From assembly GCF_001592185.1 (NCBI RefSeq), contig NZ_BCWL01000004.1:1-39292 (forward strand): 39,292 nucleotides of DNA, written 5' to 3'. Made by a program: the position numbers and the translations under genes. The stretch comes from Bergeriella denitrificans NBRC 102155 (GTDB taxonomy: Bacteria; Pseudomonadota; Gammaproteobacteria; Burkholderiales; Neisseriaceae). Shown here piece by piece: positions 1-39,292 of this stretch (the first letter of the stretch is position 1; every line of letters starts with the position of its first letter). The notes below the pieces were generated by a model. It was not told the origin of the DNA, ran no database searches, and saw only the letters and a list, made by a program, of their open reading frames with translations.

Positions 1-6
1 GTAGGA

Positions 7-156
7 TGTGGGGTGGTGTTTATTTTTGCACAAATCAAAAGGCAATAAAAAGCGGCTGAAATCCTTTTGTATTGGGATTTTCAGCCGCTTTGGCATTTTT
101 TTGGGCGGTAAAAACTTTTGCACAGAATTGGCGTAAAAGTGAACAGCTTTTGCACA
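7..156 (+). repeat. Left transposase-binding end (L1-L3-like)
   Basis: Three copies of a motif close to AGCTTTTGCACA lie at 21-32, 113-124 and 145-156. They are inverted relative to three copies at the right end. The spacing (first copy near the end, a gap of about 80 bp, then two closer copies) resembles L1, L2 and L3 of Mu. Binding by the A protein encoded at 1808-3790 is inferred from position and repetition. Confidence 0.8.
49..91. repeat. Inverted repeat between L1 and L2
   Basis: AAAGCGGCTGAAA (49-61) is the exact reverse complement of 79-91, giving a 13-bp stem with a 17-base loop. It may be a bidirectional terminator insulating the left end from host or prophage transcription. It is not a copy of the uptake sequence although it looks superficially similar. 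Confidence 0.5.
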
Positions 157-179
157 AAAGTAGTCGGAATACGATAGAT

Positions 180-229
180 TTTAAAACGGTTTTAAAACGG
201 TTTTAAAACAGGTTTAAACGGCATTTAAA
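180..229. repeat. 11-bp-period TTTAAA array, left end
   Basis: TTTAAA begins at 180, 191, 202, 213 and 224, exactly 11 bp apart, with GC-rich 5-base spacers. It lies between the third left-end repeat and the repressor gene. It belongs to a family of such arrays in this prophage. Function unknown. Confidence 0.8.
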
Positions 230-258
230 ACGGCTTTTGCTCGGCAAGGCCGTTTTTT
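226..258 (-). terminator. Possible terminator after the repressor
   Basis: On the minus strand AAAACGGC and GCCGTTTT pair around a loop just past the repressor stop codon, ending in a short T tract. The stem overlaps the last units of the TTTAAA array, so the assignment is tentative. Confidence 0.4.
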
Positions 259-973
259 ATATTTGGCGGCCGAACCATTCGACACGGCCTATGATTTGTA
301 CATCAATGGATTCATCGGTCAGGTCGATTTCAAATGGGGTATAGGCTGGGTTGGCGGAAGTAACAAGCAGCTTTTGGTTGGGTAGGAGCTGGGTTTGTTT
401 GACGATGAGTTCGTCGCCGATGCGGACTACATAGATGCCGCTGGCCGGGCGGTTTTGGGCGTGGTTGATAAGGATGTTGTCGCCATCGTTTAACACACCT
501 TCCATGCTGTCGCCGCGAACGGTGATGACGGAGAGTTGGTCAAGGTCGCTGCTGATGTTGGCCTGCATCCAATCGCGGCAGAATGCAAGCGGAGGCTGCT
601 CTATGTATGTGACATCATCATGCGCCCATTCACTCGCATCTTTATCCAAAATATGTTCTTTGTAAAATTGAATGAAAACAAAATCTTGAATTTTAAATCT
701 ATTCCCATCTCGGTCGAACGCCTCTTCAATTTGAAAACTCCCTATCCCAGTTATGAACCAATTTAAATTTAAGTTGAAATATGAGCTTAGGGCTGCCAGA
801 AATGCTAAATCCAGCTTGCGTGCGCCGGTTAAATAGCCTTCGGCGGTTTTAACGGAAATATCCATTGCGCTTGCCAGTGTTTCTGCACTAATTCCCTTCA
901 TTTCCAGCAAGCGACGGATGCGGATTAAGGCCTCGCTCTGGATGTAGTCGGCTTGCGCGCGCAGTGATTTCAT
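257..973 (-). CDS. LexA/CI-like phage repressor, S24 peptidase type
   Basis: This 238-residue protein has an N-terminal helix-turn-helix (about residues 16-66) and a C-terminal S24/LexA-type domain. The serine motif is GDSM with Ser156, and the general-base lysine is in ELIVKQ, Lys192. This is the architecture of a prophage repressor that can self-cleave during the SOS response. It sits leftmost on the minus strand, like Mu c, although Mu c itself lacks a peptidase domain. The start at 973 is preceded by AAAGGAG. The upstream region (974-1157) is full of GTCAACC inverted repeats that are likely its operators. Role in lysogeny and SOS-linked induction is inferred from the family; no cleavage site was identified with confidence. 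Confidence 0.85.
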   Translation of the reverse strand: MKSLRAQADYIQSEALIRIRRLLEMKGISAETLASAMDISVKTAEGYLTGARKLDLAFLAALSSYFNLNLNWFITGIGSFQIEEAFDRDGNRFKIQDFVFIQFYKEHILDKDASEWAHDDVTYIEQPPLAFCRDWMQANISSDLDQLSVITVRGDSMEGVLNDGDNILINHAQNRPASGIYVVRIGDELIVKQTQLLPNQKLLVTSANPAYTPFEIDLTDESIDVQIIGRVEWFGRQI

Positions 974-992
974 TTTTTCTCCTTTAGGTCGT

Positions 993-1056
993 GTTGGTTG
1001 GCTAACTCATGACGACTAGTCAACCAACAGGTCAACCGTTTGCGCACGGTTGACCT
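993..1056. promoter_or_regulatory. Operator cluster with GTCAACC inverted repeats
   Basis: GTTGGTTG (993-1000) pairs with CAACCAAC (1021-1028). AGGTCAACCGT (1029-1039) pairs perfectly with ACGGTTGACCT (1046-1056) across 6 bp. The shared core GTCAACC/GGTTGAC just upstream of the repressor start is what repressor operators look like. Which regulator binds is unknown. Confidence 0.65.
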
Positions 1057-1097
1057 TAAAAATTTATCAAATAAAACAGGATATTACTTAAAAAACA

Positions 1098-1150
1098 TCA
1101 CAAAGCATGAAAAATATGCAGTCAACCAAATTTCCTCTACTCGGTTGACT
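1098..1150 (-). promoter_or_regulatory. Repressor promoter candidate with third operator
   Basis: AGTCAACC (1120-1127) pairs exactly with GGTTGACT (1143-1150). Read on the minus strand the left arm supplies TTGACT as a -35 box (1120-1125), followed after 17 bp by TGTGAT (1097-1102). A repressor bound here would directly control its own transcription. Confidence 0.45.
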
Positions 1151-1157
1151 AAGTTCA

Positions 1158-1517
1158 TTAACCTACTTTACGAGTCGTAACATCTGCTTCTTTTTTCTCC
1201 GCTCCACGAGCAGCACTTAAAATAACCGCACGCCCCAGCTCACTGGATCGCCGAAATAAAGCCAGTAATTCTTGTTCAATTTCATTTAGATTTTCAGACG
1301 GCTGTTCGATACGCTCTTCGCCCATCACATAATCAACGTCAATACCTATTTTTTTAAATAGGAATAAAACTTCCGCTTTTGGCTGACTAATGCCACGTTC
1401 GTAATCGCCCCACATTCTCATGGAAACTCCGCATTTTTCAGCAGCTTGAGCTTGAGTAAGGTCTAACTTTTTTCTTTCTTCTTTCAATCTCTTAGAGAAA
1501 TAGGAGGAGTTCTTCAT
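1158..1517 (-). CDS. XRE-family helix-turn-helix regulator
   Basis: This 119-residue protein has a classic Cro/CI helix-turn-helix in residues 8-62 (RLKEERKKLDLTQAQAAEKC, then a turn and MWGDYERG). The C-terminal half is helical and polar with no peptidase. It is transcribed away from the early operon and shares with it the divergent promoter region 1518-1623. It is probably a second regulator of the lytic/lysogenic decision. It lies in tandem with the S24 repressor, with one operator close to its stop codon. Confidence 0.75.
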   Translation of the reverse strand: MKNSSYFSKRLKEERKKLDLTQAQAAEKCGVSMRMWGDYERGISQPKAEVLFLFKKIGIDVDYVMGEERIEQPSENLNEIEQELLALFRRSSELGRAVILSAARGAEKKEADVTTRKVG

Positions 1518-1527
1518 AAAATTTCTC

Positions 1528-1557
1528 TTGTAAATTAGGAAGGGTTCTTCCTATAAT
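1528..1557 (+). promoter_or_regulatory. Early promoter with embedded operator
   Basis: TTGTAA (1528-1533), an 18-bp spacer and TATAAT (1552-1557) make a good sigma70-type promoter for the early operon. The palindrome TAGGAAG-GGTT-CTTCCTA (1536-1553) fills the spacer and enters the -10 box. A divergent minus-strand promoter for the XRE gene overlaps the same stretch. A second inverted repeat, GCACTAA (1572-1578) with TTAGTGC (1586-1592), follows in the leader. Confidence 0.7.
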
Positions 1558-1623
1558 TCAAAAACAGAACGGCACTAAGTGATTTTTAGTGCATTATTTT
1601 ACCATGCTTAGAAAGGGCTATCT

Positions 1624-1800
1624 ATGTCTATAACTGTTGAAAAATTAAAAGAAAACTTTGCCAAAGAGGGTAAAACGCTGGCTCAGTGGGCGCGTGAACA
1701 CGGCTATGCGCCGCGCGATGTGTACCTGGTGGTGGGCGGTCAGCGCAAAGGCAATTATGGCAAGGGTTTTGAAATCGCGCGGAAATTGGGATTGAAATGA
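1624..1800 (+). CDS. Ner-position small DNA-binding protein
   Basis: This 58-residue basic protein has the pattern LAQWAREHGY...VYLVVGGQRKG...IARKLGLK. That pattern occurs in short helix-turn-helix proteins encoded just before the transposase in many beta- and gammaproteobacterial Mu-like phages. By position it corresponds to Ner, which represses early transcription and repressor synthesis in Mu. It does not obviously share Ner's sequence. AAAGGG precedes the ATG, and seven bases separate its stop from transposase A. Confidence 0.7.
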   Translation: MSITVEKLKENFAKEGKTLAQWAREHGYAPRDVYLVVGGQRKGNYGKGFEIARKLGLK

Positions 1801-1807
1801 GGCGGAT

Positions 1808-3790
1808 ATGGAGACGATTGGGGTCAATGAGCTAATCGGTGTTTTAGGCGTATCAAAACAGGCCATTAGCAAAAGAGCATTAAAGGAATGCTGGACTTAT
1901 AAAGAGGATGGCCGTCTGAAAAAATACCTGATTTCCGGCCTACCCCTTGAAATTCAGACGGCCATCAAGGAACGCCAAGCAGCGCAGATATTGGCCAATG
2001 CGTCTCCCGCTCCGCTGCCGAGTACTCAGGTGGTGCAGCGGCGGAAGATGGCGCAGCTGGGGCTGCCTGTGAACGAGCTGGCGGGGCGGCTGACCGATAA
2101 GCAGCAAGACGTGAGCCATGCGCGGGCGGTGTTTGTGTGCGAGGTGTTGAAAATGCGCGACACTGCGGGGATGAGTTTGCGGGCGGCGGCTGTGTATGTG
2201 GAGAACCAGATTAAAAGCGGCCTGCTTCCGGCTCATTTGATGCGGTTTGTGGCGGTGGCCAATGCCCGCAGTAACGGGAAGCGCGGTATCGGCTGGCGGA
2301 CGTTGGTTAATTGGGTCAAGGATGCGGAGCAGGCGGAACGGGGTAATGCGCGGCTGATGGCTTTGGCGCCGAGAAAGCCGAAGGAGGCGCGCAGTTTGTT
2401 GGAGATTGCTTGGTTGGGGGATTGGCTGGCGGTATGGGCGAATCCGAACAAGCCGGGTTTCGGGGTGTGCTATCAGGATTTTGCGAGGAATTGGATTGTG
2501 CAACACGGTATTGAGACATTGCCGTCTGAAGACCAGGTACGGTATGCCCATAAGAAGCTGCCGGAGACGGTTAAGCGGCGCGGGCGGGATACGGGCGGTG
2601 CTTATAAGGCGATTTTGCCTTATGTGTCGCGGGATTGGCTGCGGTTTGCGCCGAATACGATTTGGGTGGGCGACGGCCACGGCTTTAAGGCGAAGGTGGC
2701 GCATCCGATTACGGGGCAGCCTTTTCAGCCGGAGGTCACGGCAATTATTGATGCTTCGACGCGCTATGTGGTGGGTTGGACGGTATCGCTGGCGGAATCG
2801 ACGTTGGCGCATGCGGATGCGCTGCGGGTTGCGATGTCGCAGCATGAGCCGCCGCTGATGTATTACACGGATAACGGCGCGGGTCCGACGGGTAATATGC
2901 TGGATGACAAATTGACGGGGATTTTGACGCGCTTGGGCATCGAGCATCCGACGGGCTTGCCGGGTAATCCGCAAGGCCGCGGGATTATCGAGCGGCTGTG
3001 GCAGACGGTGACGATTCCTTTGGCGCGGACTTATGAGACGTTTGTGGGGGATTCGGCGGATGCGAGTACGAAAACGCTGAATCTGCGTAAGCTCAACAGC
3101 GCGATGCGGGCGGAGCGGCAAGGTAAGACGCTTTCGACCGAGCAGCGGCGCTACCGCCAAAAAATGCCGACTTTTGCACAATTTATGCTGGATTTGAAGG
3201 CGGCGTTTGAAGCCTACAATGCGGGCAACCGCCATCGGGAATTGGAAAAGGCGGCGGGTTCGGAGTATGCGACACCTGCTGCGTACCGGGCGATGCGTTT
3301 GGCTGCCGAAGCGATGGCAAACCGGCCTTTGGATGCGGTGGAATTGGAACTGATGTACCGCCCGGAGGAGGAGCGTACGGTATCGCGGGGTATGGTGAGC
3401 CTGTTTAACAATATCTATTTCAGCCGCGATTTGGCGGACTACCACGGCGAGACGGTGCGGGTGGGCTATGACCTGCACGATGCTTCGGAGGTGATTGTGA
3501 AGCGGATGGACGGCTCGTTTATTTGCAAGGCTAAGTTTGAGGGCAATAAGGTGGCGGCGATGCCGGTGGCGCGTATCGAACAGCTGAAGGAAGAGCGGGT
3601 GCGCCGTGCCGTGAAGCTGCAGGAAGAGAAAATCGCGCTGGCCAAAGCGGAGCTTCAACCTGCTATCGAGCATCAGCCGGATTTCGGCCTGCTGGTCGGC
3701 AACGGGCAGCCGGTTATCGAGGGCGAGTATGAGCTTATCAGGCCGTCTGAAAAGCGGTATGTGATGTTTGAGAGTGATTTGGAAGATTGA
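1808..3790 (+). CDS. A: MuA-type DDE transposase
   Basis: This 660-residue protein matches MuA in length (663). It begins with a winged-helix region (about 1-60) for enhancer/operator binding, followed by helical end-binding domains (about 75-255). The catalytic core has the DDE triad at Asp289 (IWVGDGHG), Asp355 (YYTDNGAG) and Glu395 (GRGIIERLWQT). A C-terminal Mu-type beta barrel and a basic tail that contacts B complete it. It carries out strand transfer in integration and replicative transposition, acting on the repeats at both ends of the window. It is followed 17 bp later by B. Confidence 0.97.
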   Translation: METIGVNELIGVLGVSKQAISKRALKECWTYKEDGRLKKYLISGLPLEIQTAIKERQAAQILANASPAPLPSTQVVQRRKMAQLGLPVNELAGRLTDKQQDVSHARAVFVCEVLKMRDTAGMSLRAAAVYVENQIKSGLLPAHLMRFVAVANARSNGKRGIGWRTLVNWVKDAEQAERGNARLMALAPRKPKEARSLLEIAWLGDWLAVWANPNKPGFGVCYQDFARNWIVQHGIETLPSEDQVRYAHKKLPETVKRRGRDTGGAYKAILPYVSRDWLRFAPNTIWVGDGHGFKAKVAHPITGQPFQPEVTAIIDASTRYVVGWTVSLAESTLAHADALRVAMSQHEPPLMYYTDNGAGPTGNMLDDKLTGILTRLGIEHPTGLPGNPQGRGIIERLWQTVTIPLARTYETFVGDSADASTKTLNLRKLNSAMRAERQGKTLSTEQRRYRQKMPTFAQFMLDLKAAFEAYNAGNRHRELEKAAGSEYATPAAYRAMRLAAEAMANRPLDAVELELMYRPEEERTVSRGMVSLFNNIYFSRDLADYHGETVRVGYDLHDASEVIVKRMDGSFICKAKFEGNKVAAMPVARIEQLKEERVRRAVKLQEEKIALAKAELQPAIEHQPDFGLLVGNGQPVIEGEYELIRPSEKRYVMFESDLED

Positions 3791-3818
3791 TTTAAAGGAG
3801 CTTTAAAATGGATTTAAA
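3791..3818. repeat. 11-bp-period TTTAAA array at the A-B junction
   Basis: TTTAAA starts at 3791, 3802 and 3813. The Shine-Dalgarno of gene B lies between the first two copies and the third is inside its first codons (GAT TTA AAA). Confidence 0.7.
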
Positions 3819-4698
3819 AGAACGTTTGGGGCGGTTTTTGAAAGCCAACGGCTATACGCAGACTGCGGTGGGTAAGGCGGTCGGTGTGACGGTCCCGGTG
3901 ATTAATGCGTATCTGCGCGGCAAATATACGGGCAACATCGCTGCGCTGGAAGAAAAAATCGAAGCGTTTTTGAACTTGGAGGAAAACCGCCGCCTGGAAC
4001 AGAAGATGGAAATCAGCTATGTCCGCACCCGCAGCGGCAAGCGGGCGGCCGATATTTTCCGTTTGGCGCATATTGAGAACGAGCTGGTGGTGGTCATCGG
4101 CCAAGCGGGCTTGGGCAAGACTTCGGCCTTGCGGGATTATGCGAGCCGAAACCCGGATATGCTCCTGATTGAAGCCGATCCGACGTTTAGCGCGAAAGTG
4201 GTGTTGAAAAAGCTGTCGGAAAAGCTGGGCTGCGAGAGTAAAGGCAGCTTAAACGAGATGATGGAAGCGGTTACGGCCAAACTTGTCGGTTCGGGCCGCC
4301 TGATTGCGGTGGACGAGGCCGAGTGCCTGCCCTATCGGGCGCTGGAATGCCTGCGGCGGATTCACGATATGGCGGGTGTGGGCTTGGCTCTGGTCGGTAT
4401 GCCGCGGCTGCTGCTGAATCTGCGCGGCAGGCGGGGCGAGTTTAAACAGCTTTTCAGCCGCGCGGGTTTCAAGCTGGATTTGGGCGACGAGCTGCAAGAA
4501 GACGAGTTGGTCGAAATCGCAGGCCGCAATCTGCCGGGGGCGGATGATGAAACGGTTAAGGGTTTGGTGAAAGCTGCGGCAGGTAATACGCGGCGGTTGG
4601 TCAAGATGCTGCGCGGGGTGTACCGCTTGGCGCGCATTGCAGGCGAACGGCCGAATGTGGAGATGGTCAAACAGTTTGAGGAAATGCTGATTCATTAG
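3808..4698 (+). CDS. B: MuB-type AAA+ ATPase, target-capture protein
   Basis: This 296-residue protein (Mu B is 312) begins with a helix-turn-helix (about 4-55, with TQTAVGKAVGVTVPVINAYL). The AAA+ core has Walker A GQAGLGKTS (98-106) and Walker B LIAVDEAE (165-172). In Mu the ATP-bound form coats DNA, delivers target DNA to the transpososome and gives target immunity. Start and Shine-Dalgarno lie within a TTTAAA array. Confidence 0.95.
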   Translation: MDLKERLGRFLKANGYTQTAVGKAVGVTVPVINAYLRGKYTGNIAALEEKIEAFLNLEENRRLEQKMEISYVRTRSGKRAADIFRLAHIENELVVVIGQAGLGKTSALRDYASRNPDMLLIEADPTFSAKVVLKKLSEKLGCESKGSLNEMMEAVTAKLVGSGRLIAVDEAECLPYRALECLRRIHDMAGVGLALVGMPRLLLNLRGRRGEFKQLFSRAGFKLDLGDELQEDELVEIAGRNLPGADDETVKGLVKAAAGNTRRLVKMLRGVYRLARIAGERPNVEMVKQFEEMLIH

Positions 4699-4782
4699 TC
4701 TGAACAGTATAAGCCCTTGATGCGGCTATATATTTTTTACCCTGAATATTTTGCAAGCATTTGATTTTAAAGGAAATGAAAA

Positions 4783-4977
4783 ATGAAAGGTGCGATTCGG
4801 ATGTTTGGTTTAGGTGCATTTACCGCTTTGGGTGCGGCCTTGCTTATCGCCAGCTGTGCGGGGCAGCCTGCGGAAGCGGCGGCGGCTTCGGAGTATGACG
4901 AGGCGCACGCTGCCTGGACGGAGGTGTACGGCAAGATGACGGAAGCGGAACGGCTCGGGGGCGTGGTAAATGAATAG
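4783..4977 (+). CDS. Small predicted lipoprotein
   Basis: This 64-residue protein has an N-terminal signal segment (about residues 8-24) ending in the lipobox-like LIASC, which would place the lipidated Cys at 25. A short Ala- and Glu-rich mature part follows. It has its own good ribosome site (AAAGGAAATG region) and an 84-bp gap from B. A lipoprotein in the early operon suggests a surface role such as superinfection exclusion, but that is inference. Confidence 0.6.
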   Translation: MKGAIRMFGLGAFTALGAALLIASCAGQPAEAAAASEYDEAHAAWTEVYGKMTEAERLGGVVNE

Positions 4978-5086
4978 GCGCAGGCAGAGCCATGACGGGC
5001 AACACCGCCGCCGCGCGGCAGCATGGTATGCCGAGAAAAAGTGGCAGCATCAGCAAAAAAGGAGCAAAAGAAATGACATTAGTTAA
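4970..5086 (+). CDS. Possible 38-residue basic protein
   Basis: An open frame starts with ATG overlapping the end of the lipoprotein gene and runs into the next gene. Its product would be very basic and Arg/Gln/His rich (MNRRRQSHDGQHRRRAAAWY and on). The stop-start overlap suits translational coupling, but there is no family match I recognise and the composition could be chance. Confidence 0.35.
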   Translation: MNRRRQSHDGQHRRRAAAWYAEKKWQHQQKRSKRNDIS

Positions 5087-5369
5087 ACGATTGCAGGCTG
5101 CGGGCAGCAACCCTGCTTTGGGGCAGGCGGTGCAGAGCCTGCTGGGCGAAGCGGCGCAGGCGTTAAGCCATCCGGTGGACGATACCCAGCCCGATACGCT
5201 GCGGCTGGATGCGTTGGAGGATTTGGGGCAGTTCCTGCTCGGTAAGCCCGACGGCTGCGGCTACCTTCTGACGGTCACGCGCGGTAAAGAGAAACAAGTG
5301 TTGCGTGCCGAGACGCTGCGGGCGTTGTTGGATGAATTGGCAGTTATTGAACAGGAGCAGGAAAAATGA
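5073..5369 (+). CDS. Early-region protein of unknown function
   Basis: This 98-residue acidic, helical protein has no motif I recognise. The ATG at 5073 is chosen because AAGGAG stands at 5059-5064. An upstream in-frame ATG at 4992 lacks a ribosome site. It overlaps the next gene by four bases, so the pair are likely translated together. Confidence 0.65.
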   Translation: MTLVKRLQAAGSNPALGQAVQSLLGEAAQALSHPVDDTQPDTLRLDALEDLGQFLLGKPDGCGYLLTVTRGKEKQVLRAETLRALLDELAVIEQEQEK

Positions 5370-5689
5370 AAATCAGCAAACCCAATGAAAAAGATTTGGC
5401 AGCGGCATGGGCATTCATCAGAAATTTGAATTTGGTGTCGTATGGCATGAATCCGCTCAAGCCGATAGGTGACGACGGCGATTACGAGACGCTGGAAGAT
5501 GAAGACCGGGGCGAAGTATTAGATGCGCTTATCGAAGCATACGACAACTGCGATATCCAATGGCTGATGACGGTATTGGAGACGCTCTTATCGCCGGAAA
5601 ACAAAATCATCGACCAAGAAGCCGACACTTTGGAATTGTCGCCGGAGTTGAAAGCGGCTTTGGCAAGTCACTCGGAGGACGAGACATGA
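5366..5689 (+). CDS. Early-region acidic protein of unknown function
   Basis: This 107-residue, strongly acidic protein is coupled by ATGA overlaps to both neighbours. No domain recognised. Confidence 0.65.
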   Translation: MKISKPNEKDLAAAWAFIRNLNLVSYGMNPLKPIGDDGDYETLEDEDRGEVLDALIEAYDNCDIQWLMTVLETLLSPENKIIDQEADTLELSPELKAALASHSEDET

Positions 5690-6183
5690 TAACCCGTTGC
5701 CCCAACTGCGGAGCCGGCCACAGCTTGGAAGTCTTGGTCGCTCATGAAGAAGCACGGGAGGCTTTGGCGGCGGTATCGGGGATTTCAGACGGCCTGACCC
5801 GCGCGGCCATACGTTATTTGGGCTTATTCAGGCCGTCTGAAAATGCTTTGAGTTTTAAACGGGTAGCCAAGCTCTTAAACGAATTGCAGCCGCTGATTGC
5901 GGCGGGCGAAATCGAGCGCAACCGCAAGACCTACCCCGCGCCCCGAGACGCTTGGATTTGGGCATTTGAGAAAACAGTCGAAGCGGCGCGCAGCGGGAGT
6001 ATCAAAGAATTGCCGTTGAAATCGCACGGTTGGTTATTACAGACGCTGACGTATTGGCAGCCGCCCTGCACCACTGTACAGGCGGAGCGGCCGCCCCGGG
6101 CAAAAGAGGCGGAGCAAAGCAAACTGCGCGACGGCGTGGGCGGGTTGATGGCTTGGGCAAACGGAGGGATAGATGACGGATGA
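5686..6183 (+). CDS. Zinc-ribbon-start early protein
   Basis: This 165-residue protein opens with CPNCG (Cys5, Cys8), a zinc-knuckle-like half site. No second Cys pair is visible, so metal binding would need His residues or a partner. The rest is helical. It overlaps the previous gene by four bases and the next by eleven. Its position in the early replication operon makes a nucleic-acid role plausible but unproven. Confidence 0.6.
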   Translation: MITRCPNCGAGHSLEVLVAHEEAREALAAVSGISDGLTRAAIRYLGLFRPSENALSFKRVAKLLNELQPLIAAGEIERNRKTYPAPRDAWIWAFEKTVEAARSGSIKELPLKSHGWLLQTLTYWQPPCTTVQAERPPRAKEAEQSKLRDGVGGLMAWANGGIDDG

Positions 6184-6619
6184 CTGGTTGAAACAGGAAA
6201 TCGCGCGGGGTTTTACGCTTTTGGCCGCTTTGAATCTGAAAGGCCGCCCCGCTGCCAAAGATTTGACCGCCGTGGCCCAAGTGTGGCACGGGCTGCTGAT
6301 GAAGCAGGAATGGCAGCCTAAACGGGATATACCGCGTATCAGGGCGGCATTTGAGGCCATTGCAGCCACTTCGGTCGAATGGCCGAACCCCGCGGACTTG
6401 GGCAAACACCTGCCGCCGATAGCGGTGAGGATGGTTCCTAGGCTGGAAAAGAAACACGTTCAAACCCCTTATGCCGCCGAGATGGTGGCGAAAATCAAAA
6501 GCCGTCTGAAAAACGCGCCTGCGCTTAACCGAGATTGGATGCACGCGCCCAAAAGCCGGACGGTGGACGAGTGCAAAAGAATTTACGCCGAAAGGCAGAA
6601 AGAGAAAGGAAAATCATGA
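6173..6619 (+). CDS. Early-region protein, possibly DNA-replication related
   Basis: This 148-residue basic protein starts inside the preceding gene with GGAGGG ahead of its ATG and overlaps the DUF3164 gene by four bases. Phrases such as VAQVWHGLLMKQEW and FEAIAATSVEWPNPADLGKHLP recall small helper proteins next to replication genes in phages, but I cannot assign a family. Confidence 0.6.
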   Translation: MTDDWLKQEIARGFTLLAALNLKGRPAAKDLTAVAQVWHGLLMKQEWQPKRDIPRIRAAFEAIAATSVEWPNPADLGKHLPPIAVRMVPRLEKKHVQTPYAAEMVAKIKSRLKNAPALNRDWMHAPKSRTVDECKRIYAERQKEKGKS

Positions 6620-7227
6620 ACAGCATGGATATGAACCAATACAAACAAGACGCCAAGGGCAATTTAATCCCGTTGGCCAACATCAAAGAAACCGACCTGT
6701 TGCGCGATGAGCTGGTAATGGAAATCGTCGGCAAGGCGCAGGCGGTACAGGCAAATATCGCTGATTTCAAACAGCAGGCAATGGACGACATCGCTGCCTT
6801 CGCCCAGCTTTCCGCCGACCGCTACGACGTGAAGCTCGGCGGTAAGAAAGGCAATATCACGCTGCACAGTTTTGACGGCCAATACCGCGTCAATCTGGCG
6901 ATTCAGGACACGCTGGTCTTTGATGAAGGCTTGCTGGCCGCCAAAGCCCTGATTGACGAGTGTATCAATGAGTGGACGGAAGGCAGTCGCAGCGAATTGA
7001 AAACCCTTATTAACGCCGCCTTCCAAGTGGATAAAGAGGGCAACCTTTCTACTGCCCGCGTACTCGGCTTGCGCCGTTTGGACATCAAAGATGAGAAATG
7101 GCAAAAGGCGATGGAAGCTCTTTCAGACAGCCTTCAGGTGCATACCAGCAAGCCGTTTGTGCGCGTTTACAGCCGTGATGAGACGGGGGCTTATCAGTTG
7201 ATGAATTTGGATATTGCGAAGGTGTAG
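6616..7227 (+). CDS. DUF3164 family phage protein
   Basis: This 203-residue protein resembles the DUF3164 family of Mu-like phages, with a central phrase like KKGNITLHSFDGQYRV and a C-terminal tail ending YQLMNLDIAKV. The family lies in the semi-essential early region; function not established. ATG at 6616 is preceded by GAAAGGA and overlaps the upstream stop. Confidence 0.75.
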   Translation: MNSMDMNQYKQDAKGNLIPLANIKETDLLRDELVMEIVGKAQAVQANIADFKQQAMDDIAAFAQLSADRYDVKLGGKKGNITLHSFDGQYRVNLAIQDTLVFDEGLLAAKALIDECINEWTEGSRSELKTLINAAFQVDKEGNLSTARVLGLRRLDIKDEKWQKAMEALSDSLQVHTSKPFVRVYSRDETGAYQLMNLDIAKV

Positions 7228-7229
7228 TA

Positions 7230-7415
7230 ATGGAGAAAATCGCGATTATTGTGGAAGACACCGAGACCGGCGTGAAAATATCGGCTTTCGGAGCTGCATT
7301 TGATGAAAACGCCCCTGACCTGACAGATGCCCAGCGGATGGTTGTCATGATTAAAAGGGCAATAGAAATGGCTTTAACCGGCAATGTCTGCACTAAGAAT
7401 GAAGCCAAACACTAA
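7230..7415 (+). CDS. Small early-region protein of unknown function
   Basis: This 61-residue protein follows DUF3164 by two bases. It has a beta-rich N-terminus (EKIAIIVEDTETGVKISAFG) and a helical end. A strong terminator follows. Confidence 0.6.
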   Translation: MEKIAIIVEDTETGVKISAFGAAFDENAPDLTDAQRMVVMIKRAIEMALTGNVCTKNEAKH

Positions 7416-7450
7416 AACCGCGCGGCACGGTTTGCCGCATTAACCGAAAG

Positions 7451-7472
7451 GCGGGCAATGCCCGCTTTTTTT
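7451..7472 (+). terminator. Rho-independent terminator before rdgC
   Basis: GCGGGC (7451-7456), loop AAT, GCCCGC (7460-7465) and seven Ts make a compact terminator just upstream of rdgC, which would attenuate transcription into it. Confidence 0.8.
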
Positions 7473-7485
7473 GAAAGGAAAAATC

Positions 7486-8376
7486 ATGTGGTTTAAACAA
7501 TTAACGCCGTTTCGCCTGCTTGAAATGCCCGAAGAGCGCCAACTGGATGAAGCACTCGGCAGCTGCCGGTTTACGCCGCCGCCCGGCTTGTCTTGGTTTT
7601 CAGAGGGCTTCGATACTCCCGTACCGTTTGACTATGACCGTGCTGTATTTGAAGCCGACGGCAGCCTGCTGGTTTCGCTCAAGCGCGAAGAGAAAATTCT
7701 GCCGGGCGCGGCCATCAATCAGATTTTGGCGGAAAAAACGGCCAAAATCCAAGCAGAGGAAGGCCGAAATATCGGCCGCCGTGAAAAACAGGAGTTGCGC
7801 GAAGCCATTATCGACGACCTGCTGCCCAAAGCCCTGACTCAGAGCAGCCGCACCTACGGCCTGTTGGCACAAGGCTGGCTGTGGGTCGATACCGCCAGCC
7901 CGCACAAAGCCGAAAACCTGCTGAGCCATCTGCGCTTGGCTCTCGGCGGCATGAATGCCCTCTACCCGCGCACCGTGCAAGCGCCAGGCAACCTGATGAC
8001 CGAGTGGCTGCTGCGCGGCGAATGCGGCGGCGGCTTTGAGCTGGACTGCGATTGCACGCTGATTGGTGTCGGCGATGTCGCGCCTAAAGTCAAAATCAGC
8101 CGCAAAGACCTGACCGACGATGATGTGGTGCGGCATGTCAAAAACGGCATGCTCGTAGCAGAGCTGGGTTTGGTATGGCAGGAACGCATCGCCTTTATAT
8201 TGACCGGTGAATTGACATTAAAGCGCATCCGCTGGCTGGATGTCTTGCAGGAGCAGGCCGCAGACGGCGCAGACGATATACCCACCCGCACCTACGCCGA
8301 GCAGGTCATCATGACCGCTGCTCTGTCGGAAATGCTGGGCGAACTGGTCGGGCTACTGGGCGGTTGGCAGGATTAG
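7486..8376 (+). CDS. rdgC: RdgC-like recombination-associated protein
   Basis: This 296-residue protein starts MWFKQLTPFRL and continues with patterns typical of RdgC, such as FTPPPGLSWFSEGF, LPKALTQSSRTYG and IRWLDVLQEQA. RdgC is a ring-shaped DNA-binding protein that limits RecA action; in Neisseria the chromosomal version affects pilin variation. A phage copy, in the zone where Mu keeps its DNA-end-protecting gam gene, may modulate recombination during transposition. Start ATG 7486 has AAAGGAAAAATC upstream. Confidence 0.93.
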   Translation: MWFKQLTPFRLLEMPEERQLDEALGSCRFTPPPGLSWFSEGFDTPVPFDYDRAVFEADGSLLVSLKREEKILPGAAINQILAEKTAKIQAEEGRNIGRREKQELREAIIDDLLPKALTQSSRTYGLLAQGWLWVDTASPHKAENLLSHLRLALGGMNALYPRTVQAPGNLMTEWLLRGECGGGFELDCDCTLIGVGDVAPKVKISRKDLTDDDVVRHVKNGMLVAELGLVWQERIAFILTGELTLKRIRWLDVLQEQAADGADDIPTRTYAEQVIMTAALSEMLGELVGLLGGWQD

Positions 8377-8395
8377 AGCATTAGTAATTGGCGTA

Positions 8396-8428
8396 AAAGG
8401 CCGTCTGAAATATTTTCAGACGGCCTTT
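8396..8428. terminator. DUS inverted-pair terminator
   Basis: AAAGGCCGTCTGAAA (8396-8410) and its exact reverse complement (8414-8428) form a 15-bp stem. This is the usual Neisseria arrangement of two uptake sequences as a terminator. It marks the left edge of the moron gene. Confidence 0.9.
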
Positions 8429-8487
8429 GATTTTTAGCCATCTAATCTTTACACTATCCAATATCCGATATAAACAAAGAAAACATC

Positions 8488-9186
8488 ATGAATGATACTT
8501 TTCTTATTCTTAGTCTTATCTTTTTGCCCATCTTGATTGGATGGATGATCTGGCATGAGAGAAAACTCAAGAAACAGCAAGAAGCGGCCAAGCAAAAAGA
8601 AATTGAGCGGCAGCAATGGCAGCAGGAGCTTGCAGCCAAGGCCGAGGCCATACGGGAGAAGAAACGGCAGGAGATGGCTCAGCGGATTGCGAGATGTTCG
8701 ACCTTACAGGGCTATTATCAGGAAAATGAAGCATGCCGCCAACTTATAGCCGCCCACACCAATCATTACACCCGGCAGGCCGCACGGCAAAGACTGAGCC
8801 AAGATGACAGGCTGTCTCAAATTATTTGGGAATCGGCCGAAATCATGTATGAGAGTAAAAATATTAAAACCGTTCATTCCCGGATGGCGCTTATACGGAC
8901 GAAAAGCGTTGCGCTGGGCTATTGCCCGATTGAAGAACATGATATGCGCGTGCTGATAACGCACGCTTACATCAAGCAAATGAATATACTGTTTGAAAAA
9001 GCCGCTACCTATAAAACCCAATCAGCCCGGCAAAAGGCATGGGGGAAAATGGCGGATTTGGCTCAAAGCGCCATGAATGATAAGGGTGTGTACCGGGAAG
9101 CCTTTCAAGAGTTTATCGAATACATGGAAAAAATCGCGCCTCATAACAGAACAGCCCGAAAAGCTGATGGAAGCACGACTGTATAA
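8488..9186 (+). CDS. Membrane-anchored coiled-coil moron protein
   Basis: This 232-residue protein has one N-terminal membrane segment (about residues 5-20, LILSLIFLPILIGWMIW), then a charged Gln/Lys/Glu-rich coiled coil (about 25-70), then a helical domain. The likely topology leaves most of it in the cytoplasm. It has its own leader with AT-rich promoter-like sequence and is enclosed by DUS terminators on both sides. I recognise no family. A lysogen-expressed role is inferred from that context. Confidence 0.7.
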   Translation: MNDTFLILSLIFLPILIGWMIWHERKLKKQQEAAKQKEIERQQWQQELAAKAEAIREKKRQEMAQRIARCSTLQGYYQENEACRQLIAAHTNHYTRQAARQRLSQDDRLSQIIWESAEIMYESKNIKTVHSRMALIRTKSVALGYCPIEEHDMRVLITHAYIKQMNILFEKAATYKTQSARQKAWGKMADLAQSAMNDKGVYREAFQEFIEYMEKIAPHNRTARKADGSTTV

Positions 9187-9220
9187 TCGATTGACCAATT
9201 AAGTTTGAAAGGAGTGCAAA

Positions 9221-9262
9221 ATGGTTGAAAAATACTCAGACGGTTGGGACGGAAATGACTGA
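9221..9262 (+). CDS. 13-residue open frame with strong ribosome site
   Basis: GAAAGGAG precedes an ATG by a good distance, and the frame encodes MVEKYSDGWDGND before a stop. It may be a remnant or a peptide gene following the moron. The evidence is only the ribosome site. Confidence 0.25.
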   Translation: MVEKYSDGWDGND

Positions 9263-9305
9263 AACCCGATACTGCCTGATGATGCAGGGCAAACGATAAG
9301 CCCGT

Positions 9306-9356
9306 AAAAAAGCCGTCTGAAAACCGCATCCAAGCCGTTTTCAGACGGCTTTTTTT
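9306..9356. terminator. DUS inverted-pair terminator
   Basis: AAAAAAGCCGTCTGAAAA (9306-9323) pairs with 9338-9356, ending in seven Ts. It separates the moron from the gemA promoter. Confidence 0.9.
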
Positions 9357-9374
9357 ATGCTTCTTAAAATAAAA

Positions 9375-9419
9375 AATACAATATATTGTATTGATTTGGT
9401 TATTTTGATTATATAAAAT
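9375..9419 (+). promoter_or_regulatory. gemA-mor promoter with 18-bp palindrome
   Basis: A perfect 18-bp palindrome, AATACAATATATTGTATT (9375-9392), overlaps a -35 box TTGATT (9391-9396). After 17 bp comes TAAAAT (9414-9419). This is a strong candidate promoter for gemA and mor, and the palindrome is a likely operator. The binding protein is unknown. Confidence 0.65.
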
Positions 9420-9448
9420 ACTATATATTGATTTTTTGGATATATACC

Positions 9449-9874
9449 GTGCCCTATACTCATGCAAGCCGCCGTGCGCTGGTTGCGAAAGTGAAAATCG
9501 CGCAGAAAGAGCTGGCGATGGATGATGACGTGTACCGTGCGGTATTGCGCCGGGTAACGGGCAAGGATTCGTGCGCGAAGATGGATGTGGCCGAGCTGGA
9601 AAAGGTGTGTGCGGAAATGGCGCACCTGGGCTTTGCAGCCAAATCCAAACCGGACATCGGCAGGCGGCCGCAGCGGCGCTCTGCCGCTGACCCGATGATG
9701 CGGAAAATCGAGGCTTTGATTTTGGATAACGGCTGGAGCTGGAATTATGCCCACGGTACGGCCAAGCGGATGTTTGGCGTTGACCGTGTGGAATGGCTCT
9801 GCGGCGCGCACATGCACAAGTTGGTGGCAGCCTTGCAGATTGCGGCCAACCGTAAAAAGGGAAAGGAGGCATGA
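9449..9874 (+). CDS. gemA: GemA-like regulatory protein (Mu gp16 family)
   Basis: This 141-residue protein matches the GemA/gp16 family. It has an N-terminal YTHASRRALVAKVKIAQKEL and the helical middle DDVYRAVLRRVTGKDSC. Its C-terminus contains DNGWSWNYAHGTAKRMFGV. In Mu GemA modulates host gene expression and DNA topology. I chose GTG 9449 because it aligns with the conserved start; the Shine-Dalgarno is weak. The gene overlaps no other but is followed at once by mor. Confidence 0.85.
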   Translation: MPYTHASRRALVAKVKIAQKELAMDDDVYRAVLRRVTGKDSCAKMDVAELEKVCAEMAHLGFAAKSKPDIGRRPQRRSAADPMMRKIEALILDNGWSWNYAHGTAKRMFGVDRVEWLCGAHMHKLVAALQIAANRKKGKEA

Positions 9875-9875
9875 T

Positions 9876-10319
9876 ATGAGACAGATGCATACGGATATGG
9901 CGCGGGTCGAGCATCTGCTGCCTGAAACTGTGCTGGATATTGTGGCCGTCATCGGCATTCAGGCGACGATGGATTTGGTACGCGCCATCGGCGGTGCACG
10001 CTTTAAATTCGGCAAGGGCCGCCGCGATACGCCGCGCCTGAATATTCTGTTTTCGGCCATAGGCGAAGCGAAAACTTACGAGCTTTTAAAAATATACGGC
10101 GGCGAAGAGCTTTATGTGCCGCGTTGCGAAGAGGCTTTGCGCGCTTTGCGTAATGAAAAGTTTATGCAGGATTTTTTGGATTTGACCGAGCGTCAGGGGG
10201 TCAGCAAGCTGCTGGCAATGAGTACGCTCTGCCCGCGCTATCAGATTTCCGACCGCACCGGATATACGATTATCCGCTCGAAATGCGAGCCGGTATCGCA
10301 TCAAATCGCTTTGTTTTAA
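9876..10319 (+). CDS. mor: Mor-type middle/late transcription activator
   Basis: This 147-residue protein fits the Mor/C activator family. The N-terminal dimerisation region includes ATMDLVRAIGGARFKFGKGR, and a C-terminal helix-turn-helix lies near residues 88-125. In Mu, Mor activates the middle promoter and C the late ones. Only one such gene is visible here, so this protein may drive late genes directly. AAAGGAGG precedes the ATG at 9876. The C-terminal stretch past the helix-turn-helix is longer than in Mor. Confidence 0.85.
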   Translation: MRQMHTDMARVEHLLPETVLDIVAVIGIQATMDLVRAIGGARFKFGKGRRDTPRLNILFSAIGEAKTYELLKIYGGEELYVPRCEEALRALRNEKFMQDFLDLTERQGVSKLLAMSTLCPRYQISDRTGYTIIRSKCEPVSHQIALF

Positions 10320-10335
10320 TGATACGGCGTTGGCT

Positions 10336-10361
10336 GCCCCGCTTTTTGCGGGGCTTTTTTT
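10336..10361 (+). terminator. Terminator between mor and lysis genes
   Basis: GCCCCGC (10336-10342), five Ts, GCGGGGC (10348-10354) and seven Ts. It separates the regulatory operon from the late region. Confidence 0.85.
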
Positions 10362-10374
10362 ATGGGCGCGGCAG

Positions 10375-10420
10375 GGGTTGAAAGGCGTGCCGTGCCTGCG
10401 CTTGATGCCGAAAAATACAA
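10375..10420 (+). promoter_or_regulatory. Candidate late promoter (Plys position)
   Basis: GGGTTGAAAGGCGT at 10375-10388 recurs exactly at 17981-17994 ahead of the protease gene. An AAAATAC box follows at 10412. In Mu the C-activated promoters Plys and PI lie at these two places, so this is a candidate Mor/C-type activator site. Confidence 0.5.
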
Positions 10421-10440
10421 TAAAAGCCTGATAAACCGAT

Positions 10441-10468
10441 TTTAAAACCGTTTTAAGGAGATTTTAAA
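10441..10468. repeat. 11-bp-period TTTAAA array at the endolysin start
   Basis: TTTAAA (10441), TTTAAG (10452) and TTTAAA (10463) are 11 bp apart. The degenerate middle unit runs into the Shine-Dalgarno AAGGAG, and the last A of the third unit is the first base of the endolysin ATG. Confidence 0.7.
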
Positions 10469-10998
10469 TGGGCTTGATTGTGATTACCGCAGGCCACAGC
10501 AATACCGATCCGGGCGCGGTCAACGGCAGCCATCGTGAGGCAGAGATTGCCTGCGAAATGCGTAACATCATCGCACACATTTTGCGTAGCGATTACGGGC
10601 TGACGGTAAAAACCGACGGCACCGGCAATCAAAACCTGCCGCTGCGCGACGCGGTGAAGTTGGTGCGCGGCTCGGCGTTGGCGGTGGAAATCCACTGTAA
10701 TGCGGCCGCCAATAAAAGGGCAACGGGCATTGAGGCTTTGGCCTTGTCGAGACATAAGGCGGTGTGCCAGGCCATTTGTACCGCCGCTGCCGAAGCGAGC
10801 GGCTGGAAGCTGCGCGGCGACAAAGGCTACAAGCCCGACAATGCCGGCCAGCACCGCCGCTTGGCCTACGCGCAGGCGGGCGGGATTGTGTTTGAGCCGT
10901 TTTTTATCTCAAACGATAAAGATTTGGCTTGGTACAAGGAAAATACTTGGAAGCTCTGCCGCGCGGTGGCGGGTGCGATTGCGAAGGCGGCGGCGTGA
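10468..10998 (+). CDS. Endolysin, N-acetylmuramoyl-L-alanine amidase
   Basis: This 176-residue zinc amidase is of the AmiC (amidase_3) type. Likely zinc ligands are His10 (ITAGHSNTDPGA), Glu24 (SHREAEIA) and His76 (VEIHCNAA). The catalytic glutamate is Glu143 (GIVFEPFFISND). It cuts the amide bond between muramic acid and the peptide stem. No signal peptide is evident, so it needs a holin; small membrane proteins follow. It overlaps the next gene by one base. Confidence 0.92.
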   Translation: MGLIVITAGHSNTDPGAVNGSHREAEIACEMRNIIAHILRSDYGLTVKTDGTGNQNLPLRDAVKLVRGSALAVEIHCNAAANKRATGIEALALSRHKAVCQAICTAAAEASGWKLRGDKGYKPDNAGQHRRLAYAQAGGIVFEPFFISNDKDLAWYKENTWKLCRAVAGAIAKAAA

Positions 10999-11174
10999 TG
11001 AAAAAGACTTTGATTGCGCTGACTCTGGCGGCTTTAGGTACAGCGCTGCCGTCTGAAATCAAAATCACACCCGCGCCGGTTTGCCGAATACGCCAACACC
11101 CGAGCCTGAGGCACGGCAAATCGGGGGTGGCAGCGGCGAAGCGTGCGGCAAAAAAACGGAAAGGGAAAAAATAG
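10998..11174 (+). CDS. Small exported basic protein, lysis region
   Basis: This 58-residue protein has a hydrophobic N-terminus after MKKT that could be a signal peptide (to about residue 17), then a short stretch with one Cys, then a very basic C-terminus (AAAKRAAKKRKGKK). A DUS core lies inside the gene. It is translationally coupled to the endolysin. It may help lysis, for example as a spanin-like or holin-associated protein, but no family was recognised. Confidence 0.5.
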   Translation: MKKTLIALTLAALGTALPSEIKITPAPVCRIRQHPSLRHGKSGVAAAKRAAKKRKGKK

Positions 11175-11399
11175 ATGGCTGTCAGCGATATTGTGAAAAA
11201 CCCGGCCACGGGCAAGGTGTCGCATTCCAAATTATGGGCGAATGTGGCCTGCGCGGCGGCCACTTATAAATTTTTGGCTGCGCCGGAGATGCCGTCTGAA
11301 ATCTGGGCGATTTATTTGGGCGTGGTCGGCGGCTATGCGGTGGCCCGCTCATGGGTCAGCGTGAAGCGGCAGGAAAGCGAGGCGGAGCGTGAATTATAG
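11175..11399 (+). CDS. DUF2644-like membrane protein, holin candidate
   Basis: This 74-residue protein has two membrane segments (about residues 22-36 and 43-60, the latter IWAIYLGVVGGYAVARSW) and a charged tail. It resembles the DUF2644 proteins in Mu-like prophages. Position right after the amidase makes it the best holin candidate in the window, by inference. Confidence 0.6.
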   Translation: MAVSDIVKNPATGKVSHSKLWANVACAAATYKFLAAPEMPSEIWAIYLGVVGGYAVARSWVSVKRQESEAEREL

Positions 11400-11730
11400 C
11401 GAGATGGTGCAACGGGTGTTGGCGGCCAAGCAGGCGGACATCGAGCTGGGCTTGGCGCGGGCGCGGGAGCAAAAGGCGTTTGTAGAAAAGATTTCGCGCG
11501 TATTGGACAAAGCGGTTATGCAGTATTCGGTGCGTATGGACGGCCGCTTCGGCGTCTGCTTCTGCGTGGATGCGGAAGCGGTGGAAATCAGGCTGCGCCG
11601 AAACAGTGTGGCCGAAACGCTGCGCCGCTATGCCGATGTGCAGTATGAAGCGGGCGACAAGCTGTATGTCTCCTGCACGGCGGAAGACGGCATCGGCTGC
11701 GGCATTGTATTCGGAGATTTGCCGCAATGA
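11389..11730 (+). CDS. Late-region protein of unknown function
   Basis: This 113-residue protein starts with GTG at 11389, eleven bases inside the preceding gene, or with ATG at 11404. A helical N-terminus is followed by a beta-rich part with three Cys residues. It overlaps the next gene by four bases. No family recognised. Confidence 0.55.
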   Translation: MNYSEMVQRVLAAKQADIELGLARAREQKAFVEKISRVLDKAVMQYSVRMDGRFGVCFCVDAEAVEIRLRRNSVAETLRRYADVQYEAGDKLYVSCTAEDGIGCGIVFGDLPQ

Positions 11731-12002
11731 CTGCTTTAAGTATCGAACATGTTTTCGGGGCGGCGGTCAGCCTGATGATTTCGGTGCTCTGGTATTGGGT
11801 GCGCGGCATTGACGGCCGTCTGCATCAGGCGGAGGCCGAGCGTAACGAGCTGCAGAAGTCGCTTTATGCCGTCAAGCTGGACTATGCCACCAAAGCCGAG
11901 GCGCGTGCCGACCAAAAAACGATTATGGACGGCCTGGCGCGTTTGGAAAATAAGATGGACAAGATGGCCGACAAGCTCGACCGGAAGGCGGACAAATCAT
12001 GA
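11727..12002 (+). CDS. DUF2730-like membrane-anchored coiled-coil protein
   Basis: This 91-residue protein has an N-terminal membrane segment (about residues 8-24, VFGAAVSLMISVLWYWV) followed by a long coiled coil. It resembles Mu gp25-type proteins (DUF2730) in the region between lysis and packaging genes. It is coupled to both neighbours by ATGA overlaps. Confidence 0.6.
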   Translation: MTALSIEHVFGAAVSLMISVLWYWVRGIDGRLHQAEAERNELQKSLYAVKLDYATKAEARADQKTIMDGLARLENKMDKMADKLDRKADKS

Positions 12003-12208
12003 AACCGATGGATAAAGACCCCATCCTCGCCGCGCTGGCGCGGATTGAAGCAAAGCTGGAGCTACAAATCGCCAAAACCGAAGAAGTGGAAAACGAATTG
12101 AAAGAAATCCGCAAAGAATGCAAGCGCAGCGCGGCAGTGTATGGCGGCTTGGGCGGCGTGATTGTATCGACCGGCTGGGAGCTGATTCGCGCCAAGCTGG
12201 GAGGTTGA
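11999..12208 (+). CDS. Small coiled-coil membrane protein
   Basis: This 69-residue protein has a coiled-coil N-terminus (about 8-38) and a short C-terminal hydrophobic segment (SAAVYGGLGGVIVSTGWELI). This is the reverse topology of its upstream neighbour, so the two could interact through their coils. Function unknown; a lysis role is possible. Confidence 0.55.
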   Translation: MKPMDKDPILAALARIEAKLELQIAKTEEVENELKEIRKECKRSAAVYGGLGGVIVSTGWELIRAKLGG

Positions 12209-12210
12209 CG

Positions 12211-12717
12211 ATGGCACACCCGAAAGAAACCCGCGAGAAACTGCGCGGGCTGTATGTGAGCGGCAAGCAGACGCTGGAAACGGCGGCGATGATATGCCAA
12301 ATCCCGTTTGCCACGGCGCGCAACTGGAAACGCGCGGCATTGGAAAAAGGTGACGACTGGGACAAGCTGCGCGCTGCCTATACGCTGGCCGGCGGCGGCA
12401 TCGAAGATTTGAGCAGGGCGATGCTGGCGGGCTTTTTAGTGCAATACAACAGCACCATGACCATGCTGCAGGACGCCACAACGGAAGATTTGCGGCCCTC
12501 AGAGCGTGCCAAGCTGCTGTCTGCCCTAGCGGACGCGTTTACCAAAACGGTTGCGGCCAATGCGCGGGTCATGCCTGAAACTTCCAAGCTGGCGACGGCT
12601 TTGGAGGTCTTGGAGATGCTGGCGGTATTCGTACAGGAAAAACATCCTGCCCATTTGGGCGCGTTTGTCGAAGTATTGGAGCCGTTTGGCGCACAAGTAG
12701 AGCAAAAATTCGGATAA
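12211..12717 (+). CDS. Small terminase-like protein (Mu gp27, DUF1804)
   Basis: This 168-residue protein starts with a helix-turn-helix-like segment (THETR-type: ETREKLRGLYVSGKQTLETA, then IPFATARNWKR), and the rest is helical. It corresponds in position and pattern to Mu gp27, DUF1804, taken as the small terminase subunit that recognises the packaging site near the left phage end. Confidence 0.8.
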   Translation: MAHPKETREKLRGLYVSGKQTLETAAMICQIPFATARNWKRAALEKGDDWDKLRAAYTLAGGGIEDLSRAMLAGFLVQYNSTMTMLQDATTEDLRPSERAKLLSALADAFTKTVAANARVMPETSKLATALEVLEMLAVFVQEKHPAHLGAFVEVLEPFGAQVEQKFG

Positions 12718-12730
12718 GGCCGTCTGAAAA

Positions 12731-14365
12731 ATGAAGAAAAAAGACTTTTTAGCAACCTTGTCTGCCATCGCCGCCAATCTGCGCCGCGTGATTGAAACGG
12801 AAGTGGAAGGCTTCGACAGCAGCCCCGCCTCTATTGCTACGCGGCGGGCAAAGGTGTTTGACCCTGTGGGCGGCTACGAATATTTCGTCAATACCTACTT
12901 CCCGCATTACGTACGCAGCCCGCACAAGTCGCAACTGCATGAGTTTTTATTCAAACGCCTGCCGGAAATCCTGCAGGAAAAAGACGGTGCAACCGAAGCG
13001 ACGGCCGCGCCGCGCGGTGAAGCGAAATCGACGCTGGTAACGCAGCTCTTTACGCTGTACTGCATTGTGACGGGGCAGAAGCATTACTGCGTGATTGTGA
13101 TGGACAGTCTCGACCAGTCTTACCCGATGCTGGAAGCAATTAAAGCCGAACTGGAATTTAACCCGCGCTTGAGAACCGACTTTCCCGAAGCCTGCGGCCA
13201 GGGGCGTGTGTGGCAGGCGGGCACGGCGGTGACGGCCAACGACATCAAAATCCAAGTGGCAGGCAGCGGCAAGAAATTGCGCGGTATGCGCCACGGCCCT
13301 TTCCGCCCCGACCTGTGTGTGTTGGACGATATTGAAAATGATGAAAACGTGCGTAGCGCCGAGCAGCGTGACAAGTTGGACGCCTGGCTGAAAAAAACCA
13401 TTATGCCACTAGGCGCGGTGGGGCAGAAATTCGACATCGTCTATATCGGCACTATTTTACATTATGACAGCGTATTGAGCCGCACGCTGAATAACCCGTT
13501 TTGGCGCGGCACACGCTTTCAGGCGGTGTTGCAGTGGCCGGACCGCATGGACTTGTGGGACGAGTGGGAAAGTATTTTCCGCAACCACGGCGATGCGGGC
13601 AAGGCGATGGCCGAAGCGTTTTATCAGGCCAATAGGGATGAGATGGTCAAAGGCGCGGTCACTTCGTGGGCGGCGCGGGATATTTTGGCATTGATGACCA
13701 TACGCGCCCGCGACGGCCATGCGGCTTTTGACAGCGAATATCAAAACGACCCGGTCAGCGGCGAAGACGCGGTATTTGCCAATGCGCTGCACTACTGGAC
13801 GGAGCTGCCGCGCGATTTAGTGTATTTCGGCGCGCTCGATCCGAGCTTGGGTAAGGCGGGTGCGAGCCGCGACCCGTCGGCCATCATTATCGGCGGGTAT
13901 CAAAGAAGCAGCGGCAAACTCTATATCGTGGAAGCGCAGATTAAGAAACGTCTGCCCGATTTGATTATCGAAGACGTTATCCGCCTGCACAAGCAATACA
14001 AATGCAAGTTGTGGTTTATCGAAACGGTGCAGTTTCAAGAGTTTTTGAAAGACGAGCTGGTCAAGCGCAGCGCGGCACGGGGTTATCCCGTACCGGCACG
14101 GGCGGTGAAGCCGGTATCGGACAAGCTCTTGCGGATTGAGAGCCTGCAACCGCATATGGCCAATGGCCTGATTCTGCTGCATAGCGCGCAATCGACATTG
14201 GTGGCCCAGTTCCGCCACTTCCCGAAAGCCGACCATGATGACGGCCCCGATGCGGTGCAGATGGTGTGGGCGGGGGCGATAGCCAATTGCGCGCCGCTGG
14301 AATGGCGGAGTACGGCAGACAAAGATTTCGACGATACGGAATTCCGCAGCAAATGGCGGCGTTAA
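12731..14365 (+). CDS. Terminase large subunit (Mu gp28)
   Basis: This 544-residue protein is close to Mu gp28 in length. The ATPase half has a Walker A-like APRGEAKST (93-101) and Walker B LCVLDDIEND (195-204). The nuclease half starts near YFGALDPSLGKAG (about 363) and includes later acidic residues in DHDDGPDAVQM. It powers headful packaging of transposed DNA. A DUS core lies between gp27 and this start. Confidence 0.95.
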   Translation: MKKKDFLATLSAIAANLRRVIETEVEGFDSSPASIATRRAKVFDPVGGYEYFVNTYFPHYVRSPHKSQLHEFLFKRLPEILQEKDGATEATAAPRGEAKSTLVTQLFTLYCIVTGQKHYCVIVMDSLDQSYPMLEAIKAELEFNPRLRTDFPEACGQGRVWQAGTAVTANDIKIQVAGSGKKLRGMRHGPFRPDLCVLDDIENDENVRSAEQRDKLDAWLKKTIMPLGAVGQKFDIVYIGTILHYDSVLSRTLNNPFWRGTRFQAVLQWPDRMDLWDEWESIFRNHGDAGKAMAEAFYQANRDEMVKGAVTSWAARDILALMTIRARDGHAAFDSEYQNDPVSGEDAVFANALHYWTELPRDLVYFGALDPSLGKAGASRDPSAIIIGGYQRSSGKLYIVEAQIKKRLPDLIIEDVIRLHKQYKCKLWFIETVQFQEFLKDELVKRSAARGYPVPARAVKPVSDKLLRIESLQPHMANGLILLHSAQSTLVAQFRHFPKADHDDGPDAVQMVWAGAIANCAPLEWRSTADKDFDDTEFRSKWRR

Positions 14366-14399
14366 AGCCGCTTTAAAACGGCTTTAAAAAGGTTTGAAA
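14361..14399. repeat. 11-bp-period TTTAAA array before portal
   Basis: GTTAAA (14361), TTTAAA (14372), TTTAAA (14383) and TTGAAA (14394) follow an 11-bp step and fill the gap between terminase and portal genes. Confidence 0.7.
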
Positions 14400-15968
14400 A
14401 TGGCAAAAAACAAAGCAAAGAACACAGTCAAAAACCCGCAGCCGGAGCAGTCGCTGCAAACCGAAGCGGCGCAGATTACCGCCACCGGCCGGGTCATTGC
14501 CGAACACCCTTCCGCCTTTATCACGCCCCAGAAAATGCGGGCGCTGTTTGAAGATGCGGAAAGCGGCGACATCACGGCGCAGCATGAGCTGTTTGCCGAC
14601 ATCGAAGAGCGCGACAGCGACATCGGCGCGAATATCGGCACGCGCAAGCGCGCGCTGCTGACGCTGGACTGGCGCATCGTGCCGCCGCGCCATGCTACGC
14701 CCGCAGAAGAAAAACTGACGGAAACGGTGACGGAGCTGGTTGAAAACTTGCCGAATCTTGACGATTTGGTAATGGATTTGATGGATGCGGTCGGCCACGG
14801 GTTTGCCGCTTTGGAAATCGGCTGGGCTTTTTCAGACGGCCGGTATTATCCGCAAGCCTTTACCCACCGTCCGCAATCGTGGTTTCGCTGGGATAAAAAC
14901 GATACCCTGCTGCTGAAAACGCCCGAGCATGTGATGGGCGAAGCCTTGTGGCCGCTGGGCTGGGTGGTGCACGTGCATAAGTCGCGCAGCGTTCAGGCCG
15001 CCCGCAACGGCTTATTCCGCACGCTGGCATGGCTCTATATGTTTAAACATTATGCAGTACATGATTTCGCCGAATTTTTAGAGCTGTACGGCATGCCGAT
15101 ACGCATCGGCAAATACGGCGCAGGCGCGACCAAAGAGGAAAAGGCCGCACTGCTGCGGGCGGTTGCGGAAATCGGCCATAACGCGGCAGGCATCATGCCC
15201 GAAGGCATGGCCGTCGAGCTGCACAATGCGGCTTCCGGCATCAATGCCGGCGCCAACCCGTTTTTACAGATGGCCGACTGGTGTGAAAAAGCTGCCGCCC
15301 GCCTGATTTTGGGGCAAACGCTCACCAGCGGCGCAGACGGCAAATCCAGTACCAACGCTCTAGGCAAAATCCACAACGAAGTGCGCCGCGATTTGCTGGT
15401 ATCGGATGCGAAGCAAATTGCACAAAGCATCAGCAACGGCATCATCCGCCCCTTTGTCGAAGTCAATTTCGGCGGTCATCTGCGCGCGCCTAAATTTGAA
15501 TTTGATACGCGCGAAGCCGAAGACATCGCGATTTTCGCCGAAGCGCTGCCGAAGCTGGTGGATGTCGGTGTGCAGATTCCCGAGGGCTGGGTGCGCGACA
15601 AGCTCGTGATTCCCGAAGCGGCCGAGGGCGAAGCGGTGTTGCGGCGCAGTCGGGCGGATAATCCGGTCACGCAGGCGGCTATGGCGGCTTTGTCGGCGCA
15701 AAGGCCGTCTGAAAAAACCGTTGCCAAGGAGCAGGCGCTGCTGGACAGCATCTTGGATGACGCGCTGGCCGTGCCCGATTTCAACGCCCAGCTGCATCCT
15801 ATGGTCAAGCAGGCGGTGGCGGTATTGGCGGCCTGCGACAGCTACGAAGAAGCGGATGCGGCTCTGACGGCGCTTTATCCGCAGATGAATAATCGGGATT
15901 TGCAGCGCCACCTTGAAAACGCGCTGTTTATCAGCGACCTGCTGGGGCAGCATCATGGCCGCGCCTAA
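14400..15968 (+). CDS. Portal protein (Mu gp29, DUF935)
   Basis: This 522-residue protein fits the DUF935 portal family, with DLMDAVGHGFAALEIGW and the AARLILGQTLTSG signature. The dodecameric portal forms the DNA entry vertex. ATG 14400 is preferred over an upstream in-frame TTG. Its end overlaps the MuF gene by 14 bases. A DUS core lies at about 15710. Confidence 0.93.
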   Translation: MAKNKAKNTVKNPQPEQSLQTEAAQITATGRVIAEHPSAFITPQKMRALFEDAESGDITAQHELFADIEERDSDIGANIGTRKRALLTLDWRIVPPRHATPAEEKLTETVTELVENLPNLDDLVMDLMDAVGHGFAALEIGWAFSDGRYYPQAFTHRPQSWFRWDKNDTLLLKTPEHVMGEALWPLGWVVHVHKSRSVQAARNGLFRTLAWLYMFKHYAVHDFAEFLELYGMPIRIGKYGAGATKEEKAALLRAVAEIGHNAAGIMPEGMAVELHNAASGINAGANPFLQMADWCEKAAARLILGQTLTSGADGKSSTNALGKIHNEVRRDLLVSDAKQIAQSISNGIIRPFVEVNFGGHLRAPKFEFDTREAEDIAIFAEALPKLVDVGVQIPEGWVRDKLVIPEAAEGEAVLRRSRADNPVTQAAMAALSAQRPSEKTVAKEQALLDSILDDALAVPDFNAQLHPMVKQAVAVLAACDSYEEADAALTALYPQMNNRDLQRHLENALFISDLLGQHHGRA

Positions 15969-17268
15969 GTCCGCTTTCGCGCTGGGGCTGGCGCCGGCCA
16001 AAGCCGTCGAATGGTTGAAAGCGAAGCAGGTTACCACCGAAAACTACCGCAATCTGACCGCTTCGGAAACTGCCAAGGTGTACACCATCGCCCGTATGAC
16101 CGATTTGGATATGCTCAACGACATCAAGCAGAGCATGGTTCGTGCAGCCGAAACGGGGCAGTCGTTTCACGATTGGCGCAAAGACATTTTGCAGCATCTG
16201 CAAAACAAAGGCTGGCTGCACCCCAACGGCCATAACGGCCACGACATCATCGACCCGGGCACGGGCGAAGTGTTCGGCGCACCGCGCCGTCTGGAGACTA
16301 TTTTCCGTACCAATATGCAGGCGGCCTACAGCGCGGGGCAGTATCAGAGCTATATGGCCAATCTCGACAACCGCCCGTATTGGATGTACGACGCGGTAGG
16401 CGATGCGCGCACCCGCCCCGCCCATGCGGCGATGGACGGATTGGTGTACCGCTACAGCGATCCCTTTTGGACTACTTTTTACCCGCCCAACGGCTACAAC
16501 TGCCGCTGCTCGGTCATCGCGCTTTCCGAACAGGATATGGCGCGGGAAGGCTTGGCTTTGAGCGTATCGGGTCCGCACAATCTGGTGGAAACCAATAAGG
16601 TTTACAACAAAAAGGGCGACAGCTATCCGACCATAGCCTATAAAGCCCCCGACGGCAGCCTGTACACCACCGACAGGGGTTTTGCCTACAACGCCGGGCG
16701 CATGAACTACCGCCCCGACCTAGACAAATACGACCGCGCCCTGGCGCATGAATTTGCCAAGGCGGAAATGGGCGGTGCGGAGTTTCAGGCGGTATTTAAA
16801 CAACTCGAAGAAGAGTTTTACCAAGTGAAAGGCCGCCTGAAAATTGAAGGTAAACCGGATAGCAGTAAAAAAATCCAAATCCGCAATACACTGCAAAGGC
16901 AGTTGAAGTTTGCAGCAGGTGTATTATCTTTGGAGACGCAAAACCTAACTGGAATAAAACGTGCAACGGTCTGGCTTTCAGACGACACGCTGGTTAAGCA
17001 GGTTGATAGTCGCGAGGGGCAGAATTTCGGAGTGGTTCAGTATGCGCTGCTGCCTGAAATCATCAACACTCCCGATTATGTTTTTACCGACGGCAAACAC
17101 GGCAAAAACAGTTTTTTACTGGTTAGTCGGCAAAATGGAGATGACTATTTGGCAGTGCTGAAATATTTAGAAAGCCAAGATGAGATTTTTTTAGACTCGT
17201 TCCGGCGGACGGAAGAAAAGGAAATTGAACGTTGGCTGAAAAAGCAGCCGGTATTGAAAAGAAAATAG
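15955..17268 (+). CDS. F: MuF-type minor head protein with toxin-like C-terminal domain
   Basis: This 437-residue protein has a canonical Phage_Mu_F/SPP1 gp7 region in about residues 1-200. It includes the signature ending YWMYDAVGDARTRPAHAAMD and FYPPNGYNCRCSV. From about residue 280 to the end a separate domain follows (region from 16800), with SLETQNLTGIKRATVWLSDD, then PDYVFTDGKHGKNSFLLVSR. This pattern matches BECR-fold (barnase/EndoU/ColicinE5/RelE-like) nuclease domains attached to MuF proteins. Base composition becomes more AT-rich over this domain, suggesting a swapped module. Toxin function is inferred. Confidence 0.85.
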   Translation: MAAPKSAFALGLAPAKAVEWLKAKQVTTENYRNLTASETAKVYTIARMTDLDMLNDIKQSMVRAAETGQSFHDWRKDILQHLQNKGWLHPNGHNGHDIIDPGTGEVFGAPRRLETIFRTNMQAAYSAGQYQSYMANLDNRPYWMYDAVGDARTRPAHAAMDGLVYRYSDPFWTTFYPPNGYNCRCSVIALSEQDMAREGLALSVSGPHNLVETNKVYNKKGDSYPTIAYKAPDGSLYTTDRGFAYNAGRMNYRPDLDKYDRALAHEFAKAEMGGAEFQAVFKQLEEEFYQVKGRLKIEGKPDSSKKIQIRNTLQRQLKFAAGVLSLETQNLTGIKRATVWLSDDTLVKQVDSREGQNFGVVQYALLPEIINTPDYVFTDGKHGKNSFLLVSRQNGDDYLAVLKYLESQDEIFLDSFRRTEEKEIERWLKKQPVLKRK

Positions 17269-17389
17269 CCGTTAGGTCAGGCTCCCCGCACTGACACACA
17301 CTCAATCCTGTAACGACAATGTAATGCCCAATCTATACAGATTGCAAGACGGCCGCGATAGGGAGATTATCATCGCTTTTCTAACGGCT
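17267..17389. other. Long-range inverted repeat in the MuF-gpG gap
   Basis: AGCCGTTAG (17267-17275), overlapping the MuF stop codon, is the exact reverse complement of 17381-17389. A smaller hairpin, CAATCT with AGATTG (17329-17344), lies between. The 136-base gap holds no credible gene. It may be a recombination scar from toxin-module exchange or a structured RNA. Confidence 0.4.
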
Positions 17390-17404
17390 TGATGGAATTT
17401 TATC

Positions 17405-17821
17405 ATGATTGAAGTCAAAATAGACAATATTTTCGTCGTACAAAACCAAATCGAACGTCTGCAGCAGGGTGTGGAAAACCGCTATATCCTGATGCGCCGC
17501 CTGGCCGAAACCATGCACATGGAGGTCAGAAAGAATTTCCGCTACGGCGGCCGTCCGAAATGGTTGGGGCTGAAATACCGCAACGGCAAGCCGCTCACCG
17601 ATACGGGCGCGCTGCGTAACAGCTTGTCCACGATGTACGACAACGATACGGCATTGGTCGGCACCAATATCGTCTATGCCGCCATCCACAACTTCGGCGG
17701 CATGGCCGGACGCGGCCGCAAGGTGCATATTCCGCAGCGCAAATTTCTCGTACTCGACAACAGCGGCAAGCAGAAGCTGGCCGATGAGGTACAGGACTAT
17801 TTCCGCTCTTTAATCAGGTAA
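17405..17821 (+). CDS. G: Virion morphogenesis protein (Mu gpG, tail completion)
   Basis: This 138-residue protein matches the phage virion morphogenesis family (Mu gp31), with GRPKWLGLKYRNGKPLTDTG, YAAIHNFGG and the final IPQRKFLVL. The family joins heads to tails or completes the tail. The ribosome site before ATG 17405 is weak, and an odd 136-base gap separates it from MuF. Confidence 0.9.
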   Translation: MIEVKIDNIFVVQNQIERLQQGVENRYILMRRLAETMHMEVRKNFRYGGRPKWLGLKYRNGKPLTDTGALRNSLSTMYDNDTALVGTNIVYAAIHNFGGMAGRGRKVHIPQRKFLVLDNSGKQKLADEVQDYFRSLIR

Positions 17822-17836
17822 ACAGACAACCGCCCC

Positions 17837-17863
17837 AAAACGCGCTTTTTAGCGCGTTTTTTT
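17837..17863 (+). terminator. Terminator after gpG
   Basis: AAAACGCGCT (17837-17846) and AGCGCGTTTT (17851-17860) form a 10-bp stem followed by more Ts. It ends the first late transcript unit. Confidence 0.85.
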
Positions 17864-17916
17864 ATTGACCCCTGCCTTACCCCTGCCTGAGCGGATAAAC
17901 GCCGCCATTTTGCGGC

Positions 17917-17933
17917 TTTAAAGGGTCTTTAAA
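17917..17933. repeat. Short 11-bp-period TTTAAA array before protease
   Basis: TTTAAA at 17917 and 17928 lie in the gap between terminator and protease gene. Confidence 0.5.
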
Positions 17934-17980
17934 CAGGTCTTGCCGTGTCGTTCGGCGGCGGTTTGCAGTAAAGCGGCATC

Positions 17981-18030
17981 GGGTTGAAAGGCGTCCGCTC
18001 TCCCGCCGCCGCTCAGACGGAGAAAATACA
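17981..18030 (+). promoter_or_regulatory. Candidate late promoter (PI position)
   Basis: The motif GGGTTGAAAGGCGT (17981-17994) is identical to that at 10375. AAAATAC follows at 18023. The distance between the two elements differs by five bases from the Plys copy, which is a caution. The upstream terminator makes a fresh promoter here necessary for capsid genes. Confidence 0.5.
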
Positions 18031-18046
18031 GGCTGAAAGGACGATT

Positions 18047-19114
18047 ATGCCGAAATCAAAAAAACAGCTTGCCCTGGCCGCCTGCAGCTTCGAGGTGCAG
18101 GCCAAAGACGGCCGCATCCAGCTGCTGCCCTACGGGGAATTCCGCGCAGTGGACGGCCGCCCGACGGATGCGCCGGCTTGGTACCTGACCGAAGAAAACG
18201 GCCGCGATGTGGCGGACTTGGCCAATGCCGCGCGCAATCAGCTGGTGGTCGACTACGAACACCAAACGCTTCACAAAGAGCGTAACGGCCAACCCGCCCC
18301 TGCTGCCGGCTGGATGCGCTGGCTGGAGTTCACGCCCAAGGGGCTGTTTGCCGATGTGGAGTGGACCGAGAAAGCCGCCGCAGCGATTGCGGCTAAGGAA
18401 TACCGCTATGTGTCGGCGGTATTCAGCTACGACACCAAGGGTTTTGTCCGCAAGATTTTTCATGCGGCCTTAACCAATTACCCCGCGCTGGACGGCATGG
18501 ATGAAGTGCTGGCCGCCGCTTCGGCCGGATTCGGCCACAACCCCAACCCTACGGAGCCAAAACCGATGAATCAATTATTGCAACAGCTGTTCGGCCTGCC
18601 GGCCACGGCTACCGAGCAAGAGCTGACGGCCGCTTTGAGCGCGCTGTTGGCCGCCAAACCCGAAGGCGCAGTCTTGTCGGCCGATGTTTTTAAAGACTTG
18701 GCCGACAAAGAGCAGGCTCTCGCCGCTTTGAGCGTACAAACCGCGCCCGATTTGACGAAATACGCGCCGATTGAAGTGGTGCAGGCCTTGCAGAACCAAG
18801 TGGCGGCATTGACTGCCGAGCGCGAATCAGACAAAGGCGAGAAGCTGATTACTGCGGCACTCGCGGCAGGCAAGCTGCTGCCCGCGCAAAAGGCTTGGGC
18901 AGAAGGTGTGTTGAAACAGCCGGGCGGCCTGGCCTTTTTAAGCGGCTTTATCGAATCGGCGCAGCCGGTGGCCGCACTGACCGGCACGCAAACCGATGGC
19001 GCGAAGCCCGAAGAGCGCACGGCGGCGCTGACGGCCGAAGAAGCCGCCGCGGCAAAAATGCTGGGCATGAGCCATGCCGAATTTATGAAAATTAAAGAAG
19101 AAAAGGACCAATAA
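18047..19114 (+). CDS. I: Head maturation protease (Mu gpI) with scaffold domain
   Basis: This 355-residue protein has an N-terminal protease domain (about 1-160; LVVDYEHQTLH, YVSAVFSYD and ALTNYPALDGM are typical of phage I proteins). The helical, Ala/Glu-rich C-terminal part is the scaffold. In Mu the scaffold gpZ is the same reading frame started internally. ATG 18047 follows AAAGGA. Confidence 0.92.
   Translation: MPKSKKQLALAACSFEVQAKDGRIQLLPYGEFRAVDGRPTDAPAWYLTEENGRDVADLANAARNQLVVDYEHQTLHKERNGQPAPAAGWMRWLEFTPKGLFADVEWTEKAAAAIAAKEYRYVSAVFSYDTKGFVRKIFHAALTNYPALDGMDEVLAAASAGFGHNPNPTEPKPMNQLLQQLFGLPATATEQELTAALSALLAAKPEGAVLSADVFKDLADKEQALAALSVQTAPDLTKYAPIEVVQALQNQVAALTAERESDKGEKLITAALAAGKLLPAQKAWAEGVLKQPGGLAFLSGFIESAQPVAALTGTQTDGAKPEERTAALTAEEAAAAKMLGMSHAEFMKIKEEKDQ
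18566..19114 (+). CDS. Z: Scaffold protein from internal start (Mu gpZ)
   Basis: In frame inside the protease gene, ATG 18566 (MNQLLQQLFGLPATATEQEL) is codon 174 and is preceded by ACGGAG (18551-18556) nine bases upstream. The 182-residue product is the helical scaffold region alone. This mirrors Mu, where Z is made from an internal start in I. Confidence 0.7.
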   Translation: MNQLLQQLFGLPATATEQELTAALSALLAAKPEGAVLSADVFKDLADKEQALAALSVQTAPDLTKYAPIEVVQALQNQVAALTAERESDKGEKLITAALAAGKLLPAQKAWAEGVLKQPGGLAFLSGFIESAQPVAALTGTQTDGAKPEERTAALTAEEAAAAKMLGMSHAEFMKIKEEKDQ

Positions 19115-20023
19115 ATGGATAAATCCGCCATTCTGACCGCCATCACGGCGGCCTTCCGCAAAGAATTTCAAAACGGTCTGGAATCAGTCAAGCCAACTTA
19201 TTCCACCGTGGCGATGACCGTTCCTTCCACCACCGCCGTCAATACCTACGCATGGCTGGGCAAGTTCCCGAAAATGCGCGAATGGGTCGGCGAGCGCCAA
19301 ATCGGCAAGATGGCCAAACAGGCGATGGCTTTGGAAAACAAAAAATTCGAGGCCACGGTATCGGTAGAGCGTACCGACATCGAAGACGACCAAGTGGGCA
19401 TGTACCGCCCGATGATGGCGGCAATGGGTGAATCCGCCGCCGCGCTGCCCGATGATTTGGTATGGGGACTGCTGGCCAAAGGCAAGGAAACGCTCTGCTA
19501 TGACGGCCAAAACTTTTTCGATACCGACCATCCGGTCAACAGCAAAAACGACGGCAGCGGCGATAACACGCCGACCGCCAACATCACCACCGGCAGCGAT
19601 ACCGATGTGCCGTCCTGGTATGTTATCGATGACACCAAAACGTTGAAGCCGCTGGTGTTCCAAGAGCGCACCGCGCCTGAGTTTGAAACCAAATTCGACC
19701 CGTCGAAATCCGACAAGGTCTTTATGGAAGACGTGTATCTCTATGGCTCGCGCCGCCGCTGCAATGCCGGCTTCGGCCTGTGGCAGCTGGCGCATTTGGC
19801 GGAGAAAACCGCATTGACCCGCGCCAATCTCGCCAAAATCATCGAAAAAATGCTGACCCTGAAAGCCGACGGCGGCTATGTGCTGGGCGTGAAGCCGAGC
19901 CTGCTGGTCGTACCGCCCGCATTGGAAGACACCGCCCGCGAATTGCTGGAAGCCGACAAAATCAACGGCACCACCAATACGTTTAAAGGCCGTCTGAAAC
20001 TGCACGTGTGTGTGCATATCTGA
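19115..20023 (+). CDS. T: Major capsid protein (Mu gpT)
   Basis: This 302-residue protein matches gpT of Mu in length and in MREWVGERQIGKMAKQAMAL, FEATVSVERTDIEDDQVGMY and YDGQNFFDTDHPV. It forms the HK97-fold shell. It directly follows the protease/scaffold gene. The C-terminus has two Cys-free beta strands and ends KLHVCVHI. Confidence 0.95.
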   Translation: MDKSAILTAITAAFRKEFQNGLESVKPTYSTVAMTVPSTTAVNTYAWLGKFPKMREWVGERQIGKMAKQAMALENKKFEATVSVERTDIEDDQVGMYRPMMAAMGESAAALPDDLVWGLLAKGKETLCYDGQNFFDTDHPVNSKNDGSGDNTPTANITTGSDTDVPSWYVIDDTKTLKPLVFQERTAPEFETKFDPSKSDKVFMEDVYLYGSRRRCNAGFGLWQLAHLAEKTALTRANLAKIIEKMLTLKADGGYVLGVKPSLLVVPPALEDTARELLEADKINGTTNTFKGRLKLHVCVHI

Positions 20024-20044
20024 TTAACCGGTATTTCAGACGGC

Positions 20045-20082
20045 TTTAAACGGGCTTTAAACAGGCTTTAAAGCCGTTTGAA
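20045..20082. repeat. 11-bp-period TTTAAA array after capsid
   Basis: TTTAAA starts at 20045, 20056 and 20067, then TTTGAA at 20077. A half DUS precedes it. CGGCTTTA (20041-20048) and TAAAGCCG (20069-20076) could form a stem. Confidence 0.75.
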
Positions 20083-20106
20083 TATCCAAAGCAAAAGGAC
20101 ATGATG

Positions 20107-20478
20107 ATGGCAAAACAAACCGTAAAAGCCGGCGCAACCGCCGAAGTCAATCCGGAAGATACCGCCCTCGCCGCTGCTTTACAGCAGAAGCTGGACGAAG
20201 CCTTGGCGGAAAACCGGCGCCTGCTCGAGCTGTTAGCACAGGCCGAAGATGAAAAGCAGGATTTGGCCGCCGCTCTGGCTGCTGCGGATAAAGCCGCCGA
20301 CCCGGCGGAGGCAGACGACGAAACCATGCAGGTGCGTACAGCTTCGGGTAAGACATTTTGGCGCTGCGGCCTGCAGTTTGACGGCAGCTGGCGCGAAATC
20401 GAGCGCGCCGATGTCGGCGACGATGCCTGGAGCCGCATTTTGGCCGAGCCGCAGCTGCAAACGAAAAAGGCGAAGTAG
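20107..20478 (+). CDS. FluMu gp35-like protein
   Basis: This 123-residue protein has a coiled N-terminal half and a compact C-terminal domain (FWRCGLQFDGSWREIERADVG), a pattern of gp35/HI1506-type proteins beside the capsid gene. Three ATGs in a row start the frame; 20107 has the best distance from AAAAGG. A role in capsid decoration or stabilisation is possible. Confidence 0.75.
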   Translation: MAKQTVKAGATAEVNPEDTALAAALQQKLDEALAENRRLLELLAQAEDEKQDLAAALAAADKAADPAEADDETMQVRTASGKTFWRCGLQFDGSWREIERADVGDDAWSRILAEPQLQTKKAK

Positions 20479-20919
20479 ATGGCTTACGCGACCGTGGACG
20501 ATATGGTGGCGCGTTTCGGGGACTTGGAGCTTATCCAACTGACCGACCGCGACCGCGACGGCCGGATTAATGCGGAAGTGGCGGCCGTGGCCTTGGAAGA
20601 CGCAACGGCGGAAATCGATGCCTATCTGGGGCGTTTCCGCCTGCCGTTTGAAAAAGTGCCGCCGGTGTTGGTGCGGCTCTGCTGCGACATCGCCCGCTAC
20701 CGCCTGACTTCGGCATCGGGCGTGCTGATTACCGAAGAAATCCGCAACCGCTACAAAATCGATGTGCTCGATTTGCTGAAGGCTTTGGCCAAAGGCGAGG
20801 TTCAGCTGGGTTTGGACGATGACGGCAGCCCCGTTGAATCCGATGCCGACGGCGTGCAATTCGTGAGCGGTAACAACCGTATTTTCGGAAGGACGCGGCA
20901 TGGTCATCACACGCATTGA
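20479..20919 (+). CDS. Mu gp36-like protein (DUF1320)
   Basis: This 146-residue protein matches DUF1320 (MAYATVDDMVARFGDLELIQL, RLCCDIARYRLT, IRNRY). It is the head-tail adaptor-like gene after gp35. It begins directly after the gp35 stop and overlaps gp37 by 20 bases. Confidence 0.85.
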   Translation: MAYATVDDMVARFGDLELIQLTDRDRDGRINAEVAAVALEDATAEIDAYLGRFRLPFEKVPPVLVRLCCDIARYRLTSASGVLITEEIRNRYKIDVLDLLKALAKGEVQLGLDDDGSPVESDADGVQFVSGNNRIFGRTRHGHHTH

Positions 20920-21550
20920 GCAGGCCATTGTCGACAGGTTGCGGCGCGGCTTGGGCAATATGGTGCGTACGGTCAAAAGCTACAACGGCGAAGCCGAGGA
21001 TTTGGCCGCCCAAATCATGACCCTGCCTGCGGTATGGGTCACGTATGGCGGCAGCCGCATCGAAGCCGTCGCTACCGCCCGCAGCCGTTATCAGGATTCG
21101 GCCGAATTTGTGGTGATGGCCGCCACGCGCTCTATACGCAACGAAACGGCGCAGCGGCACGGCGGCATCGACATTCGGGAAGTGGGCAGCAACGACTTGG
21201 TTTGGGCGGTACGCCGCCTGCTCGACGGGCAGCGTTTGGGCTTGGGCGATTCGCGCGGGCTGACCCCGAAAGCGGTGCGCCCGATTGCCAACCATGCGCT
21301 GGTGGCCAACGCTGCGGTGTCGGTGTTTGCGGTGGAATATACCCTGCGCTTCAACAGCTGCGCTTTGGAAGACGGCCGCTTCCCGGAAAAAACCGATGAC
21401 CCGTGCAGCCCCGATTATCTGTTTACAAAATACCGCGGCGAGCTTTCAGAGCCGTGGCCGTGGTTTGAACACTTCGACGGCATAATTTTCGACCCGGCTT
21501 CGGGCGCGGAAATTCCCGTGAACTTGGAGATAAAACATGACGAAAATTAA
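20900..21550 (+). CDS. K: Mu gp37-like tail terminator protein (DUF1834)
   Basis: This 216-residue protein matches DUF1834, with MVITRIEQAIVDRLRRGLG and the terminal LNLEIKHDE region. In Mu, K determines or seals tail length. It overlaps gp36 and gp38. Confidence 0.85.
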   Translation: MVITRIEQAIVDRLRRGLGNMVRTVKSYNGEAEDLAAQIMTLPAVWVTYGGSRIEAVATARSRYQDSAEFVVMAATRSIRNETAQRHGGIDIREVGSNDLVWAVRRLLDGQRLGLGDSRGLTPKAVRPIANHALVANAAVSVFAVEYTLRFNSCALEDGRFPEKTDDPCSPDYLFTKYRGELSEPWPWFEHFDGIIFDPASGAEIPVNLEIKHDEN

Positions 21551-21752
21551 AGTACGCGCGGCAGAAGGCCTGAATGTGCCGATGGAGCATGACCCCTATG
21601 CCTATATCGGCGCAGACGCGGTGGAAGTGGACGGCGACAGTCTCTACTACCGCTGCCTGCTGGCCGACGGCGATTTGGTGGCGGCCGAAGACGCCGCAGA
21701 ACCCGACACAGGCAGCAGCAAACCCGCCAAAACACAGAAAGGCAGCGAATAA
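21537..21752 (+). CDS. Mu gp38-like small protein (DUF2635)
   Basis: This 71-residue protein matches DUF2635 (VRAAEGLNVPMEHDPYAYI). It precedes the tail sheath gene, as in Mu. Its stop overlaps the sheath start by one base. Confidence 0.8.
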   Translation: MTKIKVRAAEGLNVPMEHDPYAYIGADAVEVDGDSLYYRCLLADGDLVAAEDAAEPDTGSSKPAKTQKGSE

Positions 21753-23164
21753 TGGAACACATCCAGTTTGACACCATTCCGGGCGGCATCCGCGTACCCG
21801 GCCAATATCTCGAATTCAATACGCGCACAGCTGTACAGGGTTTGCCGCAAAACCCGCAGAAAGTGCTGCTGCTCGCGCCCATGCTCGCAAGCGGTACGCA
21901 GCCGCCCCTGACGCCGGTGCAGCTTTTCAGCGATGTGCAGGCAGGCGATTTGTTCGGCCGCGGCTCATGGGCGCAGCTGATGGTACGCCAGGCTTTTTAC
22001 AACAACGCCTATCTGGATTTGACCGTTATCGGCCTGCCCGATCCGGCTTCGGCCGTGGCCGCTTCCGGTAAGGTGGTGCTGTCGGGCACGGCTTCCGGCA
22101 GCGGGCAGTTGGAAATTGTTATCGGCGGCACGGCTTATGCGGTTTCCGTTGCGGCAGGCGATACGGCCGCCGCGTTGGCCGGTAAGCTGAAAAACGTGAT
22201 TACCGCAGCCGATTCCTGCCCGGTTACAGCGGCAGCGGCGCAGGCTACCCTGACGCTGACCGCCAAAAACAAAGGCGCGATTGGCAATGAAATCAGCCTT
22301 TCCGCCTCCGGCAGCGCGCCCGGCTTGAGCATCACGACCGCTGCGATGGCTTCCGGCGCAGGCAGCCCCGACCTGACTGCGGCTTTGGCCGTGGTTGCGG
22401 GCAAGCACTACCACATTGTCGTATCGCCTTTTACCGATGACACCTCTGCGCGCGCATTGGGCAAGCATATTGAAGATGTGTCCAACTCGATTGAGCAGCG
22501 CGGCTGTATCGGCGTGTTCGGCTGGCGCGGCACCTTGGCCACGGGCACGGCCTTTGCCGCCAAGCTCAACAGCGGCCGCCTGACCTGCGCTTGGTACAAA
22601 GGCGCACAGGAAGCCAATGCGCTGATTGCGGCAGGCTATGCGGCGGTGCTCGCGTTTGAAGAAGACCCGGCGCGGCCGCTGAATACTTTGGAAGTGAAAG
22701 GCCTGAATATCACGCCCGATGGCGACTGGCCGCTCTATGTGGCCTGCCATAACGCACTCTACAACGGCCTGACTCCGCTGACGGTGGTCAACAACCGGGT
22801 GCAAATCATGCGCGCCGTGTCCACATACACGCGCTCGGCGGCTGGCGTGGAAGACCCGAGCCTGCTCGACATTACCACCATCCGCACTTTGGATTATGTA
22901 CGCCGCGCAATCAAAGAGCGCATTGCCCTGCGCTTCGCACGCAACAAGCTGTTTGACCGCATGGTGCCTAAAGTGAAATCCGAAGTATTGGATGTGCTGA
23001 CCAAGCTGGAAGATGCCGAGATTATTGAAAATGTCGCGGAGCATAAACACAAACTGTTGATGGTGCGCGCCGTCAATGATACCGGCCGCCTGAATGCCGC
23101 GATTCCTGCCGATGTTGTGAACGGCCTGCACGTTTTCGCCGGACGCATCGATTTGATTTTATAA
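21752..23164 (+). CDS. L: Contractile tail sheath protein (Mu gpL)
   Basis: This 470-residue protein starts IQFDTIPGGIRVPGQYLEFN and has DITTIRTLDYVRRAIKERIA near its end, both typical of Mu-type sheath proteins. It polymerises around the tube and contracts on infection. An inserted Ala/Gly/Ser-rich domain (about residues 100-210) is the surface part. Confidence 0.95.
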   Translation: MEHIQFDTIPGGIRVPGQYLEFNTRTAVQGLPQNPQKVLLLAPMLASGTQPPLTPVQLFSDVQAGDLFGRGSWAQLMVRQAFYNNAYLDLTVIGLPDPASAVAASGKVVLSGTASGSGQLEIVIGGTAYAVSVAAGDTAAALAGKLKNVITAADSCPVTAAAAQATLTLTAKNKGAIGNEISLSASGSAPGLSITTAAMASGAGSPDLTAALAVVAGKHYHIVVSPFTDDTSARALGKHIEDVSNSIEQRGCIGVFGWRGTLATGTAFAAKLNSGRLTCAWYKGAQEANALIAAGYAAVLAFEEDPARPLNTLEVKGLNITPDGDWPLYVACHNALYNGLTPLTVVNNRVQIMRAVSTYTRSAAGVEDPSLLDITTIRTLDYVRRAIKERIALRFARNKLFDRMVPKVKSEVLDVLTKLEDAEIIENVAEHKHKLLMVRAVNDTGRLNAAIPADVVNGLHVFAGRIDLIL

Positions 23165-23177
23165 ACCCCCAAACGGC

Positions 23178-23227
23178 TTTAAAGCCTTTTTAAAATCCTT
23201 TTAAAGCCCCTTTAAAGCCGTTTGAAA
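23178..23227. repeat. 11-bp-period TTTAAA array between sheath and tube
   Basis: TTTAAA starts at 23178, 23189, 23200 and 23211, and TTGAAA at 23222. The outer units can pair (CGGCTTTAAAG with CTTTAAAGCCG). Confidence 0.8.
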
Positions 23228-23245
23228 AACCGAAAAGGAAACCGT

Positions 23246-23623
23246 ATGAGCGATGCAACCTATGCCGGCGCAATCGTAATGGAAGTGGACGGCCGCGAAG
23301 TCGAAATCGTGAGCCTCAAGCCGCAAACGACAACCGGCCGCAAGCCCGTTAAAACCATGAACCGTAAAGGCCGCGTACTCGGCTACGCCGACGGTATTAC
23401 GGAGCATAAACTCTCCGTAACCGCCGCGCTGCCCATCGACGGCACGCAAATCGACTGGGCGAATATCACCAAAGCCAAAATCACCATCTTCCCCATCAAC
23501 AAAGAAGACAAGCGCACGTCTTATCTCGACTGCTTCACGCTGGAAACCAGCGAGCAATACGAAGCGGATAACGAAGCCCGTATCGACATCGAGATGCAGG
23601 CGCTGCACAAAATCGAGGAGTAG
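23246..23623 (+). CDS. M: Tail tube protein (Mu gpM)
   Basis: This 125-residue protein matches the Mu-type phage tube family (MSDATYAGAIVMEVDGREVE, VKTMNRKGRVLGYADG). It forms the inner tube. ATG 23246 is preceded by AAAAGGA. An upstream TTG in the same frame is rejected. Confidence 0.92.
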   Translation: MSDATYAGAIVMEVDGREVEIVSLKPQTTTGRKPVKTMNRKGRVLGYADGITEHKLSVTAALPIDGTQIDWANITKAKITIFPINKEDKRTSYLDCFTLETSEQYEADNEARIDIEMQALHKIEE

Positions 23624-23625
23624 CC

Positions 23626-24027
23626 ATGAAGCAAGCATTTTCCCTGCTTTGGGGGTTGCCGCATGACGGCGGCCGTCTGAAATCCGCCACCCTGCGCCCC
23701 TTAACCATAGGTGCCGAGCTGCGCGCGCTCGAAGCCTATGAAGATTTTGCCGAAGCGCACAAGCCGGGCAAAACCGAAAGCGGTGTCGCCATGACCTTGG
23801 CCTATTGGACGCAGCAGCTGTCGGTGGACGGCCTGCCGCCATCCGTAATGAGCATCGCTTGGCTGATGGACAATCTGGTCGGCGAAGACTACCGCATTAT
23901 TTTGGACGAATCGGAAACACTGCGGGCAAAATCCGCCGCCGCTTCGGACAATCCGCAGCAGCCCGCCGAAGCGGCAGAGCCGAACCCTACGACTACCGGC
24001 ACACCGCCCGCACCCGCCGCCGCATAA
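23626..24027 (+). CDS. Tail assembly chaperone (Mu gp41 type)
   Basis: This 133-residue protein matches gp41-type chaperones (RLKSATLRPLTIGAELRALE, LDGLPPSVMSIAWLM-like middle) with a Pro/Ala-rich tail. It lies between tube and tape measure, as in myophages. A second frame overlaps its end and could be attached by frameshifting. Confidence 0.85.
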   Translation: MKQAFSLLWGLPHDGGRLKSATLRPLTIGAELRALEAYEDFAEAHKPGKTESGVAMTLAYWTQQLSVDGLPPSVMSIAWLMDNLVGEDYRIILDESETLRAKSAAASDNPQQPAEAAEPNPTTTGTPPAPAAA

Positions 24028-24188
24028 TCATCTTGCTGGCCAAAGCCGGGCTGAGTGCCGCCGAAGCCGATGCCATGACCCACGCCGAAGCAGCAGCCTG
24101 GGCAGACGACATTCTGCAAAGCATGGGCATCAAACAGGCAGGCGATGGCGGCGTGATTGTGTCGAAACGGCAAAAACCGCCGGAATGA
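24003..24188 (+). CDS. Tail chaperone extension in the -1 frame
   Basis: The -1 frame relative to the chaperone is open past its stop. It encodes RRRIIILLAKAGLSAAEADA followed by MTHAEAAAWADDILQSMGIK, which reads as the usual helical T extension of a G/GT-type chaperone. It has no convincing start of its own. No textbook X-XXY-YYZ heptamer is visible in the overlap; the nearest is G-GCA-AAA at 23925-23931. Expression by frameshift is inferred. Confidence 0.55.
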   Translation, partial: TARTRRRIIILLAKAGLSAAEADAMTHAEAAAWADDILQSMGIKQAGDGGVIVSKRQKPPE

Positions 24189-24193
24189 AAAAA

Positions 24194-24215
24194 GCCGTCT
24201 GAATATTCAGACGGC
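24194..24215 (-). terminator. DUS terminator of the left TA-like module
   Basis: GCCGTCTGAA (24194-24203) and TTCAGACGGC (24206-24215) form the stem. The T run lies on the minus-strand side, so it ends the minus-strand operon of the module. Confidence 0.85.
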
Positions 24216-24225
24216 CTTAACGCGC

Positions 24226-24402
24226 TTACTGTTTTTCCAGCTCTTCGCGGATTTTCGCTTTGACCCATTGGGAGAAATTCACTTTATCGACAAATGCCAG
24301 CAAATCCTGCTCGGTGGTACGGTTAAAAGAAACACTACGCATGGCGCGTTTTTCTTTTTCGTATTTTTTTTGCCATTCAATCTGCTTTTCTTTATCAGCC
24401 AT
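24226..24402 (-). CDS. Ribbon-helix-helix-like small protein, copy 1
   Basis: This 58-residue protein begins MADKEKQIEWQKKYEKEKRA, then has a short strand (MRSVSFN) and two helices (EQDLLAFVDKV and NFSQWVKAKIREEL). Strand-helix-helix with this spacing is the ribbon-helix-helix pattern of small DNA-binding repressors and antitoxins. It is clearly homologous to the protein at 37299-37472 (shared KKYE, VSF, DLL, FSQW, RE). Start is fixed by AAGGAG. It lies downstream of a hydrophobic peptide gene and is probably co-transcribed. DNA binding is inferred from pattern only. Confidence 0.7.
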   Translation of the reverse strand: MADKEKQIEWQKKYEKEKRAMRSVSFNRTTEQDLLAFVDKVNFSQWVKAKIREELEKQ

Positions 24403-24411
24403 GGAAACTCC

Positions 24412-24440
24412 TTGATTTTTCAGACGGCTTTTTGTAAGAT
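24412..24440 (+). promoter_or_regulatory. Antisense RNA promoter, copy 1
   Basis: TTGATT (24412-24417), 17 bp, TAAGAT (24435-24440), on the strand opposite the peptide gene. A DUS core occupies the spacer, and the -35 box is next to the Shine-Dalgarno of the RHH gene on the other strand. Confidence 0.55.
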
Positions 24441-24445
24441 TAGGA

Positions 24446-24469
24446 CTAGGCGGCGTGCTGGCCGCCTAG
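24446..24469. repeat. Perfect hairpin in the module, copy 1
   Basis: CTAGGCGGC (24446-24454), six-base loop and GCCGCCTAG (24461-24469). It would be the first structure of the antisense RNA and lies in the peptide-to-RHH leader of the sense RNA. Confidence 0.75.
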
Positions 24470-24480
24470 CTGGTTAGTCC

Positions 24481-24546
24481 TTAGTAAGCGTTAGCGCTTA
24501 CCAACAGCAGGACAACCAAGATAAGAATTTGAAGGTGAGGCTTCAT
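24481..24546 (-). CDS. Ibs-like hydrophobic peptide, copy 1
   Basis: This 21-residue frame begins MKPHLQ, continues with the hydrophobic run ILILVVLLLV and ends SANAY. AGGAG stands seven bases before the ATG. The shape, a short basic start, Leu/Ile/Val core and a final aromatic, is that of Ibs-family type I toxins, as is the antisense RNA arrangement. Toxicity by membrane insertion is inferred. Confidence 0.6.
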   Translation of the reverse strand: MKPHLQILILVVLLLVSANAY

Positions 24547-24564
24547 TTTCTTTCTCCTAAGTTG

Positions 24565-24588
24565 AGCCCCGCTTCGGTGGGGCTTTTC
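24565..24588 (+). terminator. Terminator of antisense RNA, copy 1
   Basis: AGCCCCGC (24565-24572), a TTCG loop and GGTGGGGCT region (24577-24584), then four Ts, on the plus strand. The minus-strand transcript carries the same stem in its 5' leader. Confidence 0.75.
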
Positions 24589-24619
24589 CCGTATCGGCCT
24601 TGCTGCACCGACAAGATGA

Positions 24620-24648
24620 ATTATACTTGTAATTACGATTTTTGGCAA
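24620..24648 (-). promoter_or_regulatory. Promoter of the peptide-RHH operon, copy 1
   Basis: On the minus strand TTGCCA (24643-24648), exactly 17 bp, then TATAAT (24620-24625). The palindrome GTAATTAC (24628-24635) sits in the spacer and is a candidate operator for the RHH protein. Confidence 0.7.
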
Positions 24649-24674
24649 GTCTTTTTACGAAAAAATCCTATAAA

Positions 24675-24721
24675 AAAAGCCGTCTGAAAACCCGATAAAT
24701 CAAGGTTTTCAGACGGCTTTT
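24675..24721. terminator. DUS inverted-pair terminator bounding module copy 1
   Basis: AAAAGCCGTCTGAAAACC (24675-24692) pairs with 24704-24721. With the terminator at 24194-24215 it encloses the peptide/RHH module as a 530-bp cassette. Confidence 0.9.
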
Positions 24722-24729
24722 CGCTTGGC

Positions 24730-24745
24730 GGGGTTGAAGCCTGCC
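24730..24745 (+). promoter_or_regulatory. Possible third late-promoter motif
   Basis: GGGGTTGAAGCCTGCC resembles the motif at 10375 and 17981 over GGGTTGAA only. It lies between a terminator and the tape measure gene, where a restart of late transcription would be needed. Weak. Confidence 0.3.
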
Positions 24746-24814
24746 AAGTCCGCCGCGCCGCTGCCTTTAAACGATAATTGACCTTGAGTTAATTTAAGTT
24801 TAAGGGCTTTTTTT

Positions 24815-27031
24815 ATGGCTGCGGCAGACATGAAAATATCGTTGGTTATTGCCGGTAAAGATGAAGGTGCACGTCGCTTAATTGCCAGTACGGAAGCACA
24901 TTTGCAGACTTTTGGCAAAAAACTGAGCGAATTGGGGAAAAATCAAGGCGTATTACGCAGTGCCAAGCAGATTAAGTCGGAAATACAGGAAGCCAAGCGC
25001 CAATATGAGGCACTTGCGCGAAGCGGCAAAGTGGCCGGTAATGATTTGGCACGGGCAGCCGTGGCAACACGCAACCGCATCCGCGAGCTGAATCAGGAGC
25101 TGAATAACGGTATCGGGCTGCAATCCCGCTTCGGCAAAGGCCTTGCTGTCGGCGGATCGGTGCTGGCCGGCAGTATGGCCGCCATCGGGGTATTGAAACC
25201 CGCGATGGAAAGCCAAAAGCAGCTTGATGCCAACATTACTCAAGTCGCTTGGCAGGCATACGGCGAAGACAACACAAAGTCCGTAGATTGGATTGCCAAT
25301 CAGGGTAAGGCGGAAATCAGGGCATTGACTTTGGATTTGGTTGAGCAAAACGGCGGTACCGCCGATGCCGCCCTGCAACTTGTCAACAGCATGATGGCCA
25401 ACGGCATGAGCTTCGATGAAGTCAAAGGGGCGGCCCATACCTCACACCGCGCCATGATTGCATCATCAGAAGGTATCGGCAACTACAACGCCGCCGATAC
25501 GGCCAAACTGATGAAGGTTTTGTCCGACTTCGGCTTCAAAGGACAAGATTTAGGCAAAGCCTTTGAATATGCAATGAAATCAGGTATGCAGGGTAACTTT
25601 GAAATCGCCGACATGGTGCGCGAGCTGCCTGCATTGTTGCCTGCTGCCAAAGCTGCCGGTATGGACGGGCTGCAGGGCTTCGGCTTTTTGCTCTCTACTT
25701 TACAGTCGGCAGCCAATAAGGCAGGCAGTAACAGTGAAGCGGCCAACAATGTCCGCAACCTATTGGAGAAAACCTTATCAGCCGATACCACCAAACGGCT
25801 GACTAAGATGACGCACCCGGATAAACCCGGTCAAGGCATAGACTGGAAAGGCTCGGTATTGAAGGGTAAGGAAAACGGGGAAAGCGCCGTGCAGGTATTG
25901 GCACGCTTGGCCAATACCCTGTTGGAGAAAGATACGGAATACCAAGCCTATAAGAAACGTGCTGAAGCCGGTGATAAAACGGCTGAAAGCCAGATGAACA
26001 TCATGAAAGGCTTTGTCTTATCTTCACTACTGCCTGATATTCAGGCCAAAGGCGGCTTGCTAGCGGCGGCCGATATGGAGCAGGTGCAAGGCTATATGCA
26101 AGGGCTGCTCGGTCTGCAGGCGACGGATAGCTTGGTGGATAAGAAAAATGCCGTATTGCAGCAAGGCGAAGCATTCAAGCAGGAAAAAGCGGAAAACGTC
26201 GCATTGCTCAAACAGGACGTATCGGCTGCCATCGAGGCTGAAACCGCATTCAAGCAGCTCTCCGCCGAATACCCTAATGCCACGCTGGCGATTCAGACCT
26301 TGGCCGCTGCTGCGACTGCCGCCGGTTTGTCTTTAGGTGCGATGTCGCTACTTGGCAGCGGCTCGGGCGGTATCGGCGGGATTTTTAAAGGCGGTGCGGG
26401 TGCGGCCGGGCTGCTGAAAGCAGGCGGCTTGGCTGCCGCCGGCGTGGGCGGAGCCTGGGCTTTATACGATTCTCACGACCGCATCCGCCGCAATTCGGAT
26501 AAGGCCTTTACCGAAGGCGGTTGGGAAAGCCGCGCGGCAGGCTATGCGGAATCTGCTTTAGGCGGTGCGGCATTGGGCATGGCCGTCGGTTCGATTATCC
26601 CGGGCATCGGCACGGCCATCGGTGCTGCCATCGGCGGCGGCGCAGGCCTGATTCATGCGGCGATCGCCGATTCCATCCGCGATACGCCCGCTGCGGCAGC
26701 TGCCCCCGCGCCGCTTGCACCTGCGGCGGGTATTCCTGCGCCTCTGCCGGTGACGCCGCCTGCCGAGCCTAAGGAGCAGGTTGTGCCTGCGGTGCAGGCG
26801 CAGACAGCGGCTTATACGGCTTCCATTGCTGGGCAAACGGCGGACTATACGGCAGCGGTGCAAGCAGGCTCGGAAGCGGTAGCGGCTCGGGTGGACCAGG
26901 TTGCTGCCGCCATGGCTTCGGCACAAACCACCATTAATAACAATATGAGCGTCAACATCGACGGCCGCGTGATTGCCAATGAAGTTTCACGCCATCAATA
27001 CGCGATGTTCGGCCGGGGAGCGGGACAATGA
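24815..27031 (+). CDS. Tape measure protein (Mu gp42 type)
   Basis: This 738-residue protein has an N-terminal helical, coiled part, a TP901-type core (about 110-440; IRALTLDLVEQ, GIGNYNAADTAKLMKVLSDF), and hydrophobic Gly/Ala segments (about 480-620) that suit membrane passage of the tape measure. The C-terminus is Pro/Ala-rich, then ends ISN-like (TTINNNMSVNIDGRVIANEV). It sets tail length. The ribosome site (AAGGG) is modest. It overlaps gpN by four bases. Confidence 0.93.
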   Translation: MAAADMKISLVIAGKDEGARRLIASTEAHLQTFGKKLSELGKNQGVLRSAKQIKSEIQEAKRQYEALARSGKVAGNDLARAAVATRNRIRELNQELNNGIGLQSRFGKGLAVGGSVLAGSMAAIGVLKPAMESQKQLDANITQVAWQAYGEDNTKSVDWIANQGKAEIRALTLDLVEQNGGTADAALQLVNSMMANGMSFDEVKGAAHTSHRAMIASSEGIGNYNAADTAKLMKVLSDFGFKGQDLGKAFEYAMKSGMQGNFEIADMVRELPALLPAAKAAGMDGLQGFGFLLSTLQSAANKAGSNSEAANNVRNLLEKTLSADTTKRLTKMTHPDKPGQGIDWKGSVLKGKENGESAVQVLARLANTLLEKDTEYQAYKKRAEAGDKTAESQMNIMKGFVLSSLLPDIQAKGGLLAAADMEQVQGYMQGLLGLQATDSLVDKKNAVLQQGEAFKQEKAENVALLKQDVSAAIEAETAFKQLSAEYPNATLAIQTLAAAATAAGLSLGAMSLLGSGSGGIGGIFKGGAGAAGLLKAGGLAAAGVGGAWALYDSHDRIRRNSDKAFTEGGWESRAAGYAESALGGAALGMAVGSIIPGIGTAIGAAIGGGAGLIHAAIADSIRDTPAAAAAPAPLAPAAGIPAPLPVTPPAEPKEQVVPAVQAQTAAYTASIAGQTADYTAAVQAGSEAVAARVDQVAAAMASAQTTINNNMSVNIDGRVIANEVSRHQYAMFGRGAGQ

Positions 27032-28398
27032 GTGCTTGGCATACGGTATTGCAGGAGGCTTCTTTTAAGGGTGTTCCGTTCGACATCGAGCGCATCGAAG
27101 AGCGCAACGGCAAGGCTTTGGCCGAACATGCACGGCCTTTTGTATCGGGCACGGACCTTGAAGACATGGGCAACAACGGCCGCGAGGTGCAAATCAGCGC
27201 GGTATTTTGGGGCAAACAATACAGCAGCCGCCTGTTGAAGCTGCTGAGTGCTTTGGAAGAAAGCGGCCCCGGGGTGCTGGTGCATCCGGTGTGGGGGCGG
27301 ATGCAGAACATGATGCCCGCAGCGTGGAGCTACCGCCACGAAGCGGACAATGTGGACTATGCCGCCATTGATATGACGTTTCGCGAGGCTTCCGAGGCGC
27401 AGCCCCTGCTGGTGTTTGAAAACAGCTTCCTGATGTCGCTGGAGCGCCTGATCGGCAAAATCGATGCCTACCGCTCGTTCGGAGAGGGCTTTATCGACTC
27501 GGTCTTGGCGGTCAAGTCGGAAGTGTCGGCGCTGTTCGGCTCTGTCTGGGGCATTCATGCCGCATTGGCAGGCAGCTTTGCCGCCGTGCGGCAGCTGTTC
27601 GGTTTCTCCGAAGCGGCATGGCCTGTTTCGGGCTTGCAGGCGGCGGTTTTTCAGACGGCACAGGTGCAGGCGCAACAGGCTCAGACGGCAGACGGGTACG
27701 AAGCGCAGCCGCAGACGGCGGCGGCGCTGGTGTTTGAGATGGTTGAAGCCGGGTTGCGCCGGGCTGCTGATGCGGGCGTATCGGAAAGCAGCGGCGGCCA
27801 AAGCGTGCGTCGCCGTATTGATGCGGTATGCCTGAAAGCCGACGAGGTGTGTGCGCTGCCGCTGGATGTGCTGGCGCAGGACCGTGCAGCGCAGACTTTG
27901 AAAAAGCTGCTGCCCCGCCATATCGAGCCGGTGGCGCTGCTGCTGGAATCTGCTGCGCTGGCGGCCTTGCTGACTATTTCCACCGAGCTTTTGGAGGCGC
28001 ACGGCGACACCATGGGCGCGCCCGACCTGATGCAGGTTGACCGTACGCTGCGGCGGCGCATTCAGGCGCATATCGACCGATTGCGCGCCATGCGTGCCAC
28101 AGCGGCCGAGCGGGCACCGGAAGCCGCGGAAACAGCGCTGTTGGCGCAAAGTACGCACCACACCACCGAAGCATTGCGCGATACCGCAGGCCGTCTGAAT
28201 CTCTTTATCCGGGCGGCCATCAATCAGAAGCCGCCGCTTATCGTGCGTCCTGCACCGCTGGACGGCACGGTACATCAGGCTTCTTTTGCGTTTTACGCCG
28301 ACATCACGCGCGCCGACGAGCTTATCCGCCTCAATCCCCATATCCGCCATCCGGCCTTTATCCGCCGTGGCACTTTGATGAACTGCTATGCGAAATAA
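27028..28398 (+). CDS. N: DNA circularisation/baseplate protein (Mu gpN)
   Basis: This 456-residue protein matches the DNA_circ_N family at its N-terminus (SAWHTVLQEASFKGVPFDIE, then GREVQISAVFWGKQY). In Mu gpN is a tail/baseplate protein. It overlaps gpP by eleven bases. Confidence 0.92.
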   Translation: MSAWHTVLQEASFKGVPFDIERIEERNGKALAEHARPFVSGTDLEDMGNNGREVQISAVFWGKQYSSRLLKLLSALEESGPGVLVHPVWGRMQNMMPAAWSYRHEADNVDYAAIDMTFREASEAQPLLVFENSFLMSLERLIGKIDAYRSFGEGFIDSVLAVKSEVSALFGSVWGIHAALAGSFAAVRQLFGFSEAAWPVSGLQAAVFQTAQVQAQQAQTADGYEAQPQTAAALVFEMVEAGLRRAADAGVSESSGGQSVRRRIDAVCLKADEVCALPLDVLAQDRAAQTLKKLLPRHIEPVALLLESAALAALLTISTELLEAHGDTMGAPDLMQVDRTLRRRIQAHIDRLRAMRATAAERAPEAAETALLAQSTHHTTEALRDTAGRLNLFIRAAINQKPPLIVRPAPLDGTVHQASFAFYADITRADELIRLNPHIRHPAFIRRGTLMNCYAK

Positions 28399-29566
28399 CC
28401 CTTATACCCATCAGACCGCCATCCGCATCGGCGGCCAAGAACACCGTGACTGGCAGAGCTACAGCATTGACAGCGATTTTCTGATTCCTGCCGACGGCTT
28501 CGAGCTGTCGGTCGGATTGCATGATGCAGCGGGCGGCATTCCCGATTTATCGGGCGAGACGTGCGAAGTGTTGGTAGACGGCCAAGTGGTGCTGACCGGC
28601 ATCATCGATAACCAGTCGGACGATAAAAGCAAAGGCCGCCGCGACCTGCGCCTTGTGGGCCGCGATTTGGCCGGGCTGTTGGTGGACTGCTCCGCCCCGC
28701 AGTTGAACGTACAAGGTATGAGTGTGCTGGAAGCGGCTAAAAAACTGGTTGAGCCGTGGCCGCATATTGTCAAAGTCGAACTGCGGGCGGAGCAGGACGA
28801 GCCGCTGGATAAAATCGACATCGAGCCGGGCGAGACGGTATGGCAGGCGTTAACCAAAATCGCCAATTCGGCGGGGTTGCACCCGTGGTTTACGCCCGAT
28901 GGCGTGCTGGCCGTCGGCGGCGCGGATTACAGCAGCGAGCCTGTGGCCACGCTTTGCTGGAGCCGCGCAGATACGCGGCGGAACGTGCAGGAAATACAGA
29001 TTGAGCGCGGCATTGAAAACCGCTATTCGGAAGTCACGTTTCTCGGCCAAAGCCATGCCAAGCGCGGTGACGGCAGCAAGCATGATTTGAAATGGGTTTA
29101 CCACGACCCGACCATGACGCTGCACCGCCCCAAAACCGTTGTGATTGCCGATGCGGAAAACCTTGCCGCGCTGCAGAAGCAGGCCAAAAAGCAGCTGGCC
29201 GACTGGCGTTTGGAAGGTTTTACGCTGACGGCCACGGTCGGCGGCCATGCAACGGAATCGGGCGTATTGTGGCAGCCCGGCCAGCGTGTGCACGTTATCG
29301 ACGAAGAGGAAGGTATAGACGGTATTTTCTTTTTGATGGGCCGCCGTTTCGGTCTGACACGCAGCGGCGGCACAGTGACAGAGCTGCGCCTGAAAGAAGA
29401 CGGCGTGTGGACGCCCGACGCTTATAAGGCCAAGGCAGAGAAAGCGCGCAAACGCAAAGGGCGTAAAAAAGGCGTAACCGACAAACGGAAACCCGTCGCA
29501 GGGCGCGGCGGCAAAACGGCCGTGCGGAAAAAAACGACGCAGAAAGGATTGGCGGTATTTGAATGA
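28388..29566 (+). CDS. P: Baseplate hub protein (Mu gpP)
   Basis: This 392-residue protein matches gp44/gpD-like hub proteins (IDSDFLIPADGFELSVGL, VEPWPHIVKVE, LTKIANSAGLHPWFTPDGVL). A basic Lys/Arg-rich C-terminal tail (about 350-385) is unusual. It overlaps gp45 by four bases. Confidence 0.92.
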   Translation: MRNNPYTHQTAIRIGGQEHRDWQSYSIDSDFLIPADGFELSVGLHDAAGGIPDLSGETCEVLVDGQVVLTGIIDNQSDDKSKGRRDLRLVGRDLAGLLVDCSAPQLNVQGMSVLEAAKKLVEPWPHIVKVELRAEQDEPLDKIDIEPGETVWQALTKIANSAGLHPWFTPDGVLAVGGADYSSEPVATLCWSRADTRRNVQEIQIERGIENRYSEVTFLGQSHAKRGDGSKHDLKWVYHDPTMTLHRPKTVVIADAENLAALQKQAKKQLADWRLEGFTLTATVGGHATESGVLWQPGQRVHVIDEEEGIDGIFFLMGRRFGLTRSGGTVTELRLKEDGVWTPDAYKAKAEKARKRKGRKKGVTDKRKPVAGRGGKTAVRKKTTQKGLAVFE

Positions 29567-30225
29567 GCATTGCGAAAATGGCAAAAAAAGCAGCCGGTGC
29601 GGCACGCGCCATCGGCGATACGGTACGCGCGGCATTTCGCGGCAAAATCACGCTGGTGGTCTCGTCCGAGCCGGTACAGCGCGTGCAGCTTTCGGGGCTG
29701 GCCGATGAAACGCTGCAAGACTTGGAACACCTGCAGGAATACGGCTTCACCAGCAACCCGCCCGAGGGCACGGAGGCGGTCGTTATTCCCTTAGGCGGTA
29801 ACACGTCGCACGGTGTGGTGGTGGCGACCCAGCACGGCAGCTTCCGCATCAAAAACCTCAGCCCGGGTGAAACGGCGGTTTACAACAGCGACGGCGCGCA
29901 AATCGTTTTGAAAAACGGCAAAATTATCGAAGCGACCTGCGAAGTGTTTAAAGTGAACTGCAAGCACTACGAAGTCAACGCCGGCAGCGGCGCGACCTTT
30001 GATACACCCATGCTGACGGCAACACAGCAGGTCACAGCCACCGGGCAAATCAACGGCAATGGCGGCATGGCGGTACAGGGCGGCGGCGGTGCCAAATTTA
30101 CCGGCAATGTGGAAATGGTCGGCAATTTGAACACCACCGGCGCGTTAACCAACAACGGCAAAGATGTCGGCAGCCGCCACAAGCACATCGAAACGCAAGG
30201 CGCACAAACGGGCGAAGTGGTGTGA
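29563..30225 (+). CDS. Baseplate spike protein (Mu gp45)
   Basis: This 220-residue protein fits the Mu gp45/gpV family: an N-terminal OB-like domain and a C-terminal beta-helix with Gly/Asn-rich repeats. Near the end is the His-x-His apex motif (SRHKHIETQGAQTGEVV). In Mu and P2 this motif holds an iron ion at the tip that pierces the outer membrane. Confidence 0.93.
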   Translation: MSIAKMAKKAAGAARAIGDTVRAAFRGKITLVVSSEPVQRVQLSGLADETLQDLEHLQEYGFTSNPPEGTEAVVIPLGGNTSHGVVVATQHGSFRIKNLSPGETAVYNSDGAQIVLKNGKIIEATCEVFKVNCKHYEVNAGSGATFDTPMLTATQQVTATGQINGNGGMAVQGGGGAKFTGNVEMVGNLNTTGALTNNGKDVGSRHKHIETQGAQTGEVV

Positions 30226-30239
30226 TTTCGGGCAGAGCC

Positions 30240-30284
30240 GCCCGGTTACGGTTTGAGCAATCAGGCCGCAACCGGGCGTTTTTT
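30240..30284 (+). terminator. Terminator after gp45
   Basis: GCCCGGTT (30240-30247) pairs with AACCGGGC (30270-30277), with extra pairs inside, then a T run. The remaining gap to 30347 is GC-rich with no gene. Confidence 0.8.
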
Positions 30285-30347
30285 ATGCCTGATGGGGCCG
30301 AAGCCCCCGCGCTCCGCGGCGCTTGGCCGTTTTTTTAAAATCTCAAC

Positions 30348-30695
30348 ATGGATAAAGAACTCGATCCCCTCAGCGGCGATTACACCGGCGATACCATCGA
30401 CAATCTGAAAAACGCGGTCTATATCCGCCTGCAGACGCCGCTGGGCAGCTGGTGGGCAGACCCCGCCATCGGCTCTCTGCTGCATACGCTGCAACGCGAG
30501 AAAGACCTCGCACATGTGGCACAGCTGGCGCAGCAATACGCAGAAGAAGCCTTGCAGCCGATTATCGACGACGGTCGCGCCGAACAGATTAGCGTGCGTG
30601 CCGTACAGCCCGCAAACGGCCGTCTGTATCTGCTGATACGGGTCGATACCGCTAAAGGCGGCTTCGACTACCGCCATAAAGTACCCGTGATTTAA
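30348..30695 (+). CDS. Baseplate protein, Mu gp46/gp25-like
   Basis: This 115-residue protein matches the GP46 family (IDNLKNAVYIRLQTPLGSWW). It is a baseplate wedge component. It has no clear Shine-Dalgarno before ATG 30348. Its stop codon lies in the first unit of a TTTAAA array. Confidence 0.9.
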   Translation: MDKELDPLSGDYTGDTIDNLKNAVYIRLQTPLGSWWADPAIGSLLHTLQREKDLAHVAQLAQQYAEEALQPIIDDGRAEQISVRAVQPANGRLYLLIRVDTAKGGFDYRHKVPVI

Positions 30696-30740
30696 ACGCG
30701 CTTTAAAAGGGTTTTAAACGCGTTTTAAAAAGGATTTAAA
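30691..30740. repeat. 11-bp-period TTTAAA array before baseplate J
   Basis: TTTAAA starts at 30691, 30702, 30713, 30724 and 30735, exactly 11 bp apart. The last spacer contains the AAGGA ribosome site of the next gene. Confidence 0.85.
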
Positions 30741-30742
30741 CC

Positions 30743-31795
30743 ATGTTTCAAGTGCCGACTTTTGAAGAAATCCGCCAAGCGGTGCTGCGCGATACCTTGT
30801 CGCTCGACCCGTCGGCCGATGTCTCGGCGGATTCCGACCATTATGTACACGCCAGCCGCTTAGCCAGCGTGGCGGTCGGCCAATACGAACACCAAGCCTG
30901 GGTGGCGCGGCAAATTTTTCCCGATACGGCCGACACCGAATATCTGGAGCGCCATGCCGCCCTGCGCGGCCTGACGCGGCGCAATGCCAGCCCGGCAGAC
31001 GGCACGGCGCGCATCCGCGGCCGCAGCGGCAGCCAGGTAGCGCGCGGCCTGCAAATCAAAGCCGGTGATGTGTTTTACACCACCACCGAAGCCGTCAGCA
31101 TTGCCCGCAACGGCACGGCCGAAGTGGCCGTGCGTGCCGAGGAAGGCGGCGTGGCGGGCAATGCCGCCGATAAAGCCGCGCAATTTATGGCCGCGCCGAG
31201 CGGCGTGGAAAGCAAATGCACGCTGTCGGCCACAGGCGGCACCGACAGCGAAGACGATGCTTCCCTGCTGGCACGGCTTTTGGAGCTTATCCGCCGCCCG
31301 CCCGCAGGCGGCAACCGCTACGACTACCGCCGCTGGGCTTTGAGCATAGACGGTGTAACCGACGCTCAGGTGTACCCGCTGCGCCGCGGCTACGGTACGG
31401 TTGACATCGCCGTGATTTCAAACAACGGCCTGCCGTCTGACGCAACATTGGCGCGCGTGCAGGCCTATATCGACGATATGCGGCCGGTCACCGCCAAAAA
31501 CGTGTTGGTTTTGAAGCCTGAGATTACCGCCGTTCCGATTACGGCCGCCGTCAAGCTCGACGGCATCAGCCTGTCGCAGGCGCAAAGCGCGGTTACGGCG
31601 GCGGTGGCCGAATATTTCGACAATCTCGCCCCGGCGCAGGATTTGGTGGTTTCCCAGCTGGAAGCCGTTATCAGCAATGTGGCCGGCATCCGCGACCGCC
31701 GCCTGACCGCACCTGCGGCCAACCGCTCGGCGGACGTGCGCGAAAAAATCGAATGGTTTAAGCCGGGCAAAATCACGCTCACGGTGATGCCATGA
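30743..31795 (+). CDS. Baseplate J-like protein (Mu gp47)
   Basis: This 350-residue protein matches the Baseplate_J family (YLERHAALRGLTRRNASPADG, GGVAGNAADKAAQF, RPPAGGNRYDYRRWAL). It forms the wedge rim. It overlaps gp48 by four bases. Confidence 0.95.
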   Translation: MFQVPTFEEIRQAVLRDTLSLDPSADVSADSDHYVHASRLASVAVGQYEHQAWVARQIFPDTADTEYLERHAALRGLTRRNASPADGTARIRGRSGSQVARGLQIKAGDVFYTTTEAVSIARNGTAEVAVRAEEGGVAGNAADKAAQFMAAPSGVESKCTLSATGGTDSEDDASLLARLLELIRRPPAGGNRYDYRRWALSIDGVTDAQVYPLRRGYGTVDIAVISNNGLPSDATLARVQAYIDDMRPVTAKNVLVLKPEITAVPITAAVKLDGISLSQAQSAVTAAVAEYFDNLAPAQDLVVSQLEAVISNVAGIRDRRLTAPAANRSADVREKIEWFKPGKITLTVMP

Positions 31796-32298
31796 GTCGC
31801 AGCGATTACCGAACCCTGCTACTGGGCCTGCTGCCGCCCGTGTCTTATGCGCGGAATGCGCCGAAAGTCCGCGCTCAGGCCGATATTGACGCGCGGATGT
31901 GCCACGGGGTCGATATGTCTGCCGCCACGGTGTCCGGCGCGGTTTTGCCGCAAACAGCCGGCTCGCTGCTGCCCGATTGGGAGCGCGTTTTGGGGCTGGC
32001 TGCTACGGGCGATGAAGCGCAGCGCATTACCGCAGCCATCGCCAAAATCAACGAAACGGGCGGCCTGTCTATACCGTATTTCGTCCGCCTGGCTGCCGCT
32101 TTCGGCTACGACATCGCCATCCGTGAGCTGCAACCTTTCCGCGCGGGCGTCAACCGCGCAGGCGACAGGTTGGCGCGCGAAGACATTATGTGGGTTTGGC
32201 GGGTCGAGACCCTGAGTAGCGGACCTTACAGCGCCGAGGCACTCAAACGGCTGATTCGTGATTTGAAGCCGGCGCATACCGAAGTTTATTTTGTGTGA
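31792..32298 (+). CDS. Baseplate/tail protein Mu gp48-like (DUF2313)
   Basis: This 168-residue protein matches the DUF2313/YmfQ-type family (YRTLLLGLLPP at the start, YFVRLAAAFGYDIAIRELQP, LIRDLKPAHTEVYFV at the end). It links baseplate wedges to tail fibres. Confidence 0.9.
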   Translation: MSRSDYRTLLLGLLPPVSYARNAPKVRAQADIDARMCHGVDMSAATVSGAVLPQTAGSLLPDWERVLGLAATGDEAQRITAAIAKINETGGLSIPYFVRLAAAFGYDIAIRELQPFRAGVNRAGDRLAREDIMWVWRVETLSSGPYSAEALKRLIRDLKPAHTEVYFV

Positions 32299-32305
32299 GA
32301 AAAAA

Positions 32306-34240
32306 ATGCACCCGATTGACACCAAAGACAAACTCTTCCACGACGGCAACGGCACTTCGGAGCTGGGCACGATTCTTCCTGCTTGGTGGTTAAACCAGTT
32401 TCAGGCCGAGATGTTGGCCGTGTTGGAAATGGCGGGCATCAAACCGAACAAGGCCGACCAGAAGCAGCTTGCAGCGGCTTTGAAAAAGCTGCTGACCCCG
32501 ATTGACGACAGCAGCTTCAAGCTGCGCGGCGCACTTGCCGCCGACCGTAATTTGAACGATTTGACCGCAACGGCAGCCAATATCGGCGTGTGGCATAACA
32601 CTGCCAACGCCTACGCGACCGAGGCCAACAACTACCCCGTGCGCGCCGCAGGCACATTGTTTGTCCTGCCCGCCGTTGCAGGCGGCACGCAGGTTTATAT
32701 CCCCTACAACAACAGCGGCATTTGGACGCGCACGCAGACATCGGGCAGCAGCGGTTGGAACGCGTGGAAGCAGCTGGGCGCAGATAAGTTGGGTAATAGC
32801 GGCAATCAAACCTTGGCTAACGGCATTTTGAATATCCAGCGCAATGCGTGGGAAAAATACCGCTTAACCAATTCAGACGGCAGCTACTGGCGTTTTGAAA
32901 GTGCACCCGTAAGCGCGAATGAAAACGGCGCGCGCTTTAATTATGTGTTTGTCGGAGCCGACAACGGCGAAATCGGCCGCGTGGCCTTTCCACGTGTGGC
33001 AGGCGGCGAAACCGTAGCGTATCAGAGCTTTGTAAACACCCGCATTGCCGCTGAAAAGCCGTTTTTACAAACCATTAATTATCACACAGATAAAAGCTCG
33101 GCCTACGCCAAAACGGGCTTTTATCGCGGTAACGGCGCTCAGCTGAACGGGCAGGCTCTGCCGTCAATGGAAATCCACATTGCACACCCCGAGCATGCGA
33201 ATAATGCCTACGCACGCGGTTTAGGTTTCGCCTACGGCGACCGCTTCGACCTGTTCACGACCGCTTGGAATAAAGACGGCAGCTACATGGGCATGAAAGC
33301 CGTTCTCACTGAATTGAACGGCGTGATGTTGAACGGCAATCAGACCATTGCGGGCAATAAAACCTTTGCCTCCGACATCACAGTCACCGGTGCGGGCAGC
33401 AGCAATCTGATGTTGGGCAGCGGTGGCGCAGATGTTTATGTTCACAACACCGCCAGTCGTAAATATCTGCAACTCAAAGATAACGGCGACTTAGCTTACA
33501 GCGACAACAAGATTTACCACCAAGGCTTTAAGCCTACGTGGGCGGACTTGGGCTTCATGCCGATACAGCAAGGCGGCGGCGCCAATCAAAACCCAGCCCA
33601 TAAAGTCTATATCGGCTGGGGGACAACGGATAACCATCCGCATTTATCGGTGCAGGTGGACGGCACAAACCTCGGTCCGTTGGCTTTCCGCGACCGCTAC
33701 GAGACGGGTACTGTACCTGTCGGCATGGTGGCGTACTTTACGCACAATAATCCGCCGCCCGGCTGGATTAAATGCAACGGCGCCGCCTTGTCGCGCACCA
33801 CTTATGCCAAGCTGTTTGCGGCTGTGGGCACTTACTACGGTGCAGGCAACGGCTCGACCACGTTCAATATTCCCGATGTTCGCGGCGAATTTTTGCGGGT
33901 TTACGACGATGGGCGCGGAGTAGATAGAGGGCGTGTGATGGGTGGGTTTCAGGGGCAGGAAACCATGAACCACCGCCACGGCATGGGTGCGATTACGGCA
34001 GCAAATGATGATGCTTTATTTGTGCGGGGCGATTGGGCCGGGCTTGGCGATTACCAACTTCAGCATTTGGCAGGCGAATACAACCGTGCCGCTTTTGATG
34101 TGTGGAACTCGTCCAATAGACCCAATCCGCAAAGCCAAAATCTCGCCACGCACGGCTTAATGACCACATCCGGCACGCAATGGGTAGGCGAAACCCGACC
34201 GCGCAATTTGTCCTTGCCCGTCTTCATCCGCGCTTATTAA
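32306..34240 (+). CDS. Tail fibre protein with collar domain
   Basis: This 644-residue protein has an N-terminal attachment domain (HDGNGTSELGTILPAWWLNQ) and a variable middle. Near the C-terminus is a phage tail collar domain (about 475-540; PVGMVAYFTHNNPPPGWIKC, then GSTTFNIPDVRGEFLRV) and a final NLSLPVFIRAY. The collar/C-terminal part mediates host recognition. ATG 32306 is used instead of an upstream TTG. Confidence 0.9.
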   Translation: MHPIDTKDKLFHDGNGTSELGTILPAWWLNQFQAEMLAVLEMAGIKPNKADQKQLAAALKKLLTPIDDSSFKLRGALAADRNLNDLTATAANIGVWHNTANAYATEANNYPVRAAGTLFVLPAVAGGTQVYIPYNNSGIWTRTQTSGSSGWNAWKQLGADKLGNSGNQTLANGILNIQRNAWEKYRLTNSDGSYWRFESAPVSANENGARFNYVFVGADNGEIGRVAFPRVAGGETVAYQSFVNTRIAAEKPFLQTINYHTDKSSAYAKTGFYRGNGAQLNGQALPSMEIHIAHPEHANNAYARGLGFAYGDRFDLFTTAWNKDGSYMGMKAVLTELNGVMLNGNQTIAGNKTFASDITVTGAGSSNLMLGSGGADVYVHNTASRKYLQLKDNGDLAYSDNKIYHQGFKPTWADLGFMPIQQGGGANQNPAHKVYIGWGTTDNHPHLSVQVDGTNLGPLAFRDRYETGTVPVGMVAYFTHNNPPPGWIKCNGAALSRTTYAKLFAAVGTYYGAGNGSTTFNIPDVRGEFLRVYDDGRGVDRGRVMGGFQGQETMNHRHGMGAITAANDDALFVRGDWAGLGDYQLQHLAGEYNRAAFDVWNSSNRPNPQSQNLATHGLMTTSGTQWVGETRPRNLSLPVFIRAY

Positions 34241-34263
34241 CGATTTTTTAAAAAGGAAAAAAC

Positions 34264-34998
34264 ATGACTATTCAATGGACCAAACCCGTCATCCAGCTCG
34301 ATTCAGACGGCCTGTTTGTCGACATGGCAGAAGCGGAATTAGATACTTACGCAAAAGACGGCAGCTACATCGTGCCGGGCGGCTGCATCGAAGCCGCCGC
34401 GCCGTCTGAAATTCCCGCAGGCCACGCCGCGCGTTGGAACGGAAGCGGCTGGGAATTTATACCCGACTTTCGCGGCCAAACGGTTTACGACAAGGCCACC
34501 GGCCAGCCGTTTGAAACCACCCGCGTAGGCGCTTTGCCCGACGGTATGACCACCGAAGCCCCGCCGTCTGCATGGCATACATGGAGCGAAGAGCAAAGCG
34601 CATGGATTTTGAGCGACCAAGCCGCCACCGAAATTCTGGCGCAGGCCAAAGCGGCCAAACTCAAAGAGTTGAACGCCGCCGCGCAGGCATTTGTCGCCGC
34701 TGCCGCCGAAGTAGATAGTTACCCCGATTTTGAAATCCGCACATGGGTCTTGCAGAGCGCGGAAGCCAAAGCCTGGCACGCCGACCCCGCCGCCGATACG
34801 CCTGTGCTCGACCAAATCGCCGCCAGCCGCGGCGTACCTGCCGACGCACTCAAAGCCGCCGCACTGCGTAAATCGCTGGCGTTCGAGAAGTTGACCGCCC
34901 ATGTTGCAGGCCAACGGCAGGCATTGGAGACCAAGATTGAAAAGGCCAAAAATCAGACGGCATTGGAAACGATTGAAATCGCGTTTAGCGCACTTTAA
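34264..34998 (+). CDS. Tail fibre assembly/associated protein
   Basis: This 244-residue protein starts TIQWTKPVIQLDSDGLFVDM, with a Gly/Trp-rich segment (AARWNGSGWEFIPDFRGQTV) and a long helical C-terminus. Position after the fibre and this composition suit a fibre assembly chaperone or adaptor. A DUS core lies near 34400. Confidence 0.7.
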   Translation: MTIQWTKPVIQLDSDGLFVDMAEAELDTYAKDGSYIVPGGCIEAAAPSEIPAGHAARWNGSGWEFIPDFRGQTVYDKATGQPFETTRVGALPDGMTTEAPPSAWHTWSEEQSAWILSDQAATEILAQAKAAKLKELNAAAQAFVAAAAEVDSYPDFEIRTWVLQSAEAKAWHADPAADTPVLDQIAASRGVPADALKAAALRKSLAFEKLTAHVAGQRQALETKIEKAKNQTALETIEIAFSAL

Positions 34999-35010
34999 AA
35001 GGAAGAACGC

Positions 35011-35274
35011 ATGAAAGCCAAACAACATTTCCGCCATATCGCCATCGCCGCCGACCAGCTGCTCAACACGGTATTGGGCGGCCATGCGGACGAGACCTTG
35101 AGCAGCCGTATTTGGCGTAAAAATCAGACGGCCGAGCCGAAGCGGCGTTGGAAAGCTGCGTTGTTTATCGTCGATAAAGTGCTGTTTCGCTGGCAGCACG
35201 ACCATTGTTTAAACAGTTACCGCATGGAATTGACACGCGGCCATTTCCCGCCGGATATGAAACAGGAGGGCTGA
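35011..35274 (+). CDS. Small conserved phage protein
   Basis: This 87-residue protein contains ADETLSSRIWR and WKAALFIVDKVLFRWQHDHC, a pattern I know from small proteins in many siphophages and myophages, often misnamed. Function unknown. Its stop overlaps the next start by one base. Confidence 0.65.
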   Translation: MKAKQHFRHIAIAADQLLNTVLGGHADETLSSRIWRKNQTAEPKRRWKAALFIVDKVLFRWQHDHCLNSYRMELTRGHFPPDMKQEG

Positions 35275-35876
35275 TGCAGACCCACCACTTCACGCTTTAC
35301 CGCGGTGACAGCCGCGCACTCACCATCGAATTGCGCGACGGCAACGGGCAGCCGCTGAATTTAAGCGGCGTGGCCGTTGAAATGCGGGTCAAACCCACAT
35401 ACGGCGACGGCTTCTCGCCCGCCTTATCGGTCAACGGCCACACCGTCAACGTGACGTTTTCGTCATGCCACACCGAGCACGCCCGATGGAGCAGCGCCAA
35501 ATATGACCTGCAGCTTACCAGCGGCGGCGCAGTGCGTACCGTATTGCGCGGCACGATAACCCTGTTGCAAGACATCACGCCCGCCGCCCATGCCATGCAT
35601 GTGTGCGCTGAAATCCAAAGCGGCGATGCCGTCGGTGTGGAAGTGCGGGAAGGAGTGGTCAAAAACCTGTACCAGTTGGCGAAGGAAAGCGGCTTTGACG
35701 GCACAGTCGCCGACTTTATCGCATCGCTCAAAGGCAAATCCGCGTTTGAACTGGCTGTAGAACAGGGGTTTGACGGCACGCTCAACGAATGGCTGACCGC
35801 CTTATCTGCCGCGCCCGAAGAAGAAGCCGAGGATGCCCCCGACTTCGCCGCGAAATTTTTAGCCCTGGTCGATTAA
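35274..35876 (+). CDS. Tail-tip-like protein, BppU-like N-terminus
   Basis: This 200-residue protein begins with a beta domain (about 1-105; HFTLYRGDSRALTIELRDGN, VAVEMRVKP) similar to BppU-type baseplate N-termini. Then come short helical repeats (YQLAKESGFDGTVADFIASL and FELAVEQGFDGTLNEWLTAL). The end DFAAKFLALVD recurs in the next gene. ATG 35274 follows AGGAGG. Confidence 0.7.
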   Translation: MQTHHFTLYRGDSRALTIELRDGNGQPLNLSGVAVEMRVKPTYGDGFSPALSVNGHTVNVTFSSCHTEHARWSSAKYDLQLTSGGAVRTVLRGTITLLQDITPAAHAMHVCAEIQSGDAVGVEVREGVVKNLYQLAKESGFDGTVADFIASLKGKSAFELAVEQGFDGTLNEWLTALSAAPEEEAEDAPDFAAKFLALVD

Positions 35877-35902
35877 TTAATTTTGAAAAGAAAGGAAACA
35901 AT

Positions 35903-36239
35903 ATGAAGATGAATCTGAAAGAGAGCATCGACAAGCTGGTTGAAGTCGTCAGCGAAAAGTTCAACGAGCTAAAAAAACAAAGTGCTGGAGATGGAAAGCA
36001 CCGTAGCCGGTCTGAATGGCGGCGCAGATGTTCCGATAAATGATGAAGCCGCTTCGGCAACAAGCGTTTACTCCTCTGAAAAAGTCGAACGCCTGATTGA
36101 AGAAGCCGTCGCGCAGCGTTTGAGTTTGAACGAAGCGCAAACCCTGACGGCGGAGCAGAAAGCCGCCGTAGAAAAAACCTTGAACTTAGGCGACACCGAC
36201 ACGGATTTTGCTGCCCGCTTCTTGGAATTAGTTGATTAA
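35903..36239 (+). pseudogene. Frameshifted coiled-coil tail-tip gene
   Basis: The frame from ATG 35903 starts MNLKESIDKLVEVVSEKFNE, runs to an A7 tract (35971-35977) and then becomes nonsense to a stop at 36043. A shift by one base there continues as NKVLEMESTVAGLNGGADVP to the natural-looking end DFAARFLELVD (36239). Reading A6 instead of A7 gives a continuous ~111-residue protein. Mutation, transcript slippage, phase switch or sequence error cannot be told apart. Confidence 0.65.
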
Positions 36240-36265
36240 TGTGAACGAACCGAAAGGAAGAAATT

Positions 36266-36874
36266 ATGGAACTGAAAGAACGCATTGATGAGTTGGTTGA
36301 AGTTATCAGCGGCAAAGTCAATGAGCTTAAAACAGTCGTTGGCAAGCTGAAAACAGAACAAACCGAATTGAAAACCGCGCAAGACGAATTGGAAGCCCGC
36401 CCGATTCCCGCAGGCTTTGAACTGCTGGACGAAAGCGCACCGCAATATGACCCTGCTACCCATGTTCTGAGGTGGGAAACCCGCCGCAAACGCATTGCGG
36501 GAACAGATAACTATATTGATGTGTATACCGCAGTTTTTCAAGAAAAGCCCGATTTTGCAATCGACAAACAAAAATCTTCTACGCGCTTGCGTTCTGATGG
36601 CATTACCCTTGTCGCGCAGACAAAGGGCGTGGAAAGTAATGCGGAGGTGACTGTGCATTACACCCTGACATCTGGCGGCCAGCATGTGAAATCAGGCGTA
36701 CACACAGCAAGTGTTGCCGATTGGGTCAGTCAAAAAATCAGCATTGGCAACGCGGGATGGCCGCATGTATCGAATAATGCCAAATTCGAGATTACCCGCG
36801 TGGAAGTCTTAGGCAGACCACTCAACGCTTCTGCAGTCGGGTTTACTTTAACGGGTATGGTTATGTTCGCATAA
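36266..36874 (+). CDS. Coiled-coil tail-tip-like protein
   Basis: This 202-residue protein has an N-terminal coiled coil (1-45; MELKERIDELVEVISGKVNE) almost the same as that of the preceding gene, then a beta-rich domain with FTLTGMVMFA at the end. This is the form of a receptor-binding tip subunit or adhesin-like tail addition. AAAGGAAG precedes the ATG. Function unknown. Confidence 0.65.
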   Translation: MELKERIDELVEVISGKVNELKTVVGKLKTEQTELKTAQDELEARPIPAGFELLDESAPQYDPATHVLRWETRRKRIAGTDNYIDVYTAVFQEKPDFAIDKQKSSTRLRSDGITLVAQTKGVESNAEVTVHYTLTSGGQHVKSGVHTASVADWVSQKISIGNAGWPHVSNNAKFEITRVEVLGRPLNASAVGFTLTGMVMFA

Positions 36875-36908
36875 CCGCTGAAACCAAGTTATTCAGAGGG
36901 ACGGTGAC

Positions 36909-36932
36909 GCAGCGGTGAAGCACCACCGCTGC
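36909..36932. repeat. GC-rich hairpin after the tip genes
   Basis: GCAGCGGTG (36909-36917) and CACCGCTGC (36924-36932) form a 9-bp stem. There is no T run, so it is not an evident terminator. Confidence 0.6.
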
Positions 36933-36967
36933 GCCAGCCACGCAGGAACAGTCTGCATGACTTCAAG

Positions 36968-37013
36968 GCCGTCTGAAACCCTTGAATTATCAGGGTTTCA
37001 GACGGCTTTTTTT
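36968..37013 (+). terminator. DUS inverted-pair terminator
   Basis: GCCGTCTGAAACCC (36968-36981) pairs with 36993-37006, followed by seven Ts. It separates tail genes from the right accessory module. Confidence 0.92.
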
Positions 37014-37037
37014 GTGGGATTTTTTTGGGGAAAGGGG

Positions 37038-37066
37038 TTGTTAAAAATCTCGTTTAGCGATATAAT
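37038..37066 (+). promoter_or_regulatory. Promoter of the peptide-RHH operon, copy 2, with operator
   Basis: TTGTTA (37038-37043), exactly 17 bp, TATAAT (37061-37066). The spacer holds ATCTCGTTTAGCGATA (37047-37062), a CTCG-N5-CGA palindrome that recurs inverted at 37481-37496. Confidence 0.75.
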
Positions 37067-37093
37067 TCATTTCATGGATTAGGAAATAAGAAA

Positions 37094-37114
37094 CCCGCCG
37101 TTGGAGGCGGCGGG
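37094..37114 (-). terminator. Antisense RNA terminator and sense leader hairpin
   Basis: CCCGCCG (37094-37100) and CGGCGGG (37108-37114), seven-base loop. T-rich on the minus strand side only. Confidence 0.7.
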
Positions 37115-37142
37115 AATCCCAAAAAGAAAGGAGGTGATGAAA

Positions 37143-37199
37143 ATGATTAAGTTCTTAATCCTGTTGGGTTTATTACTTATCAGCTTCCCGGCTTGGTAA
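37143..37199 (+). CDS. Ibs-like hydrophobic peptide, copy 2
   Basis: The 18-residue frame encodes MIKFLILLGLLLISFPAW. The ending LLLISFPAW is close to the LLLISFSAY ending I recall for E. coli IbsC. A near-perfect Shine-Dalgarno AGGAGG (37129-37134) lies eight bases upstream; an ATG at 37137 is too close to it. Membrane toxicity is inferred from similarity. Confidence 0.65.
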   Translation: MIKFLILLGLLLISFPAW

Positions 37200-37260
37200 T
37201 AAAACCTAACTAGCAGTAAGGGCGGCAGAACACCGCTGCCCTTCCTCCAAACTTTCTTAA

Positions 37261-37289
37261 ACTATACCGCCAACGGTTTTAAAAATCAA
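37261..37289 (-). promoter_or_regulatory. Antisense RNA promoter, copy 2
   Basis: TTGATT, 17-bp spacer, TATAGT on the minus strand. The -35 box overlaps AAAAATCAAGGA, a 12-mer also present at the same place in copy 1. Confidence 0.65.
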
Positions 37290-37298
37290 GGATTGCCT

Positions 37299-37472
37299 AT
37301 GGATGAAAAAGCAAAAAAGGCAGCCGAGTATCGAAAAAAATATGAGCAAAACCGAGTAATGAAAGCGGTTTCTTTTCACAAGGAAAAAGATGCTGACTTG
37401 CTTGAGCTTATAGAAAATGTTGATTTTTCTCAATGGATTAAAAACATTTTACGAGAAAGGTTCAAAAAATAG
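37299..37472 (+). CDS. Ribbon-helix-helix-like small protein, copy 2
   Basis: This 57-residue protein (MDEKAKKAAEYRKKYEQNRV, then MKAVSFHKEKDADLLELIEN and VDFSQWIKNILRERFKK) has the strand-helix-helix form of RHH repressors. It is homologous to copy 1. It lies downstream of the peptide gene and is flanked on both sides by promoters with the same palindrome, so it may repress both its own operon and the antirepressor. Binding is inferred. Confidence 0.72.
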   Translation: MDEKAKKAAEYRKKYEQNRVMKAVSFHKEKDADLLELIENVDFSQWIKNILRERFKK

Positions 37473-37501
37473 TTGTAATTTCTCGCTAAACGAGATAGTA
37501 T
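37473..37501 (+). promoter_or_regulatory. Antirepressor promoter with the shared operator
   Basis: TTGTAA (37473-37478), 17 bp, TAGTAT (37496-37501). The palindrome CTCGCTAAACGAG (37482-37494) lies in the spacer; its reverse complement matches 15 of 16 bases of the site at 37047-37062. Confidence 0.65.
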
Positions 37502-37522
37502 TATCCCAACAGCAAGCTGCTG

Positions 37523-37614
37523 TTAAGAAATTCCGCCGATGCGTCAACATCGGCGGAACAGGTGGAAAGCAGTGCTACCAACACTCTTTCCGCGTCATTT
37601 AATCACTCAAATGA
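37523..37614 (-). ncRNA. Possible antisense RNA to the antirepressor leader
   Basis: On the minus strand TTGTTG (37644-37649), 17 bp, TAGAAT (37621-37626) could start RNA near 37614, over the Shine-Dalgarno. A perfect 11-bp stem (37531-37541 with 37548-37558) followed by TTTCTT on that strand is a terminator-like end. Analogous to sar, the antisense RNA on phage P22 ant. Confidence 0.35.
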
Positions 37615-37628
37615 AAGGACATTCTATC

Positions 37629-38282
37629 ATGAATGCACCTGTACAACAATTCAACCCGTCCCAAATCTCCATTATCGACCACAACGGTGGCAAATGGCTG
37701 ACTGCTGAACAACTCGGTTTGGCTTTGGGCTTCTCCGACAAACGCGCCCGCGACGGCGTGAACAACCTCTACAACCGCCATCTTGACGAGTTTTCAGACG
37801 GCGATTCAACCACCATCAAATTGATGGCGGTTGACGGAAAGCAAAGAGAAACAAGGATTTTCAGCCACTCCGGCTGCAACCTGCTGAGTTTCTTCGCCAA
37901 CACCCCGAACGCCAAAGCCTTCCGCGCGTGGGCGAAAACCAAACTGGCCGAGCCGGACGGTTTTGTCGCCGTCGACCGCGAAACGTTGCGCTTCAACATG
38001 GAACGCGTCGGCCTTTTGGAAGAAGCCTATCTGAAAGCCAATCCCGAAGCGGCCAAGCTCGTCCGCTACCACAATATGGGTTTGGACTGGGACGAAAAAG
38101 CCCGTCTGATGGGCGTGAGCAAAGACGCGCTGCGCCACCGCCTGAAAGAGCTCGACCGCCTGGGCATCGTGGCCTACGCGCCCGATCCGAAATTCGCCCG
38201 CGCGGGCAGATTGGGCTGCGCGGCGCGGCAGCAGAAACGCGCCATGCTCGAAGCGCAACAGTCTCTGGGTTTGGAGGGTTAA
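37629..38282 (+). CDS. Bro-N-type phage antirepressor
   Basis: This 217-residue protein has an N-terminal Bro-N domain (about 10-105; KWLTAEQLGLALGFSDKRAR, TRIFSHSGCNLLSFFANT) and a C-terminal helix-turn-helix-like region (about 150-190; DEKARLMGVSKDALRHRLKE). Antirepressors bind and disable repressors. ATG 37629 is used with AAAGGA upstream; an in-frame ATG at 37611 is a weaker alternative. Its leader has two hairpins. Confidence 0.85.
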   Translation: MNAPVQQFNPSQISIIDHNGGKWLTAEQLGLALGFSDKRARDGVNNLYNRHLDEFSDGDSTTIKLMAVDGKQRETRIFSHSGCNLLSFFANTPNAKAFRAWAKTKLAEPDGFVAVDRETLRFNMERVGLLEEAYLKANPEAAKLVRYHNMGLDWDEKARLMGVSKDALRHRLKELDRLGIVAYAPDPKFARAGRLGCAARQQKRAMLEAQQSLGLEG

Positions 38283-38285
38283 GCC

Positions 38286-38480
38286 ATGAAAGCAAGCGAA
38301 ATCAAAGAAATCGGCTGTTATGTTGATGACGACTATCATGAAATGCTGCGTGCTGTCACCGCACTAAGAGGTTTGTCCATACTGTTTGTCGAAACTGATA
38401 ATCCGTTTACCGAACTGCTGGAGTTGCCTTTGGAATTGCTGAATAAGGCACTTGAAAATATGATAGTAGTACAGCCATAA
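38286..38480 (+). CDS. Small protein of unknown function after the antirepressor
   Basis: This 64-residue acidic protein begins KASEIKEIGCYVDDDYHEML and has a Leu-rich helical end. It is probably co-transcribed with the antirepressor. No family recognised. Confidence 0.6.
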   Translation: MKASEIKEIGCYVDDDYHEMLRAVTALRGLSILFVETDNPFTELLELPLELLNKALENMIVVQP

Positions 38481-38489
38481 CCTAACACT

Positions 38490-38520
38490 AACCCGCAAGC
38501 AAAATGCCTGCGGGTTTTCT
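38490..38520 (+). terminator. Terminator after the antirepressor operon
   Basis: AACCCGCA (38490-38497) pairs with TGCGGGTT (38509-38516), followed by Ts. Confidence 0.8.
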
Positions 38521-39154
38521 TACAACGCTTACTTGTACGGCTACGAGCATCGACACCAACCGCCTGCGGCGCATCTTGTACGACCAGCTCAAAGACCACA
38601 CGCGCAACAAACATTTGGACAAAGCGACCAAAGCCAAGGTGGTACAAGCCATTCAGTCGTTCAACGGCTACAAAGACCTAAACTGCCTGCGCTCATGGCT
38701 ATTATTCAGCGGCAACCAAGCCGCCACGCTTGCCGAGTTCTACACCAAACACATGTACAACAGCATCCGCAGAAGCGACTACCCAACTGCGGACGACTAC
38801 TTAAAAGGCCTAGAAATTGAATCCCAACCCTTCCAAACCCTGCTGCCGCCGCACCTCGGCAACCCTAAAACCCTGCTTATCCTCGACCCGCCCTACGTCT
38901 CAACCCTACAAGGCATGTACGCCAACAACCGCTACTTCGGCATGGTGCAATTTTTGCAGCTTATGGATATGGTGCGCCCGCCATTTATCCTGTTCGGTAG
39001 CACCCGTAGCGAGCTTCTTAGTTATTTGTCTTATGTAAGGGATTTCAGACCGGATGAATGGCCGCGGTTTAACGGCTTCAAAACAGAGAGCTTAACCGTC
39101 AACATCGGACGGGGTGTCGCGGAGTATGAGGATAATATGGTCTGGAAGTTTTAG
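38504..39154 (+). pseudogene. Truncated D12-class adenine methyltransferase
   Basis: The open frame includes FNGYKDLNCLRSWLLFSG and the catalytic DPPY motif (residues 128-131 of the frame). It ends AEYEDNMVWKF, as in complete D12-type DNA adenine methylases of phages. The first half of the domain, with the S-adenosylmethionine-binding motif, is missing; recognisable sequence begins near 38550, just after the terminator. The only ATG lies inside that terminator. In Mu the modification gene mom has this end position. Probably inactive. Confidence 0.75.
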
Positions 39155-39158
39155 ACAT

Positions 39159-39197
39159 TTTAAAGCCCGTTTAAAATCGCTTTAAACGGGCTTTAAA
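39159..39197. repeat. 11-bp-period TTTAAA array, right end
   Basis: TTTAAA starts at 39159, 39170, 39181 and 39192. AAAGCCCGTTTA (39162-39173) also pairs with TAAACGGGCTTT (39183-39194), a 12-bp stem that could end transcription before the right end. Confidence 0.8.
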
Positions 39198-39209
39198 AAG
39201 ACTTTATTT

Positions 39210-39291
39210 TGTGTAAAAGCTAATGCCAAATCAGATGGCAGCGTGTGCAAAAGCTATTGCGTTACTGTGCAAAAGCTGGTGGCGGCTTACA
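39210..39291 (+). repeat. Right transposase-binding end (R1-R3-like)
   Basis: TGTGTAAAAGCT (39210-39221), TGTGCAAAAGCT (39244-39255) and the same again (39266-39277). The last two start 22 bp apart, as adjacent R1 and R2 sites of Mu do. They are inverted relative to the left-end copies. Confidence 0.85.
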
Positions 39292-39292
39292 A

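Follow-up and report, generated by a model that had tools for sequence, protein, structure and literature searches.

Judged from sequence, the Ibs/Sib family has a real and recurring extension, in which the cassette is accompanied by a dedicated, exchangeable regulator gene that in some prophages is linked to an antirepressor; the mechanism is inferred. On this evidence, which is computational throughout, the reading that we consider likely is that of an Ibs/Sib type I module to which a putative RHH autorepressor has been added, one that may also govern the antirepressor in some prophages. What computation provides is homology to ibs/sib, an arrangement of parts that recurs, evidence that the peptide is under coding constraint, operators whose sequence goes with the RHH protein, and twin operators ahead of antirepressor genes. 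To our knowledge, Ibs/Sib has so far been treated as a chromosomal family of narrow, enterobacterial range and of unknown purpose. We find the cassette in about one third of the Neisseria genomes searched (13/40) and in 43/140 genomes of another family, partly inside prophages and phages, and with its own exchangeable repressor (repression being inferred).

The DNA analyzed, hereafter the window, is a 39,292-nucleotide stretch from Bergeriella denitrificans. Its gene content, with PHROGs matches to a transposase, a DNA transposition protein, a terminase, a portal, a tail sheath and a tape-measure protein, suggests a Mu-like prophage. The locus of interest comprises the following features:

37038-37066, plus strand: P1, the putative operon promoter TTGTTA-17-TATAAT, called from sequence; P1 scores at least 9/12 in 32/37 related loci
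37047-37060, plus strand: operator-like ATCTCGTTTAGCGA in the P1 spacer; its 13-mer recurs inverted 3' of the RHH gene, and the spacer tracks RHH type
37094-37114, minus strand: hairpin, predicted terminator of the antisense RNA; the sense mRNA also has a hairpin here, in its 5' leader
37127-37138, plus strand: Shine-Dalgarno AAAGGAGGTGAT, with AGAAAGGAGG invariant in the 12-sequence alignment A1
37143-37199, plus strand: Ibs-like 18-residue peptide MIKFLILLGLLLISFPAW, supported by coding constraint and comparison with IbsA-E
37220-37241, plus strand: second hairpin GGGCGGCAG...CCGCTGCCC, forming the initial stem of the predicted antisense RNA
37088-37254, minus strand: predicted Sib-like antisense RNA of ~165 nt, its ends inferred from promoter and terminator
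37289-37261, minus strand: putative antisense promoter TTGATT-17-TATAGT; the best such site at the RHH gene start exceeds its own shuffle mean in 37/37 loci
37299-37472, plus strand: 57-aa RHH-type protein (phrog_8400), the proposed autorepressor
37473-37501, plus strand: P2, a second putative promoter, TTGTAA-17-TAGTAT, directly 3' of the RHH stop codon
37482-37496, plus strand: second operator CTCGCTAAACGAGAT, inverted relative to the first, with a 13/13 match to the P1 spacer
37629-38282, plus strand: Bro-N/anti-repressor gene (MNAPVQQFN...), matching PF02498 (E 2.9e-8) and phrog_5060, anti-repressor Ant (E 4.6e-21)

A preliminary description had proposed the promoter, peptide, Shine-Dalgarno, antisense promoter, terminator and 57-residue protein, and each was recovered at the same position; its antisense RNA of about 165 nt likewise agrees with ours (~37254 to ~37088, ends inferred). 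Missing from that description were the P1-spacer operator, P2, the antirepressor gene and a second copy of the module in the window. On the minus strand the terminator-like hairpin (37114-37094) is followed by TTTCTTATTT, and both sides are altered in 2/7 of its pairs in the alignment. Two further elements lie nearby: an inverted GCCGTCTGAA (uptake-sequence) terminator 5' of P1 (36968-37013), similar ones being seen by eye near several related modules, and an ORF at 38504-39154 matching phrog_28718 and, in part, phage DNA methyltransferases. Since neither promoter-like sites (3, versus 1.6 in shuffles, sd 1.2) nor terminator-like sites (2 versus 1.7, sd 1.3) exceeded chance in the 1.2-kb region, evidence for the locus was drawn from its relatives. 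A chance origin was ruled out by the recurrence of the cassette, the order of its parts and both promoters across many loci.

We compared these loci with E. coli ibs/sib by means of covariance models. Positions 1-147 of the Rfam SIB_RNA model (RF00113) aligned to the window's minus strand at 37289-37121, scoring 33.8 bits (E 1.6e-4 when 1.2 kb was searched, 3.6e-5 for 271 bases). The gathering score of 56 was reached at no locus: none of 20 sources attained it, and the best match, at a locus from outside the family, had 55.6. The Neisseria loci score under this cut-off. A DNA search of 46 genomes of the genus located 13 places in 8 genomes, and model R1 was built from 11 of these 13 Neisseria loci, leaving out a frame-damaged copy and a copy without the hairpin. 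Despite containing no E. coli sequence, R1 ranked sibA-sibE in the first five places when run on six stretches of E. coli K-12 (28-45 bits, E 1.4e-9 to 7.4e-6), the sixth reaching only 11 bits. This test covered 11,706 E. coli bases, with three of the six stretches lying around sib loci, and no whole genome. R1 also matches the predicted antisense RNA of the window (37088-37254), a sequence with which it was built. In the other direction, when SIB_RNA was run on 20 other Neisseriaceae loci, 8 were matched at their own cassette with E<=1, two neighboring cassettes were matched as well, and the remaining 12 gave no match at their own cassette; outside the family it matched all 10 loci tested (of 14), with 31-55.6 bits. 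Matches between E. coli sib and the Neisseria loci run both ways. Rfam DicF (20.8 bits) and other weak Rfam matches fell below cut-off and were set aside.

A further model, R2, was built from 18 sequences, E. coli included. The family search also turned up a second peptide subfamily of 21-23 residues resembling MKPHLQILILVVLLLVSANAY, whose 5' hairpin ACGGGAAAAGCCCCACCGAAGCGGGGC is close to the E. coli ibs hairpin. One R1 locus, L029 in genome G014, looked empty in the first stretch because a contig end cuts it; R2 finds a peptide and a type-b gene there (L111). Shared with E. coli ibs/sib are a hydrophobic peptide (18-19 residues in E. coli, 18-23 in Neisseria) mostly ending ..S..AY/W, a Shine-Dalgarno, a 5' hairpin able to end the antisense RNA, an antisense promoter 3' of the peptide gene and a similar antisense RNA size (136-145 nt for sib as annotated, ~165 nt in the window). 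In contrast, no regulator gene is annotated alongside E. coli ibs (operators were outside the comparison), whereas the window peptide appears to share an operon with an RHH-type gene, in a prophage. The proposal that the locus is an Ibs/Sib-like type I module is thus borne out as homology, by the full-length, though sub-threshold, SIB_RNA match and the retrieval of sibA-E by R1; for the cassette itself, toxicity and an antisense transcript remain inferences from that homology.

The resemblance extends to the peptide. That of the window is identical to the best of IbsA-E at 11/18 positions, a value equalled by 1 in 20,000 shuffles, which upholds the earlier impression of closeness to IbsC; other Neisseria peptides reach up to 14/18 identity to Ibs. 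Across 30 distinct sequences, entropy at codon positions 1, 2 and 3 was 1.31, 0.48 and 1.45 bits, respectively, such that position 2, mostly T (64%), is the most conserved. The final two residues are A-Y or A-W in 28/29 Neisseria peptides listed, and A/T-Y in 14/14 peptides of a second family and its phages and in 5/5 from E. coli. These counts exclude the MNWKLF.. (MNWKLF..QECN) type and damaged peptides.

The antisense unit was likewise assessed across loci. With V058 excluded, the best antisense promoter at the RHH gene start scored on average 8.6 of 12, compared to 6.7 for shuffled sequence, with single-locus p values often 0.05-0.3. Its -35 element is TTGATT, TTGCCA, TTGACA or, once, TCGCCA, with a spacer of 16-18. 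By sequence, the window locus carries antisense promoter and terminator. Folding is more favorable than in shuffled sequence for the sense as well as the antisense strand of the RNA (z -3.1 and -3.6). The Shine-Dalgarno is predicted to be more paired than the shuffle mean in 29/36 loci (Wilcoxon p 2.3e-5; V079 and V058 excluded).

To ask how regularly the cassette is accompanied by a regulator gene, we searched with R2, without use of the protein, and judged the next gene to be RHH-type by eye from sequence. R2 returned 32 cassettes from the 13/40 genomes of the genus. An RHH-type gene begins 20-43 nt 3' of the cassette match in 25/32, and a remnant is present in one more; 6/32 lack one, 4 of these being in genome G017, where an RHH-type gene stands next to none of the four cassettes (L100, L108, L114 and L117). 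Tandem or clustered modules with differing RHH-type proteins and operators were seen in G033 (contig C46, four cassettes), G020, G005 and G019. Searches that started from the protein gave a similar picture. The window's protein type (type a) was found at 35 loci (29 viral, 6 genomic; 27 distinct around the gene; the window is L074), and named Neisseriaceae carrying it are N. polysaccharea, N. bergeri, N. gonorrhoeae, N. viridiae and Alysiella crassa. A cassette lies directly 5' of the type-a gene with E below 1e-9 at 25/35 loci, and at 4/35 the peptide has diverged (MNWKLF.., altered at its end in one case; R2 E 0.13-0.28), for a total of 29/35 loci, or 22/27 distinct ones. Homologues consistently without the peptide would have refuted the preliminary description; such a lack is confined to 6/35 type-a loci, two from Alysiella and four others. 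For type b, a cassette was present at 12/12 loci, 8 of which are near-copies with one score.

The identity of the regulator is less secure. Type a belongs to phrog_8400 (E 1.8e-21 for the window protein), which is listed as of unknown function, type b to phrog_27481, and types c/d to phrog_3887, "transcriptional regulator"; neither the phrog_8400 nor the phrog_3887 entry names a peptide or antisense RNA. The RHH assignment has fair support from sequence for types c/d, which match CopG in the PDB (1b01, E 0.0022) and Arc weakly (E 0.11). Against the window protein, Pfam yielded no RHH match, NCBIfam nothing of RHH kind, and its profile no RHH structure among PDB sequences. An AlphaFold monomer model contains helices at residues 3-18, 32-40 and 43-55, an irregular stretch at 19-31 and no strand (pTM 0.31), and matched no structure by Foldseek and VIA-align; two predicted structures leave the RHH fold unproven. 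These models do not decide on the strand-helix-helix architecture previously proposed for the 57-residue protein. Of the suggestion that it is an RHH-like regulator, the strong association with the cassette stands, while neither Pfam nor predicted structure offers an RHH match. We nonetheless call it RHH-type because of its profile-profile similarity to types c/d (87% and 55% for type a; 80% for type b) and because of operator covariation (see below); its fold and DNA binding are inferred and not proven.

A second complete module, with a peptide of the other subfamily and an RHH-type protein of its own, occupies window positions 24226-24648 on the minus strand:

24620-24648, minus strand: putative promoter TTGCCA-17-TATAAT, with GTAATTAC in the spacer
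24430-24587, minus strand: cassette matched by R1 and R2
24481-24546, minus strand: 21-residue peptide MKPHLQILILVVLLLVSANAY
24412-24440, plus strand: putative antisense promoter TTGATT-17-TAAGAT (p 0.14 alone)
24226-24402, minus strand: 58-aa RHH-type protein (phrog_8400)

This cassette scores 32.6 bits with R1, of which it is not a member, and 116 bits with R2, of which it is; its predicted antisense RNA has a folding z of -4.6.

We next considered the operator-like sequence in the P1 spacer, which is 16-18 nt long across loci. Taken alone, the window palindrome is not significant (p 0.55). The single-locus version of the test having little power, a pooled test with a control was used: 28 distinct P1 spacers had a palindrome score of 132, compared to 94.9 when shuffled (sd 5.3), whereas 18 antisense-promoter spacers, the control, gave no signal (37 versus 35.9). 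Similar spacers were merged to reach 28, and V079, V058, G033c, G001b, G014b and other Neisseria loci with P1 below 9 were excluded, one of which, G000_C1b, has a strong palindrome; in the second family, certain P1 calls may be mistaken (L121 and L132). Among the 23 type-a loci whose P1 scored 9/12 or better, spacer similarity was correlated with RHH similarity (Mantel r 0.33, p 0.0002), and remained so with cassette similarity partialled out (r 0.32, p 0.0002); the correlation of spacer with cassette, given RHH, was weaker (r 0.16, p 0.024). Relatives in these statistical tests are not independent. Natural swaps point the same way. An identical peptide occurs with another RHH protein and another operator in the pairs V054/V071, G005a/G019a and V062/G020c, and one RHH type keeps the operator TATGTCTATACA(T/C)A with several kinds of peptide; AACGTGTCCACGTT is an example of a natural operator at other loci. 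Our new observation that the palindrome tends to follow the RHH protein more than the cassette is drawn from sequence comparison of putative operators.

The P1 operator is repeated (12-13/13) within 90 nt 3' of the RHH gene at 10/38 loci, among them the window. For 9/10, no locus with a clearly different spacer scored above 11 in the control, Alysiella V058 (12) being the exception; among the loci lacking a twin, some reach 12-13/13 against the region downstream in another locus, mostly where an operator type is shared or modules are in tandem. At each of the 10 twin-operator loci the next gene encodes a Bro-N, AntA, Rha or KilA-N protein (Pfam), that of G022 having been assigned by 73% identity to a Pfam-confirmed gene. 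An antirepressor-type gene within 700 nt (BLAST) was thus found at 10/10 twin loci and 6/28 others (Fisher p 1.7e-5). In some prophages, then, a twin of the operator lies before an antirepressor-type gene, a link newly observed here and inferred from sequence alone.

The arrangement calls to mind the immI region of phage P22 (Arc, Mnt, Ant), which likewise has a small RHH self-repressor by an antirepressor gene and an antisense RNA in the region. Unlike in P22, the antisense RNA predicted in the window lies over a toxin-like peptide and not over ant; the antirepressors here are of the Bro-N, AntA, Rha or KilA-N kind, and two separate promoters carry the same operator.

Under the reading that we favor, one mRNA from P1 would encode the hydrophobic peptide followed by the RHH protein. 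An antisense RNA whose promoter lies at the RHH gene start would cover the peptide gene and its Shine-Dalgarno and block or destroy the peptide part of the mRNA, which would itself tend to keep the Shine-Dalgarno sequestered by pairing. By binding the P1-spacer palindrome, the RHH protein would turn P1 off and, in the window prophage, would also shut P2, which is predicted to drive the Bro-N antirepressor gene. A fall in RHH protein may consequently raise peptide and antirepressor transcripts together, and the peptide may depolarize the inner membrane, as IbsC does according to a review (PMC8309996). In this scheme, that the protein binds DNA and represses, that the antisense RNA is expressed, that the peptide is toxic and that the unit has any biological role are all inferences. 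A more far-reaching version is possible but doubtful: the modules may form a new three-part toxin-antitoxin class in temperate phages of Neisseriaceae and Pasteurellaceae, in which a single RHH repressor would place a type I toxin and the prophage antirepressor under joint control, such that damage or a repressor-titrating incoming phage would at once release the membrane toxin and induce the prophage, at a threshold determined by the Sib-type RNA.

Alternatively, the RHH protein and twin operators may represent an old phage switch of the Arc/Mnt/Ant kind, between whose P1 and RHH gene the cassette was inserted as an addiction element, sharing only P1. Such a history would account for the Alysiella loci L058 and L080, where an RHH gene flanked on both sides by a similar operator is accompanied by a KilA-N gene but by no cassette, for the RHH genes without a cassette at L072, L073 and L077/L078, and for solo cassettes in E. 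coli, G017, G250 and the G719 family. We consider it unlikely, since the RHH-type genes that follow the cassette, at much the same distance, come from no fewer than three PHROG families, in the second bacterial family and Mannheimia phages as well, and since the pairing is kept while peptide and RHH types exchange. Another possibility is that the short ORF is not a toxin and instead serves as a translated leader that couples or attenuates the RHH gene, with the antisense RNA tuning RHH. In its favor, the peptide comes ahead of the regulator in RHH-bearing cassettes, and the -35 element of the antisense promoter shares sequence with the start, or the ribosome-binding site, of the RHH gene. Solo cassettes exist without an RHH gene, however, and constraint falls on the hydrophobic C-terminal half of the peptide; residues 6-19 of IbsC, C-terminal ones included, are required for toxicity, and Ibs, to which the peptide is homologous, is reported to be toxic (PMC8309996). 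A leader function is accordingly improbable. RHH proteins are common among type II antitoxins, as is generally known, and types c/d weakly match RelB-like and EndoAI antitoxins (E 0.0089 and 0.24), which would fit an RHH antitoxin that binds the peptide. We give this last idea hardly any credence, given that interchangeable peptides are found together with RHH-type proteins from three PHROG families, that a complete antisense unit is present by sequence and that E. coli ibs/sib is reported to act with RNA alone (PMC8309996).

If an added RHH autorepressor is indeed the correct reading, the pairing of cassette and RHH gene offers a testable hint at transcriptional control of Ibs-type toxins, and the RHH/operator arrangement would connect the lysogeny switch with a type I toxin. 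A protein-operator code is open to direct testing because nature has already exchanged peptides, RHH proteins and operators between loci.

Full-text literature, among the matches listed, contained no report of Ibs/Sib in Neisseria or of an RHH gene in a type I module. The preliminary suggestion of an undescribed three-part prophage system is supported to the extent that no description appeared among those matches; absence from print is not established, as Fozo 2010, Coray 2017 and T1TAdb 2021 were outside the scope. The literature considered includes gonococcal RNA studies (PMC4176332 and PMC4148029) and further papers (PMC5086665, PMC3874152, PMC7232551 and PMC10767807).

We finally gauged how widely the module has spread. 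In a search of the order, 5/399 genomes were positive, including G250, which lies outside the genus and carries a solo cassette (1/6 in its family); a search of the class found 2/369, the window's own genome and G719, whose family supplied the 43/140 genomes given above. These large searches, with 7-33 candidates scored per genome, are lower bounds. At 13 loci inspected in the G719 family, 5 had an RHH-type gene behind the cassette and 8 had none. By sequence, this second family is probably Pasteurellaceae because of an Aggregatibacter sRNA match at one locus and the presence of the module in Mannheimia phages. The latter (PHL101, vB_MhS_1152AP2 and vB_MhS_587AP2; 3/3 examined of 15 records) were found solely through the type d protein, as phage-record searches with the window DNA, the window protein and the type-b protein matched none. 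Their "transcriptional regulator" genes have the same order of parts, with the peptides MFKYIILVVFLLVLSSPAY, MYLKLLILVILILISTPAY and MLYRIILVIILLVISLPAY just 5'; in all three stretches the regulator is annotated, and the peptide and antisense RNA are not.

Two other kinds of RNA were observed near modules. One module-bearing viral contig (L057) carries a 71-bit match to Rfam sRNA-Xcc1 at 1185-1269. C4-type antisense RNAs, a class that controls antirepressors, lie within 0.3-1.5 kb of modules at L121 (3051-3136) and L124 (1131-1223), both above gathering for RF01695, and at L032 (1168-1234), where c4-2 scores below gathering.
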